A stretch of DNA of 64,000 nucleotides from an uncultured Pelagibacteraceae bacterium (GTDB lineage Bacteria; Pseudomonadota; Alphaproteobacteria; Pelagibacterales; Pelagibacteraceae). Where the stretch lies: positions 76,111 through 140,110 of the forward strand of contig CACPBW010000001.1 in NCBI GenBank assembly GCA_902632275.1, read 5' to 3'. Both the position numbers and the translations under genes were made by a program. Shown here piece by piece: positions 1 to 64,000 of this stretch. Positions within the stretch are counted from its first letter, which is position 1; every line of letters starts with the position of its first letter. The notes below the pieces were generated by a model. It ran no database searches and had not been told where the DNA came from. It saw nothing but the letters and a program-made list of their open reading frames with translations.

Positions 1-387
1 TGTTGTTTTACTATCATTGATAATTTGTGGTAAATCACACAAACATTCTTTTGATTTATCTTCGTTGAAAATTTTAGATATTTTTTTTAGCTTATCTTTT
101 TCAAAACAATCGTCCGAGTCTAATAATAAAATTATTTCTCCTTTTGACGACTGAAATAGATTTTTAATAATATTGATTTGATTTAATTCAGCAGTTGGAA
201 ATTTTCTTTCTATATTAAATAGTTTAATATTTTTGAAAGAATTTATTATTTCAATGGATTTATCTTGTGAACCATTATCTCCAATTAGGATTTCGAAATC
301 AGTATAATCTTGATTTATGCAAGAAGATAAACATTCTTTAAGATACTTTTCTTTGTTGTAATTAGATATAAGTATAGAACAATACAT
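1..387 (-). CDS. Glycosyltransferase family 2, N-terminal part (runs off window)
   Basis: The first 129 residues of a GT-A fold family 2 glycosyltransferase are visible; the gene continues beyond position 1. It opens with the typical SILISNYNKEKYL strand-helix, then an EILIGDNGSQD nucleotide-sugar segment near residue 33-42 and a DSDD metal-binding motif at residues 90-93. Such enzymes transfer a sugar from a nucleotide donor to surface polysaccharide or glycolipid; donor and acceptor cannot be told from this fragment. The ATG (385-387) overlaps the stop of purB (TAATG), so it is the last gene of a purB-led minus-strand run. Confidence 0.85.
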   Translation of the reverse strand, partial: MYCSILISNYNKEKYLKECLSSCINQDYTDFEILIGDNGSQDKSIEIINSFKNIKLFNIERKFPTAELNQINIIKNLFQSSKGEIILLLDSDDCFEKDKLKKISKIFNEDKSKECLCDLPQIINDSKTT

Positions 388-1680
388 TAACCAAATACTC
401 TTTTAAAAATACGATTAATATTTTTAAAATGTTTTTTATAAACAAAAATTTGCTTCAATTCTTTTTCTGAAATTAGTTTTGAAACTTCTTTATCTGAAAT
501 TAGTAAATCCAATAAATTAATATCCTTTTCAATACTTTTTTTGGCGTTTTTCTGAACTTTTCTATAAGCTAATTCTCTACTTATGCCTTTTTGGGTAAGT
601 TTAAGCATTACTTCTTGGGAAAATACCACTCCATTTGTCAAATTAAGATTTTTCAACATCTTTTTTTGGATAAACAATCATTTGATCCAGGATGTTTCCA
701 AGTCTTACTAAAGCAAAATCTAAAGTAATATTAGCATCTGGTCCGATATTTCTTTCAACGCTTGAATGAGAAATATCTCTTTCATGCCATAGAGCAATAT
801 TCTCCAATGCGGGGAACACGTAACTTCTAACCATTCTTGCTAATCCTGTTAAATTTTCACTCAGAATAGGATTTTTTTTATGAGGCATCGCTGAAGATCC
901 TTTCTGATCTTTAGAAAAGTATTCTTGTAACTCATAAACCTCGCTTCTTTGCAAATGTCTGATCTCAGTAGAGACTCTTTCAATTGATCCCGCAATTATT
1001 CCCAGGACTGAAAAATAATATGCATGTCTATCTCTCGGAATTATTTGTGTAGAAATTGTTTCAGGCTTTAGCTTTAGTTTTTTTGCAACATGTAATTCAA
1101 TTCTAGGATCAATATTAGCATATGTCCCAACAGCACCAGATATTGCACAAGTTGATATTTCATGAATTGCATTTTCAAGCCTTTTTTTGTTTCTTTTAAA
1201 TTCTGCATAATAAGATGCAAGTTTTAAACCAAATGTTATAGGTTCTGCATGAATTCCATGACTTCTACCAATACATGGAGTGAACTTATATTTTTTTGCT
1301 TTCCTTTTTAAAACTGAAAGTATTTTTTCAATATCTTTAAGAAGAATATTTCCTGATTGAACTAATTGAATATTAAAACTTGTGTCTAAAACATCTGACG
1401 AGGTCATGCCTTGATGCAAATATCTTGCTTTAATTCCCGCTTGTTCTGTGATTGATGTTAAAAAAGCTATTACATCGTGCTTAACTTTTCTTTCAATATC
1501 GTGAATTCTTTTAACTTTAATTTTACCTTTTTTTTGCACAATTTTAGATACACCCTTTGGAATAATTTTATATTTTTCCATTGCTTGTGCAGCTGCAACT
1601 TCTATATCTAGCCAAACTTTATACTTGTTTTCTTCTGACCAAATTTTAACTAATTCTTTTCTTGAATAACGAGATATCAT
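387..1680 (-). pseudogene. purB: Adenylosuccinate lyase, split by an apparent +1 frameshift
   Basis: PurB acts twice in purine synthesis, making AICAR from SAICAR and AMP from adenylosuccinate. The first frame encodes 345 residues with GRSHGIHAEP (138-147, catalytic His) and the family signature GSSAMPHKKNP (261-271), then stops at 643. The missing C-terminal domain continues in another frame from about 667 to 387. The break sits in a run of seven A (661-667) after a Tyr-Pro codon pair; with six A the two frames join into one 430-residue protein, a normal family length. The start ATG overlaps the map stop (TAATG). PurB is essential in most free-living bacteria, so a sequencing or assembly indel is the likeliest cause; transcriptional slippage or a real mutation are alternatives. 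Confidence 0.9.
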
Positions 1681-2447
1681 TAGTACGGGGGCTTTGTATA
1701 ACCCTTATCAGATTCTGTAAAAATTTCATAACCATTTTCTGTAATTCCAACTGTATGTTCAAACTGTGCAGAAAGTGATTTATCTTTTGTTACTGCTGTC
1801 CATCCATCATTTAACAGCTTAGATTCAAATTTGCCTGCATTTATCATCGGCTCAATAGTAAAAGTCATTCCAGGAATTAACTCTTTTCCAGTATTTTTAT
1901 TACCATAGTGTAAGACATTAGGTGGTTCATGAAATACATCGCTAATACCATGGCCACAAAAATCTCTTACAACACTAAATCCTTTAGCTTCAACGTAAGT
2001 CTGTATCTCGTGTCCAATATCTCCAAGTTTTACTCCAGGTTTTAGAATTTTGATTGAATTTATTAATGACTCGTAAGTTGCATCAATCAAATTTTTTGCT
2101 TTAACAGAAATATCTGGCACAACAAACATTCGACTTGTATCACCATAAAAATCATTTACGACAGCAGTAACATCAATATTTAATATATCACCTTCAACAA
2201 GCGTTCTATCTGATGGAATTCCATGACAAATAACATGATTTAAGGATGTGCAAACAGATTTTTTAAATCCTCGATAAAACAAAGGTGCAGAATATCCACC
2301 ATTATCTCTAATATACTCAAAACATAAATTATCAATTTTTTCGGTGCTTATTCCTGGTTTAATATGATCGGTAATCATATCTAATGTATTGGATGCAAGT
2401 TTTCCTGCAATCCTCATTTTTTCAAATTTCTCAGAATAATTACTCAT
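1680..2447 (-). CDS. map: Methionine aminopeptidase, type I
   Basis: It removes the initiator methionine from nascent proteins at the ribosome. The 255-residue protein is a complete pita-bread fold without the N-terminal zinc extension. The five metal ligands are visible: D92 (NIDVTA), D103 (YGDTSR), H166 (FCGHGI), E199 (TIEP) and E230 (QFEHT); H75 (VICHG) matches the substrate-contacting His. I start at the ATG at 2447 (MSNYSEK) rather than the in-frame TTG one codon upstream. It overlaps the sfsA stop by 8 bases and its stop overlaps the purB start, so sfsA-map-purB look translationally coupled. Confidence 0.96.
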   Translation of the reverse strand: MSNYSEKFEKMRIAGKLASNTLDMITDHIKPGISTEKIDNLCFEYIRDNGGYSAPLFYRGFKKSVCTSLNHVICHGIPSDRTLVEGDILNIDVTAVVNDFYGDTSRMFVVPDISVKAKNLIDATYESLINSIKILKPGVKLGDIGHEIQTYVEAKGFSVVRDFCGHGISDVFHEPPNVLHYGNKNTGKELIPGMTFTIEPMINAGKFESKLLNDGWTAVTKDKSLSAQFEHTVGITENGYEIFTESDKGYTKPPY

Positions 2448-3126
2448 CAATAATTTTAATTTTCTTTTCTATCTTAATTTCTTTGTTGTTAATTTCACAT
2501 CTGTAAGCAATAAATTTAACACCATGTTTTTTAGCTAAAAGATAATTTTCATAATATTTTTCATCAATATCCTTAGCGATTTTAAATTTTTTTATACCCT
2601 GAATTTGAGTTAAAAATAAGACATAGGGTTTATAGCCCTTTTTGATTGATTCTTTAAGATTAAGTAAATGTTTTGACCCCCTGCTTGTTATTGCATCTGG
2701 AAATTCACTTATATCATTCTCACGATTTAAAGTAACATTTTTGACTTCGATTAAGTTTTTATCACACAAGAAATCAAATCTTGTATCCTTTGAATATTTA
2801 AATTCTGGTTTTATATTTTTTATATTTTTAAACTCTTCCATTAATTTATTTTCAAGTGCATGTTTTACAATTTTATTTGCTTTATGAGTATTCACTCCAA
2901 CTAAATTATTTTTAACTTTTATAACTTCTAATGTGAACTTAAGTTTACGATTTGGATCATCATTTTTCGTTAACCAAACTTCATTATCTTTATCTAGTAA
3001 TCCTTGCATTGAACCAGTATTTGGACAATGAGCAGTTATGACTTCATTTTTTACTTTTATATCAACAAAAAATCTTTTATATCTTTTGATTAATTTGCCT
3101 TTAATTAAACTATTGGTAAACTTCAT
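2440..3126 (-). CDS. sfsA: SfsA family DNA-binding protein
   Basis: The 228-residue protein matches SfsA (sugar fermentation stimulation protein A). It has an N-terminal OB-like part with AHCPNTGSMQGLL, and a C-terminal nuclease-like domain with TRFDFLCDKNLIEVKNVTL and EFPDAITSRGSKHLLNL, the most conserved SfsA blocks. SfsA binds DNA nonspecifically in E. coli; its cellular job is poorly defined. It heads the sfsA-map-purB run and is divergent from the CinA-like gene with only 22 bases between starts, so the promoters must overlap. Confidence 0.93.
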   Translation of the reverse strand: MKFTNSLIKGKLIKRYKRFFVDIKVKNEVITAHCPNTGSMQGLLDKDNEVWLTKNDDPNRKLKFTLEVIKVKNNLVGVNTHKANKIVKHALENKLMEEFKNIKNIKPEFKYSKDTRFDFLCDKNLIEVKNVTLNRENDISEFPDAITSRGSKHLLNLKESIKKGYKPYVLFLTQIQGIKKFKIAKDIDEKYYENYLLAKKHGVKFIAYRCEINNKEIKIEKKIKIIDE

Positions 3127-3148
3127 TGAAATTTATTTATATTTGTAA

Positions 3149-3901
3149 ATGACAAATAAAAAAGAAATAATTGCAGGAATTATAATAATAGGTAATGAAA
3201 TATTATCTGGTAGAACTCAAGATATTAATACTAAAACTATATCCTTATGGTTGAATACTATTGGTATTAAAGTAACCGAGGTAACAATCATACCTGATAT
3301 AGAGCAAACAATCATTGATACGATAAATGAATTTAAAAAAAGATTTAATTATGTCTTTACATCTGGTGGAATTGGACCAACGCATGACGATATCACTGCT
3401 CAATCTGTTTCAAAGGCTTTTAATATTGAATACGGACCTCACAAAGAAGCAATGAAGATTTTAGAAAATTATTACCAACCAGGAGAATTTTCAGAAGGTA
3501 GACAGAAAATGGCATGGATGCCTGTTTCAGCAAAATTAATTTATAATCCTAGTAGTGGCGCACCAGGTTTTAATGTTGAAAATGTTTATTGCTTACCAGG
3601 TGTGCCATCCATACTTAAATCTATGATTGGAGGCCTAACAAACGAACTTGTTGGTGGAGATCCAATTATAAGTCACACACTCAGCTTAAGAACTGTAGAA
3701 AGTGAAATTGCAAAATCTTTATCAAACGTGCAAGATAATAATAAAGATGTAGATATAGGCAGTTATCCTTTTTTTAAAGCAGGAAAATTAGGAGTATCAA
3801 TTGTTTTAAGATCACCAGAGCAAAAAAAAATTGATAAGTGCAATTCAGAGATACTCAAATTTGTAAAAGAAAAAAATATTGAACTAGTAGAAAATAGTTG
3901 A
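3149..3901 (+). CDS. CinA-type MoaB/MogA-domain protein
   Basis: The 250-residue protein has the N-terminal CinA domain (MoCF_biosynth fold): IIIIGNEILSGRTQDIN near residues 12-28 and FTSGGIGPTHDDIT near residues 70-83, the latter being the conserved molybdopterin-binding-type loop. The C-terminal nicotinamide-nucleotide amidase (PncC) domain of full CinA is missing, as in many short alphaproteobacterial homologues. CinA N-domains act as ADP-ribose/NMN-related pyrophosphatases in some bacteria; the substrate here is not known. The stop overlaps the next start (TGATG). Confidence 0.85.
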   Translation: MTNKKEIIAGIIIIGNEILSGRTQDINTKTISLWLNTIGIKVTEVTIIPDIEQTIIDTINEFKKRFNYVFTSGGIGPTHDDITAQSVSKAFNIEYGPHKEAMKILENYYQPGEFSEGRQKMAWMPVSAKLIYNPSSGAPGFNVENVYCLPGVPSILKSMIGGLTNELVGGDPIISHTLSLRTVESEIAKSLSNVQDNNKDVDIGSYPFFKAGKLGVSIVLRSPEQKKIDKCNSEILKFVKEKNIELVENS

Positions 3902-4308
3902 TGCTTTATTTTGCTTACGGAAGTAATTTAAATCACTTTCAAATGAAGAGAAGGTGCAAAGACTCAATATTTTTAAAAAAATATAACCTTAAGGACTTTA
4001 AACTAACTTTTAGAAGCAAATATAGAGCCGCAGATATAGAAAGAAAAAAAAATTCAATTGTTCCAGGTGGTATTTTTGAAATTTCAAAAAGTGATGAAAA
4101 AAAATTAGATATTTATGAAGACTTTCCAATTTTATATAAAAAAATCTTTATCAATTATTATAATAAAAAAATGATGACCTATACCATGGTTGATAAGACT
4201 GAATTTAGGTATCCAACCGAAAGATATTTAAATGTAGTAAAAAAAGGTTATAAAGATTGTAATTTAGATATGAAATATTTAATTACTGCGTTAAAGAATA
4301 CTAGATAA
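3901..4308 (+). CDS. Gamma-glutamylcyclotransferase-like (AIG2/GGCT fold) protein
   Basis: The 135-residue protein begins with LYFAYGSNLNHFQM, the glycine-loop signature of the GGCT fold, and has LDIYEDFPILYKK (around residues 75-87), which carries the usual acidic residue followed by an aromatic cluster. Family members cyclize gamma-glutamyl-amines or peptides to 5-oxoproline; the exact substrate is unknown. The ATG at 3901 overlaps the stop of the CinA-type gene (TGATG), which favours it over the TTG just before. It converges with a small membrane protein gene and overlaps it by 8 bases. Confidence 0.8.
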   Translation: MLYFAYGSNLNHFQMKRRCKDSIFLKKYNLKDFKLTFRSKYRAADIERKKNSIVPGGIFEISKSDEKKLDIYEDFPILYKKIFINYYNKKMMTYTMVDKTEFRYPTERYLNVVKKGYKDCNLDMKYLITALKNTR

Positions 4309-4639
4309 AAGAAACAAAATATTTATGTATTAAATAGCCAACTACCAATAACAGTATTCCTGATCCATAAATTAAATAAAAATTCATACCAAAAGCCTTT
4401 GAAAAGAAAAAAGGCAAAAAGAACAAGTAACTTACTGGAATCGCAATTAATATACTCTTAGTAAAAGTTACAGTTTTATCTACGTCTTTGTATTCGTAGT
4501 ATGAAAATAAAATTGCTATTAATGAGACGATTGGTAATGCAATAATAAATCCTGCTAATTTTGGGTAAATACCAGATAACCAACTTGAAAAAGCTATTAT
4601 TAATGCTGCTATGATTATTTTAAATGTAAAAAATATCAT
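4301..4639 (-). CDS. Small integral membrane protein (DUF3147-like)
   Basis: A 112-residue protein with about four hydrophobic helices: residues 4-22, 27-47, 60-80 and 88-108. The pattern of a Pro/Gly-containing second helix (KLAGFIIALPIVSLIAILFSYYEY) resembles DUF3147-type proteins, but I recognise no catalytic motif. It lies 3 bases downstream of zur on the same strand and so probably shares the zinc-locus transcript. A role in metal transport is only inferred from position. Confidence 0.6.
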   Translation of the reverse strand: MIFFTFKIIIAALIIAFSSWLSGIYPKLAGFIIALPIVSLIAILFSYYEYKDVDKTVTFTKSILIAIPVSYLFFLPFFFSKAFGMNFYLIYGSGILLLVVGYLIHKYFVSFI

Positions 4640-4642
4640 GTT

Positions 4643-5041
4643 TTACTTTTTACATTTTTTACATAATCCAAAAAATTCTAAATTATACTTATTATATCTC
4701 ATACCAGTCTCATCCTGAAAATTAGCTAAATATTTAGAAAGTTTCGGATTGCTTATCTCTGTAACCATTTCACAGTTATCACATATTGAAAATGCTGTTG
4801 CGTTAGATATTGTACAACTATCGTTTTTACATGCTACAAAAGCATTTTTACTCTCAATTTTGTGAATTTTTCCAAGTTTAATTAATCTATCGAGCGCTCT
4901 ATATACTTGCGGAGGTGCTTTTATTCCTTTTTTTTGGACACTAAATAAAATTGAATAAGCTTTTAAAGGTTCTTTAGCTTTTTCAATAATTTCTAAAACT
5001 ATTTGTTGGTTTTTTGAGAGGAAATCTATTTTTTGTGTCAT
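4643..5041 (-). CDS. zur: Fur-family zinc uptake regulator
   Basis: A 132-residue Fur-family repressor. The N-terminal winged helix contains PPQVYRALDRLIKLGKIHKI (residues about 42-61), the conserved recognition-helix block. The C-terminal part has SICDNCEMV and GLCKKCKK, paired cysteines forming the structural zinc site. Placement directly downstream of znuCB and next to two dyads at the znuA/znuC promoter makes Zur far likelier than Fur or PerR. It should repress znuA and znuCB when zinc is replete. The spacer to znuB is 22 bases, consistent with one znuC-znuB-zur transcript. Confidence 0.9.
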   Translation of the reverse strand: MTQKIDFLSKNQQIVLEIIEKAKEPLKAYSILFSVQKKGIKAPPQVYRALDRLIKLGKIHKIESKNAFVACKNDSCTISNATAFSICDNCEMVTEISNPKLSKYLANFQDETGMRYNKYNLEFFGLCKKCKK

Positions 5042-5063
5042 AAGTTATTTTATCAAGTTCACA

Positions 5064-5867
5064 TTATTTTTTCAATTGTTTGAATTTTCTTATATTAAAC
5101 ATAGAAAGAATAAACAAAACTAACGCCGCTGTTATAATAGATGGACCAGATGCCGTATTAAATTCCAGTGATGAATATAAACCTAAAACCACCGCCAAAA
5201 GTCCACCGATAATTGAAATAATAATCATTTGTTTTGGATTATTAGCTAAATTTCTAGCCATTGCCGCAGGTATAATAAGCATTCCTGTAATTAATAATAT
5301 TCCAACCATTTTAATTGATATCGCAATAATTGCTGCCATCAAAATTGTAAATACTGCATTTATTTTTTCAGGTTTCATTCCTTCAGCTTCAGCAAGTTCA
5401 TAATTTACTGTTGATGCGAACAGAGGTTTCCAAATTAACTTAAGGATAAGTAGTATTATTGCGCCACCTACCCATATAACTAATAAATCTTTTTTGTTTA
5501 CCGCAAGAATATCCCCAAACAATAAACCCATTATATCAAAGCGGATATATGATAAAAAGCCTATAACAACCAATCCTATTGCAAGGGATGAGTGGGCCAA
5601 TAAACCTAATAAAGCATCACTTGGGAGCTTAGTTGTTTTTTGTAATCTTAATAAAATTAATGCTACGGCAGATGAAATTAACAATACTGAAAAAGAAATA
5701 TTTATATCAAATGAAAAAGCAAGAGTTACACCTAATAATGAGGAGTGAGCTAATGTTCCAGCAAAAAAGGATAATCTTCTCCAAATTACAAAACATCCTA
5801 GTGGCCCTGTTACTAAAGCTACACCAAGACCAGCAAAAAGTGCTCTTATAAAAAAATCATCAAACAT
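5064..5867 (-). CDS. znuB: Zinc ABC transporter permease
   Basis: A 267-residue ABC-3 family permease with about eight membrane helices. It has GPLGCFVIWRRLSFFAGTLAHSSLLGVTLAF near the N-terminus, conserved in ZnuB/TroC, and a later AEGMKPEKINAVF segment matching the coupling-helix region. It forms the membrane channel for periplasmic zinc delivered by ZnuA. The znuC stop and the znuB start are directly adjacent (TAA-ATG), so translation is coupled. Confidence 0.94.
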   Translation of the reverse strand: MFDDFFIRALFAGLGVALVTGPLGCFVIWRRLSFFAGTLAHSSLLGVTLAFSFDINISFSVLLISSAVALILLRLQKTTKLPSDALLGLLAHSSLAIGLVVIGFLSYIRFDIMGLLFGDILAVNKKDLLVIWVGGAIILLILKLIWKPLFASTVNYELAEAEGMKPEKINAVFTILMAAIIAISIKMVGILLITGMLIIPAAMARNLANNPKQMIIISIIGGLLAVVLGLYSSLEFNTASGPSIITAALVLFILSMFNIRKFKQLKK

Positions 5868-6617
5868 TTATTTTTTTGTTTCTATTGTTCCATCTGGAGA
5901 GTGAGTATGATCATGGTCGTGTTCATAAACTGATAAAATTGTTGATGCACGATCACCAAATAACTCTTTATACTTACTGTCTTTTACAACTGTTTGTGGT
6001 GTTCCAGAGCAACACACGTGTCCATTAAGGCATAAAACATGGTCCGTTGCGGACATAACCACATGTAAATCGTGAGATATAAGTAATATACCACAACCTA
6101 GTTTTTCAGAAATTTCTTTTATTAATTCGTACAACGCTAGTTCACCTTTAAAATCTACACCCTGAACAGGTTCATCTAATACTAAAAGATCCGGTTTTTT
6201 TGATATAGCTCTTGCAATCAACACTCTTTGAAATTCACCACCAGACAAATTTCTTAAATCATTATTTTTTAAGTGGTCAACACCAGTAAGTTTTAACGCA
6301 TTATTAATTTCATCATTAGTGAGAACTTCAGTTAACAACATAAAATCAGATACCCTAATAGGTAATGTCCAATCAATTGAAATTTTCTGAGGTACATAGC
6401 CAATTTTATCTGTATATTTTTCTACTTTTCCCTCTATATTTTTGTAAATTCCTAAAGCGATTTTAGCTGTTGTAGATTTTCCAGATCCATTTGGTCCTAT
6501 TAAAGTAACAATTTGCCCTTTTTTAACCTCTAAGGAAACACCTTTTACTAACCACTTGTTATCAAGCATAACACCGGTGTTTTCTAACTTAACTAGAATA
6601 TTATTATTTAAACTCAT
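5868..6617 (-). CDS. znuC: Zinc ABC transporter ATP-binding protein
   Basis: A 249-residue ABC ATPase. It has Walker A GPNGSGKSTT (about residue 42), Q-loop region YVPQKISIDW, signature LSGGEFQRV, Walker B LLVLDEPVQ and H-loop LISHDLHVV. The C-terminal tail is His-rich (EHDHDHTHSPDG), a feature often seen in zinc-handling proteins and found here in ZnuA too. It powers ZnuB. The gene is divergent from znuA, with the Zur dyads in the 66-base gap. Confidence 0.96.
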   Translation of the reverse strand: MSLNNNILVKLENTGVMLDNKWLVKGVSLEVKKGQIVTLIGPNGSGKSTTAKIALGIYKNIEGKVEKYTDKIGYVPQKISIDWTLPIRVSDFMLLTEVLTNDEINNALKLTGVDHLKNNDLRNLSGGEFQRVLIARAISKKPDLLVLDEPVQGVDFKGELALYELIKEISEKLGCGILLISHDLHVVMSATDHVLCLNGHVCCSGTPQTVVKDSKYKELFGDRASTILSVYEHDHDHTHSPDGTIETKK

Positions 6618-6639
6618 TTTTTTGTTGACTAATCATATT

Positions 6640-6672
6640 TGTTATAATATTACGCTTTGTTATAATATAACA
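6640..6672. promoter_or_regulatory. Two Zur-box-like dyads over the znuA promoter
   Basis: Two 15-base elements lie 18 bases apart between divergent znuC and znuA. The one at 6658-6672 is a clean dyad, TGTTAT-AAT-ATAACA; the one at 6640-6654 (TGTTATAATATTACG) keeps the left half and a partial right half. A sigma70-like promoter for znuA is embedded: TTGTTA (6639-6644), 16 bases, TATAAT (6661-6666). Zur binding would therefore occlude both promoter elements. The TGTTATAATATAACA shape agrees with known proteobacterial Zur boxes; binding itself is inferred. Confidence 0.8.
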
Positions 6673-6683
6673 TTTTTAAAATT

Positions 6684-7697
6684 ATGCACTTAAAAAAAAA
6701 AATTCCTCTAATTATATCAATAATTTCAGCTTTATTTTATTTTTCTGCATTAAAAGCAGAAATTAAGGTAGTAACTTCAATAAAACCAATACATTCATTG
6801 GTAAGTTATATAATGGAAGGCGTTGGCTCGCCTGATTTAATAGTTGATGGATACAATTCTCCACATGGATTTAGCTTAAAACCATCTCATGCTAAAATGC
6901 TACAAGAGGCTGATATTGTAATATATGTTGGTGAAGGTCTTGAGGAATTCTTAGAAAAACCTTTGGAGTCTTTAGCTCAGAACGCAGTTAAATTTGAATT
7001 ACTTAAGCAAAGTGGAATGAAAAAATTAAAGTTCAGAGAAAGAAATATTTTTGAAGGTCACGATGATCATGACGACCATGGACACGGAAAAAAGAAAAAA
7101 GACGATCATGAAGATCACGACCATGGCAAAAAAGCAAAGAAAGAGGATCATGATAATCACGGACATGACGACCATGGACACGGACATGGTGAGTTTGATC
7201 CACATATTTGGTTAGACCCAATGAATGCAAAAATAATTGTTAAAAAAGTAACAAATCAGTTATCAAAATTAGATAAAGAAAACAGCTCAACCTATAAATC
7301 AAATTCTAAAAAAGCATTAAAAGAAATTGATAATCTTATTAAACAAGTAAAATCAGACATTAACAAAGACGTTAAGGTCGTAGTATTCCATGATGCATAC
7401 CAATATTTTGAAAAAAGATTTGATTTAAATATTATTGGAGCATTAACTGTAAATACTGATGTTTTACCTGGTGCAGAACAACTTGCAGAGATTAGAGAAG
7501 TAATTGAACATGAAAAAGTAACATGTGTTCTTTCAGAACCTCAGTTTAACCCTCAGATAATTGAAATAATAGCGAAAGATACAAACACAAACATGGGAGT
7601 TTTGGATCCATTAGGAGCTAATCTTGTTAAAGGAAAAAACCTATACTTTGATTTGATTAAAAATATCTCAATTTCTTTTGAAAATTGTAAGAAATAG
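6684..7697 (+). CDS. znuA: Zinc ABC transporter periplasmic binding protein
   Basis: A 337-residue cluster A-I solute-binding protein. An N-terminal signal peptide (KKKIPLIISIISALFYFSA) ends near residue 25. Metal ligands fit ZnuA: His in NSPHGFSLKPS, His in DPHIWLDP, His in VVFHDAYQYF, and a late Asp in LDPLGA. Between the first two lies a long loop (about residues 125-172) packed with His and Asp in repeats such as DDHGHG and DHEDHDHGK, longer than usual and probably a low-affinity zinc collector. It passes zinc to ZnuBC. It is transcribed away from znuCB under the shared Zur dyads. Confidence 0.96.
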   Translation: MHLKKKIPLIISIISALFYFSALKAEIKVVTSIKPIHSLVSYIMEGVGSPDLIVDGYNSPHGFSLKPSHAKMLQEADIVIYVGEGLEEFLEKPLESLAQNAVKFELLKQSGMKKLKFRERNIFEGHDDHDDHGHGKKKKDDHEDHDHGKKAKKEDHDNHGHDDHGHGHGEFDPHIWLDPMNAKIIVKKVTNQLSKLDKENSSTYKSNSKKALKEIDNLIKQVKSDINKDVKVVVFHDAYQYFEKRFDLNIIGALTVNTDVLPGAEQLAEIREVIEHEKVTCVLSEPQFNPQIIEIIAKDTNTNMGVLDPLGANLVKGKNLYFDLIKNISISFENCKK

Positions 7698-7706
7698 TTC
7701 TTAAAA

Positions 7707-7728
7707 CTAAAAAAAAGGGTCTTTTTAG
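7707..7728 (+). terminator. Weak hairpin after znuA
   Basis: CTAAAAA (7707-7713) can pair with TTTTTAG (7722-7728) around an 8-base loop, just past the znuA stop. It is AT-only apart from the closing C-G pair and overlaps a U-rich stretch. It may end znuA transcription weakly. Confidence 0.3.
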
Positions 7729-7749
7729 CACATTGGAATTTTAAAAAAT

Positions 7750-7766
7750 CCGACTAGATCAGTCGG
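7750..7766 (+). promoter_or_regulatory. Hairpin abutting the alternative oxidase start codon
   Basis: CCGACT (7750-7755) and AGTCGG (7761-7766) form a perfect 6-bp, GC-rich stem with loop AGATC, two bases before the ATG at 7769. No Shine-Dalgarno sequence is seen between hairpin and start. In such AT-rich DNA a stem with four G-C pairs stands out. It could control initiation or mark an operator; the function is inferred. Confidence 0.45.
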
Positions 7767-7768
7767 GT

Positions 7769-8467
7769 ATGGATGATTTAAGTAAACATTTAAAACCAAA
7801 AAACTTAAGCGACAAGGTAGCTTTAGGTTTCACTAAATTTTTAAGATTTTTAGCAGATACTTTTTTTAGAAAAAGATATGGGCACAGGGCAGTTGTTTTA
7901 GAAACTGTTGCTGCGGTTCCTGGTATGGTCGCAGGAATGTTAATTCATTTTAAATCACTACGAAAGATGGAGGATGATAAAGGTTGGATAAAAACGCTTT
8001 TGGAGGAAGCTGAAAATGAAAGAATGCATCTGATGACATTTATTCATATAGCAAAACCAACTTGGATTGAACGAATAATTATTTTAATTGCACAATTTAT
8101 ATTTATTATAACTTATGGATTTATATACTTAGTATCACAAAGAACAGCTCACAGGATTGTAGGATATTTTGAGGAAGAGGCAGTTAGAAGTTATACTGAG
8201 TACTTACATGAATTAGAAACAGGTAAGATTAAAGATCAACCAGCACCTGAAATTGCAATAAACTATTGGAATTTACCTTTACACTCTACTTTAAAAGATG
8301 TTGTAAAAGTTATAAGAGATGATGAAGCAGGTCACAGGGATGTTAATCATAACTTTGCTGACGTGATTGATAGACGAACAAGGATTTATAAATCAATCAA
8401 TATTGAGAAAAAAAATAAAAAGCAAGTTAATAAAGACAGCACTAATCAGGAAGTAAAAGAAAATTAA
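7769..8467 (+). CDS. aox: Alternative oxidase (diiron ubiquinol oxidase)
   Basis: A 232-residue AOX-family protein. The four-helix diiron motifs are all present: LETVA (E45), NERMH (E84, H87), FEEEAV (E136) and RDDEAGHR (E186, H189). A hydrophobic segment at about residues 103-123 matches the membrane-associating region. AOX oxidizes ubiquinol and reduces O2 to water without pumping protons, giving a cyanide-insensitive branch of respiration. Flavodoxin, cupredoxin and a membrane protein follow closely, suggesting a redox-stress or excess-electron module. A tail after residue 205 is lysine/asparagine-rich and probably flexible. Confidence 0.95.
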
Positions 8468-8468
8468 A

Positions 8469-8918
8469 ATGGAAAAAAATTTAAATATTCTGTGGGCATC
8501 AACTGGCGGTAATGCAGAAGGCGTTGCAAATCGATTAAATGAAAAAGCTGGTCAATTAGGAATTAAAATAGATCAACAAGAGTTGAATGATGTATCAATA
8601 AAAAAATTTTCAGAAATGAAAAATGTTGCAGTAGTGACTTCAACATTTGGAGAAGGAGACTTTCCTGCAAACGGTGAGGAATTTTGGCAAGATATTGAAA
8701 ATAAAGATTTAGACCTTAAAGAAATGAATTATAGTATATGTGCGTTAGGTGATAGGTCGCATGATATTTTTTGTGGAGCTGGAAAGAAGCTAGATGAAAA
8801 ATTAATTAAATCAGGTGCCAATAAGATTTTAGACAGACAAGAATGCGATGGATCTGATGAAGGTTCTGAAGAATGGTCAGAAAACTTTTTAAAAAAAATA
8901 AATGGAATGCTAACTTAA
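8469..8918 (+). CDS. Flavodoxin-like FMN protein
   Basis: A 149-residue single flavodoxin domain. The phosphate-binding loop is WASTGGNAEGVANRL (residues 9-23), and the FMN-contacting loops are TSTFGEGDFPANG (about 57-69) and CALGDRSHDIFCGAG (about 91-105). The sequence is closest in style to the flavodoxin domain of sulfite/cytochrome P450 reductases and MioC. It would carry one or two electrons; the partner is not evident. It starts 1 base after the aox stop. Confidence 0.9.
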   Translation: MEKNLNILWASTGGNAEGVANRLNEKAGQLGIKIDQQELNDVSIKKFSEMKNVAVVTSTFGEGDFPANGEEFWQDIENKDLDLKEMNYSICALGDRSHDIFCGAGKKLDEKLIKSGANKILDRQECDGSDEGSEEWSENFLKKINGMLT

Positions 8919-8925
8919 TTTAAAT

Positions 8926-9432
8926 ATGAAAAAAATTTATTTAATCTTAGTAATATCGATATTGTTTAATACAACTTTATTTGCTGATAAAAATATGAAG
9001 ATTGGCTCTAAGGGTAAATTATCTGATGTAACAAGAACTATAGAAGTAAAAATGTATGATAATTATTATGAACCAAATGTTTTCAAAATTAAAAAAGGTG
9101 AAACTGTAAAATTTAAAGTGAAAAATTTAGGTGAATTAGTTCATGAATTTAATATTGCTAATCCAATGATGCATATTAAACATCAGCCAGAGATGGAACT
9201 CATGGTTGAGAATGAGATATTATTAGGTGATAGAATTGATAAAGACAAAATGCAAAAAATGGCTGCAATGGATAAATCAATGGGCCATTCCCACAGCAAT
9301 AGTGTTTTATTAGCTCCAAAAGAAGAGGGGACTTTAATTTGGAAATTTGAAAACGCTGTAAATATCGAGATAGCATGCAATGTTCCTGGTCATTATCAAG
9401 CTGGCATGATTGCAGCAGTTAATCTAGACTAA
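8926..9432 (+). CDS. Exported cupredoxin-like copper protein
   Basis: A 168-residue protein with an N-terminal signal peptide (KKIYLILVISILFNTTLFA). It has a cupredoxin fold with VKMYDNYYEPNVFKIKKGETVKFKVKN and the type 1 copper ligands LVHEF (His) and IACNVPGHYQAGM (Cys, His, Met) near the C-terminus. A Met/His-rich insert between the ligands (PMMHIKHQPEMELM, DKSMGHSH) could bind extra copper. It probably carries electrons or copper in the periplasm. It sits 7 bases after the flavodoxin gene in the same run. Confidence 0.9.
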   Translation: MKKIYLILVISILFNTTLFADKNMKIGSKGKLSDVTRTIEVKMYDNYYEPNVFKIKKGETVKFKVKNLGELVHEFNIANPMMHIKHQPEMELMVENEILLGDRIDKDKMQKMAAMDKSMGHSHSNSVLLAPKEEGTLIWKFENAVNIEIACNVPGHYQAGMIAAVNLD

Positions 9433-9444
9433 AGTTTTTTAATA

Positions 9445-9888
9445 ATGAGTTCTGAAGCGATTAAATTTAACTGGAATTGCAAACATACTTGGAGAAGAAG
9501 CGCTAAAAATACTGCCTGGTGTTTACTTGGTTGTGCAATTGGGGATTTTGGAACAATTTTATTTTTTCAAATTACAAAAATACCATTTCCTGTACTAGGA
9601 ATTATGACACTTGCTATCATCAATGGATTGATAACAAGTATTATTTTAGAAACTATAATTTTGTTACGACAAAATTTTAAATTTTCTAATGCTTTAAAAA
9701 CAGCATTAGGAATGAGCTTTATCTCTATGATTAGCATGGAAGTTGCGATGAATTTTACTGATTATCTACTTACTGGCGGCGCGATACTTACATGGTGGGT
9801 TGTACCAATTATGCTTATAGTAGGATTTTTAACCCCTTGGCCTTATAATTATTGGAGATTAAAAAAGTTCAATATTAGTTGTCATTAA
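9445..9888 (+). CDS. DUF4396-like integral membrane protein
   Basis: A 147-residue protein with four predicted membrane helices (residues about 22-42, 47-69, 82-105 and 112-132). Motifs NTAWCLLGCAIGDFG and SMEVAMNFTDYLLTGG, and an ending with WPYNYWRLKK, are typical of DUF4396 proteins, often encoded beside cupredoxins or copper-handling genes. The Cys and Met residues at helix ends would suit metal handling, but this is inference. It is the last gene of the aox run. Confidence 0.7.
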   Translation: MSSEAIKFNWNCKHTWRRSAKNTAWCLLGCAIGDFGTILFFQITKIPFPVLGIMTLAIINGLITSIILETIILLRQNFKFSNALKTALGMSFISMISMEVAMNFTDYLLTGGAILTWWVVPIMLIVGFLTPWPYNYWRLKKFNISCH

Positions 9889-9945
9889 AACTTTACTTTT
9901 AAAAGAAATTAACCATAAATTGGAAAATAATTTTGCGAGTATTTA

Positions 9946-12060
9946 ATGTCGTCTAAACATTTTTTTTTATTTTTACTTTTTTTCCTCTATATTTTTGGAT
10001 CTGATTCTTTTGCTGATTTGCAATTTAAACAATCAAAAGATATTTCTGATGATACTGATGACTTAAGAGGAATTTTTATAAAACCAGATGGAACAAGGGT
10101 ATACGTTACTTCTGATGATGCAACTCCTACAGTCATTGAATATTCATTAAATGTCCCATTTGATATCAGTACTGCTTCTAAAACTTCTCAAACCAATCTT
10201 TTGGTTTCAGGAGGTGCTGCTATGGATAAGCCCCATGCAATAGAATTTAAACCTGATGGAAAAGTCATGTATGTAATTCATAGTAATTCAGGATCGGTTG
10301 GTGTAGAACAGTTTAATCTTACTACTGCCTGGGATACTCAAACTTTATCATATGATACTAGCTTAAGTATTTCTGATGATGTTCAGATAAGAGCTCTAGC
10401 TTTTAAATCTGATGGTACTCGTGTGTATATCGCGCAAAGAGATTATGGAAAAGTCAAACAATTTGATTTAACAACACCATGGGACCTATCGAGTGCAACT
10501 AATAAAGTGGAGTCAAATTCTTTTTCAGGTGAAGAAAATAATTTAAGAAATATACAATTTAGTTCAGATGGAACCTTTATGTATTTAGGTGGAAATGGGG
10601 GAGATGATATTAATAGATATAAGCTGCCAATTGCATGGGATATAAGCACAATTACACATGAAACTACTTTTTCAATTAGCGCACAAACAGGTGAGATGCG
10701 AGGATTTAAATTTACAGCTAATTTTACAAAACTATATGTTACCGGAGATGACGGAAGCAGTTCAGATGACAATGTAATTTATGAATATGATCTTGATTGT
10801 GCTGGAACTATAACTTGTCTTGATGCATCAACTAATGCTGATGTTAAAGCTATCATCGAGGCAAATGTTGATACTGCTAAAAGAATAATAAAAAATAATA
10901 CTCTTCCAATATTTCATAGAACTGAATGGTTAAGAAGACATAAAAATAAAGATAACCTTTCGAACTTAAATGCAGAAATTGATTTTACAAATCAAAAAAT
11001 TGAAAAAATAGCTAATGCTCTAAACACTCTTAAAAAAGAAAAAGATAGAACCTATAATAGCGATGATTGGTTTGAATGGAGCGAAGGAAGAATTAGCTTT
11101 GGTAAAAAAGATACAAATGGTGCATCTTCAAGAGATATCTATAGTTATGGTTTTTCCATTGGTGCAGATAAGATTAAAAAAAGAGATAGAGATTCAATGT
11201 ATGGTTATGTTTTTCAATATACAAATGATGATGTTGAAATTGGAGGCAATGGTACAAATCTCAATACAGACTCATATGGTTTAGCTTTATACGAAACTAA
11301 GTTAAGAGATGATCAATTTTTTACAGATAGTGTTATTGGTTTTAATTTATTACATATTGACCATCAAAGAGTGACCTATGGCAACACTTTAAAAGGTGAT
11401 AGAGAGGGACAGCAAATATATGGTTCAATTAATTTTGGAAAAAGATTAGTTGAGGAAGAAATTAATTATAATCCAGGAATAAAATTAGATTTAGGATATA
11501 CAAAATTAAAAGCTTTTAGAGAAAAAACTACAGTAGGAAATGCTTTAACTGACTCATTAATCTACAAGGAACAAAATATTAAAACCGCATTAGCAACAAT
11601 TGGATTACTTTTTGATACAGCAAATCAGCAAGAAGAAAAAACTACCAATCATCATGGAAGATTAGAGTACGTAGCAGATTTTAGTCCATCTTCAAACGCT
11701 GAATTTTATTACGTAAATAATCAAAGTACTAATTATGAATATAAATCAAACAATAAATCTAGTCACAATTATAGAATTGGTTACGGTTTTGACATAACCT
11801 CTAAATCAGGTTGGTCGATAGTAACAAATTTTGAAAGATTTGGTGCATCTGGAGAAGGTTATGTTAATGAGCTATATTTATTATTAGGATATATTCCAAT
11901 AGATGATACCGAATATGCTATGAGTTTAGATAATGACAAAGCATCTCTAACTTATAAAAAAATTTTAAACAGTTTTGATATCAAAATGAGTTCAAATTAT
12001 AATTTCATCGGTGAAATCCCAGATTATGGTGCAAATTTAGAAATATCGAATAAATTTTAG
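9946..12060 (+). CDS. Autotransporter with beta-propeller passenger
   Basis: A 704-residue outer-membrane protein. A signal peptide ends near residue 24. The passenger (about residues 25-285) holds five propeller blades, each with an F-x-PDGT/SDGT-x-hydrophobic-Y core such as FIKPDGTRVYVT, FKPDGKVMYVI and FKSDGTRVYIA, as in lactonase-like or YVTN-type propellers. A coiled linker (about 315-365) leads to a C-terminal barrel of alternating hydrophobic strands ending in a terminal Phe (LEISNKF), the BAM signal. It likely displays a propeller at the cell surface; the ligand is unknown. This may be a variable surface gene. Confidence 0.8.
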   Translation: MSSKHFFLFLLFFLYIFGSDSFADLQFKQSKDISDDTDDLRGIFIKPDGTRVYVTSDDATPTVIEYSLNVPFDISTASKTSQTNLLVSGGAAMDKPHAIEFKPDGKVMYVIHSNSGSVGVEQFNLTTAWDTQTLSYDTSLSISDDVQIRALAFKSDGTRVYIAQRDYGKVKQFDLTTPWDLSSATNKVESNSFSGEENNLRNIQFSSDGTFMYLGGNGGDDINRYKLPIAWDISTITHETTFSISAQTGEMRGFKFTANFTKLYVTGDDGSSSDDNVIYEYDLDCAGTITCLDASTNADVKAIIEANVDTAKRIIKNNTLPIFHRTEWLRRHKNKDNLSNLNAEIDFTNQKIEKIANALNTLKKEKDRTYNSDDWFEWSEGRISFGKKDTNGASSRDIYSYGFSIGADKIKKRDRDSMYGYVFQYTNDDVEIGGNGTNLNTDSYGLALYETKLRDDQFFTDSVIGFNLLHIDHQRVTYGNTLKGDREGQQIYGSINFGKRLVEEEINYNPGIKLDLGYTKLKAFREKTTVGNALTDSLIYKEQNIKTALATIGLLFDTANQQEEKTTNHHGRLEYVADFSPSSNAEFYYVNNQSTNYEYKSNNKSSHNYRIGYGFDITSKSGWSIVTNFERFGASGEGYVNELYLLLGYIPIDDTEYAMSLDNDKASLTYKKILNSFDIKMSSNYNFIGEIPDYGANLEISNKF

Positions 12061-12091
12061 ACTTATTAAAAATTTTTGATAAAATTAAAAT

Positions 12092-12274
12092 ATGAACCCA
12101 ACAGATATATTACTTAGTATAGCAATCGTTGGGATATATACACTAGTTTATGTATATTTAAGGCATAACTATAAAAGTAATAAAATGATTATTAAACTTT
12201 TTAGCGAAGGTTTTGTTTATGCAACAGCGATTACTGGTATTCTTTATTATTTAATTAAGCATATAGCCTCATAA
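12092..12274 (+). CDS. Small two-helix membrane protein
   Basis: A 60-residue protein of two hydrophobic segments (about 6-24 and 40-56) separated by a basic hairpin (RHNYKSNK). I recognise no family. It has a plain ATG 31 bases after the autotransporter stop, and the hydrophobicity pattern supports real coding. Confidence 0.55.
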   Translation: MNPTDILLSIAIVGIYTLVYVYLRHNYKSNKMIIKLFSEGFVYATAITGILYYLIKHIAS

Positions 12275-12277
12275 TAT

Positions 12278-12343
12278 ATGAAAAAGCTTTTAGAGATTGT
12301 GGTTCTGGGTTTTTTGTTAAGTGTTACTGCTTACGGAGCGTAG
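12278..12343 (+). pseudogene. 21-residue orphan signal peptide ORF (MKKLLEIVVLG type)
   Basis: A tiny frame encodes only a secretion signal (MKKLLEIVVLGFLLSVTAY) and stops at a TAG. Its first 39 bases closely match, at the nucleotide level, the 5' ends of the exported-protein genes at 18934 and 19172 (33-34 of 39 identical). It is best read as the remnant of an exported-protein gene whose mature part is gone, although a microprotein cannot be excluded. Confidence 0.55.
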
Positions 12344-12359
12344 CAAACAAAAGCTAGAT

Positions 12360-13052
12360 ATGAAAAAATTTAATTGGTTTATTATCATTGGATTATTTTT
12401 AATTTTTATATTCTTTATTAAAGAAAAAGTTGTTGAGAAATATTTTTTTTATAAGGTTTCTAAATGGCTAGAAAGAAGAGTAGATTTTGATGAATTTAAA
12501 TATAATTTTCCAGGCTATATATCTATTCAAGGATTTAAGGTACGTAATGAAGATACAAAATTTTATAAAAATACTTTTAATGCAGATAAAATTTTCTTAA
12601 ATATAGATTTAAATTCATACCTTTTTAAAAAACTTGTTATAATTAATGAATTAAAAATAGAAAACCCAGAATTTTATTTAGAAATTATTGAAAAAAAAAA
12701 TACATCTGATGATAATAAAGAAGAAAATGTTGAAAGTACTTTTAAAGATAATATTGGTATAGCTGAAAAGATCAATAATAAAGTGCCTGATAAAGTTTGG
12801 CCTGAAAAAATTAGAGATATAAATTTCTTAATTTTAAAGAGCTATATTATTAATGGAAAAGCATTTGTTAAAATTTCATCAATACCAAAACAATCAAATA
12901 TTGAACTTTCTTCTTTTGAATTTACCAATGTAGGCAATGATAAAAAATTTCAACATTATAAGAATGCATTAGAAATTATGTTATTTGACATACTAGGTCG
13001 AATTAATGATTTTGATAAACGAAAAATATTAGAAAAAGCTTATAATTTATAA
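12360..13052 (+). CDS. AsmA-like membrane-anchored protein
   Basis: A 230-residue protein starting at the ATG at 12360 (MKKFNWF). One N-terminal membrane helix (about 4-22) is followed by a beta-rich domain with PGYISIQGFKVRNED, ADKIFLNIDLNSYLFKKLVIINELKIENPEFYLEI. That pattern resembles the N-terminal repeat of AsmA/DUF748 lipid-transfer-type proteins, but truncated. A partial role at the envelope is plausible; the function is unknown. Confidence 0.5.
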   Translation: MKKFNWFIIIGLFLIFIFFIKEKVVEKYFFYKVSKWLERRVDFDEFKYNFPGYISIQGFKVRNEDTKFYKNTFNADKIFLNIDLNSYLFKKLVIINELKIENPEFYLEIIEKKNTSDDNKEENVESTFKDNIGIAEKINNKVPDKVWPEKIRDINFLILKSYIINGKAFVKISSIPKQSNIELSSFEFTNVGNDKKFQHYKNALEIMLFDILGRINDFDKRKILEKAYNL

Positions 13053-13070
13053 TTTAAATTTATTTAAATG

Positions 13071-13187
13071 AGAAAAATAAAAAAATTTTACTTATTAATC
13101 TTGTTCAATTATAAATATTAGCATAAATACTCATGAAAATAACTTATGCCCTCGTGGTGAAATTGGTAGACACAAAGGACTTAAAAT
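13071..13187 (+). repeat. Duplicated tRNA-Leu promoter region plus 5' tRNA half (left copy)
   Basis: This direct repeat corresponds to 14487-14603. The tRNA part (13148-13187) is identical over 40 bases, from the acceptor 5' strand through the anticodon (GGACTTAAAAT), then diverges abruptly. The 77 bases upstream are similar with scattered differences. It lacks the 3' half of the tRNA, so it cannot make a tRNA. Confidence 0.9.
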
Positions 13188-13210
13188 AGTTTGAGTTGAG
13201 GAATCCCAGT

Positions 13211-13239
13211 GTCTCTAATAGTCTCTAATGGTCTTAATC
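13211..13239 (+). repeat. Tandem 10-base repeats, arm-site-like
   Basis: Three tandem units GTCTCTAATA, GTCTCTAATG and GTCTTAATC lie 24 bases inside the left tRNA-Leu fragment. A 10-base period means they face the same side of the helix, as integrase arm-type sites do. Confidence 0.6.
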
Positions 13240-13310
13240 CCTCATAATCCTATATTTTTTAAAATCATTGGATTATTTTTATTGGAAATTCTTACTAATT
13301 AATTTTCAGA

Positions 13311-13345
13311 TTCTCGGACCATTCTCGGACATAGAAAGATAAAAT
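13311..13345 (+). repeat. Repeat R1 (paired with R2 at 14461-14494)
   Basis: It contains two copies of TTCTCGGAC (13311-13319 and 13322-13330) followed by ATAGAAAGATAAAAT. A diverged copy, with CGTACCATTCTTGGAC and TAGGGAGATAAAAT, lies at 14461-14494 just before the intact tRNA-Leu upstream region. R1 and R2 enclose all three islet genes. Confidence 0.7.
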
Positions 13346-13359
13346 GATATATTGAGTTT

Positions 13360-13596
13360 ATGAAATTCTTTACAAATATAAATTTAATTAAAATTATAAT
13401 TATATATTGGATGGTTCTTATAATTGTGCAAATTTTTTTTGGAACCTTCACAGAGTTTGGTGCAAGAGAACAAATAACAGATACAAGTTTTAGGTTACCA
13501 AAGGTATATAAGTGGGGCTTGTTATTTAATTTTGTTATTCTAATTCCAGCATTTTTTGTTGTCATATTTAAAATAATTGGTTGGAAAAAAAGATAA
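13360..13596 (+). CDS. Small two-helix membrane protein of islet 1
   Basis: A 78-residue protein with hydrophobic helices at about residues 8-28 and 52-72. Between them is a soluble hairpin containing FGAREQITDTSFRLPKVYKWG. No family is recognised. It begins 15 bases after repeat R1 and is the first gene of the islet. Confidence 0.5.
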   Translation: MKFFTNINLIKIIIIYWMVLIIVQIFFGTFTEFGAREQITDTSFRLPKVYKWGLLFNFVILIPAFFVVIFKIIGWKKR

Positions 13597-13603
13597 TATA
13601 ATC

Positions 13604-13759
13604 ATGCTTATAATTAAATTTGATTCAAACATATCCTTATTCAAACTAGATGAATTTGTATTGCAATTTAAAGAAAAATATAAAAATGAAGAAATGCAAA
13701 TGAATTTTAAATTCAGTAACACAAAACTATTTGTTTATATTTATAGAAGGACACATTAA
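13604..13759 (+). CDS. Hypothetical 51-residue protein of islet 1
   Basis: I use the ATG at 13604 (MLIIKFDSNISLF); a longer frame starting at 13577 would overlap the preceding gene. The protein is small and basic, with alternating hydrophobic residues and no known motif. Its stop overlaps the next start (TAATG), so it is translationally coupled to the 222-residue gene. Confidence 0.45.
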   Translation: MLIIKFDSNISLFKLDEFVLQFKEKYKNEEMQMNFKFSNTKLFVYIYRRTH

Positions 13760-14427
13760 TGAAAAAATACGATTTTAATTTAAATACTCTTAAAAAAAAT
13801 TTTAATTTTAAAAACTTCTGTGAAGAACTAGATTATTTAGTAGGGCTCAGATATGAAAATTGGGATCTTTATAAAGAACAAGTTGGTATTTATAAATATC
13901 TTATTTATTTCTCATTTTACCAAAAAGTCCCATTATTAAATACTGTTATGGAAGCAGATGATACTTCAGAATTTGGCAAAGATTATCATATTATAGATAA
14001 GGAATTTGGTAGTAAAAAAAACTCCAAGATCAGAGAAGAAATTATCACAAAAATAGCTGATGGATCCATATTTGAATTTTTTAATGATAATTTTAAATTG
14101 ATTTATCATTTTCCTATGAATTGCTTTGTTGCCAGTTTAATTTACTCAAAGTTCAATAAAACATATTATCATATTGTTTTCCATCCTTTTGATTTAAAAA
14201 AGAAAAAAGATTTTGATTATAGTCTTCATCATGTAATAGATTTTTATGATAAAAAAATTTCTGAAAAAGTTTTCTTTAACGATATTTTAAAATATTATAG
14301 AGAGGATGTTTTAGGTTTTAATGATGGAAAGTTGATAAAAGGCCGAGATGAACATGAATTTCAAGATCTATATAATAAAAAGGTAAATTATTGGCGAAAA
14401 ATTGCTTATGATAATTTTGATAAATAA
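13759..14427 (+). CDS. Hypothetical 222-residue protein of islet 1
   Basis: A soluble protein rich in Lys, Phe, Tyr and Asp, with no signal peptide or membrane helix. It has conserved-looking aromatic and acidic clusters (ENWDLYKEQVGIYKYLIY, DDTSEFGKDYHIID, YHIVFHPFDL, RDEHEFQDLY). I recognise no family. Coupling to the 51-residue gene could suggest a two-component unit such as a toxin-antitoxin or immunity pair, but nothing in the sequence shows this. Confidence 0.6.
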   Translation: MKKYDFNLNTLKKNFNFKNFCEELDYLVGLRYENWDLYKEQVGIYKYLIYFSFYQKVPLLNTVMEADDTSEFGKDYHIIDKEFGSKKNSKIREEIITKIADGSIFEFFNDNFKLIYHFPMNCFVASLIYSKFNKTYYHIVFHPFDLKKKKDFDYSLHHVIDFYDKKISEKVFFNDILKYYREDVLGFNDGKLIKGRDEHEFQDLYNKKVNYWRKIAYDNFDK

Positions 14428-14460
14428 TAGATTGAATTTGTTTTGATATTTTATAAATAA

Positions 14461-14494
14461 ACTCGTACCATTCTTGGACATAGGGAGATAAAAT
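14461..14494 (+). repeat. Repeat R2 (paired with R1)
   Basis: A diverged copy of R1 containing CGTACCATTCTTGGAC and ATAGGGAGATAAAAT. It runs directly into the tRNA-Leu upstream region (from 14487). It marks the right inner boundary of islet 1. Confidence 0.65.
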
Positions 14495-14563
14495 AAAAAA
14501 AATTTACTTATAGGTCTTGTTCAATTATAAATATTGGCATAAACACTCATGAAAATAACTCAT

Positions 14564-14649
14564 GCCCTCGTGGTGAAATTGGTAGACACAAAGGACTTAA
14601 AATCCTTGCCCTTTTGGGAGTGCCAGTTCGAGTCTGGCCGAGGGCACCA
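14564..14649 (+). tRNA. tRNA-Leu(UAA)
   Basis: 86 bases including encoded CCA. The acceptor stem is GCCCTCG/CGAGGGC, the anticodon loop CTTAAAA reads TAA, a long class II variable arm (GCCCTTTTGGGAGT region) is present, and the T loop is TTCGAGT. It restores the gene cut by islet 1 and lies 4 bases before nadK, so the two are likely co-transcribed. Confidence 0.97.
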
Positions 14650-14653
14650 CTAA

Positions 14654-15418
14654 ATGTCAAAACCACAAATAATTTCTGACACTAATAAAAAATCATTAAG
14701 AATTAAATCTTTTATAAAAAACAAACTTTCGAAAATAAAATTAAAATATGTAAACATAGTCATTGGTGGTGATGGTTTTATGCTCAAAACTTTAAAAAGA
14801 AATAAGCATTCATCTAATTTTTTTTATGGAGTGAATTCTGGTGATTATGGTTTTTTAATGAATAAGTTTTCATCAAAAACAATTATAAAAAATATTAATA
14901 AGGCTAATTTAATTACTATCTCTCCATTAGAAATGAAAGTAACAAATAAGCAAGGATCGAAGAAAAAATATTTAGCAGTAAATGAAGTTTCAATTTTAAG
15001 ACAAAGTAGGCAAGCAGCCTCAGTTTTGATTAAGGTAGGATCAAAATTAATAATGAAGCGTTTAATTTCTGACGGTGTTTTAGTCTCAACACCTGCAGGG
15101 AGCACTGCTTACAATTTATCAGTAAGAGGACCTATTCTAAGCTTAAATTCAAAAAAACTATCTATAGCACCTATAAGCCCGTTTAGACCAAGGAGATGGA
15201 ATGGAAAAATAATTAATGAAAGCCATAAAGTTTTAATAAAAAATTTAAATATAAATAAAAGACCGATTAGTGCAGTTGCTGATAATATTGAGGTTAGAAA
15301 TGCAAAAATCATTGAGGTAAAAATAAATAAAAAAATTAAATTTAAACTTTTATATGACAAAAATAGAGGGCTCCAAAAAAAAATCAAAATAGAACAATTA
15401 AGAAAAGAAACTAATTAG
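14654..15418 (+). CDS. nadK: NAD kinase
   Basis: A 254-residue enzyme that phosphorylates NAD to NADP. The signature GGDGFML (residues 38-44) and the second glycine-rich block DGVLVSTPAGSTAY (about 142-155) are both present, with the NEVSIL motif between them. It starts 4 bases after tRNA-Leu and its stop is 1 base before the next gene. Confidence 0.95.
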   Translation: MSKPQIISDTNKKSLRIKSFIKNKLSKIKLKYVNIVIGGDGFMLKTLKRNKHSSNFFYGVNSGDYGFLMNKFSSKTIIKNINKANLITISPLEMKVTNKQGSKKKYLAVNEVSILRQSRQAASVLIKVGSKLIMKRLISDGVLVSTPAGSTAYNLSVRGPILSLNSKKLSIAPISPFRPRRWNGKIINESHKVLIKNLNINKRPISAVADNIEVRNAKIIEVKINKKIKFKLLYDKNRGLQKKIKIEQLRKETN

Positions 15419-15419
15419 A

Positions 15420-17063
15420 ATGGAGTTTATCTTTTTTATTTTAACATATTTTCTTTTAACATCTGTTGTAATTGGTTTCGGTTCTTTTTTTGCAAAAAAT
15501 ATATCTACTTATAATAGTAATTCAAATATTGGGTATATAGGATTATATGGAATTTTTTCACTTACATTAATTTCATATGTAACAAATTTATTTATAAAAC
15601 ATGATTACTTACATAATTTTATTATATTATTTATAGGTATATTTTTGTTTATCCAATATATTTTTTCTAATAAAAAATCAAAAAGAAATAAGGACATCAA
15701 ATATTTTTTATTTTTTTTAATTATATCAACACTTTCAATTTTCTATTTCAAGAGTCATGATGATTTTCCATATTATCATTTGAGTTTTATACACAATTTA
15801 ACTTTAAATAAGCTTGAATTTGGACTTGGAAACTTTGATTTGGCGTTTAATCATGTTTCATCATTATTTTTTTTTCATTCATTGTTCAAACTTCCTTTTA
15901 CGGAAGACTATTTTTACTTTTTAGGCCCAGTTTTAATAATGGTTTTTTCCAATATAATACTTGTCAAAAGTATTCTCGAAGATAAAAAAAAATTAAATTT
16001 TATTTTTTTTTTAAAATTATTTACTTTTATATTTATAAATACTTTATTTTATAGGCTAGCAGAGCATGGAACAGATAGATCAGCAATAATTTTGATTTTT
16101 GTCAGTATTATAATAATTTTTGAGATACTTCAAAATAGGAAATTATCACATCAAGCATTTGAAAATTTTTTAATATTTCTCACACTTATAATAAGTTTAA
16201 AGTCGTTTTATGCTATTTATGGTTTATTATTTTTTGGAGTTTATTTTAAATATTTTAAATTATCACAAATTTCCAATTTCTATAAAAATTTTAAAATTAT
16301 AAATATTTCAATTATTTTTGGTATGCTGATATTATTTTATAATATAGCTTATACTGGATGCTTGATATATCCATTGACAGTAACTTGCTTTGAAAATTTT
16401 TATTGGAGCATGGACATCGAAAGAATTGAGTCAGCAGCAGTTTGGTATGAGTTATGGTCAAAGGCAGGTGCCACACCCAATTATAGGGTGGATGATCCAA
16501 TAAATTATATTAAAGGTTTAAATTGGTTAGGTGTATGGATAGATAATTATTTTTTTAATAAAGTATCTGACACAATAGGTGGCATAATACTAACAGTATT
16601 TGTCTTTTTAATTATATTTAAACCAAAAAGGATAAAATTTACTTTTAATTCTAAATATAACATAATCCTATTACTCCTATTTTTTTTATTCATTGAGTGG
16701 TTTTTTTATCATCCTTCACTTCGGTATGGGGGGTACCATTTATTAGCTTTACTGTTTTTCATTCCTTCAGCAATTATTTTAGAAAATCAAAATTATTCTT
16801 ACTCAAAAAACTTTAAAAAAATTAATATTATTTTATTAATAGGTATTACAATATTTTCTGTTAGAAATATTGATAGAATCATTGATGAAAATAAAATTTA
16901 TAATTACAACCCTATAAAATCACCTAGATATAATATTAATAAAAAAGATTATTATTTAAAAATAAAAAAAGAAGAAATTCTTCAAAAAACTAATCAATGT
17001 AAAAATGAATTTAAAAAAGATAGTAATTGTAAAATAGTTAATTCTTATAGAATATTTTATTAG
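15420..17063 (+). CDS. Polytopic membrane protein, possibly GT-C-type glycosyltransferase
   Basis: A 547-residue protein with about twelve hydrophobic segments and a short soluble C-terminus containing several Cys. After the third helix comes KSHDDFPYYH (about residue 111), an acidic first-loop motif like that of GT-C transferases, and later GLNWLGVWIDNYF. The architecture resembles the LIC_10190-type or PMT-like membrane proteins that use lipid-linked sugars. Nearby tRNA-Val and a GT4 glycosyltransferase fit an envelope-glycan context. The function is inferred only. Confidence 0.55.
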   Translation: MEFIFFILTYFLLTSVVIGFGSFFAKNISTYNSNSNIGYIGLYGIFSLTLISYVTNLFIKHDYLHNFIILFIGIFLFIQYIFSNKKSKRNKDIKYFLFFLIISTLSIFYFKSHDDFPYYHLSFIHNLTLNKLEFGLGNFDLAFNHVSSLFFFHSLFKLPFTEDYFYFLGPVLIMVFSNIILVKSILEDKKKLNFIFFLKLFTFIFINTLFYRLAEHGTDRSAIILIFVSIIIIFEILQNRKLSHQAFENFLIFLTLIISLKSFYAIYGLLFFGVYFKYFKLSQISNFYKNFKIINISIIFGMLILFYNIAYTGCLIYPLTVTCFENFYWSMDIERIESAAVWYELWSKAGATPNYRVDDPINYIKGLNWLGVWIDNYFFNKVSDTIGGIILTVFVFLIIFKPKRIKFTFNSKYNIILLLLFFLFIEWFFYHPSLRYGGYHLLALLFFIPSAIILENQNYSYSKNFKKINIILLIGITIFSVRNIDRIIDENKIYNYNPIKSPRYNINKKDYYLKIKKEEILQKTNQCKNEFKKDSNCKIVNSYRIFY

Positions 17064-17094
17064 AATAAATAGAATGTCAAAATCAAATTTTATA

Positions 17095-17169
17095 GGGACT
17101 GTAGCTCAATAGTAGAGTACCTCGTTGACATCGAGGGGGTAGTAGGAGCGTAACCTACCAGTCCCACCA
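17095..17169 (+). tRNA. tRNA-Val(GAC) with unusual D and T loops
   Basis: 75 bases including CCA. Acceptor GGGACTG/CAGTCCC, anticodon arm CCTCG-TTGACAT-CGAGG and T stem GTAGG/CCTAC are fully paired. The D loop is AATAGTA (one G instead of GG) and the T loop is AGCGTAA instead of TTCRANY. Perfect stems and encoded CCA argue for a functional tRNA, while the elbow contacts are altered. Confidence 0.9.
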
Positions 17170-17210
17170 TTTTGACAAAATTATTAGTTATAAAATATAT
17201 AAATTTAAAA

Positions 17211-18308
17211 ATGATTAAGAAAAATTTAATAATCTTCATTCCATCTATTGAGCAGGGTGGTGTTGAAAAAAATTTATTTTTAATATCAAACTTTCTTGCA
17301 ACAAAAATAAATAAGGTCAAATTAATTACAGCAAGCAAAGATCACAAACATTTTAAAAAAATAAATATATTAGGACCAAAATCAAAAATTTGGTCAAATA
17401 CTAGTAGATACTCAAAATACTTTATATGTTTAGTTATACTTTTTAAATTATTTTTAAAAAGTAAAAATTATGTAGTATTCGCATTTCAGGCTAACTTATA
17501 CTGTATTATTATATGTAAGCTATTCGGTATAAAAATAATAGTAAGATCAAACACATCTTCTATTGGATGGTCGCAAAACTTTATTAAAAAATTCTTTTAC
17601 AAAAAAATTTTGATGATTGCTGACCAGGTAATTGTAAATAGTAATGATTTTAAAAAAGAATTAAAAAAATCTTTTTCAATCAATGCTAAATGTATTTATA
17701 ACCCTTTAAATAAAAACGAGATAATTAAAAGATCAAAAGAAAAGCTAAAATTTAATTTTCTAAAAACAAGTTCAATTAAAATTATTAATATAGCAAGACT
17801 TACAGACCAAAAAGATCATTTGACTTTACTTAATGCTATGAGGAAAATTAAGGAAAAAATTAAATTTCGTTTGGTGTTAATTGGCACAGGCCCAAATAGA
17901 AATTTAATAGAAAATTATATTTTAAAATATAATTTAAAAAAAAATATTAAAATATTAAATTATCAAAAAAATCCATTTAAATATATTAGAAATTCTGATA
18001 TTTTTATATTAACATCAAAATTCGAGGGTCTTCCAAATGTACTTCTTGAAGCAGCTGTGTTAAAAAAGTTTATTATTTCAACGAATTGCCCCACAGGACC
18101 AAGAGAAATATTATCAAATGGCAAAGGTGGAGAATTAGTTAAAATAGGTAACTTCAAGTCAATTTCAGAAAAAATAATTTCTTACAGTAAAAATAAAAAT
18201 AAATTTATTAAAAAAATTAATTATAATTTTAAATCACTTAAAAAGTTTGATTATTATATGAATTTAAATCAGTATTTACTTGTTGTTGAAAAATATTTAA
18301 AAAGTTAA
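17211..18308 (+). CDS. Glycosyltransferase family 4
   Basis: A 365-residue GT-B enzyme starting at the ATG at 17211 (MIKKNLIIFIPSIEQGGVEKNL); longer starts would run into tRNA-Val. The N-terminal acceptor domain has the SIEQGGVEK loop. The C-terminal nucleotide-sugar domain has RLTDQKDH, LIGTGPNRN, and the EX7E motif in FEGLPNVLLEAAVL, followed by TNCPTGPREIL. It is probably used in surface glycan or glycolipid assembly; donor and acceptor are unknown. Confidence 0.9.
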   Translation: MIKKNLIIFIPSIEQGGVEKNLFLISNFLATKINKVKLITASKDHKHFKKINILGPKSKIWSNTSRYSKYFICLVILFKLFLKSKNYVVFAFQANLYCIIICKLFGIKIIVRSNTSSIGWSQNFIKKFFYKKILMIADQVIVNSNDFKKELKKSFSINAKCIYNPLNKNEIIKRSKEKLKFNFLKTSSIKIINIARLTDQKDHLTLLNAMRKIKEKIKFRLVLIGTGPNRNLIENYILKYNLKKNIKILNYQKNPFKYIRNSDIFILTSKFEGLPNVLLEAAVLKKFIISTNCPTGPREILSNGKGGELVKIGNFKSISEKIISYSKNKNKFIKKINYNFKSLKKFDYYMNLNQYLLVVEKYLKS

Positions 18309-18314
18309 ATTTAT

Positions 18315-18363
18315 TGGTGCCCCCGCACGGACTCGAACCGCGGACCTATTGATTACAAATCAA
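18315..18363 (-). repeat. tRNA-Thr 3' fragment (far end of islet 2)
   Basis: 49 bases identical to 19812-19860: the anticodon arm, T arm, acceptor 3' strand and CCA of tRNA-Thr on the minus strand. Identity stops exactly where the 5' side of the anticodon stem would continue. It has no D arm or 5' acceptor strand, so it is an attachment-site copy, not a gene. Confidence 0.92.
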
Positions 18364-18416
18364 GAATCTAAACTCAAAAAGACAAACACTATCAACGTTA
18401 ATTGAAAGTTATTACA

Positions 18417-18443
18417 AATCTGTACACACTATAGTCACAATGA
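18417..18443 (+). repeat. Repeat S1 (paired with S2)
   Basis: It contains CACACTATAGTCACA and matches 19724-19750 at 24 of 27 bases in direct orientation. It lies 54 bases inside the left tRNA-Thr fragment and 13 bases before the first cargo gene. Confidence 0.75.
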
Positions 18444-18455
18444 TAAAGTTTTCTT

Positions 18456-18932
18456 ATGAAAGATTTTGATATCAAGTCTTTAACTGACCAAGAAGTTATT
18501 TCTTTGTATCCAAAAACTTTGCAAGAATTAAAAAATAGAAAAATAATAAGAACAAATAATTTAGTTGGAGATTTAGGAGAGTATTGGTGTATTAAAAAAT
18601 ATAATGAGATTGCGGGACTACCTAAACTTCAAGATGCTCCGGAGAGCACAAAAAATATTGATGCAATCAGCGTTAAAGGCGAAAGATATGCAATTAAATC
18701 TACATCAGGATCAGGGACAAGTACTTTTGCAAGTATTCCTATAAATGATGACACAAAACCACTTTTTGAATATGTAGTTTTAGTTCTTTTTGATAAAGCA
18801 TATGTTTTAAAAGAAATTTATGAATTAAATTGGGAACAATTTTTGAAATTTAGAAGAATGAAGCCACCAGAAAATAAGTGGAATATTAGAATAACAAAAA
18901 AATTAAAAGAAGAAGCCAAAAGAATATTTTAA
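18456..18932 (+). CDS. Putative PD-(D/E)XK-like nuclease-fold protein
   Basis: A 158-residue protein. An early Glu in LVGDLGEYWCIKKY (about residue 42), then NIDAIS (Asp, about residue 70) and RYAIKSTS (Lys, about residue 80), give the E...D...xxK spacing of restriction-endonuclease-like folds, similar to DUF6998-type proteins. The usual second acidic residue before the Lys is replaced by Ile (AIK), so activity is uncertain. As islet cargo it may be a defence or DNA-processing gene, which is inference. Confidence 0.55.
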   Translation: MKDFDIKSLTDQEVISLYPKTLQELKNRKIIRTNNLVGDLGEYWCIKKYNEIAGLPKLQDAPESTKNIDAISVKGERYAIKSTSGSGTSTFASIPINDDTKPLFEYVVLVLFDKAYVLKEIYELNWEQFLKFRRMKPPENKWNIRITKKLKEEAKRIF

Positions 18933-18933
18933 A

Positions 18934-19170
18934 ATGAAAAAACTTTTAGCGATCGTGGTTCTGGGCTTGTTCTTAACTAGCAAAGCTTTGGCTTGTGGTG
19001 GAGACTTTTATACTGGCTTATTTGATTTTTCAAAAGAACATAAGATATGTGGAAAGTATGCAAGATCTTTGGATGGAGATAGCTTTCAAAAAAATGATGC
19101 ATACTGTGACTGCAGAGAAAGGTTAGATAATAAAAAAAAATACGGTATTGAAAAAATTTTTGATGATTAA
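18934..19170 (+). CDS. Small exported Cys-containing protein
   Basis: A 78-residue protein with a clear signal peptide (MKKLLAIVVLGLFLTSKALA) and a short mature part with four Cys (ACGGDF, KICGKY, AYCDCRE). No family is recognised. It starts 1 base after the nuclease-like gene. Its first 39 bases match those of the next gene at 35 of 39 positions, although the mature proteins are unrelated. Confidence 0.65.
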   Translation: MKKLLAIVVLGLFLTSKALACGGDFYTGLFDFSKEHKICGKYARSLDGDSFQKNDAYCDCRERLDNKKKYGIEKIFDD

Positions 19171-19171
19171 T

Positions 19172-19693
19172 ATGAAAAAACTTTTAGGGATCGTGGTTCT
19201 AGGTTTGTTGATAAATTCCTGTTCAGATTTAAAAAATAAATCAGCTTTAGAAAATTGTGCAACTAAAACTTATTTAGAAGATGGTGAGGGAATGAGAGCT
19301 AATAAATATTATTATACAGAAAATGACTGGGTGATACTTAGTGACAAAAAATTTTTAGAAAAAACAAAAAAAATGGTACAAGAACTACCCAATATAATCC
19401 CTGAATCAAAATATTATAAAAAAATAGAAGGTATCCACTCAAAATCTTTTGATGAAAAAGTTAAAATTCTACATCAAAATTATGTACAAATTAAAAATTA
19501 TTCAAAGAACCCTTTTTTTATAATCAATACGATGCCATATATGTTAGAAAGAAGTGATCTTTTAAAAAAAAAAATTCCAAAATTATCTTTAAAAAAGAAG
19601 AGAAACCTGATTGGATTTATAGAGTTTTATCAAAACTGTGAAAGAGCAAGTATAAGAAATCCTGAAACATTTAAATTAAAATACGTAGATTAA
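19172..19693 (+). CDS. Lipoprotein of unknown function
   Basis: I start at the ATG at 19172 (MKKLLGIVVLG), giving 173 residues; a longer frame from 19148 would overlap the preceding gene. The signal ends in a lipobox (LLINSC), so the protein is probably lipid-anchored. The mature part is Lys/Asn-rich with two more Cys (ENCATKTY, YQNCERA). No family is recognised. It starts 1 base after the preceding stop. Confidence 0.65.
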   Translation: MKKLLGIVVLGLLINSCSDLKNKSALENCATKTYLEDGEGMRANKYYYTENDWVILSDKKFLEKTKKMVQELPNIIPESKYYKKIEGIHSKSFDEKVKILHQNYVQIKNYSKNPFFIINTMPYMLERSDLLKKKIPKLSLKKKRNLIGFIEFYQNCERASIRNPETFKLKYVD

Positions 19694-19723
19694 AAAGACT
19701 AAAAGAATACTTGATTAATACAC

Positions 19724-19750
19724 AATCTGTTCACACTATAGTCACACTCA
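19724..19750 (+). repeat. Repeat S2 (paired with S1)
   Basis: A direct copy of S1 containing CACACTATAGTCACA, 61 bases from the intact tRNA-Thr 3' end. Together S1 and S2 enclose all cargo of islet 2. Confidence 0.75.
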
Positions 19751-19811
19751 CTAGAGAAATTTGAATGATATTAAAATTATAAAAAAAATTAACGTTGATT
19801 TTATTGATTGA

Positions 19812-19887
19812 TGGTGCCCCCGCACGGACTCGAACCGCGGACCTATTGATTACAAATCAATTGCTCTACCAGCTGAGCTACAAGGGC
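19812..19887 (-). tRNA. tRNA-Thr(UGU)
   Basis: 76 bases including CCA on the minus strand. Acceptor GCCCTTG pairs with CGGGGGC (two G-U pairs), the D loop has AGCTGGTA, the anticodon loop TTTGTAA reads TGT, and the T loop is TTCGAGT. It is the intact attachment copy for islet 2. Confidence 0.96.
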
Positions 19888-19919
19888 ATACTGAGTTTTT
19901 AATATTATTTAAAATATTA

Positions 19920-20660
19920 TCAAGTTATTTTTTTAGAATTTATATGGTGAAATACAATTGCAGCACTATTTGAAACATTTAAACTTTCAACATTTTTATC
20001 AATTTTTATTTTAACTAAAAAATCAGTATATTTTTTTGTATGAACTTTAATACCATAACCCTCAGAGCCAAATAGTAATATTTTATTTCCTGTCCATTCG
20101 ATTTCTGTAAAATCTTTTTGCGAATTTGAATCAAATCCATATATCCAAAAATTATTTTCTCTTAAATATTTTAAGGTTGTATTAATATTTGGTACTTCAA
20201 AAATATTAATATTTTCAATCGTTCCACTGGCTGATTTATACATAAGTTTACTTTCAGAAGGAAATGACCTTTCTTTTATAATTATTCCATCAACTTTAAA
20301 TGAAGCTGCACTTCTGATAATAGATCCAATATTTCTTGGGTCTGTAATTTCATCTAAACATGCAAATGTTAAATTTGTCTTATCTTTTATGTAATCTTTT
20401 AACTCTATTTTTTCTAGTTGTTCTATCTCTGCTACAAAACCTTGATGTTGAATACCCTCATTTCTTGTATATTTATCCAATTCCTTTTTAGTTTTAAAAA
20501 AAATTTTCTGATTTTTTAAAAGATTAATTCTTGGACTGACCCTATGTATAGTTTTTTTACTTTCCTCAGTCAAAAAAAGTCGTAAAACTTTTCTATTAGG
20601 ATTTTTTAGCGCCTCAATGACTGCATGCTTGCCAATTATAAAAAAAGACGATTTTGACAT
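19920..20660 (-). CDS. rlmB: TrmH/SpoU-family 23S rRNA 2'-O-ribose methyltransferase (RlmB-like)
   Basis: A 246-residue SPOUT methyltransferase with an N-terminal substrate-binding domain (IIGKHAVIEALKN) and three SpoU motifs: DEITDPRNIGSIIRSAASF (about 112-130), LLFGSEGYGI (about 193-202) and VESLNVSNSAAIVFH (about 224-238). RlmB modifies G2251 of 23S rRNA with SAM as donor. RlmB versus a TrmH-like paralogue cannot be fully settled from sequence alone. Confidence 0.85.
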   Translation of the reverse strand: MSKSSFFIIGKHAVIEALKNPNRKVLRLFLTEESKKTIHRVSPRINLLKNQKIFFKTKKELDKYTRNEGIQHQGFVAEIEQLEKIELKDYIKDKTNLTFACLDEITDPRNIGSIIRSAASFKVDGIIIKERSFPSESKLMYKSASGTIENINIFEVPNINTTLKYLRENNFWIYGFDSNSQKDFTEIEWTGNKILLFGSEGYGIKVHTKKYTDFLVKIKIDKNVESLNVSNSAAIVFHHINSKKIT

Positions 20661-20713
20661 AAAATTTAGCCCTTTATATCTAATTTTTTGCTAATTTCCC
20701 TCAATTTCTATTA

Positions 20714-20741
20714 TTGCATTTACGTTATAAAAATATATAAA
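20714..20741 (+). promoter_or_regulatory. Promoter of the tRNA-Tyr/Gly-tuf-rpoBC cluster
   Basis: TTGCAT (20714-20719), a 16-base spacer and TATAAA (20736-20741) form a sigma70-like promoter about 50 bases before tRNA-Tyr. It is the only good candidate ahead of this gene run. Confidence 0.6.
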
Positions 20742-20770
20742 ACGCATGTTGTTTAAGCTTTATTGAACAA

Positions 20771-20784
20771 GGGGACGCTTCCCC
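20771..20784 (+). other. GC-rich hairpin before tRNA-Tyr
   Basis: GGGGA-CGCT-TCCCC forms a 5-bp stem 9 bases upstream of tRNA-Tyr, in the predicted leader. It may guide precursor processing; no evidence beyond the pairing. Confidence 0.4.
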
Positions 20785-20793
20785 AACTTAAAA

Positions 20794-20879
<86 letters not shown>

Positions 20880-20918
20880 TTCATAAAGTATTAAAGACTT
20901 GGAGTGTAACTTGGTTAT

Positions 20919-20992
20919 GCGGGTGTAGTTCAATGGTAGAACGCTAGCCTTCCAAGCTGGATGTAAGGGTTCGATTCCCTTTACCCGCTCCA
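20919..20992 (+). tRNA. tRNA-Gly(UCC)
   Basis: 74 bases including CCA. Acceptor GCGGGTG pairs with TACCCGC, the anticodon loop CTTCCAA reads TCC, and the T loop is TTCGATT. It lies 33 bases before tuf. Confidence 0.96.
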
Positions 20993-21025
20993 AAAACTAT
21001 AAATTATTATGAGGTAAAAAAAGTA

Positions 21026-22216
21026 ATGTCGAAAGAAAAATTTAATAGAAGTAAACCACATTGCAATATTGGAACTATTGGACATGTGGACCACGGAAAA
21101 ACAACTCTTACAGCAGCAATTACAAAAGTTCTTGCTGAGGCTGGCGGAGCTCAATTTGTAGCGTATGATCAAATTGATAAAGCACCAGAAGAAAAAGAAA
21201 GAGGAATAACTATTTCTACCGCACACGTAGAATATGAAACAGACAAAAGACATTACGCACACGTTGATTGCCCAGGCCACGCAGACTACGTAAAAAATAT
21301 GATAACTGGTGCAGCACAAATGGATGGAGCTATATTAGTTGTAAATGCTGCCGATGGACCTATGCCACAAACAAGAGAACACATACTTCTTGCGAGACAA
21401 GTTGGTGTACCTGCTATTGTAGTTTTTTTAAATAAAGTTGATCAGGTTAAAGATAAAGAATTAATAGAGCTTGTTGAAGAAGAAATAAAAGAGCTATTAA
21501 CTTCTTATAAATTCCCTGGAGATAAAACTCCAATCATTAAAGGTTCGGCATTAGCTGCAGTCGAGGGTAAAGATGAAGAAATCGGAAAAAAAGCTATCAT
21601 GGAATTAATGAAAGCCGTTGATGAACATATACCTCAACCTGATAGACCAAAGGATAAACCTTTTTTGATGCCTGTTGAGGATGTTTTTTCAATTTCTGGA
21701 AGAGGAACAGTTGTAACTGGAAGAGTAGAACAAGGTGTTGTTAAAACTGGTGAAGAAATTGAAATAGTAGGAATAAGAGAAACAAAAAAATCAGTTTGCA
21801 CAGGAGTAGAAATGTTTAGAAAAATATTGGATACCGGTGAAGCTGGTGACAACATAGGAGCTCTTCTAAGAGGCGTTGAAAGAACAGATGTTGAAAGAGG
21901 TCAAGTTTTAGCTAAACCAGGATCTGTTACTCCACATACTGAATTTGAGGCACAAGCATATGTTCTTAAAAAAGAAGAAGGTGGAAGACATACACCTTTC
22001 TTCACAAAATATAGACCTCAATTTTATTTTAGAACAACAGATGTAACAGGTGAGGTGGAACTTCCATCAGGAACAGAAATGGTTATGCCTGGAGATGATG
22101 CTAAATTTAAAGTGAAATTAATTACACCTATTGCAATGAGTGAAAAATTAAATTTTGCCATTAGAGAAGGTGGTAGAACAGTAGGAGCTGGAGTAGTAAC
22201 AAAAATTATTAAATAA
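21026..22216 (+). CDS. tuf: Elongation factor Tu
   Basis: A 396-residue GTPase that brings aminoacyl-tRNA to the ribosomal A site. Motifs: [10 protein letters not shown] (P-loop, about residue 18), RGITI (switch I), DCPGH (about residue 80), NKVD (about 135) and domains II-III ending in [16 protein letters not shown] ribosome site lies about 10 bases before ATG. It is placed between tRNA-Gly and tRNA-Trp; the usual second copy after fusA is absent here. Confidence 0.99.
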
Positions 22217-22225
22217 GCTACCAAT

Positions 22226-22301
22226 AGGAGTGTAGCTCAATTGGTAGAGCGCCGGTCTCCAAAACCGGAGGTTGGGGGTTCGATTCCCTCCGCTCCTGCC
22301 A
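22226..22301 (+). tRNA. tRNA-Trp(CCA)
   Basis: 76 bases including CCA. Acceptor AGGAGTG pairs with CGCTCCT, the anticodon arm CCGGT-CTCCAAA-ACCGG reads CCA, and the T loop is TTCGATT. Classic position between tuf and secE. Confidence 0.97.
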
Positions 22302-22310
22302 AAATGAATT

Positions 22311-22502
22311 ATGAAAAACCCATTAAAATTTATACAGGAAGTAAAACAAGAAGCTTTCAGAGTCACTTGGCCCACTGGGAAAGAAACAGTTCAAGGCAGT
22401 CTGATGGTAGTAGCTATGGCTATCATTGCTGCAATATTTTTTCTTTTAGTTGATCAAATTTTTAAATCTTTATTAGATATAATTTTAAAGGTAAGTTTGT
22501 AA
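22311..22502 (+). CDS. secE: Preprotein translocase subunit SecE
   Basis: 63 residues: a short amphipathic helix with the conserved RVTWPT motif (about 17-22) and one membrane helix (about 31-52). It clamps SecY in the SecYEG channel. The stop overlaps the nusG start (TAATG), as usual for this pair. Confidence 0.97.
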   Translation: MKNPLKFIQEVKQEAFRVTWPTGKETVQGSLMVVAMAIIAAIFFLLVDQIFKSLLDIILKVSL

Positions 22503-23032
22503 TGAAAAATTGGTATATTGTTCAATCACACTCAAGTTTTGAAAATAAAGTAGCTCAGAATATTAAAGATGAGGCTGAAAAGGCTAAAATTTCCGAAAAA
22601 TTTGAGGAAATTGTTGTACCAACTCAAGATGTAACAGAAGTTAAAAGAGGCAAACGAGTTCAAAGAAAAAAAAAATATTTCCCTGGATATATTTTAATAA
22701 AAAGTGAAATGGATGATAATATTTATCATATGATTAAAGGAATTAAAAAAGTCAGTGGATTTTTAGGTGCCAAAGGTATCCCATCACCCGTATCAGATAA
22801 GGAAATTGAAAAGATACTGGGTCAAATCAAAGACGGTATAACTCAAGCGCAAACCGGAATTGAATATTCTGTTGGAGAAAAGGTTCAAGTAATTGACGGG
22901 CCTTTTGCATCTTTTAATGGTTTGGTAGAGGATGTTGATGAAGATAAATCAAAGTTAAAAGTTTCTGTTTTAATTTTTGGTCGACCAACACCTGTTGAGT
23001 TAGAATATAATCAAGTTGAAAAGGTTAGCTAA
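22502..23032 (+). CDS. nusG: Transcription elongation/antitermination factor NusG
   Basis: 176 residues with an NGN domain ([30 protein letters not shown]) and a C-terminal KOW domain ([22 protein letters not shown]). It couples RNA polymerase to ribosomes and to Rho. The stop overlaps the rplK ATG. Confidence 0.98.
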
Positions 23033-23460
23033 TGGCAAAAAAAGAAATTAGTGGATATGTAAAATTACAAATTAAAGGCGGTCAAGCAAATCCAGCTCCA
23101 CCAGTAGGTCCAGCACTAGGTCAAAGAGGTATTAACATAATGGAATTTTGCAAAGCATTTAATGAAAAGACCAAAGACTTTATGGGTAAACCTGTCCCTG
23201 TTGTGATAACAGTTTATAAAGATAAAAAATTTGATTTCATCATCAAATCCCCACCAGCATCTCATTTTATTAAAGAGGCTGCAAAACTTAAAGGTGGATC
23301 TCAAGAACCAGGTAGAAATATTGTTGCATCTATTACCAAAAAACAGGCAGAGGAGATTGCAAAAAAAAAGATGAAAGATTTAAACGCTCATGATTTAGAT
23401 CAAGCAACAAAAATAATAATGGGATCAGCAAGATCAATGGGTATCGAGGTAAAAGAATAA
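23032..23460 (+). CDS. rplK: Ribosomal protein L11
   Basis: 142 residues with the [22 protein letters not shown] block of the N-terminal domain and an rRNA-binding C-terminal domain ([12 protein letters not shown]). It forms the GTPase-associated centre with L10 and L7/L12. The stop overlaps the rplA start (TAATG). Confidence 0.98.
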
Positions 23461-24149
23461 TGACTTCAAAAAGATTTAAAAAACTTCCAGAAAATACAAG
23501 AGAAATTAATTCTGAGAGTATTGAAAAATTATTACCAATTATAAAAAAAAATTGCACTACAAAATTTGATGAGGGAATTGATTTAAGTTTTCAAATTAAC
23601 AATAAACAGAAGAAAAATGAAATAAATTTGAGAACTGTAATTAATATGCCAGGAGGAACAGGTAAAAAAGTTAAAATAGCAGTAGTCTGTGAAGATACTA
23701 AAAATAAAGATGCAAAAGATGCAGGGGCAGATATTGTAGGTGGCGACGAGCTGATTGAAAAGATTAAAGGTGGTTATTTGGATTTTGAAAAATTAATTTG
23801 TACTCCATCTATGATGATTAAATTATCTAAATTAGGAAAAGTATTGGGTCCTAAAGGTTTAATGCCGAATCCAAAATTAGGAACTGTAACTGAGGATATT
23901 AAAAAAGCTGTAAAAGATTCTAAGTCTGGACAGGTTGAATTACGTAATGATAAAGATGGGAATATAGGAGTTTCAATAGGAAAAAAATCTTTCTCTGATG
24001 AGAATTTAATTAAAAATTTTAATGCTATTATTGACACCTTAGAAAAAGAAAAATCTAACACAACAATAAAAGGTGATTTAATTAAAAGCTCATTCATTAC
24101 ATCTAGTATGGGTGTTTCCTATAAACTTAAATTAAATAAAAATATCTAA
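23460..24149 (+). CDS. rplA: Ribosomal protein L1
   Basis: 229 residues. LGKVLGPKGLMPNPKLGTV (about 122-140) is the family signature, and INMPGGTGKKVKIAVVCE marks the first domain. It forms the mobile L1 stalk and in many bacteria represses the L11 operon; no leader mimic was identified here. Confidence 0.98.
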   Translation: MTSKRFKKLPENTREINSESIEKLLPIIKKNCTTKFDEGIDLSFQINNKQKKNEINLRTVINMPGGTGKKVKIAVVCEDTKNKDAKDAGADIVGGDELIEKIKGGYLDFEKLICTPSMMIKLSKLGKVLGPKGLMPNPKLGTVTEDIKKAVKDSKSGQVELRNDKDGNIGVSIGKKSFSDENLIKNFNAIIDTLEKEKSNTTIKGDLIKSSFITSSMGVSYKLKLNKNI

Positions 24150-24150
24150 T

Positions 24151-24660
24151 ATGATGGATAAAGTAAAAAAACAGGAATATATTGAGAAAATGAGTTCTCA
24201 GTTTGATAAATCCGAAGCTGTAATAGTTACCCACTATCAAGGATTAACAATGCAGCAGCTTGACGACCTAAGAAATAGAATGAGAGAGCATGGTATACAA
24301 TTTAAAATTACAAAAAACAGAATTACTAAACTCGCACTTCAAAAAACAAGATGCAAAGAGTTATCTGATTTATTTTCAGGACCAACAGCTGTTGCTCTTT
24401 CAGAGGACGCAATTACATCTGCAAAAATATTAACCAAATTTTCTAAAGAAAATTCAAAGTTAAAGATTCTTGGCGGTATAATGGGATCTGACATTTTAGA
24501 CGTTGCAGGTGTACAAAATGTAGCAACTTTACCCACACTTGATGAAGCAAGAGCTAAAATTGTTGGAATATTGAGGTCTCCAGCTCAAAAAATAGCAAGT
24601 ATTTTACTTGCACCTGCCTCAAAAATCGCTATTTTAGCGCTCGAAAAATCAAAAAAATAA
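24151..24660 (+). CDS. rplJ: Ribosomal protein L10
   Basis: 169 residues. It has the N-terminal rRNA-binding domain (YQGLTMQQLDDLRNRMREHGIQFKITKNRITKLAL) and a C-terminal helix that carries L7/L12 dimers. Two consecutive ATG codons (24151, 24154) make the exact start uncertain. Only 1 base separates it from rplA, so there is no long L10 leader. Confidence 0.97.
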   Translation: MMDKVKKQEYIEKMSSQFDKSEAVIVTHYQGLTMQQLDDLRNRMREHGIQFKITKNRITKLALQKTRCKELSDLFSGPTAVALSEDAITSAKILTKFSKENSKLKILGGIMGSDILDVAGVQNVATLPTLDEARAKIVGILRSPAQKIASILLAPASKIAILALEKSKK

Positions 24661-24672
24661 CCGGAATAAATT

Positions 24673-25047
24673 ATGGCTGACTTAAATAAAATCATTGAAG
24701 ATCTATCAAGCTTAACTGTTGTTGAAGCAGCTGAGCTTTCGAAACAACTTGAAGAAAAATGGGGAGTAACAGCGGCAGCGGCAGTTGCAGCAGCACCCGC
24801 GGCAGGTGGAGCAGGAGCTGCACCAGCAGAAGAGAAAAGTGAATTCACAGTAGTATTAGCGTCTGCAGGTGATAAAAAAATTAATGTAATTAAAGAGATT
24901 AGAGGTGTTACATCTCTTGGTCTTAAAGAAGCAAAAGATTTAGTTGAAGGCGCACCAAAAGAAGTCAAATCAGGTGTGAATAAAAAAGAAGCAGAGGAAA
25001 TCAAAGCTAAATTAGAAGCTGCTGGAGCAAAAGTAGAACTTAAGTAA
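24673..25047 (+). CDS. rplL: Ribosomal protein L7/L12
   Basis: 124 residues: an N-terminal dimer helix, an Ala/Gly-rich hinge (about 35-55), and the factor-binding C-terminal domain with [27 protein letters not shown]. It recruits EF-Tu and EF-G. A hairpin follows before rpoB. Confidence 0.98.
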
Positions 25048-25061
25048 TAAACAAAATTTAA

Positions 25062-25088
25062 ATTGCTGATTATTTATTAATTAGCAAT
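25062..25088 (+). promoter_or_regulatory. rplL-rpoB intergenic hairpin
   Basis: ATTGCTGATT (25062-25071) pairs with AATTAGCAAT (25079-25088) around a 7-base loop with one mismatch. In E. coli this same gap holds an attenuator and an RNase III site that lower rpoB relative to rplL; a similar role here is inferred. Confidence 0.55.
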
Positions 25089-25098
25089 AAGAACATTG

Positions 25099-28000
25099 AT
25101 GCAATTATCTTTTACTGAGAAAAAAAATATCAGGAAAAACTTTGGTAAACTTAAAGAGGGATTATCTATTCCTAATCTAATTGAGGTACAAAAAAATTCT
25201 TACAAAGAGTTGACGGAACTTAAAGACAATATTGATACAAATTTAGTAAAAGGTTTTGATAGAGTATTTAAAAGTATATTTCCAATTGAAGATTTAAATG
25301 ACAAAGCAACTTTAGAGTATGTTTCATATAGATTAGAAAAACCTAAATTTGATGTAGAGGAGTGCATACAAAGAGGATTAACTTATTCATCCGCATTAAA
25401 GTGTACTCTTAGACTAGTGGTATACGAAATAGATCAAGAAAATAATACAAAAGAAATTTTATCCGCGAAAGAACAAGAAGTCTATATGGGTGAAGTTCCA
25501 ATGATGACAAACAGTGGTACATTTATTACCAATGGGGTTCAAAGAGTTGTTGTAAATCAAATGCACAGAAGTCCAGGTGTGTTTTTTGACCATGACAAAG
25601 GAAAAAGTCATGCAAGTGGAAAATTATTATTTAATTGTCGAGTAATACCAAACAGAGGCTCGTGGTTAGATTTTGAATATGATGTTAAAGATTTGTTATA
25701 TTTTAGAATTGATAGAAAAAAGAAGATTTATGTATCTACTTTACTGTTAGCACTAGGTTATTCCAAAAATGATATTGTAAACGAATTCTATGACAAAGAA
25801 GTTTACACATTTGACAAGAAAATTAATAAATGGAAAACCAAGTTTAATCCTGAAAACTATAAATCTAAAAATTTTTCCGAAGAAATAGTTGATGCAAAAA
25901 CTCAAAAGACAGTAGTTAAAATGGGTGATAAAATCAATTTCCTTACAGCAAAAAAACTATTTAATGATGGATTAAAAGAAATCTTTGTATCTAGCAATTC
26001 ATTAAACGGAAAATATCTTCACAAAGATTATGAGTTTAAAGATGAAAAATTTAAAATAGGTACAGAATTAAATGAGACAATAATTGAAAAATTCTTAACT
26101 AATGATATTAACGAAATATCTATTTCTTCAACAAACTCTATTAGTAAAGGCCCTTATCTTCTTCAAACAATATTCAATGATAAAAATGAAACAAAAAATG
26201 ACTCAATAAATGAGATTTACAAGGTATTAAGACCAGGTGAACCCCCAACCGTTGAAATTGCAACCCAGATTTTTAACAATCTTTTTTTTAGTTCAGATAG
26301 ATACGACTTATCAGATGTTGGAAGAGTAAAAATGAATTCCAGACTAAATCTAAATTGCTCAGACAAAATAACTATTCTAAGAAATGATGATATTTTAGCA
26401 ATCATTCAAAAGATGCTAGATCTAAGAGATGGCAAAGATGAAATTGATGACATCGATCATTTAGCGAACAGAAGAGTGAGATCTGTTGGAGAATTGGTAG
26501 AAAACCAAGCTAGAATTGGAGTATACAGAATGGAAAGGGCTATCAAAGAAAAAATGACTACACTTGATGTGGAGTCAGCTATGCCTCAAGATTTAATTAA
26601 TGCTAAACCATTAACTGTTTCACTAAAAGACTTTTTTGCAACTTCGCAGTTATCACAATTTATGGACCAAACAAATCCGTTGTCAGAAATAACTCATAAA
26701 AGAAGAGTGTCTGCTTTAGGTCCAGGCGGTCTAACACGTGAAAGAGCAGGGTTTGAAGTTAGAGATGTTCACCCAACTCATTATGGAAGAATTTGTCCAA
26801 TTGAAACTCCTGAAGGTCCTAATATTGGATTAATTAACAGCTTATCTACTTACTCAAAGATAAATAAATATGGATTCATTGAAAGTCCATATAAAAAAGT
26901 TAAAGATGGTAAGGTTGAAGATAAAATAGAATATCTTTCAGCAATGGAGGAAACTAAATTTACTATTGCTCAAGCTAATTCTAAAATAGATAAAAATGGA
27001 AAGTTTACAGAAGAGCTTGTGTCGTGCAGACAAAATTTAAACTTTATTTTGTCAAAACCAGAAAATATTGATTATATCGATGTTTCTCCCAAACAACTTG
27101 TATCAGTTGCTGCATCTTTAATCCCTTTTTTGGAAAATGATGATGCAAACCGTGCTCTAATGGGCTCAAATATGATGAGGCAGGCAGTGCCATTATTGAA
27201 ACCCGAATCTCCTTTAGTTGGAACTGGCATTGAAAGCGATGTTGCATTGGACTCGGGTGTAACGATAGTTGCTAAAAGAGAAGGAATTGTAGACAAGATA
27301 GACGGTAAAAGGATAGTAATAAAAGCTACCTCTGAAAGTGATTTTACCAAATCAGGTGTCGACATATACAATTTACAAAAATTTAAAAGATCAAATCAAA
27401 ATACGTGCATAAATCAAAAACCTCTTGTGCGTGTAGGTGATAAGGTAAAATCTGGAGATATAATTGCTGACGGTCCTTCAACAAAACTAGGTGAATTAGC
27501 TCTAGGTAAAAATGTGACTGTAGCTTTCATGCCATGGCAAGGTTATAATTTTGAGGACTCTATCTTAATTTCGGAGCGATGTGTGACCGATGATGTTTTC
27601 ACATCAGTCCATATAGAGGAATATGAAATAATGGCTAGAGACACTAAGTTAGGTGAAGAGGATATTACACGAGATATACCAAATGTTAGTGAGGATGCAT
27701 TAAAAAACCTTGACGAGTCCGGAATAGTTTATATTGGAGCAGAAGTTAAACCAGGAGACATATTAGTCGGAAAAGTTACACCTAAAGGCGACTCAGCTTC
27801 TGGTCCAGAGGAAAAATTACTAAGATCTATATTTGGAGAAAAAGCAATAGATGTTACAGACACATCTTTAAAAATGCCTAGTGGAAGCGGTGGTATTGTA
27901 GTTGATGTAAGAGTTTTCAATAGACATGGTATAGAGAAAGACGAAAGATCTATAACAATAGAAAGAGCTGAGATTGATTCAGTTCAGCAAGATAAAATAG

Positions 28001-29181
28001 TTGAAGAAGAGATTTTAGAGAGAAGTATTAAACAAAGAGCTTTGGAAATATTAGATGGAATTCCAATAAATAAAAAAACAAAAGACTTAGAGGCTGGAAC
28101 GAAGCTATCAAGTGAAACAATAGAGAAAGTTACTGTTTCGGATATTTTAAAAATATCATTATCAGATGATAAAAAAACGGCTGCTTTAGATCAACTTAAG
28201 GATCAATATAATAAGGCAAAACAAGATATACAGGAAAGATTTGAAGACAAAGTGCTTAAAATTCGACAGGGTGATGAACTTCTTCCAAGTGTAATGAAAA
28301 TGGTAAAAGTTTTTGTTGCAATAAAAAGGAGATTAAGACCTGGAGATAAAATGTCTGGTAGACATGGTAATAAAGGTGTTGTCAGTAAAATTGTTCCTGT
28401 AGAGGACATGCCTTATAGAGAAAACGGTAAACCAGTTGATATTGTTTTAAACCCGCTTGGTGTTCCAAGCAGGATGAATGTTGGTCAGATTTTAGAAACA
28501 CACTTAGGTTGGGCATGTTCAGAGCTAGGTGAAAACATGAAAAAACTAGTAAATGAGAATCAAAAAAGAGTTGAAAAAAATGAGAAAATTTCAAACTTTT
28601 TGAAATCAGTTTATGGTAAAGAAATATTTTCTGAAAATTTGGACAAACTCTCAAAAACTGAGTTTAAAGATCTTTGCGAAAATTTACAAGGTGGTGTTCC
28701 AATAGCAACACCTGTTTTTGATGGAGCAAAAGAGCAAGATGTAACAAACATGTTGGACCTCGCTACGTTGCCAAAATCTGGTCAAACAATGCTTTGGGAC
28801 GGGAGAACAGGTGAAAGATTTGATCGAGAGGTCACCGTTGGAACTATTTATATGCTTAAGTTACACCATTTGGTGGAAGATAAAATCCATGCTAGGTCAA
28901 CAGGACCTTATAGTTTGGTAACTCAACAACCATTGGGCGGTAAAGCTCAATTGGGTGGACAACGTTTTGGAGAAATGGAAGTTTGGGCATTAGAGGCTTA
29001 TGGTGCATCTTATACATTACAAGAAATCTTAACTGTAAAATCAGATGATGTTGCAGGAAGAGTAAAAGTTTACGAAACCATTGTGAAAGGTGAAGAAAAT
29101 TTCGAATCTGGTATTCCAGAATCGTTTAACGTTTTAGTTAAGGAAATAAAAGCGTTAGCATTAAATGTAGAGTTAAATTAA
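25099..29181 (+). CDS. rpoB: RNA polymerase beta subunit
   Basis: 1360 residues. I take the ATG at 25099 rather than the preceding TTG. Recognisable blocks are the rifampicin-pocket region [21 protein letters not shown] (about 513-533), [17 protein letters not shown], the [12 protein letters not shown] catalytic-face segment, and the C-terminal clamp [24 protein letters not shown]. With RpoC it forms the catalytic centre. One base separates it from rpoC. Confidence 0.99.
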
Positions 29182-29182
29182 T

Positions 29183-32100
29183 ATGAAAAAAGATTTAAAA
29201 GATTTATTCAAAGATACAGATATTTCAGAGGCACAAAATTTTAATAGTATTAAAATTACATTAGCAAGTCCTGAAAAAATTAAATCCTGGACTTACGGTG
29301 AAATCAAAAAACCTGAGACTATAAACTATAGGACTTTTAGACCTGAAAAGGATGGCCTATTTTGTGCAAGAATATTTGGACCAATCAAAGATTATGAGTG
29401 TTTGTGTGGAAAATACAAAAGAATGAAGTTCAGAGGAATTATTTGTGAAAAATGTGGAGTTGAAGTTACAAAATCAAATGTACGAAGAGAAAGAATGGGT
29501 CATATAAACCTAGCAACTCCAGTTGCCCATATTTGGTTCTTAAAATCTTTGCCTAGTAGAATTTCATTAGCTATAGACATGAAACTTAAAGAGGTTGAAA
29601 GAGTTCTTTATTTTGAGAGTTTTATTGTTATTGAACCTGGTCTGACAAGTTTAAAAAAGAATCAGCTTCTAAATGAAGATGAGTTAAATAAATATCAAGA
29701 AGAATTTGGTGATGAGGCTTTTACAGCAGGTATTGGAGCCGAAGCTATTTTAGAAATCTTAAAATCAATAGACCTAAATAAAGAAAGAGAAATTCTTCTT
29801 AAAAATATAAACGAGACTAAATCTAAAGTTGCAGAGGAAAGATCCATTAAAAGATTAAAATTAATCGACTCATTTATTGAAACTGGAAACAAGCCGGAGT
29901 GGATGATATTAACTACAATTCCTGTAATTCCACCTGAATTGAGACCTTTAGTTCCCCTCGATGGTGGACGATTTGCTACTTCAGATCTTAACGATCTTTA
30001 CAGAAGAGTGATAAATAGAAATAACAGACTTAAAAGATTAATGGATTTAAAAGCTCCTGATATAATTGTAAGAAATGAAAAAAGAATGCTTCAGGAATCG
30101 GTTGATGCATTATTCGATAATGGTAGAAGAGGCAGAGTAATCACAGGCACTGGAAAACGACCTTTAAAATCACTTGCAGAAATGTTGAAGGGTAAACAAG
30201 GAAGATTTAGACAAAACCTCCTTGGTAAAAGAGTAGATTATTCTGGTAGATCTGTAATTGTTGTTGGACCTGATTTAAAATTACACGAATGTGGTTTACC
30301 GAAAAAAATGGCGCTTGAATTGTTTAAACCTTTTCTCTACGCAAGATTAAATAAACTTGGACTAGCCTCTACAATAAAACAAGCTAAAAAATTAGTCGAA
30401 AAAGAAACAAACGCAGTATGGGATGCACTTGAACTTATTGTAAGAGAACATCCTATTTTATTAAATAGAGCACCAACTTTACACAGATTGGGTGTTCAGG
30501 CATTTGAGCCAAAACTAATTGAGGGTGATGCCATAGAATTACATCCACTAACATGTGCAGCTTTTAACGCTGACTTTGATGGTGATCAAATGGCGGTACA
30601 TATTCCACTTAGTTTAGAGGCACAACTAGAGGCAAGAGTATTAATGATGTCTACTAACAATATTTTAAGTCCATCAAATGGAAAACCGATAATAGTCCCA
30701 AGTCAAGATATGATCTTAGGTATATACTATTTGTCCCAACCCCCATATCAAACAGAGAACGTTGAGGGATATTTTGTAAATAACTCTGAAATTGAACAAG
30801 GCTTAGAGTCTGGAAGCATAAATGTCCATTCAAGAATTATATCAAGATTTGAAACTGTTGATGAAACAGGAAAGATAATTAATCAAAAATTTACAAGTAC
30901 GGCTGGAAGATTTCTTCTTGCCAACTTACTTCCTAAGCACAAAGATATTAAATTTTCATTAATCGATAGACTTTTACCAAAAAGAACTGTGTCGGAAGTT
31001 ATCGATATTGTATTTAGGTTTACTGGTCAAAAAAACACAGTAATATTCTGTGATAAATTAAAGGATCTTGGTTTTAAACATGCTTTTAAAGCTGGTATTT
31101 CTTTTGGAAAAGATGATTTAATAATTCCTGAAAACAAATCTCAATTAATTGATGAAACGAAAAAATTAATAGCTGATTATGAAAATCAATATGCGGAAGG
31201 TTTAATTACTAGAGGCGAAAAGTATAATAAAGTAGTTGACGCTTGGTCAAAATGTACTGATCGAGTTGCTGGAGAAATGATGAAAAGGATTTCTGCAACA
31301 GAGACAACTAAGGATGGTTTAAAAATTAACTCAGTCTTTATGATGGCTGACTCAGGAGCAAGGGGATCAGCTGCTCAAATGAAACAACTAGCTGGTATGA
31401 GAGGGCTTATAGCAAAACCTTCTGGTGAAATTATAGAGTCTCCAATTACTTCTAATTTTAAAGAGGGTTTGACAGCATTAGAATATTTTAATTCAACTCA
31501 CGGGGCAAGAAAAGGACTGGCTGATACTGCTTTAAAGACAGCTAACTCAGGTTACTTAACAAGAAGATTATGTGATGTTGCTCAGGATTTAACTATAACA
31601 AAGAAAGACTGCGATTCTAAAAATAGAGGAAGTATAGCGTTATCAGAGATAATAGAGGGAGGAAATGTTATAGTTGCATTATCAGAAAGAGCTTTAGGAA
31701 GAATTACCGCTAGTGATATTAAAAATCCAATTTCAGGAGAAACAATTATCAAAAAAGGTGAAATGATTGATGAGGCAGGCTGTGAGAAAATTGATGCAGC
31801 AGGTGTTAAATCTATTAGAGTTTACTCAGTTATAACTTGTGGATCAAAGGAAGGTGTCTGTGCAACTTGTTATGGAAGAGATTTATCTAGAGGAAAAATG
31901 GTTCACGTAGGTGAGGCAATTGGAATGATTTCTGCTCAATCAATCGGTGAACCGGGAACACAGCTCACCATGAGAACCTTTCACGTTGGAGGAACAGCAT
32001 CAATTAAACAAGACTCTCAAATCATAAGTAAAAACGAAGGAACATTAAAAATTATAAATACAAATTTAATTGAGGATTCCAAAAAAAATTCAATTGTAAT

Positions 32101-33352
32101 GGGAAGAAATACTCAACTTTCCTTAGAGGATGACAAAGGTCTGCAAATAGCAATTTACAAAGTACCATATGGCTCAAAATTATTTTTTAAAAATGGTGAA
32201 AAAATAAAGAAAAATTCAAAAATTTGTGAATGGGATCCTTATACGACACCTGTCATCGCAGAAAAAAGTGGAATAGCTAACTTTGTTGATTTAATTGATG
32301 GTGTTTCATTATCAGAAACAGTTGATGATGCTACTGGTATTTCATCTAAGTCAGTATTAGATTGGAGATCACAATCTAAAAACACAGATCTTAAACCAAG
32401 AATTACTCTTAGAGATGAAAAAGGAAATGTAATTAAAAAAGCTGATGATAATGAAGCAAGATATTATTTAGTCCCAGACTCAATTTTATCTGTTAAAGAT
32501 GGACAAAAAATTTCAGCTGGTGATGTAATCGCACGTTTACCAAAAGAAACATCTAAAACAAAAGATATAACAGGAGGTTTACCTCGTGTAGCAGAATTAT
32601 TTGAAGCCAGAAAAGCAAAAGACAGCGCAATAATTGCTGAGAATGATGGAAAGGTATTATTTGGAAAAGAAGTGAGAGGGAAACAAAGAATATCTATTGT
32701 TTCTGATAATGGAGAAAGTTCAAATTATTTAATTCCAAAGGGGAAACATATTAACTTTAATGAAGGCGAAAAAATTAAAAAAGGTGAGTATTTACTAGAT
32801 GGCCAACCATTACCACATGATATTCTTAGAATATTAGGTATTGAAGAATTGACAGAGTATTTTGTAAATCAAGTTCAAGAAGTTTATAGACTTCAGGGAG
32901 TAGTTATTAACGATAAACATATTGAAACAATTTTAAGACAAATGCTTAAAAAAATAGAGGTTAAAAATTCTGGTGATTCTAGTTTATTACCTGGTGAAAT
33001 AATAGATAGGATTAAATTTGAAAGTATGAATGAAGAGTTGAAGAAAAACAACAAAAAACCTGCTTTTGGTGAGAGAGTTTTGATGGGTATAACCAAAGCA
33101 TCTTTGCAAACCGAGTCATTTATTTCTGCAGCTTCATTCCAAGAAACTACAAGAGTTTTGACTGATGCTGCTATAAAAGGAAAAGTAGATGTTCTTCAGG
33201 GGCTTAAAGAAAATGTCATTGTTGGTCGATTAGTACCTGCTGGAACAGGAAGCATTAAAAATGATTGGAACAGAAAAGCTTTGAAAGACGATGAAAAATT
33301 TTTATCAGAGCAGCAATCTGTGGATCCGACAGAAACTCAAGTAAATCAATAA
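29183..33352 (+). CDS. rpoC: RNA polymerase beta' subunit
   Basis: 1389 residues. An N-terminal zinc-binding domain ([23 protein letters not shown]), the catalytic [12 protein letters not shown] motif (about residue 465), a trigger-loop region and a second Cys cluster ([15 protein letters not shown]) are intact. It carries the Mg-binding catalytic aspartates. It ends the tuf-secE-rpoBC run; a new promoter follows before rpsL. Confidence 0.99.
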
Positions 33353-33376
33353 AAATTTCATCTCATATTCAGCATT

Positions 33377-33404
33377 TTGAATTGACAAATATAGATTCTA
33401 TAGT
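33377..33404 (+). promoter_or_regulatory. Promoter of the str operon
   Basis: TTGAAT (33377-33382), 16 bases, TATAGT (33399-33404). It lies 108 bases before the rpsL start, leaving a leader of about 100 bases with two hairpins. Confidence 0.5.
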
Positions 33405-33433
33405 AATTTGGCGATAATTTTTGGTTGGAATGT

Positions 33434-33477
33434 AATACCATTGGGGTATTAAACGCTGCCACAACATAATCAGTTGT
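33434..33477 (+). promoter_or_regulatory. Structured 5' leader of rpsL
   Basis: Two perfect stems lie in the rpsL leader: AATACC/GGTATT (33434-33439 and 33445-33450) and ACAAC/GTTGT (33461-33465 and 33473-33477). No U-run follows, so they are not a terminator. They may be a ribosomal-protein binding leader; the ligand is unknown. Confidence 0.45.
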
Positions 33478-33511
33478 TTAACTTTTCATCCATAAACTAT
33501 TGTAATAATTT

Positions 33512-33883
33512 ATGCCGACAATTAATCAGTTGCTTAGAAAAAGAAGACGAAAGCCTTCGTCAAGAGATAAAGTCCCTGCACTTGAAAAGTCTCCTCAAAA
33601 AAGAGGTGTTTGCGTAAAAGTTTATACTACAACTCCAAAGAAACCAAACTCAGCCTTAAGAAAAGTAGCCAGAGTACGATTGTCTAATGGGCATGAAGTG
33701 ACTTCATACATTCCAGGTGAAGGACATAATTTACAAGAACATTCAGTTGTTTTAATAAGAGGAGGTCGTGTTAAAGATTTACCCGGTGTAAGATATCACA
33801 TTTTAAGAGGAAATCTTGATACACAAGGTGTTACAGCAAGAAAGCAACAACGTTCAAAATATGGAGCTAAAAAGGGTAAATAA
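33512..33883 (+). CDS. rpsL: Ribosomal protein S12
   Basis: 123 residues with [21 protein letters not shown] and the streptomycin-site loop [10 protein letters not shown]. It acts in the decoding centre. First gene of the str operon. Confidence 0.99.
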
Positions 33884-33885
33884 TT

Positions 33886-34356
33886 ATGTCAAGGAAAAGA
33901 AAAGCTCCAAAAAAAATACCAATAGTAGATCCAAAGTTTAAATCTGCAGTTATTCCTAAACTAATTAATTCTATAATGTATGATGGCAAAAAAACAATAG
34001 CAGAAAAAATAATTTATGATGCTATTGACAAAATTAAATCTAAAACAAAAGATGAACCAATCAATATTTTCAATCAAGCAATAAACAATATTAAGCCAAC
34101 AGTAGAAGTAAGATCAAGACGAGTAGGAGGAGCAACTTACCAAGTTCCTGTTGAAGTTAAAGCGAAAAGATCCCAAGCACTTGCTTTGAGATGGCTTATA
34201 GACGCATCAAGAAAAAGAAAAGATAAAAATATGTCAGATAAAATATTCAATGAAATATTCGATGCTTATCAAAATAGAGGATCGGCTATTAAAAAAAAAG
34301 AGGATACACATAAGATGGCAGAGTCCAACAAAGCCTTTGCACACTTTAGATGGTAA
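33886..34356 (+). CDS. rpsG: Ribosomal protein S7
   Basis: 156 residues with INSIMYDGKKTIAEKIIYDA, PTVEVRSRRVGGATYQVPVEV and the C-terminal NKAFAHFRW. It nucleates 30S head assembly. 2-base gap after rpsL. Confidence 0.99.
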   Translation: MSRKRKAPKKIPIVDPKFKSAVIPKLINSIMYDGKKTIAEKIIYDAIDKIKSKTKDEPINIFNQAINNIKPTVEVRSRRVGGATYQVPVEVKAKRSQALALRWLIDASRKRKDKNMSDKIFNEIFDAYQNRGSAIKKKEDTHKMAESNKAFAHFRW

Positions 34357-34362
34357 AAATTT

Positions 34363-36438
34363 ATGAGTAGAACACACACATTAAATAAATATAGAAACAT
34401 TGGAATTATGGCGCATATAGATGCCGGAAAAACAACAACTACAGAAAGAATTTTATATTACACGGGAAAAAGCCATAAAATTGGTGAAGTACATGATGGT
34501 GCGGCTACAATGGATTGGATGGAACAGGAACAGGAAAGAGGAATAACTATTACCTCTGCAGCAACAACATGCTTTTGGAGAGACTATAGAATAAATATTA
34601 TTGATACTCCTGGTCACGTGGATTTTACAATAGAAGTTGAGAGATCTTTAAAAGTTTTAGATGGTGCTGTAGCTGTTTTTGATGGTGTTGCAGGCGTTGA
34701 GCCACAGTCAGAGACTGTATGGAGACAAGCTGACAAATATAAAGTTCCGCGAATTTGTTTTGTTAATAAGCTAGACAGAACTGGAGCAGATTTTTTTAGA
34801 TGTGTAGATATGATAAAAGATAGACTAGGTGCCAAACCCCTAGTTATGCAAATTCCGATAGGTGCTGAAGCTTCATTACAAGGTGTTGTAGATCTTATAA
34901 AGATGAAAGCTATAGTATGGAAAAACGAAGACTTAGGTGCAGAATGGGAAGAAAAAGATATACCATCAGATTTAAAAGAAATATGTGAAAAATATAGACA
35001 AGAATTAGTAGAAACAGCTGTAGAGCAAGACGAAAAACTAATGGAAAGTTATTTAAATGGAGATACAATTTCTTCTGAGGATTTAATTAAATGCGTTAGA
35101 AAAGGTTGTTTAAACTTTGATTTTGTACCTGTTCTTACAGGTTCCGCTTTTAAAAACAAAGGTGTACAACCATTATTGGATGCAGTCGTAGATTATCTGC
35201 CCAGCCCTCAAGATATTGGTTCAATTAAAGGTACTAAACCAAATTCTGAAGAGGAAATGACAATGAAATTTGATGATAATGCACCATTTTCTGCATTAGC
35301 ATTTAAAGTTGCTAACGATCCATTTGTAGGATCCCTAACATTTATAAGAGTTTATTCAGGAACTGTAAAAACCGGTACGGCAATTTACAACACTTCGAAA
35401 GACAAAGAAGAACGAGTTGGAAGAATGCTGTTAATGCACGCCAACTCAAGAGAAGATATCAAGGAAGCTAATTCAGGAGATATTGTTGCATTAGCAGGAC
35501 TCAAAAATACTATTACAGGTCATACTTTGTCAGATGAAGACAATCCTGTTTTACTTGAACCTATGGAGTTTCCTGATCCGGTTATAGAAATTGCTGTAGA
35601 GCCAAAAACAAAAGGAGATCAAGAAAAGATGGGCGAAGCTCTAGGTAGACTTGCGAAGGAAGATCCGTCATTTAGAGTAAGTTCAGATGAAGAGTCTGGT
35701 CAAACAATAATTAAAGGAATGGGTGAATTACACCTAGATATTATTGTTGATCGTATGAAGAGAGAGTTTAAAGTTGAAGCAAATGTTGGTGCTCCACAAG
35801 TCGCTTATAGAGAGACAATTGAAAAGAGCACAGAATTTGATTATACGCACAAGAAACAAAGTGGTGGTGCTGGGCAATTTGCTAGAGTTAAACTTTCAGT
35901 AGAGCCATTAGAACCTGGTAAAGGAAGAGAAATTGAGAGTAAAATTAAAGGTGGAGCAATTCCAAAAGAATTTATCCCAGGTGTAGAAAAAGGAGTTGAA
36001 ACAGTAGCAGACAATGGAATTTTAGCTGGTTTCCCATTGATTGATTATAAAGTAACTATACTTGATGGATTACATCATGATGTAGACTCTAGTGTGTTAG
36101 CTTTTGAGCTAGCATCAAGACAGTGCTTTAAAGAAGCGTGCACAAAAGCAACTTTAAAATTATTAGAGCCAGTAATGAGAGTAGAGGTAGTAACTCCAGA
36201 AGATTATATGGGTGATGTAATAGGTGATCTAAATAGTAGAAGAGGTCAAATAAATACACAAGAGCAAAGAGGAAATGCAACTGTAATAACAGCAATGGTG
36301 CCTTTAGCAAATATGTTTGGATATATTAATAATTTAAGATCTATGTCTCAAGGAAGAGCTCAATATTCAATGTTTTTTGATCACTATGCAAAAGTACCGC
36401 AAAATGTTCAAGATGAGGTAACCAAAAAAACTGGATAA
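34363..36438 (+). CDS. fusA: Elongation factor G
   Basis: A 691-residue translocase GTPase: [15 protein letters not shown] (P-loop), [18 protein letters not shown], and C-terminal domains IV-V including [10 protein letters not shown]-like text ([10 protein letters not shown]). Normal length. Next gene is rpsJ, with no tuf copy between. Confidence 0.99.
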
Positions 36439-36443
36439 ACAAA

Positions 36444-36752
36444 ATGCAGAAACAAAATATAAGAATTAAATTAAGAGCATACGACAATAAGGTGTTAGAT
36501 CAATCGACTGAAGAAATTGTAAATACTGTAAAAAGAACTGGAGCTAACATTAAAGGACCAATACCTTTGCCAACTAAAATTGAGAGATATACAGTTTTAA
36601 GATCCCCACATATAGATAAAAAAAGTAGAGAACAGTTTGAAACTAGAACACATAAAAGATTGATTGATATAATTGAACCAACACCTCAAACAGTAGAAGC
36701 ATTAATGAAATTAGATCTTGCTTCTGGAGTAGATGTAGAAATTAAAATTTAA
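36444..36752 (+). CDS. rpsJ: Ribosomal protein S10
   Basis: 102 residues: [17 protein letters not shown] and the loop [24 protein letters not shown]. It also serves as NusE in antitermination. 5 bases after fusA, so str and S10 operons appear fused. Confidence 0.99.
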
Positions 36753-36759
36753 AAAAATT

Positions 36760-37470
36760 ATGAATGAAATTGGATTATTAGGAAAAAAAATTGGAATGAC
36801 TAGAGAGTTTTATAAAACTGGACAGTCTGTCCCTGTAACTGTTCTGAAGATTGAAAAAGGAAGAATAATAAATGTTATTGAGGAAAAAGACCGTGGTTAC
36901 AAAGCAATACAATTAGGATTTGGAAAAATAAAAAATTCTAAACTGACAAAGGCTATGAAAGGATACTTTTCAAAAAAAAATACTGAACCAAAAAAGAGGC
37001 TAAAAGAATTTAAAGTCAAGGATACTGCTATTTATAAAGCTGGCAATGAATTTGGATTAGAGATTTTTAAAGATGTTAAATTTGTAGACATTAGATCAAA
37101 AACCATAGGAAAAGGTTTTGCTGGCGGCATGAAAAGACATAATTTTAGCGGTTTAAGAGCAACTCACGGTGTTTCAGTTTCCCATAGATCGCATGGTTCT
37201 ACAGGTCAAAGACAAGACCCAGGTAAAGTATTTAAAGGAAAAAAAATGGCAGGTCACATGGGTGATAAAATAAGGACTATGCAAAATATAGAAATAATTA
37301 AGTCAGATTTAGAAAATGATCTTCTGTTTATAAAAGGGTCAATACCTGGCACAAAAAATACTGAAATTTTAGTAAAAACATCAGTAAAAAATATTAACAA
37401 ACTTACAATTAAAGAAAAAATTGAAGCAATTGAAAAATTGAAAAAAGTACCTGAAAAAAAAAAGAAATAA
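36760..37470 (+). CDS. rplC: Ribosomal protein L3
   Basis: 236 residues, with FAGGMKRHNFSGLRATHGVSVSHRSHGSTGQ (peptidyl-transferase loop) and a lysine-rich C-terminal extension of about 20 residues beyond the usual end. It helps assemble the 50S core. Confidence 0.98.
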   Translation: MNEIGLLGKKIGMTREFYKTGQSVPVTVLKIEKGRIINVIEEKDRGYKAIQLGFGKIKNSKLTKAMKGYFSKKNTEPKKRLKEFKVKDTAIYKAGNEFGLEIFKDVKFVDIRSKTIGKGFAGGMKRHNFSGLRATHGVSVSHRSHGSTGQRQDPGKVFKGKKMAGHMGDKIRTMQNIEIIKSDLENDLLFIKGSIPGTKNTEILVKTSVKNINKLTIKEKIEAIEKLKKVPEKKKK

Positions 37471-37471
37471 A

Positions 37472-38095
37472 ATGAAAATTGATAAATTAAGTTTAGACGG
37501 TAAAAAAGATTCTATTGATATTCTAGATTCAATAATAGCATCCAAAATAAACAGAAAACTTGTTAGTAATTTGCTTTATAAAACTAATGCAAATTACAAA
37601 GGTAGAAAAGCTAAAACCAAACAAAAAAATGAAATTATAGGATCTACCTCTAAGATATATGCTCAAAAAGGTACTGGTAATGCTAGACACGCAAGTAGAA
37701 AGGCTCCAATATTTGTTGGTGGTGGTATAGCTCACGGTCCAAAAGGTGAAGATAATTACAAGATAAGAAAAATAAACAAAAGTGAAAAAAAGAAAAGTAT
37801 TACATCCTTAATAACAGAAAAAAATAATGAGAAAAATTTAATTATTTTTTCTGACTTTAAAAATGAAATTTCAAAAACTAAAGAAATGAATAAAATTTTA
37901 GAAAAATTTAAGGCAAAAAACTCATTAATGATTTTAGATAAAGCCTCGAAAAACAAAATTCTAAGATCAGTAAAAAATATTCCAAATGTTAAGGTAACAG
38001 ACATTAACCATTTTAGCAGTTATGATGTGATAAAATTCAAAAAAATTATATTTACAGAGACATCCATGAGGGAATTGGAGAAAAAATATGCATAA
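37472..38095 (+). CDS. rplD: Ribosomal protein L4
   Basis: 207 residues. The long tunnel loop AQKGTGNARHASRKAPIFVGGGIAHGP is intact. L4 represses the S10 operon in E. coli; no leader was seen here. Overlaps rplW by 8 bases. Confidence 0.98.
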   Translation: MKIDKLSLDGKKDSIDILDSIIASKINRKLVSNLLYKTNANYKGRKAKTKQKNEIIGSTSKIYAQKGTGNARHASRKAPIFVGGGIAHGPKGEDNYKIRKINKSEKKKSITSLITEKNNEKNLIIFSDFKNEISKTKEMNKILEKFKAKNSLMILDKASKNKILRSVKNIPNVKVTDINHFSSYDVIKFKKIIFTETSMRELEKKYA

Positions 38096-38381
38096 ATTTC
38101 ATTCATACGATAAAATTTTGTCTCCTATAGTTACTGAAAAGTCGACAAACATGTCTGATCAAAATAAAATTGTTTTTAAAGTCCCAAATTCGACAAATAA
38201 GGAAATAATCAAAAAAAATATTGAAAAAATATTTAAAGTTAACGTCACCAAAGTGAACATAATTATTAAACAACCCAGAATCAAACTTACTAGAGGAAGA
38301 AAAGTTAAAGTGAAAGGTTACAAAAAAGCAATTATTACATTAAAAAAGGGTCAAACAATTGATTTGACTACAGGAATTTAA
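38088..38381 (+). CDS. rplW: Ribosomal protein L23
   Basis: 97 residues with ILSPIVTEKSTNM and GRKVKVKGYKKAIITLK. It sits at the tunnel exit and docks trigger factor and SRP. Confidence 0.98.
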   Translation: MHKFHSYDKILSPIVTEKSTNMSDQNKIVFKVPNSTNKEIIKKNIEKIFKVNVTKVNIIIKQPRIKLTRGRKVKVKGYKKAIITLKKGQTIDLTTGI

Positions 38382-38383
38382 TC

Positions 38384-39220
38384 ATGGCACTAAAATCTTT
38401 TAAACCGTATACAAAAACTACAAGAGGTACAGTTTTGATTGATCGAACAGGTTTATGGAAGGGAAAACCTTATAAACCACTTACATCTGTTAATAACTCT
38501 TCTAAAGGTAGAAACAATCTTGGTAGAATAACATCAAGAAATCACGGTGGTGGACATAAACAAAAATATAGAAATGTAGATTTTTACAGAAGAAAGTTCG
38601 ATTCTACTGCTGAGGTAGAACGTATAGAATATGATCCAAATAGATCTTGTCATATCATGTTAGTTAAATTTGAAGATGGTAAAAAGTTTTATTATCTAGC
38701 TCCACAAAAAATTAAAGTAGGAGATAAAGTACAGAATGGTTCAAATATTGAAATTAAAGTTGGTAATTGTATGCCTTTGCATGAAATACCTACTGGTATT
38801 GAAATACATAATGTTGAATTACAACCTGGAGCAGGCGGTAAAATTGCAAGATCTGCTGGAACCTCAGTGACTGTATCTGGAGTAGATGGAAATTATTCTT
38901 TAGTGAAAATGACCTCTGGGGAAGTAAGAAAGATAAATTCAAGATGTATGGCAACAATAGGGGTTCTGTCTAATCCTGATCAAAAAAATATAAAAATTGG
39001 AAAAGCAGGTAGATCTAGATGGTTGGGAATTAGACCTCATACAAGAGGTGTTGTAAAAAATCCCGTAGATCACCCACATGGTGGTGGTGAAGGTAAGTCA
39101 GCAGGTGGTAGACATCCAGTTTCACCAACAGGACAATCGGCAAAAGGATTAAAAACTAGAGATAATAAACGAACCGATAGGTTTATTGTTTCAAGAAGAA
39201 GAAAAAAGAAAAATAGGTAG
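38384..39220 (+). CDS. rplB: Ribosomal protein L2
   Basis: 278 residues with [22 protein letters not shown] and the catalytic-region signature [21 protein letters not shown]. Located at the peptidyl-transferase centre base. Confidence 0.99.
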
Positions 39221-39222
39221 AT

Positions 39223-39531
39223 ATGGCACGATCAATTTGGAAAGGACCGTTTGTAGAAGAAAGTGTTATCAAAAAGGTCGATAAACAAAAAAGTGATCCT
39301 AACAAGAAGCCAATAAAAATTTGGTCAAGGAAATCAACAATTATTCCTGATTTTGTAGGTATTAGCTTTTTAATATATAATGGAAAAAAATTTATTCCCA
39401 TCACAGTATCAGAAGATATGGTAGGACATAAGTTTGGTGAATTCGCACCAACAAGGCAGTTTTTTGGGCACACACCAGCAGATAAAAAAGCTAAAGAAGG
39501 TACAGATTCAAAACCAGAGGCGAAAAAATAA
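39223..39531 (+). CDS. rpsS: Ribosomal protein S19
   Basis: 102 residues with [17 protein letters not shown] and [16 protein letters not shown]. It carries a short charged C-terminal tail ([13 protein letters not shown]). 30S head protein. Confidence 0.98.
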
Positions 39532-39533
39532 TA

Positions 39534-39926
39534 ATGATAAAAAAAGATAAAAATACAGAAAAAATTGTAAAATCTATAAATAAGAACGTTAGATCAAGCA
39601 CACGAAAGTTAAAACCAATTTTAAGATCAATTGTTGGCAAAAAAGTTGATATCGCTGTTAGGGATTTATCATTTTCTGATAAAAGAATTTCAAACGATGT
39701 AAAAAAAACATTATCCTCAGCAATAGCAAATGCAGAGAATAATTTTCAGTATGATATTGATAAACTCATTGTAAAAGAGGCGTTTTGTGGAAAACAGGTT
39801 GTAATGAAGAGATTTAGGGCTAGAGCTAAAGGTAGAGCAGCACCGATTAAAAAACCTTATTCAAATCTAACAATTATTTTAACTGAAACAAAAAAAAACG
39901 AGGAGAAACATGGGACAAAAAGTTAA
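39534..39926 (+). CDS. rplV: Ribosomal protein L22
   Basis: 130 residues. The tunnel hairpin [26 protein letters not shown] is clear. It overlaps rpsC by 17 bases. Confidence 0.97.
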
Positions 39927-40569
39927 TCCTGTTGGTTTAAGACTTGGTATTAATAGAGGTTGGGACTCAGTCTGGTACGCAAAAAAAAAAGATTTTGGAA
40001 ATTTTCTTATAGAGGATTTTAAAATAAGAGAATACATCAAAAAAAATGTAATTAACTCAGGTGTATCAAAAGTTATGATAGAAAGAACATCCAAAAAGTG
40101 CTTTGTAACCATTTATACTTCAAGACCAGGCTTTGTGATAGGTAAGAAAGGTAGCGACATAGAAAAAATTAAAAATAAACTATCAGCACTCACAACTAAT
40201 GAAGTCAATCTAAATATTAAAGAGGTAAAAAAACCTGAGACTAATAGTTATCTCGTTGCAGAAAATATTGCTCAACAACTTGTTAAAAGAGTTTCATACA
40301 GAAGAGCCATGAAAAGATCTATGCAGTCAGCTTTAAGACTTGGAGCAAAAGGTATCAAAGTTTCTGTAAGTGGTAGATTAGGTGGAAACGAAATAGCAAG
40401 GACCGAGTGGTTAAGAGATGGAAGCATTCCCTCTCATACTTTAAGAGCCGACATTGATTATGCTGAAGCTGAGGCCCTTACTACATATGGCATAATTGGA
40501 ATAAAAGTTTGGATTTATAAAGGGGAGATATTCACAAAAGAATTTAGCCAAGAAACTAATAAAAAATAA
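39910..40569 (+). CDS. rpsC: Ribosomal protein S3
   Basis: 219 residues with [24 protein letters not shown], the KH domain [14 protein letters not shown] and [20 protein letters not shown] strong AGGAG site lies 4 bases before the ATG, inside rplV. It forms the mRNA entry channel. Confidence 0.99.
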
Positions 40570-40571
40570 TT

Positions 40572-40982
40572 ATGTTACAACCGACAAGAACAAAATTTAG
40601 AAAAGCTCATAAAGGTAGAATACACGGAAATGCGTCTAGATGTAACTTTATGAATTATGGAGCATTTGGTTTAAAGGCAATGTCACCAGAAAGAGTGATA
40701 TCAAAACAAATTGAGGCAGCAAGAGTTGCTCTGACAAGACACATGAAAAGACAAGGCAGAGTATGGACAAGAGTATTTCCTAATATCCCAGTATCAAAAA
40801 AACCAACTGAGGTAAGAATGGGTAAGGGTAAGGGGTCTCCTGAATTTTGGGCATGTAGAGTTAAGCCAGGAAGAATACTGTTTGAAGTAGACGGTGTGTC
40901 TGAGCAAATAGCAAGAGAGGCATTATATAAAGCTTCTGCTAAATTACCTATTAAAACAAAATTTATAAAAAGGTTTGGATAA
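40572..40982 (+). CDS. rplP: Ribosomal protein L16
   Basis: 136 residues with [21 protein letters not shown] and the loop [24 protein letters not shown]. Near the A-site tRNA. Stop overlaps rpmC start (TAATG). Confidence 0.99.
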
Positions 40983-41173
40983 TGAAAAAAAAAGAAGCAA
41001 AAAAATTAACAAAAGAACAAGCTTTAAAAGATTTAGATAAATTTAAAAAAGATTTATTTAATTTTAGATTTCAAAAAGTGAATGGTCAATTAACTAATTC
41101 ATCTAAAATTAATGAAACTAAAAAAAATATTGCTAGATTAAAAACTATAATTGATAGGAAGACAAATGCCTAA
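40982..41173 (+). CDS. rpmC: Ribosomal protein L29
   Basis: 63 residues in two helices with LFNFRFQKVNGQLTNSSKI and ARLKTII. Near the tunnel exit. It overlaps the rpsQ start by 8 bases. Confidence 0.97.
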   Translation: MKKKEAKKLTKEQALKDLDKFKKDLFNFRFQKVNGQLTNSSKINETKKNIARLKTIIDRKTNA

Positions 41174-41402
41174 AAAAATATTACATGGTATAGTTGTGAG
41201 TGACAAAGAGAACAAAACCATAAAAGTTATGATAGAAAGAAAGTATCAACATCCATTATTTAAAAAAGTTGTCAAAAGTAAAAAAAAATACAGCGCTCAT
41301 GATGAGAAGAATAAATTTAAAATTGGAGACAAAGTATCAATCATTGAATGTAAGCCACATTCTAAAAATAAGAAATTTGAAGTTTTAGAGGATAAGAGAT
41401 GA
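41166..41402 (+). CDS. rpsQ: Ribosomal protein S17
   Basis: 78 residues from the ATG at 41166 ([12 protein letters not shown]); longer in-frame starts lie inside rpmC. Motifs [19 protein letters not shown] and [18 protein letters not shown] are typical. Confidence 0.97.
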
Positions 41403-41767
41403 TACAAATTCAAACTGAATTATTAGTAGCTGATAACACAGGAGCAAAAAGAATAGAGTGCATCAAGGTTCTTGGGGGATCTAAAAGGAGATATGCAAGT
41501 ATAGGTGACACTATTGTCATTGCTGTCAAAGAAGCAATTCCTAAGGGTAAAGTTAAAAAGGGTTCTGTTCACAAAGCGGTAGTTGTGAGAGTAAAAAAAG
41601 GAATTCATAGAGATGATGGATCTAAGGTTAAATTTGATAACAATGCTGCAGTTCTAGTTGATGATAAAGGTGAACCTGTAGGAACTAGAATTTTTGGGCC
41701 AGTAACTAGAGAATTGAGAAGTAGAGGTCAGATGAAAATCATATCACTAGCACCTGAGGTTTTATAA
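41399..41767 (+). CDS. rplN: Ribosomal protein L14
   Basis: 122 residues with [24 protein letters not shown] and [24 protein letters not shown]. It overlaps rpsQ by 4 bases (ATGA). Confidence 0.99.
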
Positions 41768-42018
41768 TGAATATAAAAAAAGGAAGTAAAGTAAAAATTT
41801 TAGTTGGTAAAGATAAAAATAAAGAGGGAGAGATAATAGAGATTAATAGACTAATGTTTAGAGCAAAAGTAAAGGGTCTAAACTTAATAAAAAAACATGT
41901 GAAAACTACAAAAGAAAAAAAAGGTGGAATTTTTGAAAAAGAAAATTTTATAAATCTTTCAAATTTAGCTTTGATAGAAAGTGAAAAAAAAAATAAAAAA
42001 GAAAAGGTTAAAAAATGA
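41767..42018 (+). CDS. rplX: Ribosomal protein L24 (short form)
   Basis: 83 residues, about 20 shorter than typical L24. The KOW domain ([25 protein letters not shown]) and [21 protein letters not shown] are intact; the C-terminal tail is reduced and lysine-rich. It starts assembly of the 50S 5' domain. Confidence 0.96.
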
Positions 42019-42569
42019 TACCAAGATTAAAAGAATTATATAAAAAGCAAATCCAAATAGATTTAAAAAATCATTTTGGTCTTAAAAATATATTAATGGC
42101 GCCAGAAATTAAAAAGGTTGTAATAAATATGGGGCTTGGTGTAGATGGAAATGACAATAAAATTTTAAAATCATGTGAAGACGACCTAGGAAAAATAACA
42201 GGTCAGAAACCAGTTATTACAAAGTTTAAAAAATCTATATCTAATTTTAAAACTAGAAAAAACTCTAATGCTGGACTAAAAGTTACACTTAGAAAAGATA
42301 AAATGTATGAATTCGTTGATAGACTAGTTAATATTGCTCTACCAAGAATTAAAGATTTTAGAGGACTGTCATTAAAAGGTTTTGACAATTTTGGAAATTA
42401 TACTTTTGGAGTAAAAGAGCATATAATTTTTCCTGAGGTCAATTTTGATAAAGTCGAAAAAATTAGAGGTCTAGATATTTCAATTATTATATCATCAAAA
42501 AGTAAAGAACATAGTTTGGAATTACTTAAAAAACTCAATTTTCCATTTAAAAGTGAAAGGAGCAATTAA
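42015..42569 (+). CDS. rplE: Ribosomal protein L5
   Basis: 184 residues with [30 protein letters not shown] and [26 protein letters not shown]. It binds 5S rRNA. Overlaps rplX by 4 bases. Confidence 0.99.
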
Positions 42570-42572
42570 AGA

Positions 42573-42878
42573 ATGGCAAAACTTAGCGCAATAAACAAGA
42601 ATAATAAGAGAATAAAACTTTCTAATAAGTTTTATAAAAGAAGACTTAAATTGAAAAAGATTGTTATGAACAAAAAGCTTTCTTTGGAAGAAAGGTTTAA
42701 AGCACAACAAAAACTATCAAAATTACCCAGAAATTCAGCGAAAGTAAGAGTAATGAATAGGTGTCAAATCACAGGTAGACCTCACGGAGTGTACAGAAAA
42801 TTAAAAATATCAAGAATAGCATTAAGAAAACTTGGACTTGAGGGTAAAATTCCAGGGATGGTTAAATCTAGTTGGTAA
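42573..42878 (+). CDS. rpsN: Ribosomal protein S14 (zinc-free form)
   Basis: 101 residues, the long C-minus type without the CXXC pairs, ending [39 protein letters not shown]. This fits low zinc demand in a genome with a Zur/Znu system. Confidence 0.98.
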
Positions 42879-42890
42879 GGAGGAAAATTT

Positions 42891-43286
42891 ATGAGCTTAA
42901 GTGACCCAATAGGAGATATGTTAGCGAGAATTAAAAATTCTCAGATTAGAAGTCAAAAAAAAGTTGAAATGCCTTCATCTAAATTCAAAACTAAAATTGC
43001 AGCTGTTTTGAAAGAAGAAGGGTTTATTATTGACTATAAAGTCGAGGATAATGATAAAAAACAAAATCTGGTTATTACACTCAAATATAATTTTGGTAAT
43101 CCAGTAATTAATACTATAGAGAGAGTATCGAAACCTGGTAGAAGAATATTTTCAAGTGCCGAAAGTTTGCCAAAAATTAACAATGGGTTAGGAATTGCAA
43201 TTATATCTACCCCAAAGGGCGTTATGACAGATGTAAATGCAAGAAAACAAAAAATTGGTGGAGAAATAATTTGTAAGGTATTTTAA
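42891..43286 (+). CDS. rpsH: Ribosomal protein S8
   Basis: 131 residues with LSDPIGDMLARIKNSQ and GLGIAIISTPKGVMTDVNARKQKIGGEIICKVF. A full AAGGAGG Shine-Dalgarno precedes it (42877-42883). S8 represses the spc operon in E. coli. Confidence 0.99.
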   Translation: MSLSDPIGDMLARIKNSQIRSQKKVEMPSSKFKTKIAAVLKEEGFIIDYKVEDNDKKQNLVITLKYNFGNPVINTIERVSKPGRRIFSSAESLPKINNGLGIAIISTPKGVMTDVNARKQKIGGEIICKVF

Positions 43287-43825
43287 TGTCTAAAATTGGT
43301 AAAATAAGCATATCTATCCCTGAAAAAGTTAAAGTAGTACTATCAGGTAATATTTTAAACGTAGAAGGACCTTATGGTAAAAAAACTTTACCGATAGATA
43401 TAGATAATTTTGATTTAAAAATCGATGAAGGAAAAACTATTTCTATAAAACCGAAGAAAAACGATCAAGACTCAAAAAGGCTATGGGGAATGAATAGAAG
43501 TTTGTTAAATAATGCAATTATTGGTGCAGCAAAAGGATATGAAAAAATACTGGAGCTAGTTGGAGTAGGTTATAGAGCCGCTTTAAAAGGCACTCAATTA
43601 AATTTACAACTAGGATTTAGTCATGATATTAATTTTGATATCCCTAAAAATATTAAAATAACTGTTGAAAAACAAACAACAATAAAAATTAGCGGTGTTG
43701 ACAAACAAGAAGTAGGCATGGTTGCTTCAAAAATTAAATCATTTAGACCTCCAGAGCCATACAAAGGTAAGGGAATAAAAGAAAAAGGACAATATATTTT
43801 GAGAAAAGAGGGTAAAAAGAAATAA
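43286..43825 (+). CDS. rplF: Ribosomal protein L6
   Basis: 179 residues with two repeated domains; [21 protein letters not shown] and the C-terminal [25 protein letters not shown] are typical. Start overlaps rpsH stop (TAATG). Confidence 0.99.
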
Positions 43826-44178
43826 TGAAACTAACAGCAACAATCAGAAGAAAATTTAGAGTTAGAAATAAACTTAAAAAAATCTCAAGCAATGAAAGAT
43901 TGAGATTGTCAATAAGTAGATCGACCAAAAATATTTCAGCCCAAATTATTGATGACAAAAATCAGGCTACCATATTATCTGCATCCTCAAATGAAAAAGA
44001 TTTTAAATCAATTAAAAAAAATAAAACTGAAATTTCTGTTATTGTTGCTGAAAAACTTGCAAAAAAAGCTCAAGAAAAGAATATAACAAAAATATATTTT
44101 GATAGAGGTGTTTACAAATATCATGGCAGGGTAAAAATCTTTGCTGAAACATTAAGAAAAAATGGAATGAAATTTTAA
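43825..44178 (+). CDS. rplR: Ribosomal protein L18
   Basis: 117 residues with [20 protein letters not shown] and [28 protein letters not shown]. It binds 5S rRNA. Overlaps rplF by 1 base (TAATG). Confidence 0.98.
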
Positions 44179-44180
44179 TT

Positions 44181-44681
44181 ATGGAAAAAAATACAGATTT
44201 TGTAGAAAAATTAGTTCACATTAACAGAATTACTAAAGTCGTAAAAGGAGGAAGAAGATTTGGTTTTTCAGCATTAGTGGTTGTTGGCAATCAAAATGGT
44301 AAAATTGGTGTTGCTCATGCAAAAGCTAAACAGGTTCCAGATGCAATTAAAAAGGCAAATGAACTAGCTAGAAGAAATTTAATCCAGATACCACTAAGAG
44401 AAGGTCGAACTATACATCATGATATATTTGGTAAAGATGGAGCTGGTAAAATTAAATTAAGGTCTGCTCCAAAAGGTACAGGAATTATTGCAGGTGGTCC
44501 TGTTCGAGCAGTATGTGAGGTTTTGGGTATAAAAGATATTGTAGCTAAATCTTTAGGTACTGCTAACCCGCATAACGTTATAAGAGCATGCATGAAGGCT
44601 TTACTTAAACAAACTTCACCTAAACAGATATCAAACATAAGAAATAAAAAAATTTCGGAAATAATTGAAAAAAGAGGATAA
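44181..44681 (+). CDS. rpsE: Ribosomal protein S5
   Basis: 166 residues with [24 protein letters not shown] and [22 protein letters not shown]. It affects decoding accuracy. The next gene is rplO with only 1 base between, so rpmD (L30) is absent at its usual place. Confidence 0.99.
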
Positions 44682-44682
44682 A

Positions 44683-45135
44683 ATGTATCTAAATTCAACA
44701 AACTCTGTAAAAGAAAAAAAAATTAGACCAGGTAGGGGTATAGGATCGGGTAAAGGAAAAACTTCTGGTAGGGGTCATAAAGGTCAAAAATCAAGAAGGG
44801 GTGTTGCAATAAAAAGTTTTGAGGGTGGACAAATGCCACTTTACAGAAGATTGCCAAAGAGAGGTTTTAATCCGATTAAAAATAATTTTGTAGCTGTTTT
44901 AAATATAGAGAATATTCAAAAATTAATTGATTCAAAAAAAATTAAAAATACCGATAAAATTGATTTATCTCTGCTTAAAAAATTAAAATTAATTAATAAA
45001 AAAATAAAAAGAATTAAAATATTAGGAAATGGCGTTCTTAAAGATAAAATTAATATTGAGGTTGATTTTATATCAAAATCAGCCAAAGATAAACTATCTA
45101 AAAACGGAAGTACTATTAAAGTTAAAAATATTTAA
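44683..45135 (+). CDS. rplO: Ribosomal protein L15
   Basis: 150 residues from the ATG at 44683 (MYLNSTNSVKEKK); a longer frame runs into rpsE. GRGIGSGKGKTSGRGHKGQKSRRG and FEGGQMPLYRRLPKRGF are diagnostic. Stop overlaps secY start. Confidence 0.98.
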   Translation: MYLNSTNSVKEKKIRPGRGIGSGKGKTSGRGHKGQKSRRGVAIKSFEGGQMPLYRRLPKRGFNPIKNNFVAVLNIENIQKLIDSKKIKNTDKIDLSLLKKLKLINKKIKRIKILGNGVLKDKINIEVDFISKSAKDKLSKNGSTIKVKNI

Positions 45136-46415
45136 TGAGCTCAAGTACTCCTTCAAATGATTTAAGAAATAGAATTTTATTCACAATCTTTATACTATCC
45201 ATATATAGACTGGGTACTTTTGTTCCGTTGCCAGGAATTGATCCAGAGCAGTTACAAATAATGATGGAAGGAAACCAAAAGGGTTTGTTAGGAATGTTCA
45301 ATGTATTCGCGGGTGGAGCTGTTAGTAGAATGGCAATATTTGCTTTAGGAATAATGCCATATATTTCATCTTCAATTATAGTTCAGCTATTAACAGGAGT
45401 TTCGGATTACTTTAAAAATTTAAAAAATCAGGGTGAAATTGGAAGAAAAAAAATTACACAAATTACTAGATATGGAACTGTATTACTTGGAACAGTACAA
45501 GGATATGGTTTAGCTGTTGGTTTAGAGTCTTCAGCAAATTTAGTTATTAATCCTGGGATTTTTTTTAAAATATCGACAGTCACCACTATAGTAGCTGGAA
45601 CAATATTTCTAATGTGGCTTGGTGAACAAATTACTCAAAGAGGAATTGGAAATGGTATCTCATTAATTATTTTCTCAGGTATTGTTGCTGAGATACCAAG
45701 GGCACTTGTAACTACCTTCGAACTTGGAAAAACAGGGGCAATCTCTGGATTTATGATATTTATGATATTAGTACTGCTAGTAGCTACTATTATGTTCATA
45801 GTATTTATGGAAAGGGCTTTGAGAAAAATTTTGATTAATTATCCAAAAAGACAAATGGGAAACAAAATGTATGGTGGTGACTCTTCGCATTTGCCACTTA
45901 AAATAAATGCTGCCGGTGTAATTCCTGCTATATTTGCATCTGCATTACTATTATTACCTGTAACTTTTTCTAATTTTAGTATTTCTGAAAATGAAACTTT
46001 TTTAAATATTTCCTCTTTCTTCTCACAAGGACAGCCTCTTTACATGTTATTATATGCCTCAGGAATAATTTTTTTTACTTTTTTTTATACTTCAATAGTT
46101 TTTAATCCAAATGAGACAGCAGAAAATTTAAGAAAATATGGAGGATTTATACCAGGTATTAGACCGGGTGAAAGTACAGCTTTGTATATAGATAATATTT
46201 TGACTAAGCTTACAACTATTGGAGCATTGTATTTAACTTTAGTTTGTTTAATGCCTGAATTTTTAATTGCGAATTATCCAATACCATTTTATTTAGGTGG
46301 TACATCTATTTTAATTGTTGTAGTTGTAGCAATAGATACTGTAACTCAAATTCAAACTAGATTAATGAGTTCTCAATATGAACAATTAATTAAAAAAACA
46401 AAATTTGGTAAATAG
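45135..46415 (+). CDS. secY: Preprotein translocase subunit SecY
   Basis: 426 residues, ten membrane helices forming the protein-conducting channel. RLGTFVPLPGID (helix 1), IMPYISSSIIVQLLTG, the RGIGNGISLIIFSGIV segment and GFIPGIRPGESTALY are typical. Confidence 0.99.
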   Translation: MSSSTPSNDLRNRILFTIFILSIYRLGTFVPLPGIDPEQLQIMMEGNQKGLLGMFNVFAGGAVSRMAIFALGIMPYISSSIIVQLLTGVSDYFKNLKNQGEIGRKKITQITRYGTVLLGTVQGYGLAVGLESSANLVINPGIFFKISTVTTIVAGTIFLMWLGEQITQRGIGNGISLIIFSGIVAEIPRALVTTFELGKTGAISGFMIFMILVLLVATIMFIVFMERALRKILINYPKRQMGNKMYGGDSSHLPLKINAAGVIPAIFASALLLLPVTFSNFSISENETFLNISSFFSQGQPLYMLLYASGIIFFTFFYTSIVFNPNETAENLRKYGGFIPGIRPGESTALYIDNILTKLTTIGALYLTLVCLMPEFLIANYPIPFYLGGTSILIVVVVAIDTVTQIQTRLMSSQYEQLIKKTKFGK

Positions 46416-46419
46416 TTAG

Positions 46420-46983
46420 GTGAATATTATAATTTTTGGTCCCCCAGGAGCCGGAAAAGGTACTCAAGCAAAAAATCTTGTAAGTAAATTAAAAAATTTT
46501 CAAGTATCAACTGGTGATATGCTAAGAGATGAAATCAAAAATAACACTGAGATTGGAAAAAAAATTATTAATAATATGAATGATGGTAAATTTGTAGATG
46601 ACCAAATAGTTAATAAGTTACTTGAAAATATTGTGTTTGATAAGGACAAAAAAAACAAATTAATTTTCGATGGATACCCTAGAACAATTAATCAAGCTAA
46701 AAACTTAGAAAAATTACTTAATAGGTCTAATCAAAAAATAGATTATGTTTTTTTTTTAAATGTAAATAAGGACTCTATTGTAAAAAGAATTGAAAAAAGA
46801 AAGGTTTTGGAAAAAAGATCAGATGATGATGCTGAGACTATACTTAAAAGATATAATAATTATATGGAGGTTACAAAACCTGTTTTAGACTATTATCTAA
46901 AAAACCCAAATTTTCATGAAATAGACGGATCTATGGAAATAACTGATATTTCAAAGAAAATTGAGGAAATACTTAACGTTTAA
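46420..46983 (+). CDS. adk: Adenylate kinase (GTG start)
   Basis: 187 residues, short form without the zinc LID insertion. P-loop GPPGAGKGTQ (residues 7-16), STGDMLRDEI, and FDGYPRT. It interconverts AMP+ATP and 2 ADP. It starts with GTG 4 bases after secY; no in-frame ATG near the P-loop is upstream of the fold. Confidence 0.97.
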   Translation: MNIIIFGPPGAGKGTQAKNLVSKLKNFQVSTGDMLRDEIKNNTEIGKKIINNMNDGKFVDDQIVNKLLENIVFDKDKKNKLIFDGYPRTINQAKNLEKLLNRSNQKIDYVFFLNVNKDSIVKRIEKRKVLEKRSDDDAETILKRYNNYMEVTKPVLDYYLKNPNFHEIDGSMEITDISKKIEEILNV

Positions 46984-46987
46984 TTCA

Positions 46988-47015
46988 TTGACATTAAAAC
47001 ATCTTCTTATATAAA
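46988..47015 (+). promoter_or_regulatory. Promoter of rpsM-rpsK-rpoA-rplQ
   Basis: TTGACA (46988-46993), 16 bases, TATAAA (47010-47015), in the 56-base gap between adk and rpsM. It is the strongest consensus promoter in the ribosomal block and would let the alpha operon be transcribed on its own. Confidence 0.7.
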
Positions 47016-47039
47016 AGGCTAAATTTTTAATCACTATAT

Positions 47040-47423
47040 ATGGCTCGTATTGCAGGTGTTAATATACCACAAAATAAGATTGTCCAAGTAGGGCTTACCT
47101 ATATTCACGGTATAGGAGATAAATTTTCACGGCAAATTTGTAAGGATTTAGAAATTCCAAAAGCAAAAAGAGTAAATGAATTATCGGATGATCAAATTCT
47201 GAAAATTCGTGAATACATTGATAAAAATTTTACTGTAGAGGGTGACCTAAGAAGAGAAACATCCTTAAGTATAAAAAGATTAATAGATTTAGCTTGTTAC
47301 AGAGGCTCAAGGCACAAAAAAAAATTACCAGTAAGAGGTCAAAGAACAAGATGTAATGCCAGAACAAGAAAAGGAAAGGCAATTGCTATAGCTGGTAAAA
47401 AACTTACACCATTGAAAAAGTAA
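47040..47423 (+). CDS. rpsM: Ribosomal protein S13
   Basis: 127 residues with [24 protein letters not shown] and [24 protein letters not shown]. 30S head. rpmJ (L36), often just before it, is not present. Confidence 0.99.
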
Positions 47424-47426
47424 ATT

Positions 47427-47861
47427 ATGAGTTCTGAAAAAAAAGACCAAAAGGAGAAAGAGGTTAAGTCCTTAAAGAAAAGCACTTATTCTAAAAAGAA
47501 GAAAGTAAAGAAAAATATAGTCAATGGTAAAGCATTTGTTTTATCAACATTCAATAATACTATTATATCAATTTCTGATACTAGCGGAAATGTTGTTTCT
47601 TGGTCATCTGCAGGACAGAAAGGTTTTAAAGGTTCAAGAAAATCTACACCATACGCAGCACAAGTTGCAGCAGACACTGCGGCAGCAAAAGCTTTAGAAT
47701 ATGGTATGAAAACTTTAACAGTAGAAATTAAGGGACCAGGTTCTGGAAGAGAAACTGCGTTAAGAGCTTTACAGGCTAGAGGGTTCAAAATTTTATCAAT
47801 CAAAGATACAACACCTTTACCACATAATGGGACAAGGCCACCAAAAAAGAGGAGAGTATAA
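47427..47861 (+). CDS. rpsK: Ribosomal protein S11
   Basis: 144 residues with a Lys-rich N-terminal extension of about 20 residues before the usual start. Core [39 protein letters not shown] and the C-terminal [18 protein letters not shown] are typical. It forms the platform at the E site. Confidence 0.98.
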
Positions 47862-48890
47862 ATGGAAAGTATGGATGTAAATGTTAAAAACTGGAAATCA
47901 TTAATTAAACCACCAAAACTAGATATTAAACTAAATGATGACAAATCATTTGCTAAGATCACTGCTGAACCACTTGAGAAAGGTTATGGACTTACACTTG
48001 GAAACTCACTTAGAAGGATTTTGTTATCATCAATAAGAGGTGCAGCAGTTACCTCTATTCAAATAGATGGAGTTCTTCATGAGTTTAGTTCTATAAAAGG
48101 TGTAAGAGAAGATGTTACTGATATAGTGTTAAATGTAAAATCGTTAGCTCTCAAAAATCATTCTGAAGGAACAAAAAAATTAATATTGGACGCTAAGGGT
48201 CCTGGTGAAATTAAAGCTTCAGATATATCTAAAGTTGCTGATATAGAGATATTAAATCCAGATCTTGTAATATGTAATCTAGATGAAAATACCAATTTTC
48301 ATATGGAAATGAACGTTGGAACAGGGAAAGGATATGTTTCTGCGGATATGAACAAACCTGAAGATCCTCCACTAGGATTAATACCTATTGACTCTCTCTA
48401 TAGCCCTGTAAAAAGGGTGTCTTATTCAGTAAGTACTGCTAGAGAAGGAAAAGCATTAGACTATGATAAGTTAACAATGGAGGTAGAAACTAACGGGTCG
48501 ATTTCAGCTGAAGACGCTGTAGCATATGCTGCTAGAATTTTTCAAGATCAGTTGGGCATGTTTGTAAATTTTGATGAACCTCAAGAAGTTATTGTTAGAG
48601 AGCAACCTACAGAACCAGAATTTAACAAAAATCTTCTAAGAAAAGTTGATGAGTTAGAACTATCAGTAAGATCTATGAATTGTCTGAAGAATGACAATAT
48701 AATTTATATTGGTGACTTAGTGCAAAAATCTGAAGGTGAAATGCTAAGGACGCCTAATTTTGGTAGAAAATCTCTAAATGAAATTAAAGAAGTTTTAACA
48801 GGTATGTCGCTATATTTAGGGATGGAAATACCAAATTGGCCACCAGATAATATTGCAGAATTATCAAAAAAACTTGAGGAAGCAATATAA
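47862..48890 (+). CDS. rpoA: RNA polymerase alpha subunit
   Basis: 342 residues. The N-terminal assembly domain has [27 protein letters not shown]; the C-terminal DNA-contact domain has [28 protein letters not shown] and [13 protein letters not shown]. The start directly abuts the rpsK stop; an internal ATG at 47871 is an alternative. Confidence 0.99.
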
Positions 48891-49339
48891 TGCGCCACAA
48901 ATTTGGTTATAAAAAACTCAATAGAACGTCAGAACATAGGAAAGCATTAATAAAAAACATGCTTAATTCTTTAATTAAATATGAGCAAATAAAAACTACC
49001 TTGCCAAAAGCTAAAGTTTTAAAGCCTGAGGCAGAAAAAATCATTACCCTGGGTAAAAAAGAGAGCTTAAAAAATAAAAAAATACTTATCTCTAAACTTC
49101 AAGATAAAAAATCAGCATCAAAAGTCGTCAAAACTTTATCTAAAAGATATGAAAAAAGAAATGGTGGATACACTAGAATTATTAAAGCTGGATTTAGATA
49201 TGGTGATAAAGCTCCTGTCGCTATAATAGAATTTGTTGATAGAGACCTAGAAGCAAAAAAGGTTGATAAAAAGAAAAAGGATTCATCAAAGGTTACTGAT
49301 AAAGAAAAGATTGAGGAAAAAAAAGTAGCTTCAGCCTAA
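48890..49339 (+). CDS. rplQ: Ribosomal protein L17
   Basis: 149 residues; [28 protein letters not shown] is diagnostic. A charged C-terminal extension ([23 protein letters not shown]) adds about 25 residues. Start overlaps rpoA stop. Confidence 0.98.
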
Positions 49340-49346
49340 AACAGTA

Positions 49347-49364
49347 TTATCATTTTAATGATAA
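49347..49364 (+). promoter_or_regulatory. AT palindrome covering the Rlu start codon
   Basis: TTATCATT (49347-49354) and AATGATAA (49357-49364) are perfect complements. The right arm contains the ATG (49358-49360) of the next gene. It could dampen translation or act as a weak end of the rplQ message; it is AT-only apart from one pair. Confidence 0.35.
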
Positions 49365-50269
49365 AAACTTTTACAGTAGACGAACAGTTCTCAGACATGA
49401 GAATTGATAGATATATTAAAAAAGCTATTAAAGATATTCCACAAGGGTTAATTGAGAAAAGTTTAAGAAACGGAAGGATAAAACTTAATAACAAAAAAGT
49501 AAAAAGTTCACAAAGAGTTAAGATTAGAGATGAATTAACATTTTATAATCTGAATTTCAATGAAGGTGTCTCAAAGAATAAAAAATTCTTCCAGCCAACA
49601 AAAACAGTAATCAAATCAAACGAAAGACTTATTATTGAAAATAATGAGAATTTTGTTGTAATAAATAAAGATGCAGGTATCTCAGTTCAAGGTGGCACGA
49701 AATCTAATAAAAACCTAATTGATATATTTAGAAATAGTAAAATATTTGAAAACACGAAGCCTTTTTCTGTTCATAGATTGGATAAAGATACTTCAGGAAT
49801 TTTTATAATTGCAAAAAACAGAAAAACTGCACAATTGCTAACCTCACTTTTCAGACTTCGAAGAGTTCATAAATCATATTTAGCTATTTGCCATGGATCA
49901 ATAGATAGTTCGAAAGGAGTTTTAAAAAATATTCTAGTTAGATATGATAACAAAAAAAAAATAAATGAAAATGCAGAAACAATGTTTAGAGTAATTGATA
50001 AAAATAGATACTGTTCTTTTGTTGAAATGAGACCTATTACAGGACGTAAACATCAATTAAGAAAACAAATGCTATTATTGGGTCATCCAATTATTGGTGA
50101 TAGCAAATATAACTTACAAAATCATATTAACCAAAATAAAAATCTAATGCTTCATTCTAGTCAAATTAAATTTATGATTAATAGTAAAAAGTTTACTTTT
50201 AATGCTCCTTTACCCGTATATTTTGAAAAATATCTTAAAGTAAAAAGATTAAGATTCAAAATATTTTAA
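49358..50269 (+). CDS. RluC/RluD-family rRNA pseudouridine synthase
   Basis: 303 residues. An N-terminal S4 RNA-binding domain (DMRIDRYIKKAI, KSLRNGRIKLNNKKV) is followed by the catalytic domain with HRLDKDTSGIFIIAKN (catalytic Asp, about residue 144) and GRKHQLRKQMLLLGHPIIGD. RluC (23S U955/2504/2580) is likelier than RluD, but the site cannot be fixed from sequence. It overlaps lipB convergently by 21 bases. Confidence 0.9.
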   Translation: MIKTFTVDEQFSDMRIDRYIKKAIKDIPQGLIEKSLRNGRIKLNNKKVKSSQRVKIRDELTFYNLNFNEGVSKNKKFFQPTKTVIKSNERLIIENNENFVVINKDAGISVQGGTKSNKNLIDIFRNSKIFENTKPFSVHRLDKDTSGIFIIAKNRKTAQLLTSLFRLRRVHKSYLAICHGSIDSSKGVLKNILVRYDNKKKINENAETMFRVIDKNRYCSFVEMRPITGRKHQLRKQMLLLGHPIIGDSKYNLQNHINQNKNLMLHSSQIKFMINSKKFTFNAPLPVYFEKYLKVKRLRFKIF

Positions 50270-50869
50270 AAAAATTTTAATTAATTTTTTTTCAAATGTT
50301 TTATAATTTTGTTTTTTAATTTTAGAAAGATTGGTTAATCCTCTTCTTTTTATACCGCAGGGAATAATTTTATTATATTTTTGTAAATCATTGTTTATAT
50401 TTATTGAAAAACCATGATATGCAATCCATTTTCTAACCTTGACACCAATTGCAGCAATTTTCAAAATTTTATTTTTCTTTTTTACCCATATACCAACATT
50501 TTTCCTATCAGCAAATGACTCAATTTTATATTCTTTAAGTGTCTTCATAATTATTTTTTCAATATTATTTATAAATTTACGTATATCTTTGTCTCTTTTT
50601 GATAAATTTATTACAAAATAAAAAATTTTTTGCCCTGGTCCATGCCATGTTATTTTTCCACCCCTATTTGTCTTTATCACTTTAATTTTTTTATCTAGAA
50701 TTTCAGTATTTTTTGAGGAAATTCCAGCTGTATATGTACTTGGATGACTTAATACCCATAATAACTCATCCCCATTATTTTCCTGTACGGACCTAACTCT
50801 TTTCTCAAGATAATTAATAGCTTTATTATATTCTATGGGTTTTTTTGATATTTTGATCTCAATACTCAT
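50249..50869 (-). CDS. lipB: Lipoyl(octanoyl) transferase
   Basis: 206 residues. It moves octanoyl from ACP to lipoyl domains of 2-oxoacid dehydrogenases and GcvH. The substrate pocket motif GGKITWHGPGQKIFYFVI and the catalytic Cys in IIPCGIKRRGLTNL are visible; the catalytic Lys lies in the AAIGVKV segment. Convergent with the Rlu gene, divergent from mgtE. Confidence 0.96.
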   Translation of the reverse strand: MSIEIKISKKPIEYNKAINYLEKRVRSVQENNGDELLWVLSHPSTYTAGISSKNTEILDKKIKVIKTNRGGKITWHGPGQKIFYFVINLSKRDKDIRKFINNIEKIIMKTLKEYKIESFADRKNVGIWVKKKNKILKIAAIGVKVRKWIAYHGFSININNDLQKYNKIIPCGIKRRGLTNLSKIKKQNYKTFEKKLIKIFLKYFES

Positions 50870-50880
50870 TAAATATTTGT

Positions 50881-50927
50881 ATTCTATAAATTATGCATTA
50901 ATAAGGCATATAATTTAATTATAGAAT
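50881..50927 (+). promoter_or_regulatory. 47-base imperfect palindrome before mgtE
   Basis: Outer arms ATTCTATAA (50881-50889) and TTATAGAAT (50919-50927) are perfect complements; an inner ATTATGC pairs with GCATATAAT with a 2-base bulge. It ends 3 bases before the mgtE ATG and 11 bases from the lipB start. It could be an operator for both genes or an RNA switch on mgtE. Confidence 0.55.
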
Positions 50928-50930
50928 TTT

Positions 50931-52310
50931 ATGACTTTAGAAAAAAAAATTAAAGATAAAAAAGTAAATTTTGAATTCAATAAAGAATATATCAAAGTTG
51001 TAACTGAAAAAATATCAAATAATGATGCCAATTTTATTACAAATTCGTTTAAAGAAATGCATCCCTCCGACGCTGCTGATATTATTGAACACTTAAATGA
51101 AACAGATAGAGAAAATTTAATAAAACTTAATAATTTTAAGTTGGATCCACAAGTATTTGTGGAATTAAATGAATCTATACAAACGGAGATAATAAAATAT
51201 TTATCAAACGACTCTATAGTAGATATTCTTAAAAATTTAGAATCTGATGATGCTATTAAAATATTAGAAAATTTAGAGGAGAAAAATAAAAACGATATTC
51301 TAGGATCGTTGCCACCAAAAGACAGGTTTGTATTGCTAGAAAGCTTAAGTTATCCTGAGGATTCTGCTGCAAGAATAATGCAAAGAGAATTTACAGCAAT
51401 ACCTAGTAATTGGTCCGTTGGTCAAACTATAGATTATTTGAGAGAAAATAAGGATTTACCTGAAGAATTTTTAGAAATATTTATTGTAGATAGTGAATTT
51501 AAACCAATTGGAACTGTTCCATCATCGAAAGTTTTAAGAACACCAAGAGATTCCAAAATGATCTCTATTATGAACAAGTCTCAACTTTTAATACCTGTTG
51601 ATATGGATAGAGAAGAAGTTGGCCATTTGTTTGAAAATTATAATTTAAACTCTGCTTGTGTAGTCGACAAAGCCAATAAACTTGTAGGTATGATAACAAG
51701 TGATGATGTTTTAACAGTTCTTAAAGAAGAGGCAGAGGAAGATGCATTAAGACTTGCTGGTGTTGGCGATGAGGAGATAACAGATGGAATATTTAAAAAA
51801 ACTAAACGGAGATTCAATTGGCTTTTACTAAATTTATTTACAGCAATAATTGCGTCAGTGGTAATAGGTTTTTTTCAAGAAGATATCGAAAAAGTTGTGG
51901 CATTAGCTGTATTAATGCCAATTGTAGCATCAATGGGTGGTAATGCTGGAATGCAAACTTTAGCTGTAACTATTAGAAGTATTGCAACAAATGAATTAAC
52001 AAAAAATAACTTTAGTCAGAACGTAATTAAAGAATTCTCAATAGGAATTTTGAACGGAATTATTTTTGCAATAATAAGCGCAATCGTTGTTCACATATGG
52101 TTCAATGATCTTACTTTATCTTTAATTATTTCAATATCCATGGTTTTAAACATGATTGTGGCTGGTCTTTTTGGGATTTTAGTACCAATTTCTCTCAAAA
52201 AATTTAATATAGATCCGGCTATTGCATCTAGTGTTTTTGTAACAACAATAACAGATGTTATAGGTTTTTTGTCTTTTTTAGGAGTTGGTGCTTTCTTTTT
52301 TTATAATTAG
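50931..52310 (+). CDS. mgtE: Magnesium transporter MgtE
   Basis: 459 residues: the N-terminal superhelical domain (MHPSDAADIIEHLNETDRENLI), a CBS pair (about residues 140-260), a plug helix and five membrane helices with PIVASMGGNAGMQTLAVTIRSIA, the Mg selectivity segment. Cytosolic acidic domains sense Mg and close the channel. Its stop overlaps panC convergently by 4 bases. Confidence 0.97.
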   Translation: MTLEKKIKDKKVNFEFNKEYIKVVTEKISNNDANFITNSFKEMHPSDAADIIEHLNETDRENLIKLNNFKLDPQVFVELNESIQTEIIKYLSNDSIVDILKNLESDDAIKILENLEEKNKNDILGSLPPKDRFVLLESLSYPEDSAARIMQREFTAIPSNWSVGQTIDYLRENKDLPEEFLEIFIVDSEFKPIGTVPSSKVLRTPRDSKMISIMNKSQLLIPVDMDREEVGHLFENYNLNSACVVDKANKLVGMITSDDVLTVLKEEAEEDALRLAGVGDEEITDGIFKKTKRRFNWLLLNLFTAIIASVVIGFFQEDIEKVVALAVLMPIVASMGGNAGMQTLAVTIRSIATNELTKNNFSQNVIKEFSIGILNGIIFAIISAIVVHIWFNDLTLSLIISISMVLNMIVAGLFGILVPISLKKFNIDPAIASSVFVTTITDVIGFLSFLGVGAFFFYN

Positions 52311-53116
52311 AAATTATCAATCAACCGAACATCATTTAAGTAATAAGCTATAAAAATCTTAAAATTTTTTTTATTAATATTTTTTTTTAAATTGTTTTTA
52401 TTTCTTATTTCTAAATAATCAACTCGAGAACATATTCTAGAAATTTTATTAGTAATCATCTCAATTTCTTTTGCTTTATTAAAATGTTTAATTATTTGTT
52501 TACGATATTTTTTTAAAATATTAGAAATCAAAATACCTTTTTTAATATTTTTTTTTGTGAGCAGTTTATTTCTTGAGGAATAGGCAAATGAGTTATTAAA
52601 TCTTATAGTTTTACAACTAATTATTTTTGTTTTAAATTTATTGCTTAAATATTTTCTAATTAAATATACTTGCTGAAAATCTTTATCACCTAAAAACATA
52701 AATTTTGCTTTGATATTTTTTAAAAAAATGGAAATAACAGCTAAAACACCTTCAAAATGACCAGGTCTATATTTAGAGCATAGTATTTTGTCGTTTTCTT
52801 TAAGTTTAATTTTCATCTGTTTTTTGTTTTTGTAAATATCCTTAATTGATGGAATTAACACGTAATCAACTCCTAATTTTTTTAAGATTTTAAGATCATT
52901 AATTATGTTTCTTGGATATTTTTTAAAATCTGTTTTTTTATTAAATTGAGCTGGATTTACAAAAATACTAACAAGAGTTTTATAACATCTTCGTTTTGAC
53001 GTTTTTATTAAAGATACATGTCCTTTATGTAATGATCCCATTGTTGGAACAAAGCCAACATTTGCCTTAAAATTAACTTGATTTTTTAATTTATTAATAC
53101 TTTTAAAAATTATCAT
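52307..53116 (-). CDS. panC: Pantothenate synthetase
   Basis: 269 residues, joins pantoate and beta-alanine with ATP to make pantothenate (CoA pathway). GFVPTMGSLHKGHVSLI holds the HxGH-type ATP motif; FVNPAQFNKKTDFKKYPR and MFLGDKDFQQ are also typical. The C-terminal part is very Lys/Asn-rich, following the base bias. Divergent from galU, 31 bases. Confidence 0.95.
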   Translation of the reverse strand: MIIFKSINKLKNQVNFKANVGFVPTMGSLHKGHVSLIKTSKRRCYKTLVSIFVNPAQFNKKTDFKKYPRNIINDLKILKKLGVDYVLIPSIKDIYKNKKQMKIKLKENDKILCSKYRPGHFEGVLAVISIFLKNIKAKFMFLGDKDFQQVYLIRKYLSNKFKTKIISCKTIRFNNSFAYSSRNKLLTKKNIKKGILISNILKKYRKQIIKHFNKAKEIEMITNKISRICSRVDYLEIRNKNNLKKNINKKNFKIFIAYYLNDVRLIDNF

Positions 53117-53147
53117 TTATGATAGCCATTAAATAATACAATAACCA

Positions 53148-53963
53148 ATGATTAAACAAGCTATAATACCATTAGCAGGCTTAGGCACAAGACTTTTACC
53201 TCTTACAAGTGTCTTTGCAAAGGAACTTCTCCCAATGAATGGTAAACCAGGTGTTGAATATATACTGGATGAATGTATTGATGCTGGAATTAAAGAAGTT
53301 GTATTCATTATTTCAAATAAAAAGAAAATTATAAAAAAATATTTTTATAATGATAATTTTTTTAAAAAAATAATAAAAAAAAAAAGAGATAAAAGATTAA
53401 TAGATGAATATAAAAAAATTAAAAGGTACAAGAAAATGATCAAATTTGTTTATCAGAACAAACCTTTAGGCACAGGTGATGCGGTTTATAAAACAAAAAG
53501 ATTTATCAAAGATAATTTTTTTTTAATGCTGCTGCCTGATGACCTGATAATAAAAAAAAATTGCTCAAAAGCTATGATATCTATCCATAAAAAGAAAAAG
53601 TGTTCTGTCATGGCTAGCATGAAAGTTCAAAGAAAAACTGTAAATAGGTGGGGCATTTATATGAAAAAAAATAACATAGATAAAAAAAACTTTTTCATAA
53701 GAGATGTAATTGAAAAACCTAACACTAAAGATGCACCCTCAAACAATGCGGTAATTGGTAGATATATTTTACCCAAAAAAATATTTAAAATTTTAAAAAA
53801 TCAAAAAAAAGGCAAAGGTGGGGAAATTCATATTACAGATGCTATTAGAACATTGATAAAACAAAAAAATAAATTTATTGGTCATAATTTTGATGGAAAA
53901 TACTTAGACTGTGGCACAATGCATGGATATATTAAATCATCATTGGAGATTGCTAAATCATGA
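53148..53963 (+). CDS. galU: UTP-glucose-1-phosphate uridylyltransferase
   Basis: 271 residues. LAGLGTRLLPLTSVFAKELLPMNGKPGVEYI (nucleotide-binding start), QNKPLGTGDAVY, LLPDDLII (metal Asp), and a late EIHITDAI. It makes UDP-glucose. Overlaps ugd by 4 bases (ATGA), so the two enzymes supply UDP-glucuronate together. Confidence 0.96.
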   Translation: MIKQAIIPLAGLGTRLLPLTSVFAKELLPMNGKPGVEYILDECIDAGIKEVVFIISNKKKIIKKYFYNDNFFKKIIKKKRDKRLIDEYKKIKRYKKMIKFVYQNKPLGTGDAVYKTKRFIKDNFFLMLLPDDLIIKKNCSKAMISIHKKKKCSVMASMKVQRKTVNRWGIYMKKNNIDKKNFFIRDVIEKPNTKDAPSNNAVIGRYILPKKIFKILKNQKKGKGGEIHITDAIRTLIKQKNKFIGHNFDGKYLDCGTMHGYIKSSLEIAKS

Positions 53964-55258
53964 AACTTTGTATGATAGGTACTGGTTATGTGGGTCTAGT
54001 AAGCGGTGTTTGTTTTTCAGATTTAGGAAATAATGTTATTTGTGTTGATAAAGATAAAGAAAAAATTAAATCATTAAAAAAAGGTATAATTCCTATTTAC
54101 GAACCAGGTTTAGAGGAATTGGTATTAAAAAATTACAAAAACCAAAGACTTAATTTTTCTACTGATCTAAAAGAGTCTGTAAAAAAATCAGATATAATTT
54201 TCATATGCGTGGGTACACCGACGAAAAAGGGTGGTAGTGGTGCTGACTTAAGTCAAATATATGATGTTGCAAAAGAGATTGGTACATCAATCAATAAATT
54301 TAAAATAATAATTACTAAATCAACTGTTCCAGTTACGACAGGAGATGAAATTGAAAAAATTATTAGAAAAAAAAATAAAAAAAAAAATTTCTCGATAGTG
54401 TCAAATCCTGAGTTTTTAAGAGAAGGGGAGGCTATTAGAGATTTCGTTTATCCTGATAGGGTTGTGGTTGGCACTAAAGATGTTAAGTCAAATAGAATTC
54501 TTAAAACTCTCTACGCACCATTAATTTCTAAAGGGGCTCAATATTTAAATACATCAAGAAGAGCAGCAGAATTAATTAAATACGCCTCTAATGCATTTCT
54601 TGCAACCAAAATAACTTTTATTAATGAATTAGCTAACTTGTGTGAACAAACAGATATTAATATCGAAGATATATCAATAGGAATGGGCCTTGATAAACGT
54701 ATTGGTGGACGATTTTTGAGAGCAGGACCAGCATATGGGGGCTCTTGTTTCCCAAAAGATACAAAAGCAATAATAAACACCGCTGATAAGTTCAAAATAA
54801 AACTTTCAGTTATTAAAAGTGTGGTCAAATCAAACGAAAATAGATCTAATCTTTTACTAAAACGTGTGAATCTGTTGTTAAAAAACAGAATTAAAAATAA
54901 AAAAATATGTTTCTTAGGAGTTACATTTAAAGCCAATACAGATGATATGAGAGATTCATCAAGTCTCATTATGATTCCAGCATTAAGTAAAAAAGGAGCC
55001 AAAGTTAGTTATTATGATCCCACAGGGTATAAGAAAGAATTTGACAAATATAAAAATGTTACCTTTGAAAAAAATATTAAAAACGCTTTAAATAAATCAG
55101 ATATGATAATTATTCACACCGAATGGAATGATTTTAAATCAATTAATTTCAAATCATATATTAAAAGTAAGAAAACTATTATATTTGATATGAGAAATAT
55201 TTATTCACCATCAAAAATGAAACAGCAAGGATTTAAATATTTTGGTGTTGGTAGATAA
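53960..55258 (+). CDS. ugd: UDP-glucose 6-dehydrogenase
   Basis: 432 residues. N-terminal Rossmann GTGYVGLVSGVCFSDLGNNV, STVPVTTGDEIE, NPEFLREGEAIRDF, and catalytic Cys in GPAYGGSCFPKD (about residue 263), with K in ASNAFLATKITFINE. It oxidizes UDP-glucose to UDP-glucuronate. In SAR11 this could feed surface glycans or glucuronate glycolipids, which is inference. Confidence 0.97.
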   Translation: MKLCMIGTGYVGLVSGVCFSDLGNNVICVDKDKEKIKSLKKGIIPIYEPGLEELVLKNYKNQRLNFSTDLKESVKKSDIIFICVGTPTKKGGSGADLSQIYDVAKEIGTSINKFKIIITKSTVPVTTGDEIEKIIRKKNKKKNFSIVSNPEFLREGEAIRDFVYPDRVVVGTKDVKSNRILKTLYAPLISKGAQYLNTSRRAAELIKYASNAFLATKITFINELANLCEQTDINIEDISIGMGLDKRIGGRFLRAGPAYGGSCFPKDTKAIINTADKFKIKLSVIKSVVKSNENRSNLLLKRVNLLLKNRIKNKKICFLGVTFKANTDDMRDSSSLIMIPALSKKGAKVSYYDPTGYKKEFDKYKNVTFEKNIKNALNKSDMIIIHTEWNDFKSINFKSYIKSKKTIIFDMRNIYSPSKMKQQGFKYFGVGR

Positions 55259-55267
55259 TTATATAAA

Positions 55268-55729
55268 TTAATTTAACTCAAATATAGCATCTACCTCAAC
55301 CGCTACACCTAGGGGTAAACTATTTACACTTACAGCTGCTCTTGTATGCTTTCCTGAATCTCCAAATATTTTTGAAATAGTATCTGATGCACCATTAATT
55401 ACTTTTGGTTGGTCTGTAAAAGTATCAGTTGAATTTACAAACCCGGTTAGTTTTATACAAGTTTTAATTTTTGATAGATCTCCATTAGTAGCTTTTTTGG
55501 ATTGTGCTACTATACTTAATGCACATCGAATTGCAGCCTGATAACCTTGATCTAATGATAACTCTTTACCAATTTTACCCTTGATGAGTTTACCATCAGC
55601 GTCTATAGAAATTTGTCCTGAAATATAAAGTAACTTTCCAACTATTTTGGTCGCTACGTACGAACCAACAGGGTCGGCTGCACTAGGCAATGTAATATTA
55701 TTTTTTTTAATATTCTCTTCAAAATTCAT
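55268..55729 (-). CDS. RidA-family (YjgF) protein
   Basis: 153 residues, Rid fold of the longer subfamily. GSYVATKIVGKLLYISGQI, GYQAAIRCALSIVAQ and GKHTRAAVSVNSLPLGVAVEVDAIFEL are typical, with the conserved Arg before the terminal strand. RidA hydrolyses reactive enamine/imine intermediates; this subfamily may differ. Overlaps the upstream gene by 11 bases. Confidence 0.88.
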   Translation of the reverse strand: MNFEENIKKNNITLPSAADPVGSYVATKIVGKLLYISGQISIDADGKLIKGKIGKELSLDQGYQAAIRCALSIVAQSKKATNGDLSKIKTCIKLTGFVNSTDTFTDQPKVINGASDTISKIFGDSGKHTRAAVSVNSLPLGVAVEVDAIFELN

Positions 55730-55973
55730 TTTTTTTGAATAAATCCTTCAACGTTTTTTTACTATCAAATTTTTTATATTTTTCTTTTATACCAGATTTT
55801 TCCAAATTTTTATCGATTTTTTCCTTTATCACTTTACCTTGTTCCTTAGATTTTTCAGCTAAACATTTTGCATAATCTGTAGATAATTTATCTAATTCGC
55901 TACAGTCTATTTCATTAGAATATATAGGACTGGAAAAATAAATGAACAAAATAATTAATAAAAATTTTTTCAT
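55719..55973 (-). CDS. Small exported Lys-rich protein
   Basis: 84 residues with a signal peptide (MKKFLLIILFIYFSSPIYS), then a charged helical mature part with two Cys (IDCSELD, YAKCLAEK). No family recognised. It overlaps topA by 4 bases (ATGA) and RidA by 11, so it is locked into the topA transcript. Confidence 0.65.
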   Translation of the reverse strand: MKKFLLIILFIYFSSPIYSNEIDCSELDKLSTDYAKCLAEKSKEQGKVIKEKIDKNLEKSGIKEKYKKFDSKKTLKDLFKKNEF

Positions 55974-58531
55974 TTTTTTTTCTTTTTTTTATTTCTATCG
56001 TATTCTCTTCTTTTCTCAATTAAAATTAAGGCCTCTTCCATATTAATTTCGGTAGGATCTTTTTCTTCAGGTATAGTCGCGTTTAAAGATTTATATTTAA
56101 TGTATGGTCCGTACTGGCCTTTCATTATTCTGACTGGTTTTTTATCTTCTGGATGTTCACCCAAATCTTTAATTAACGACGAAGAGATTCTTCCTGGTTT
56201 CGCTTCAGCTATTAACGTTATAGCTCTATTTAATCCTATTGTAAAAATATCTTCGACATTTTCTAGTCTTGCAGATTTATTTTCACATTTTAAGTATGGA
56301 CCAAATCTTCCAGAATTTAGAAAAATTTCTTTTTGATTTTCAGGATTTAAACCAAGATTTTTTGGTAGAGAGCATAAATATTTCGCTTTATCTAAGTCTA
56401 TTGAGTCAATATCAATACCTTTGGGTATAGATACATTTTTAAAATTATCATCTTTTTGTTTTTTAAGTTTTTTCTTTTTTTTAGGTTTTTCTTCAATTTC
56501 CTCTTTATCAATTTCGTATTGTAGATATGGACCGAACCTTCCATTTTTTAAATATATATCTTTCCCATTTTCGAGCTTTCCTATTAATTTCGGCTCAGCT
56601 AAGTTTAATTGTTCAGCTGCTTTAGCTTTTGAAAGTGGTCTTGTAAATTTACATTCTGGATAGTTGGAACAACCTATAAATGCACCTCCTCTAAAGCTAT
56701 TTTTTAAACTCAAAATACCATCAGCACACAGCTTACATTTTCGATCAACTTTTCCATCCTTATTTGTTTCGAAAACAAGACTACCTAAACTTTCATTAAG
56801 TAAATCTAATACTTCTCGAGTTCTCTTTTCCTTTACAGTTGTTACGTTTTTATTAAAATCTGCCCAAAATTGCTCAAGAACTTTAATCCAGTCCTCCTTA
56901 CCAGATGTAATATCATCCAATTGATCTTCAAGCTTGGCTGTAAACCCATAATCAACATATTTAGTGAAAAGCTTTTCCAAAAATGCTGATATTAACTTTC
57001 CTCTATCTGTTGGAAAAAATCTCTTATTTACGATATCTGCATATCCTCTATTAGCAATAACTGAGATAATACTTGCATAAGTTGATGGTCTTCCAATACC
57101 TAATTCTTCAAGTTTTTTAACTAAACTAGCCTCAGAGTATCTTGGAGGCGGTTGAGTAAAATGCTGTTCATCGATAAAACTCTCAATATTTATTGGACCT
57201 TTGTTTACCTCTGGAAGTATTTTTTCATCACTTTGATCGTCTTCAATTTTATAAAGTTTTAAAAAACCATCAAATTTAATTACAGATCCACTTGATCTCA
57301 AAACATTTTTAGAGTCATCTGACTCTATAGATATAGTTTTTCTATCAAATTTTGCAGATTCCATTTGTGAAGATAAGGCTCTTGACCAAATTAAATTATA
57401 AAGTTTATTTTGATCAGAGCTTAAATATTTTTTCATTTTTTCAGGTGAATTTTCGATATTAGTTGGTCGTATAGCTTCGTGCGCCTCTTGGGCATTCTTA
57501 GCTTTCTTACCAGAATAATTTAATGGTTGTTCAGGTAAATAACCCTTGCCAAAATTATCATCTATATAAGATCTAAACTCATTTACAGCTTCTTTGGAAA
57601 TGTTCGTTCCATCAGTTCTCATATATGTTATCAAGCCTTTTGTATCGCCATCAATATCTATACCTTGATATAATCTCTGTGCTATTTGCATAGTTCGTGA
57701 GGCACCAAAACCTAATTTGCTTGACGCTGTTTGTTGTAAAGTAGATGTTGTAAATGGTCCAACAGGATTTCTAGTAAATATTTTAGATGTAATATCAGTA
57801 ATTTTATATTTTTTACTTTTAATTTTTTCGATTGCTAAATTAATATCCTCTTTATTCTTAAAACTAAATTTCTCAATTTTATTTCCATCTAGTTGTAAAA
57901 TTGTAGAATTAATTTTTGAATTATCATTGGTATTAAAATTTACGTTAAGAGTCCAAAACTCATCTGGTTTGAATATTTCTATCTCATGCTCTCTTTCCGT
58001 AAGTAATTTTAAAGCTACTGACTGAACTCTACCTGCCGATTTTGAACCTGGAAGTTTTGTCCAAAGTATTGGTGAAATATTAAAACCAACCAAATAATCC
58101 AAGGCTCTTCTTGCCATATATGCATCTACCAATTGATCTTCAATTTTTCTTGGATTTTCAATACCTTTTGTAACTGCATTTTTAGTTATCTCATTAAAAA
58201 CTACTCTTTCTATTTTTTTATCTTTTAAAAGTTTTTTTTCATCTAAAAATTCTTTTACATGCCAGGCAATAGCTTCACCTTCACGATCAGGATCGGTTGC
58301 AAGAATTATCTTTTCAGACTCTTTTGCAACATCTGTAATTTCTTTCAAATATTTTTTAGAAAAACTATCAATCTCCCATATCATTTTAAATTTATTTCCA
58401 GGATCAACAGATCCGTTTTTTGATGGAAGGTCTCTTATATGACCATAACTTGCTAGAACAGTATAATTATCTCCTAAATATTTATTTATAGTTTTTGCTT
58501 TTGCGGGACTTTCAACAATAACAAGATTCAT
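55970..58531 (-). CDS. topA: DNA topoisomerase I
   Basis: 853 residues, relaxes negative supercoils. The Toprim domain (VIVESPAKAKTINKYLG; ATDPDREGEAIAWH) is followed by the catalytic Tyr region ITYMRTDGT (about residue 305). One C4 zinc motif remains (CKLCADGILSLKNSFRGGAFIGCSNYPEC), then three repeats NGRFGPYLQY, SGRFGPYLKC, GQYGPYIKY, an alphaproteobacterial-type tail. It ends Lys-rich. Confidence 0.98.
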   Translation of the reverse strand: MNLVIVESPAKAKTINKYLGDNYTVLASYGHIRDLPSKNGSVDPGNKFKMIWEIDSFSKKYLKEITDVAKESEKIILATDPDREGEAIAWHVKEFLDEKKLLKDKKIERVVFNEITKNAVTKGIENPRKIEDQLVDAYMARRALDYLVGFNISPILWTKLPGSKSAGRVQSVALKLLTEREHEIEIFKPDEFWTLNVNFNTNDNSKINSTILQLDGNKIEKFSFKNKEDINLAIEKIKSKKYKITDITSKIFTRNPVGPFTTSTLQQTASSKLGFGASRTMQIAQRLYQGIDIDGDTKGLITYMRTDGTNISKEAVNEFRSYIDDNFGKGYLPEQPLNYSGKKAKNAQEAHEAIRPTNIENSPEKMKKYLSSDQNKLYNLIWSRALSSQMESAKFDRKTISIESDDSKNVLRSSGSVIKFDGFLKLYKIEDDQSDEKILPEVNKGPINIESFIDEQHFTQPPPRYSEASLVKKLEELGIGRPSTYASIISVIANRGYADIVNKRFFPTDRGKLISAFLEKLFTKYVDYGFTAKLEDQLDDITSGKEDWIKVLEQFWADFNKNVTTVKEKRTREVLDLLNESLGSLVFETNKDGKVDRKCKLCADGILSLKNSFRGGAFIGCSNYPECKFTRPLSKAKAAEQLNLAEPKLIGKLENGKDIYLKNGRFGPYLQYEIDKEEIEEKPKKKKKLKKQKDDNFKNVSIPKGIDIDSIDLDKAKYLCSLPKNLGLNPENQKEIFLNSGRFGPYLKCENKSARLENVEDIFTIGLNRAITLIAEAKPGRISSSLIKDLGEHPEDKKPVRIMKGQYGPYIKYKSLNATIPEEKDPTEINMEEALILIEKRREYDRNKKKKKK

Positions 58532-58570
58532 AAAGACTAAAACTACACATAAATTATACTTTTAGTCAAA

Positions 58571-59146
58571 CTAATAAATTTTTGTCTTCGATTCTGTATT
58601 ATTTTTTAGGCGTTTTATATTTTCTCTGTGGGTAATCAATATGAGCAAAAATAAAATAATATAAAAATAATAGTTGATATCATTAAATAAAAAATAACTT
58701 GATAGAGGAACAAACAATGATGCTATCATTGAAGCTAGAGAGGAATATTTTGATATAATAAACACTACAAACCAAACAATTATAAAAATAACTGCTAAAT
58801 AAATATTTATACAAAAAAGTATACCAACGTATGTAGCCACTCCTTTTCCACCCTTAAATTTTAACCATATAGGAAAAACATGTCCTAAAAAAACTGCAAT
58901 TGATGATGTAAATAAGTATTCAGAAAAATTCAACTTTATTATAATAAGTAAAGTCACTGCTTTACTTATATCTAAAACTAATGTGCTATAGCCAATTAGT
59001 TTATTACCTGTCCTTAATGCATTTGTTGCACCAATATTGCCTGATCCAATTTCACGTATATCTTTTTTTAAAAAAATTTTTGTTAGTAAAAAACCAAATG
59101 GTATAGATCCTATTAAATAGCTAATAAGTAAAATTAAGTATAACAT
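58571..59146 (-). CDS. plsY: Acyl-phosphate glycerol-3-phosphate acyltransferase
   Basis: 191 residues, five membrane helices. IREIGSGNIGATNALRTGNK and KFKGGKGVATYVG are the conserved PlsY loops. It starts phospholipid synthesis with acyl-phosphate donors. 2 bases downstream of pyrC. Confidence 0.96.
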   Translation of the reverse strand: MLYLILLISYLIGSIPFGFLLTKIFLKKDIREIGSGNIGATNALRTGNKLIGYSTLVLDISKAVTLLIIIKLNFSEYLFTSSIAVFLGHVFPIWLKFKGGKGVATYVGILFCINIYLAVIFIIVWFVVFIISKYSSLASMIASLFVPLSSYFLFNDINYYFYIILFLLILITHRENIKRLKNNTESKTKIY

Positions 59147-59148
59147 AT

Positions 59149-60438
59149 TTAATTCGATTTATATAGCTCTTCACCGTTTACAAATGTCGATAAAACTTTT
59201 CCTTGCATTTTTTTATCCTCAATAGATGTATTTTTAGATTTAGAAACTAAATTTTCTTTTTTAACTATCCATGGTTTATTTATATCTACTACACAAAAAT
59301 CTGCATCATTTCCTATTGTAAGATTTCCCTTATTTATTTTAAGTATTTTAGCTGGATTACTTGTCAATAATTCAATAATTTTAAAAAGTTTAATTGAATT
59401 ATTGTGATATTGTTCTAATGCCAGTGGTAAAAGTGTTTCTATACCTGATGCACCTGTTGCAGCTTGTGAAAAAGTTAATCTTTTTGACTCTTCATCCTCC
59501 GGTTTATGGTCCGAAACAATTACATCGATAAGATCTTTATTAATTGCATCTACAAGTGACTTCCTATCCTCTTCAGTTCTTAATGGGGGAGACAATTTTA
59601 AGAAGGTTCTAAAATCACCAATATCATTTTCATTTAAAGATAAATTATTAATTGATACTCCAGTAGTAAATTTTACAGAATCTTTCTTTTTTTTTATTAC
59701 ATCTACTGACTTTGATGATGAAATTTGTGAAATATGATACCTACAATTAAAATCTTCTAATAAAGTTAAGTCTCTTTCAATAATTATTCTTTCTGCTAAG
59801 TCAGGTATACCTTGTAAACCTAAACGAGTTGCAACTATACCATCATTTACGCTTCCATTTTTTGATAATTCAAAATCTTCTGCATGCTGCATTACTAAAC
59901 AATCAAGATCGTAAGCTGATCTCATAATTCTGGACATTAATCGAGTATTTTGAATTGTTTGAATACCGTCTGTAAATGCTATAATTCCTTTCTTTTTTAA
60001 AAGTCCAAATTCAGTCATGTTTGTACTTTCTAAATTTTTAGTCAGTGATGCAGAGGGATAAATATTTATCTTGGACTTATCTCTACCTCTACGTTTTAAA
60101 AAGTCTACAATAGATACATTATCTATAACTGGCGATGTATTTGGCATTGTAACAACTGATGTTACACCTCCAGATAGAGCAGCATTACTTAGGGTTTTAA
60201 AATTCTCTTTATATTCAAAACCAGGTTCACCCACAAATACTCTCATATCTACTAGTCCCGGGAATATATGTTTACCATTTAAATCAATAAATTTTTCTCT
60301 AGACGGAATATTATTTTTATTTACTTTTTTTCCAACAGCCTCGATTTTACCTTCCTCATTTACTATCAATCCTCCGATTTCATCAATTGCATTATAAGGA
60401 TCTATTATATTTGCATTTAAAAAAAACTTTTTCTTCAT
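59149..60438 (-). CDS. Dihydroorotase-like protein lacking the HxH metal motif (PyrX-like)
   Basis: 429 residues from the ATG at 60438 (MKKKFFLN), which overlaps the pyrB stop (ATGA). It is a class I dihydroorotase-type amidohydrolase, but the N-terminal zinc motif DxHxH is replaced by [10 protein letters not shown] (residues 64-73), with no His. The later HISQISS and SDHKPED blocks remain. Non-catalytic homologues encoded next to pyrB (PyrX) stabilise aspartate transcarbamoylase, so that is the likely role and the active dihydroorotase would lie elsewhere. Confidence 0.85.
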
Positions 60439-61376
60439 TGTTGTCCAAAAATTTTTAAGCAAGCCATTCGTACAGCTACCCCAAGTTCAACTTGTTCCTT
60501 AATAACACTTTTGTTAATATCATCAGCGAGTTTTGTATCTATTTCGATACCTCTATTCATAGGTCCAGGATGCATTATTAGGGCATCATCTTTTGCTAAT
60601 TTAAGTTTATCTGGTGTCAGGCCGTAATACTCATAATACTCTCTATTTGATGATAAAAATGAGCTTGTCATTCTTTCATTTTGTAATCTCAACATCATTA
60701 CAATATCACAATCTTTGACACCATCTTTCATATTGGTAAATTTGTTTATTCCTAATTTTTCAATATCCTTTGGCATTAAATTTGATGGTGCAACAATATT
60801 TAATTCAGCACCTAGCATATTAAGCAAATAAATATTTGATCTTGCTACTCTTGAATGTAGAATATCACCGCAAATTGCAATTTTTAATCCACTGATTTTT
60901 TTCTTTCTATCTATTATTGTTAATGCATCTAATAAAGCTTGAGTTGGATGTTCTCTTCTTCCGTCTCCAGCATTTAATACAGCGCAATTTACTTTTTGTG
61001 AAAGTAGATTACATGCTCCAGAATCCTGATGTCTGATAACAATGATATCTGGATGCATTGCATTTAATGTCATTGCAGTATCGATTAAGGTTTCACCTTT
61101 TTTAATTGCTGAATTTACAATATTCATTGACATTACATCTGCGCCTAATCTCTTACCTGCTAACTCAAAAGAGCTCTGCGTTCTTGTTGACGGTTCAAAA
61201 AAGAGATTAATTTGAGTTTTACCTCTCAAAATATCAATTTTTTTATTTTTGCTCTTATTTAAAGTTATAAATGATTTAGCTTCGTCTAAAATTAAATTTA
61301 TATCAGAAATAGAAAGGTCTTGTATTCCTAGAAGGTGTTTTTTGGAAATTTTAATAGCTTTTTTATTAATTGCCAT
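60435..61376 (-). CDS. pyrB: Aspartate carbamoyltransferase catalytic subunit
   Basis: 313 residues from the ATG at 61376 (MAINKKAIK); a TTG three codons upstream is unlikely. [21 protein letters not shown] is the carbamoyl-phosphate site; [26 protein letters not shown] and MHPGPMNRG(IE) are typical. First committed step of pyrimidine synthesis. It pairs with the PyrX-like gene. Confidence 0.98.
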
Positions 61377-61419
61377 TAAAACCAACTCTATAAACTTTAA
61401 ATGCCACTAAGGCAAGGGT

Positions 61420-61875
61420 TTAATTATTTAAATAATCAATAGCTCCTTGAAGTATAAATGTAGCCGCTTTTTCGTCGATTTTCTTTTTTTTTTGAGAAAA
61501 TTTTATGTCGAGATCACTCGACAAACTATAAGCCCCTGATGTCGATAGCCTTTCATCCCACAAACAAACCGGAATAGCAGTTTTTTCCTCAATAATTTTA
61601 GCTTTATCTCTGATTGATTGTGAACTTTTACCAAATGACCCGTCCATATTTAACGGATTTCCAACAATTATACCCGAAATGTTATTTTCTTTTATTATAT
61701 TAGCAAGTTCAGAAGATAAATTTTCTATGTTGGTAAATTGAATAGTCTTATAAGGAGTGGCAATTTTCCTCCTATCATCACAGACAGAAACGCCAATTCT
61801 TTTAGATCCTAGGTCTAAACCTAACAATCTTGAATTATTATCTAATTTATCTTTCAGGGCATCAATTGTGATCAT
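61420..61875 (-). CDS. ruvX: RuvX/YqgF-family pre-16S rRNA nuclease
   Basis: 151 residues, RNase H-like fold. LGLDLGSKRIGVSVCDD (residues 18-34), IIVGNPLNMDGSFGKSSQ and WDERLSTSGA carry the conserved Asp/Glu residues; DEKAATFILQGAIDYL closes it. It processes the 16S 5' end. Divergent from gatC. Confidence 0.95.
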   Translation of the reverse strand: MITIDALKDKLDNNSRLLGLDLGSKRIGVSVCDDRRKIATPYKTIQFTNIENLSSELANIIKENNISGIIVGNPLNMDGSFGKSSQSIRDKAKIIEEKTAIPVCLWDERLSTSGAYSLSSDLDIKFSQKKKKIDEKAATFILQGAIDYLNN

Positions 61876-61920
61876 ATTGTAATTTTCAGATTAAATGATA
61901 GTTTTCAATATCCTTATCAT

Positions 61921-62208
61921 ATGACTATAGATCTTAAAACAGTAAAGCATATCTCTAAATTGTCCAGAATATCGATAGATGATAATAAAGCTAAAAAATT
62001 AAGTGATGATTTAAATTCAATATTTAAATTTATCGAAAAACTAGAAGAGCTAGATACTGAAAAAATTGAACCACTTACATCAATTGCTGAAACAAATTTA
62101 AAACTAAGAAAGGACGAAATTAAATCAAAAAATATAAGAGAAGATATACTTAAAAACTCACCTGAAGATAGTAAAGATTTTTTTGTAGTCCCAAAGGTTG
62201 TTGAATAA
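61921..62208 (+). CDS. gatC: Asp/Glu-tRNA amidotransferase subunit C
   Basis: 95 residues with VKHISKLSRISIDDNKAKKLSDDLNSIFKFIEKLEELDTE and a C-terminal DFFVVPKVVE. It bridges GatA and GatB. Stop overlaps gatA start. Confidence 0.97.
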   Translation: MTIDLKTVKHISKLSRISIDDNKAKKLSDDLNSIFKFIEKLEELDTEKIEPLTSIAETNLKLRKDEIKSKNIREDILKNSPEDSKDFFVVPKVVE

Positions 62209-63665
62209 TGTCTAATATAATTGATTTAAAATTATTTGAGTTAGTTGAAAAAATAAAAAAAAAAGAAATTTCATCTACAGAAATTGCTAAAGCATTTATT
62301 GACAGGTCACAAAAATCAAAAAAACTAAATTCTTATATTACAGAAAATTTTGAAAACGCATTACAAAAAGCTAAACAATTTGATGAAAAACCAGATTTTA
62401 ATAAAAAATTACCCGGTATTCCTTTAGCAGTAAAAGATCTTTTTTGTACCAAAAATATTCGAACTACTGCTGGTAGTAAAATTTTAGAAAATTTTATTCC
62501 CACATATGAATCGACCGTTACCCAAAATATTTTAAATGAAGGCGGCATTATCATTGGAAAATTGAATTGTGATGAATTTGCAATGGGATCGTCTAATGAA
62601 ACTAGTTATTTTGGAAATGTACAAAATCCTATATATGAAAATTTAGTTCCAGGAGGTTCATCTGGTGGTTCATCTTCAGCTCTTGCAGCAAAGTTAACAC
62701 CTGTTACAATAGGAACAGACACGGGTGGTTCAATTAGACAACCAGCCTCTTTCACTGGTACAGTTGGACTAAAACCAACATATGGAAGCTGCTCAAGGTA
62801 TGGCATCGTAGCTTTTGCATCCTCTTTGGACCAGGCCGGTCCAATGACTCAAAACGTTAAGGACTGTGCTTTGATGCTAGAAGTTATTAGCTCTTATGAC
62901 AATAAAGACTCAACATCTGTTGATTTTAAAAGAGGCCAATATCTAAAAGATCTTAATGAAAATATCAAAGGAAAAAAAATAGGAATACCTAAGCAATATA
63001 GAGTTGATGGAATGCCTAAAGAAATAGACGAACTCTGGAAAAAAGGTATGAAAATAATCGAGGACAATGGAGGAGAAATAATTGAAATTAATTTACCAAA
63101 CACTAATTATGCCTTACCAACTTATTACATAGTAGCTCCTGCAGAAGCTTCATCAAATTTAGCTAGATACGATGGCGTAAAGTATGGGTTTAGATCAAAG
63201 GGAGAAAATCTGATTGACATGTATGAAAAGACGAGATCTGAAGGATTTGGTGATGAAGTAAAGAGACGGATAATGATTGGAACATATGTTCTATCTTCTG
63301 GTTATTATGATGCATATTATTTAAAAGCACAAAAAGTAAGAAGATTAATTAAAAATGATTTTGATGAAGCTTATAATAAGGTTGATGCTATATTAACACC
63401 GTCAACTCCGAGCTCAGCTTTTAAGATTGGTGAAAAAACAAATGACCCTGTTTCAATGTACTTAAACGATATATTTACTGTACCGATTAACTTAGCAGGC
63501 TTACCAGCTATATCTATACCGGCTGGTCATGATAAATCAGGTTACCCTTTAGGACTTCAAGTGATAGGCAAAGCTTTTGATGAACAAAATATTCTTAATA
63601 TAGCTTATTCAATTGAAAAAAATATTAATTTTAAAAATAATATTAATGATTGGTGGATAAATTGA
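62208..63665 (+). CDS. gatA: Asp/Glu-tRNA amidotransferase subunit A
   Basis: 485 residues, amidase-signature enzyme that releases ammonia from glutamine. Lys in [24 protein letters not shown] (Ser-rich core) and [14 protein letters not shown] (nucleophile Ser) are intact. Feeds ammonia to GatB. Overlaps gatB. Confidence 0.98.
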
Positions 63666-64000
63666 GTAAGGAAAATAAAGAATATTTAATTAAAAGAAAC
63701 ACTAATGAATATGAAGTAGTTATTGGTCTTGAGGTACATGCTCAAGTATTGTCTGAGTCTAAGTTATTTTCAACTTCTCCAACAAAATTTGGCTCAGAAC
63801 CAAATACACAAGTAAGTTTAGTAGATGCTGCTTTTCCTGGAATGTTACCTGTTATAAATGAGTTTTGCATTAAACAAGCAATTAAAACAGGTATAGGACT
63901 TAATGCCAAAATAAATAAAAAATCAATTTTTGATAGGAAGAATTATTTCTATGCCGATTTACCTCAGGGATATCAAATTTCACAATACAAAAATCCTATT
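63662..64000 (+). CDS. gatB: Asp/Glu-tRNA amidotransferase subunit B, N-terminal part (TTG start)
   Basis: 113 residues seen; the gene runs off the end. It phosphorylates and amidates misacylated Glu-tRNA(Gln) or Asp-tRNA(Asn). [29 protein letters not shown] and [20 protein letters not shown] are diagnostic. The only sensible start is TTG at 63662, overlapping the gatA TGA by 3 bases; no in-frame ATG lies before the conserved block. Confidence 0.97.

Follow-up and report, generated by a model that had tools for sequence, protein, structure and literature searches.

The short islet beside the tRNA-Leu(UAA) gene in the window, by which we mean the whole 64,000-nucleotide stretch of uncultured Pelagibacteraceae DNA under analysis, is very probably a non-autonomous site-specific integrating cassette. 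Such cassettes would be inserted and accumulated in trans by a tyrosine recombinase of satellite or phage origin, each of them supplying the tRNA gene with a new 5′ half and promoter. Comparison of the site among relatives shows precise ends, matching repeat pairs, empty sites, arrays, unrelated cargo, near-identity of cassettes across species and integrase-bearing elements at the same position. What the first-pass annotation described as a single islet is, on this comparison, one member of a large cassette family.

A repeat search of the window identified a 114-nt direct repeat, at 13074-13187 and 14490-14603, whose copies are 94% identical and spaced 1416 nt apart. The intact tRNA-Leu(UAA) at 14564-14649 is the only such gene that ARAGORN calls in the window; the upstream copy is not called. 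The two 5′ halves (13148-13187 and 14564-14603, 40 nt each) are identical, with all mismatches of the repeat lying in the upstream 74 nt, and the identity spans the entire 7-nt anticodon loop CTTAAAA plus one T (13180-13187). The earlier claims of a duplicated promoter region and tRNA 5′ half, with identity stopping at the anticodon loop, are thereby borne out, as is the claim that three genes without assigned function lie between the copies (ORFs of 78, 51 and 222 aa, none with a Pfam family above cut-off). The islet had also been said to lack an integrase, and none was found among its ORFs by the ORF list and the Pfam scan; the single integrase match in genome G000 sits on another contig, outside the islet. 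A second, shorter repeat of 33 nt lies just inside both ends of the islet (13313-13345 and 14462-14494, 88%), and its 20-nt core has two matches in the window versus none in 100 shuffles. The features of the locus are as follows.

12361 to 13052, + strand: DUF748/AsmA-like gene on the left flank of the islet, an ORF with a weak Pfam DUF748 match (E = 1e-4, below the cut-off).
13074 to 13147, + strand: displaced upstream block (promoter region) preceding the displaced 5′ half, part of the first copy of the 114-nt repeat.
13148 to 13187, + strand: displaced 5′ half of tRNA-Leu(UAA), ending with the anticodon loop CTTAAAA (13180-13186); identical to 14564-14603, no tRNA call.
13188 to 13311, + strand: cassette left end of the TAGTTTGAG type, with AGTCT-like iterons of 10-bp period (about 13209-13236); the type also occurs in 10 other genomes of the family.
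13312 to 13345, + strand: left direct-repeat pair TCTCGGAC-cat-TCTCGGAC plus tail, a putative integrase arm site, 126 nt from the loop as in other cassettes.
13360 to 13596, + strand: cargo ORF of 78 aa, hydrophobic, no Pfam family above cut-off.
13604 to 13759, + strand: cargo ORF of 51 aa (from ATG), no Pfam family.
13759 to 14427, + strand: cargo ORF of 222 aa, no Pfam or PADLOC family.
14462 to 14489, + strand: right direct-repeat pair CTCGTAC-cat-TCTTGGAC plus a GGGAGAT tail; 17 of 19 bases match the left pair.
14490 to 14563, + strand: element-side promoter block now preceding the working tRNA, part of the 114-nt repeat; the element-type block recurs at the right ends of other cassettes.
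14564 to 14603, + strand: working 5′ half of tRNA-Leu(UAA), probably supplied by the cassette, identified by the repeat and ARAGORN; the chimera is seen directly in G226.
14604 to 14649, + strand: host 3′ half of tRNA-Leu(UAA), single copy, 3′ end unduplicated.
14654 to 15418, + strand: nadK (NAD kinase), the conserved right flank (Pfam NAD_kinase_C, E = 4e-10), which adjoins the tRNA in most relatives examined.

The 222-aa cargo gene has one homologue among 300 genomes of the genus, at a different locus. Consensus scans of the islet for promoters and terminators gave matches at chance level only. Because its right repeat pair is imperfect and the TATAGGAT motif is absent, the window cassette may no longer be mobile. 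Upstream of the islet, at 9946-12060, lies a gene for a 704-aa protein with an autotransporter domain that is homologous to cassette cargo in G017 (L032) and G035 (L038). This gene may belong to an older cassette with decayed ends, and a search for such ends in the upstream region of the window found none.

The anatomy of the cassettes was established on 40 islets, 38 without and 2 with an integrase gene, five more intervals with degenerate copies or ends being left out. Each starts with the displaced 5′ half, up to the anticodon loop, followed by a left end in which three AGTCY iterons recur with a 10-bp period and AATCC is repeated, and then by a left direct-repeat pair (8 bp, 11-bp spacing) that in the integrase-less islets lies 124-128 nt from the loop. 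After the cargo there is usually TATAGGATTTTATAGGATAAC, then a matching direct-repeat pair, GAGAGAT, the promoter block and the 5′ half. The repeat sequences vary among islets (ACTAGAAC, ACCAGTAC, CTCGGAC, ACTTGTAC and others, about 20 types being seen), and left-end type and repeat type go together. Within an islet the left and right pairs match: the mean longest common string was 13.2 nt versus 6.8 nt for mismatched pairs, a difference reached in 0 of 10,000 permutations over the 40 islets. In a second set of remnants, overlapping the first in part, the repeat pair was present in 80 of 86, at 124-128 nt in 78 of them, versus 6 of 80 control windows. The left-end type of the window (TAGTTTGA) was found in 10 further genomes among 397 of the family, one of them from another genus. 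All ten of these islets have matching ends and measure 1.7-5.3 kb; their cargo is mostly unrelated, and the loci retrieved contain no homologue of the satellite integrases. Judged by position, spacing and matching, the repeat pairs at the two ends are most probably arm sites for an integrase. With matching repeats of arm type to either side of a common core, the cassettes belong among site-specific elements of the tyrosine-recombinase type, binding by an integrase being presumed.

Many left ends (e.g. L033 from 4833) begin with GCCGAGGG, which is complementary to the 5′ strand of the tRNA acceptor stem, and the AGTCC iterons of left ends are complementary to GGACT of the anticodon stem. The GCCGAGGG complementarity prompted us to consider a fold in which the displaced 5′ half and the left end mimic an acceptor stem; this was rejected, as averaged pairing probabilities favour other pairs.

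About 50 integrase-less cassettes of 1-6 kb, with mostly unrelated cargo, were mapped at tRNA-Leu(UAA) in SAR11. Multiple copies of the block, at varied spacing, lie upstream of tRNA-Leu and nadK in many of the 61 genomes searched. An exact 27-nt motif occurs in 203 of 300 genomes of the genus, and 73 of these 203 have two to four copies by manual count of the table; interval lengths at the site range from 975 to 8806 nt (45 intervals). A scan of GTDB genomes gave at least 120 stretches, and since these come mostly from single-cell genomes, judging by their titles, binning artefacts are unlikely to explain the multi-copy pattern. There are also genes between the tRNA and nadK in G016 (L031), G019 (L042) and G007 (L040), and genes after the tRNA in G015 (L041). 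Insertion of the 3′ type was considered for these four genomes and rejected, as none has a duplicated tRNA 3′ end; with extra genes present there and no such duplication, the 3′ side is variable too, by another route.

A scan of 84 cargo proteins revealed restriction-modification genes, caspase-domain proteins, trypsin-like proteases, autotransporters, transporters and metabolic enzymes, together with type IV pilin-like proteins in arrays. At L095 (5228-10780) and L100 (3867-9553) the pilin-like genes, with FTLIELLVVVAIIGILAAVGVVAYNGY starts, stand in tandem, up to about nine per cassette. Over all islets, those with an integrase too, 127 of 139 ORFs of 60 aa or more run in the direction of the tRNA, so that the displaced tRNA promoter could express the cargo.

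Nearly identical cassettes, as sequence comparison indicates, have moved between species, some of them recently. G711 and G505 have cassettes 99.4% identical over 2735 nt and nadK regions 76.6% identical, the nearly identical stretch being bounded by the tRNA on both sides, and G010 and G718 are 98.9% identical in the cassette versus 86.9% on the nadK side. Unrelated cassettes occupy the site in the window and in G017, whose sequences agree at 98.5% over the 2.2 kb that take in the tRNA region and nadK. The first cassettes of L108 and L109, which come from different genomes (from 3731 and 3715, respectively, on the tRNA strand), are 99.4% identical over the first 857 nt of cargo and different thereafter, and their repeat pairs differ; this common stretch points to recombination within cassettes, as if cargo had been swapped between end types. 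Such observations could also be accommodated if imported DNA were exchanged chiefly through homologous recombination between the 114-nt blocks, site-specific integration having occurred only long ago, which we consider unlikely. The blocks are indeed long and conserved, the fall in identity between G017 and the window from 98.5% on the nadK side to about 80% upstream indicates a recombination boundary at the tRNA, and the 857 nt of common cargo followed by divergence would fit as well. However, this explanation does not tell why cassettes form arrays, why they end exactly at the anticodon loop, or why the repeat pairs match and keep so strictly to 124-128 nt, and the identity between G711 and G505 ends at the tRNA on both sides. 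We prefer site-specific integration of cassettes, to which homologous recombination across the 114-nt blocks may add.

Relatives with an integrase at this site, which the first-pass annotation had suggested looking for, do exist. Searches of 83 genomes with PF00589 found an integrase within the islet only in G144 and G192, and a protein search of 399 genomes of the genus added G226 at the site and G350, G182 and G183 elsewhere. Integrases of this satellite family occur in 6 of the 399 genomes, far fewer than the cassettes. A resident integrase was considered and rejected: in most genomes of the genus with a PF00589 match there is a single such gene, of about 325 aa, and this length suggests a core recombinase of the Xer type. 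Besides its integrase, the G144 element encodes an AEP-type primase/DUF5906 protein and a RusA-like resolvase; none of the proteins tested was structural, and the G192 and G226 elements have gene sets similar to it by inspection. The first 50 nt of the left end of the G192 element match those of an integrase-less cassette of G163 (L097) at 49 bases, and those of the G144 element agree at 46 of 50 with a cassette of G009, also without integrase. In G226 the left end of the element is of a different type, and the element stands next to the tRNA, at the end of a row of integrase-less cassettes.

Related ends were also seen at other sites. The element of G350 (L124, G350:C2; reverse strand, about 4400-4660 and 13458-13547) bears an integrase and uses the same 5′-half mode at tRNA-Ser(UGA), and another cassette-type right end (TATAGGATTTTATAGGACAAC and ACTTGAAG repeats) lies directly upstream of its displaced 5′ half. 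At L172 (G239:C4, near 47508) and L173 (G031:C8, near 17222) right ends of the cassette type occur with no tRNA; that of L173, and probably that of L172, lies directly against the beginning of a gene for a small protein (MNKENASKLWKIIQ...), so that the 5′ region of a protein gene may be a further attachment site.

No helper integrase with the left-end type of the window was found in the genomes sampled. Scans of IMG/VR with patterns for two left-end types and one promoter variant gave no match and no free circular or packaged cassette, and neither IMG/VR nor INPHARED yielded a relative of the G144 integrase under the limits applied. Two IMG/VR contigs with T7-like phage genes, L061 (1-350) and L062 (1-100), carry a tRNA-Leu(UAA) 5′ half ending at the anticodon loop, and in L061 the upstream block is also present, seen in full; these halves are candidate attP sites of pelagiphages. 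It is conceivable, and in our judgement improbable, that a pelagiphage integrase moves the cassettes in place of a satellite integrase. Beyond these two contigs, the idea draws on pelagiphage-like genomes with a tRNA-Leu fragment (PMC3861242) and on pelagiphages that integrate in tRNA-Leu(TAG) (PMC6811365). L061, however, has neither a cassette-type left end nor a repeat pair beyond the loop, whereas two satellites match cassettes at 46-49 of 50 terminal bases.

The same similarity of left ends to the G192 and G144 satellites, and the occurrence of integrase-bearing elements at the same site, could mean that the cassettes are CIME-like remnants of integrase-bearing satellites, decayed by deletion and now immobile. 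This, too, we consider improbable: cassettes with intact matched ends greatly outnumber integrase-bearing elements, most carry unrelated cargo and no satellite genes, and some have moved recently between species.

That insertion at the anticodon loop had brought a new 5′ half and promoter, as the first-pass annotation proposed, is supported by empty sites in relatives. In G236 the block is present only once, and the locus is collinear with that of G130 on either side: the left flank is 92% identical over 562 nt up to the anticodon loop, the right flank 82% identical over 942 nt, and the flanks, contiguous in G236 with an overlap of a 117-nt block, are separated in G130 by two cassettes. G072 is likewise the empty counterpart of G239, G111 and G187. 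In occupied genomes (e.g. G130) the outermost copy has the upstream block of empty sites and the working tRNA has an element-type block. Because the outermost block is of the empty-site type, the displaced copy comes from the host and the working 5′ half from the element; the same logic, from G236/G130 and G072/G239, would make the block at 13074-13147 of the window the older, host-side copy. The claim that the working tRNA is a chimera holds directly in G226, where two bases set the working 5′ half apart from the displaced copies; in the window, where both 40-nt halves are identical, a chimera is probable from the relatives. An old tandem duplication of the tRNA 5′ region, with genes gained later and no site-specific recombination, would yield two copies in the same orientation at 94% identity, but it is rejected with near certainty on the strength of the empty sites and of the transfer of a near-identical cassette between two species with divergent flanks, and also because the same repeats enclose different cargo in dozens of genomes, with conserved internal ends and matched repeat pairs, where such a duplication would have left no empty sites and the same genes in all relatives.

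These observations can be assembled into a mechanism. The attP of a circular form would consist of the left end and the right end, with their matching pair of arm sites, and the captured tRNA-Leu promoter and 5′ half up to the anticodon loop. Strands would be exchanged within the 7 bp of the anticodon loop by a tyrosine recombinase, for which a phage satellite, co-resident or transient, is the likeliest source. Tyrosine recombinases that act at tRNA anticodon loops use a 7-bp overlap between core-binding sites, and the 7-nt loop, flanked by the inverted repeat of the anticodon stem, fits such an arrangement. The host 5′ half and promoter would be pushed upstream and the cassette would provide new ones, leaving the tRNA intact, and since the tRNA would be intact after each insertion the site could be used again. 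Repeated rounds would build arrays with the newest cassette beside the tRNA 3′ half, and the displaced tRNA promoter would drive the cargo. We infer the role of the repeats as arm sites, the supply of integrase in trans, the order of insertion and the expression of cargo from the displaced promoter; action in trans by satellite integrases is the best inference, and the end type of the window has no sampled helper. The roughly 20 repeat types, which outnumber the few known integrases, and the restriction of this satellite family's integrases to 6 of 399 genomes count against the mechanism, as do the failure to find a helper for the window's end type and the lack of any free circular or packaged cassette in the IMG/VR scans.

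SAR11 bacteria are among the commonest in the ocean and are its most abundant heterotrophs. Single-cell data suggest that marine prokaryoplankton gain and keep about 13% of their genes per million years, by vectors that are partly unknown (PMC12416821), and the hypervariable regions of SAR11 were noted to be without integron attC sites (PMC2217521). The tRNA-Leu locus offers a concrete and testable vehicle of gene gain, with precise ends, a predicted attP, candidate integrases and varied cargo, in which mobile DNA repeatedly replaces the promoter and half the body of a tRNA gene. Tentatively, and with slightly less than even confidence, we suggest that SAR11 has a general, non-integron system of cassette exchange, with standardized ends, a diversified repeat code, stacking at class II tRNA genes (Leu-UAA, Ser-UGA) and at one or more sites besides, satellite integrases acting in trans, a displaced tRNA promoter expressing the cargo and new cassettes re-supplying the tRNA promoter. 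If this is true, cassette exchange could be a major route of gene gain in the most abundant heterotrophs of the ocean.

The 5′-half mode of integration is known but rare. We found no earlier description of an integrase-less cassette family of this kind in the open-access literature searched, and the family appears to be undescribed, a real and widespread variant of known integrating elements. The Islander collection lists 159 islands with 5′ fragments versus 3760 with 3′ fragments, and its paper describes classes of attachment site in tRNA genes, the anticodon loop among them (PMC4383910). The cassettes resemble such islands in the tyrosine-recombinase type of tRNA insertion, the displaced fragment, the restored gene and the anticodon-loop class of crossover, but they restore the 5′ half and promoter, carry no integrase, are often below 2 kb and stand in arrays with as many as four copies. 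The Islander algorithm would miss such elements, because it accepts a candidate only if this has an integrase and reaches 2 kb (PMC4383910). The window islet has the same-orientation tDNA and displaced fragment around it, no integrase inside, and a length of 1416 nt, short of the 2-200 kb range.

In T7-like cyanophages the attP is the first half (39 bp) of a tRNA-Leu gene (PMC8776855), and some pelagiphages carry tRNA-Leu fragments (PMC3861242) or integrate in tRNA-Leu(TAG) (PMC6811365). The use of a tRNA-Leu half or fragment as attachment sequence is common to these phages and the cassettes; the phages have their own integrase, whereas the cassettes are cargo only, have other ends and target tRNA-Leu(UAA). 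Tycheposons are described as elements of 4-200 kb with a tyrosine recombinase (PMC10872708, PMC11389934); as described there, tycheposons and VEIMEs are, like the cassettes, marine tRNA-gene elements with cargo and satellite-like members, and by that description the cassettes differ from tycheposons in being mostly smaller, in lacking a recombinase and in entering the 5′ half. At this site a tyrosine recombinase occurs only in the rare integrase-bearing elements and not in the islet. The islet also lacks what marks a phage satellite (PICI/VEIME-like), namely an integrase together with genes related to replication or packaging but no complete virion gene set; the G144 element shows this in part.

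CIMEs keep attL and attR without integration genes, undergo tandem accretion and are viewed as decayed ICEs or IMEs (PMC5704250). The islet likewise keeps matched ends without integrase or transfer genes; the cassettes differ in their standardized ends, in cargo unlike that of satellites and in their recent movement as separate units. As to decay from an ICE or IME, the left ends are common to cassettes and satellites, whereas the cargo bears no relation to satellite genes, and genes for conjugation were not seen. The cassettes also work like a CALIN (PMC11389934) in that small units of unrelated cargo form arrays, possibly transcribed from a promoter upstream and presumably moved by an integrase encoded elsewhere. 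They appear to differ from integrons and CALINs in that the att site is half of a tRNA gene with long conserved ends; no attC-type site was noticed, and the end sequences seen are of another construction.

What the first reader, a model, noticed from the sequence alone, without database searches (positions are those of the whole stretch)
13148..19887. Possible family of cargo-only tRNA micro-elements in SAR11
Taken together, the two islets (about 1.4 and 1.5 kb) are compact cargo carriers with tRNA att copies and inner repeats but no mobility gene. They recall tycheposons of Prochlorococcus and phage satellites that use a helper integrase. tRNA-Leu and tRNA-Thr would be separate docking ports within 6 kb, creating a variable region between core genes. 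This is my leading candidate for an undescribed system here.
Basis: inference. Interest (0 to 1): 0.7.

Follow-up and report, generated by a model that had tools for sequence, protein, structure and literature searches.

The report
Integrase-less gene cassettes at SAR11 tRNAs
In SAR11, the most abundant ocean bacteria, small packets of accessory genes with no integrase of their own sit in two tRNA genes, carry the DNA sites an integrase would need, and match integrase-bearing satellite-like elements at the same tRNA, so they look like hitch-hikers that swap defence and surface genes between species.

Summary
Confirmed and extended. The window holds two ~1.4-1.5 kb islets: at tRNA-Leu(UAA) the copied part is the 5' half plus promoter (unusual), at tRNA-Thr(UGU) the classical 3' half. 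Neither has a mobility gene. Among up to 201 same-genus species genomes, Leu 5'-half copies occur in 30 and Thr 3'-half copies in 44, some in tandem; cargo differs and includes restriction enzymes. Most islets carry two arms, each two tandem ~11-bp repeats at fixed distances from the anticodon-loop core. Arm sequence varies between islets but matches within one (permutation P<=2e-4). Rare 7.8-8.8 kb elements with a divergent lambda-Int-like recombinase and a primase occupy the same tRNA-Leu, have similar ends, and two share near-identical arms with islets of other species. Relatives occur as viral contigs; a satellite contig with integrase and small terminase has the Thr-type att. Best reading: non-autonomous cassettes moved in trans by satellite integrases. 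Excision and transfer were not shown, and no integrase with the window's own arm code was found. A new variant of hitch-hiking satellites / tycheposon-like elements; the carried tRNA promoter and matched arm codes are the new parts.

The parts
13074..13147 (+). outer (displaced) copy of the tRNA-Leu promoter region
   Evidence: direct repeat D1 with 14490-14603; in G118 the equivalent copy is 72/74 identical to the promoter of the bare site in G086
13148..13187 (+). tRNA-Leu 5' half copy (nt 1-40), left att of the Leu islet
   Evidence: 100% over 40 nt, E 4e-17; the same half in 29 other genomes, ends mostly at nt 39
13313..13345 (.). left arm of the Leu islet: CTCGGACCATTCTCGGACATAG + AAAGATAAAAT
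   Evidence: at +126 from the core as in other Leu islets; left/right matching tested by permutation
13360..13596 (+). Leu islet cargo, 78 aa, probable membrane protein, function unknown
   Evidence: ORF; only sub-threshold Pfam hits
13604..13759 (+). Leu islet cargo, possible 51-aa ORF, doubtful
   Evidence: weak PADLOC REase_II match, E 0.0017
13759..14427 (+). Leu islet cargo, 222 aa, function unknown
   Evidence: ORF; homologue in 1 of 200 other genus genomes (G012, 42%)
14462..14494 (.). right arm of the Leu islet: CTCGTACCATTCTTGGACATAG + GGAGATAAAAT
14490..14563 (+). mobile-type promoter module now in front of the intact tRNA-Leu
   Evidence: same module at 68 of 78 tRNA-Leu loci of the genus; promoter function is inferred from position and sequence
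14564..14649 (+). intact tRNA-Leu(taa), integration target; its 5' half is the inner copy
   Evidence: ARAGORN
18315..18363 (-). tRNA-Thr 3' half copy (nt 28-76), outer att of the Thr islet
   Evidence: 100% over 49 nt, E 2e-22
18417..18439 (.). left arm of the Thr islet AATCTGTACACACTATAGTCACA
   Evidence: same repeat at tRNA-Thr of G017 and G037
18456..18932 (+). Thr islet cargo: 158-aa methyl-directed type II restriction enzyme, Eco15I-like
   Evidence: PADLOC mREase_II 5.5e-51; PDB Eco15I 7.6e-8
18934..19170 (+). Thr islet cargo: 78-aa small protein with signal peptide
   Evidence: ORF
19172..19693 (+). Thr islet cargo: 173-aa putative lipoprotein with the same leader
   Evidence: ORF; leader repeat D4
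19724..19746 (.). right arm of the Thr islet AATCTGTTCACACTATAGTCACA
19812..19887 (-). intact tRNA-Thr(tgt), integration target
   Evidence: ARAGORN

Best explanation
The islets are non-autonomous integrative cassettes. Each is a short unit made of an att core in a tRNA anticodon loop, two arm-type integrase binding sites, a tRNA half that repairs the target gene (at Leu also a promoter), and 1-4 accessory genes. They carry no recombinase. A tyrosine integrase supplied by a satellite-like element whose own att has the same core and arm code binds both arms, excises the cassette as a circle and integrates it at tRNA-Leu or tRNA-Thr, in the same cell or after transfer. Successive insertions stack next to the tRNA. 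Shown: anatomy, repeated occurrence, within-islet arm matching, bare/occupied comparison, integrase-bearing relatives with similar ends at the same tRNA-Leu, DNA sharing between ports and species. Inferred: that these integrases act on the islets in trans, that circles form, and how the DNA passes between cells (virions, transformation or vesicles).
For: Copies in 30 (Leu) and 44 (Thr) genomes with breakpoints in or next to the anticodon loop; left/right arms match within islets beyond all 5000 permutations; fixed arm distances; bare site G086 versus occupied site G118; 7.8-8.8 kb recombinase+primase elements at the same tRNA-Leu with similar left ends and near-identical arms to islets G110, G022, G064; recombinase assigned by PHROG/Pfam, residues and model; viral contigs with the same att layout; L170 with Thr-type att, integrase and small terminase; shared DNA between ports and species.
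Against: No excised circle of an islet was seen. The window islets' own arm codes were not found in any integrase-bearing element. About nine of 30 Leu islets and many Thr islets show no clear matching arms. No integrase-bearing element was found integrated at tRNA-Thr in the genomes sampled. The integrase-bearing elements are rare (4 of 201 genomes) and may usually be absent when a cassette is present.
Confidence: 0.7

Rival explanations
1. The islets are dead relics: deletion derivatives of integrase-bearing satellites or prophages that lost the integrase and are now fixed and decaying.
For: No integrase in any short islet; some islets lack recognisable arms; integrase-bearing elements share ends with islets.
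Against: Arms and core remain matched in many islets; islets carry complete, mostly one-directional accessory genes rather than satellite remnants; several are 92-98% identical in DNA between species with much more diverged core proteins, as expected of recent movement.
Confidence: 0.17
2. Homologous recombination, not an integrase, spreads the islets: repeated tRNA halves and flanking core genes let transformed or transduced DNA replace the interval, and the repeats are ancient scars.
For: Islets with a shared left part and a different right part suggest recombination inside islets; flanking core genes are conserved.
Against: Breakpoints sit in or next to the anticodon loop in nearly all islets and arms lie at fixed distances with islet-specific matching, which homologous recombination does not predict.
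Confidence: 0.15
3. Same cassette idea, but the helper is the integrase of temperate pelagiphage-like viruses that use tRNA-Leu, not the satellite recombinase.
For: Ten IMG/VR contigs carry the tRNA-Leu 5' half about 30-90 nt from an integrase gene; a 349-aa phage-type integrase sits beside the tRNA-Leu 3' half in G072.
Against: Those phage att sites showed no matched arms of the islet type in the same test; the G072 type has GTGCA arms and a short core; arm layout and left-end sequence of islets match the 515-551 aa recombinase elements.
Confidence: 0.15

Closest known systems
Tycheposons (Hackl et al. 2023, recalled from memory; described in PMC10872708 and cited in PMC11389934)
   Same: Marine, streamlined hosts; tRNA-linked; divergent tyrosine recombinase in the full elements; cargo that remodels genomic islands; some are satellites
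   Different: Described as 4-200 kb with a recombinase (PMC10872708); the islets are 0.4-4 kb and have none. Phylogenetic relation of the recombinases not tested
PICMI minimal satellites of Vibrionaceae (PMC10803314)
   Same: The 7.7-kb L121-type elements have the same minimal idea: integrase, small regulator-like ORFs, DUF5906-type primase, about 6-8 kb
   Different: No AlpA or Fis match found in L121; other host; the islets themselves have none of these genes
Additive flexible genomic islands at tRNA-Lys in Methylopumilus (PMC10872708)
   Same: Repeated tRNA ends at one tRNA, 330 bp to 42 kb, mostly unknown genes
   Different: Only the last 20 nt of the tRNA reported; no arms, helper or 5'-half/promoter ends described there
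Integrase-less integron cassette arrays (CALIN) and MITEs (PMC11389934)
   Same: Works like them: cargo or ends without a recombinase, thought to be mobilised in trans; arrays, mostly one orientation
   Different: Target is a tRNA anticodon loop with arm-type integrase sites, not attC or transposon inverted repeats

Membership tests
Tycheposon | site-specific tyrosine recombinase encoded in the element | tested here: not met
   none in either window islet or in other short islets
Tycheposon | tRNA gene at the border | tested here: met
Tycheposon | recombinase of the int-bearing relatives belongs to the tycheposon recombinase clade | not tested
   no tycheposon sequence at hand; the pattern scan found only Pelagibacteraceae
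Phage satellite (PICI/PICMI-like) | own integrase plus replication/regulation genes | tested here: not met
   window islets: none; met in part by L121 and L170
Phage satellite (PICI/PICMI-like) | packaging in helper virions | not testable with these tools
   only indirect: relatives appear in IMG/VR contigs
Non-autonomous partner of an integrase-bearing element (MITE-like relation) | ends shared with an autonomous element, recombinase absent | tested here: met
   for the Leu family as a whole; the exact arm code of the window islets has no known partner
Non-autonomous partner of an integrase-bearing element (MITE-like relation) | moved in trans by that recombinase | not testable with these tools
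   needs an assay
Additive genomic island with tRNA repeats | repeated tRNA ends delimiting variable cargo at one tRNA | tested here: met
   tandem copies at tRNA-Thr in several genomes
Integron / CALIN | attC sites between cassettes | not tested
   no attC model was run; the junctions are tRNA halves instead

The most novel reading that the evidence does not exclude
Pelagibacter has a tRNA-anchored cassette system that works like an integron without its own integrase: address-coded cassettes (private arm codes read by matching satellite integrases) are stacked and exchanged between two tRNA ports and between species, and each Leu insertion replaces the promoter of the tRNA-Leu(UAA) gene, so that most lineages now run that tRNA from a mobile promoter.
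Probability: 0.45. Interest if true: 0.85.

Novelty: new variant of a known kind. Interest (0 to 1): 0.72.

Why it matters
How streamlined SAR11 cells, with very few recognised mobile elements, keep a large accessory gene pool is an open question. These cassettes give a concrete, testable vehicle: short, integrase-less, with matched arm codes that predict which helper moves which cassette. They also suggest that the promoter of a tRNA-Leu gene is exchanged horizontally, and they carry restriction enzymes and other defence candidates relevant to phage-SAR11 dynamics.

Tried and rejected
Assembly or single-cell chimera: rejected, the same architecture recurs in dozens of species genomes. Chance inner repeats: rejected by permutation. 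Own-genome integrase: only an Xer-type protein. Exact window arm motifs in viral contigs: none for the first patterns; a looser 17-mer hit two contigs, both chance matches without tRNA-Leu pieces or a second repeat; G120's arm pattern gave no viral hit. The large recombinase in isolated phages: no hit. Most Thr 3'-half hits in viral contigs are ordinary phage tRNA-Thr genes, apart from L170 and L149. The idea that the displaced tRNA promoter explains cargo orientation at Leu is not supported by orientation alone, since Thr cargo is equally one-sided without it. Cargo outside islets: the mREase homologue of G175 lies inside its his operon, no port there. The paper on tRNA sublocation of integration (Williams 2002) was not held and a search for 5'-side tRNA integration found nothing useful.
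Full report
Observation. The two islets are real. tRNA-Leu(taa) at 14564-14649 is preceded by a 1.4-kb islet whose outer end repeats 74 nt of upstream sequence and nt 1-40 of the tRNA (13074-13187 against 14490-14603, 94%); tRNA-Thr(tgt) at 19812-19887 is followed on its 3' side by a 1.5-kb islet ending in nt 28-76 of the tRNA at 18315-18363 (100%). Inner repeats exist in both (13313/14462; 18417/19724). No islet ORF matches a mobility family. In 632 kb of the 780-kb own genome (21 tRNAs plus tmRNA) only these two tRNAs have clear partial copies (two weak 17-20 nt tmRNA matches aside), and the only integrase-family hit is a 317-aa Xer-like protein elsewhere.

A family, not a pair. The window's Thr inner repeat occurs in two of 200 other genus genomes, and in both it lies beside tRNA-Thr with a 3'-half copy and other cargo, the ends being about 84-90% identical to the window's. 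Using the flanking core genes (an NAD-kinase-like gene after tRNA-Leu, an rlmB-like gene beside tRNA-Thr) I placed the interval in 109 genomes: 26 are bare (125-137 bp, room for little more than the tRNA), the others reach 18 kb. In the fetched loci Leu 5'-half copies occur in 30 genomes (window included; most end at nt 39-40) and Thr 3'-half copies in 44 (57 of 58 start at nt 22-31), with tandem arrays of up to five copies (G106). Median sizes are 2.0 kb (Leu) and 1.6 kb (Thr). Five genomes have 5'-half copies of tRNA-Thr on the other side. The bare tRNA-Leu site of G086 and the occupied site of G118 share 400 nt of upstream flank at 95% identity, and G118's displaced promoter region is 72/74 identical to that of G086, while its intact tRNA-Leu now has the mobile-type promoter. 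That module is found at 68 of 78 tRNA-Leu loci, 48 with the GAGATAAA box, and left and right copies are no more alike within a genome than between genomes (0.82 vs 0.81).

Arms. In most Leu islets two tandem ~11-bp repeats followed by GAGATAAAAT lie at about +126 from the core on the left and about -104 from the tRNA on the right; short Thr islets have comparable arms at about +55 and -80, and several of the long Thr islets (up to 7.7 kb) at about +75 and -121. The unit varies between islets (ACCAGTACC, ACTAGACGT, CTCGTACAT, CTCGGACAT in the window) but left and right agree within an islet: summed match 497 against 272.5 +/- 18.1 for Leu and 537 against 387.7 +/- 14.8 for Thr, never reached in 5000 permutations. 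About nine of the 30 Leu islets lack this pattern and may be other families or decayed. The layout is what arm-type sites of a lambda-like tyrosine integrase look like (established knowledge of that family).

Candidate helpers. Scanning IMG/VR with the tRNA-Leu 5' half gave 23 contigs, most with only the half. L121 is 7.8 kb with the att at both ends, so probably a complete circle of about 7.7 kb; L121, L136 and L142, and in part L140, show the same arm-plus-GAGATAAA layout, the left arm lying in the first codons of a 545-aa ORF. L137 and L139 have matched arms at about +127/-102. This ORF is a tyrosine recombinase: Pfam 4.9e-5 (below the curated cut-off), PHROG_1 4.3e-20, catalytic residues largely conserved; the AlphaFold model (pLDDT 77, pTM 0.45) matches lambda integrase and, weakly by E-value, the arm-binding domains of P4-like integrases. 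L121 also encodes an AEP/DUF5906 primase and a RusA-like resolvase, a satellite-like gene set. In 201 genus genomes the recombinase occurs in four, two of them at tRNA-Leu: G168 (7.8-kb element) and G120 (8.8 kb), both flanked by the 5'-half copy and the intact tRNA; a pattern scan of 84,980 species genomes found it only in Pelagibacteraceae single-cell genomes, including AG-909-L14 with the same att. G120's 24-nt right arm scores 23 against the islet of G110 and 22 against G022, and AG-909-L14's scores 18 against G064; the NAD kinases of G110, G022 and G120 are only 69-76% identical, and the first ~47 nt inside the core also align between these elements and islets. For Thr, viral contig L170 has nt 21-76 of tRNA-Thr near an integrase gene, arms TCTGTCCGCACTATGTCCGCA / CCGCAATCTGTCCGCAA resembling the window's AATCTGTACACACTATAGTCACA, a small terminase and an AAA_25 ATPase.

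Cargo. 255 ORFs of 60 aa or more in islets fall into 167 clusters, 136 of them singletons; about 87-90% of predicted coding length runs in one direction. Families include Mrr, MrcB, SRA and other restriction-type proteins, T5orf172/MUG113 domains, trypsin, polysaccharide lyase, pilin-like N_methyl, autotransporter and transport proteins. The window Thr islet carries an Eco15I-like methyl-directed restriction enzyme, and the G017 islet a distant one beside a DUF6994 protein. Six clusters contain both Leu and Thr cargo; one 649-bp stretch is 95% identical between a Leu islet of G129 and a Thr islet of G106 whose RlmB proteins are 78% identical, and other islets share 91-98% identical DNA between species with 68-94% identical RlmB.

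Mechanism. The simplest reading is trans-mobilisation: an integrase from a satellite with the same arm code binds the cassette arms and recombines the anticodon-loop core. At Leu the cassette must restore the 5' half and supply a promoter; at Thr it restores the 3' half. Movement itself, the identity of the helper for the window islets and the route between cells are not shown. A T4-like phage contig (L129) ending in a Leu-islet right end may hint at phage carriage, but it is a single metagenomic contig.

Known or new. Integrase-dependent hitchers are a known idea (PMC11389934), tycheposons are reported from marine bacteria (PMC10872708), and additive islands with repeated tRNA ends are published for Methylopumilus (PMC10872708). 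A survey of SAR11 hypervariable regions noted that HVR4 is flanked by tRNA genes and found no attC sites (PMC2217521). In the searched library I found no description of sub-2-kb integrase-less cassettes in SAR11, of promoter-plus-5'-half att ends, or of arm-code matching with satellites; the original tycheposon and VEIME papers were not available. I therefore file it as a new variant of a known kind.

Noticed in passing
window 18929-18976 and 19167-19214; similar leader at 12278-12330: Nearly the same ~45-nt DNA encodes the signal-peptide start (MKKLLAIVVLGL...) of neighbouring, otherwise different genes; similar leaders occur in other islet cargo. Looks like a mobile or strongly conserved leader module.
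   Followed up: no
L129 4930-5129: A viral contig with T4-like phage genes (PhoH) ends in a Leu-islet right end (arm, GAGATAAAATA, promoter, tRNA-Leu 5' half) followed by another ORF start; perhaps an islet inserted in a virulent phage, chimera not excluded.
   Followed up: partly
L050 6140-7358 (G072) and L116: A phage-type integrase element with a short core (CTTAAAA) and GTGCA arms is integrated in tRNA-Leu, leaving only the tRNA 3' half next to NAD kinase; a related phage (KT997847) carries its own tRNA-Leu, recalling tRNA-dependent lysogeny (PMC10865867).
   Followed up: partly
L067, L068, L073, L079, L047 (G019, G076, G073, G155, G142): Copies of the 5' half of tRNA-Thr on the rlmB side: insertions on the other side of the same tRNA.
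   Followed up: no
L238 1489-1962 (G175): A 72% identical homologue of the window restriction enzyme sits inside the his operon, between hisA and hisH, away from any tRNA port.
   Followed up: partly
G085 (L019), G149 (L064) and the left flank in G120 (L178): A second type of right end at tRNA-Leu (CACCGATAATTCTTGAACA...) without the GAGATAAA box: probably another element family at the same port.
   Followed up: no
window 17095-18308: The glycosyltransferase gene after tRNA-Val(gac) is absent in the close relative G017, where the Thr copy follows tRNA-Val almost directly; this stretch is variable too.
   Followed up: no
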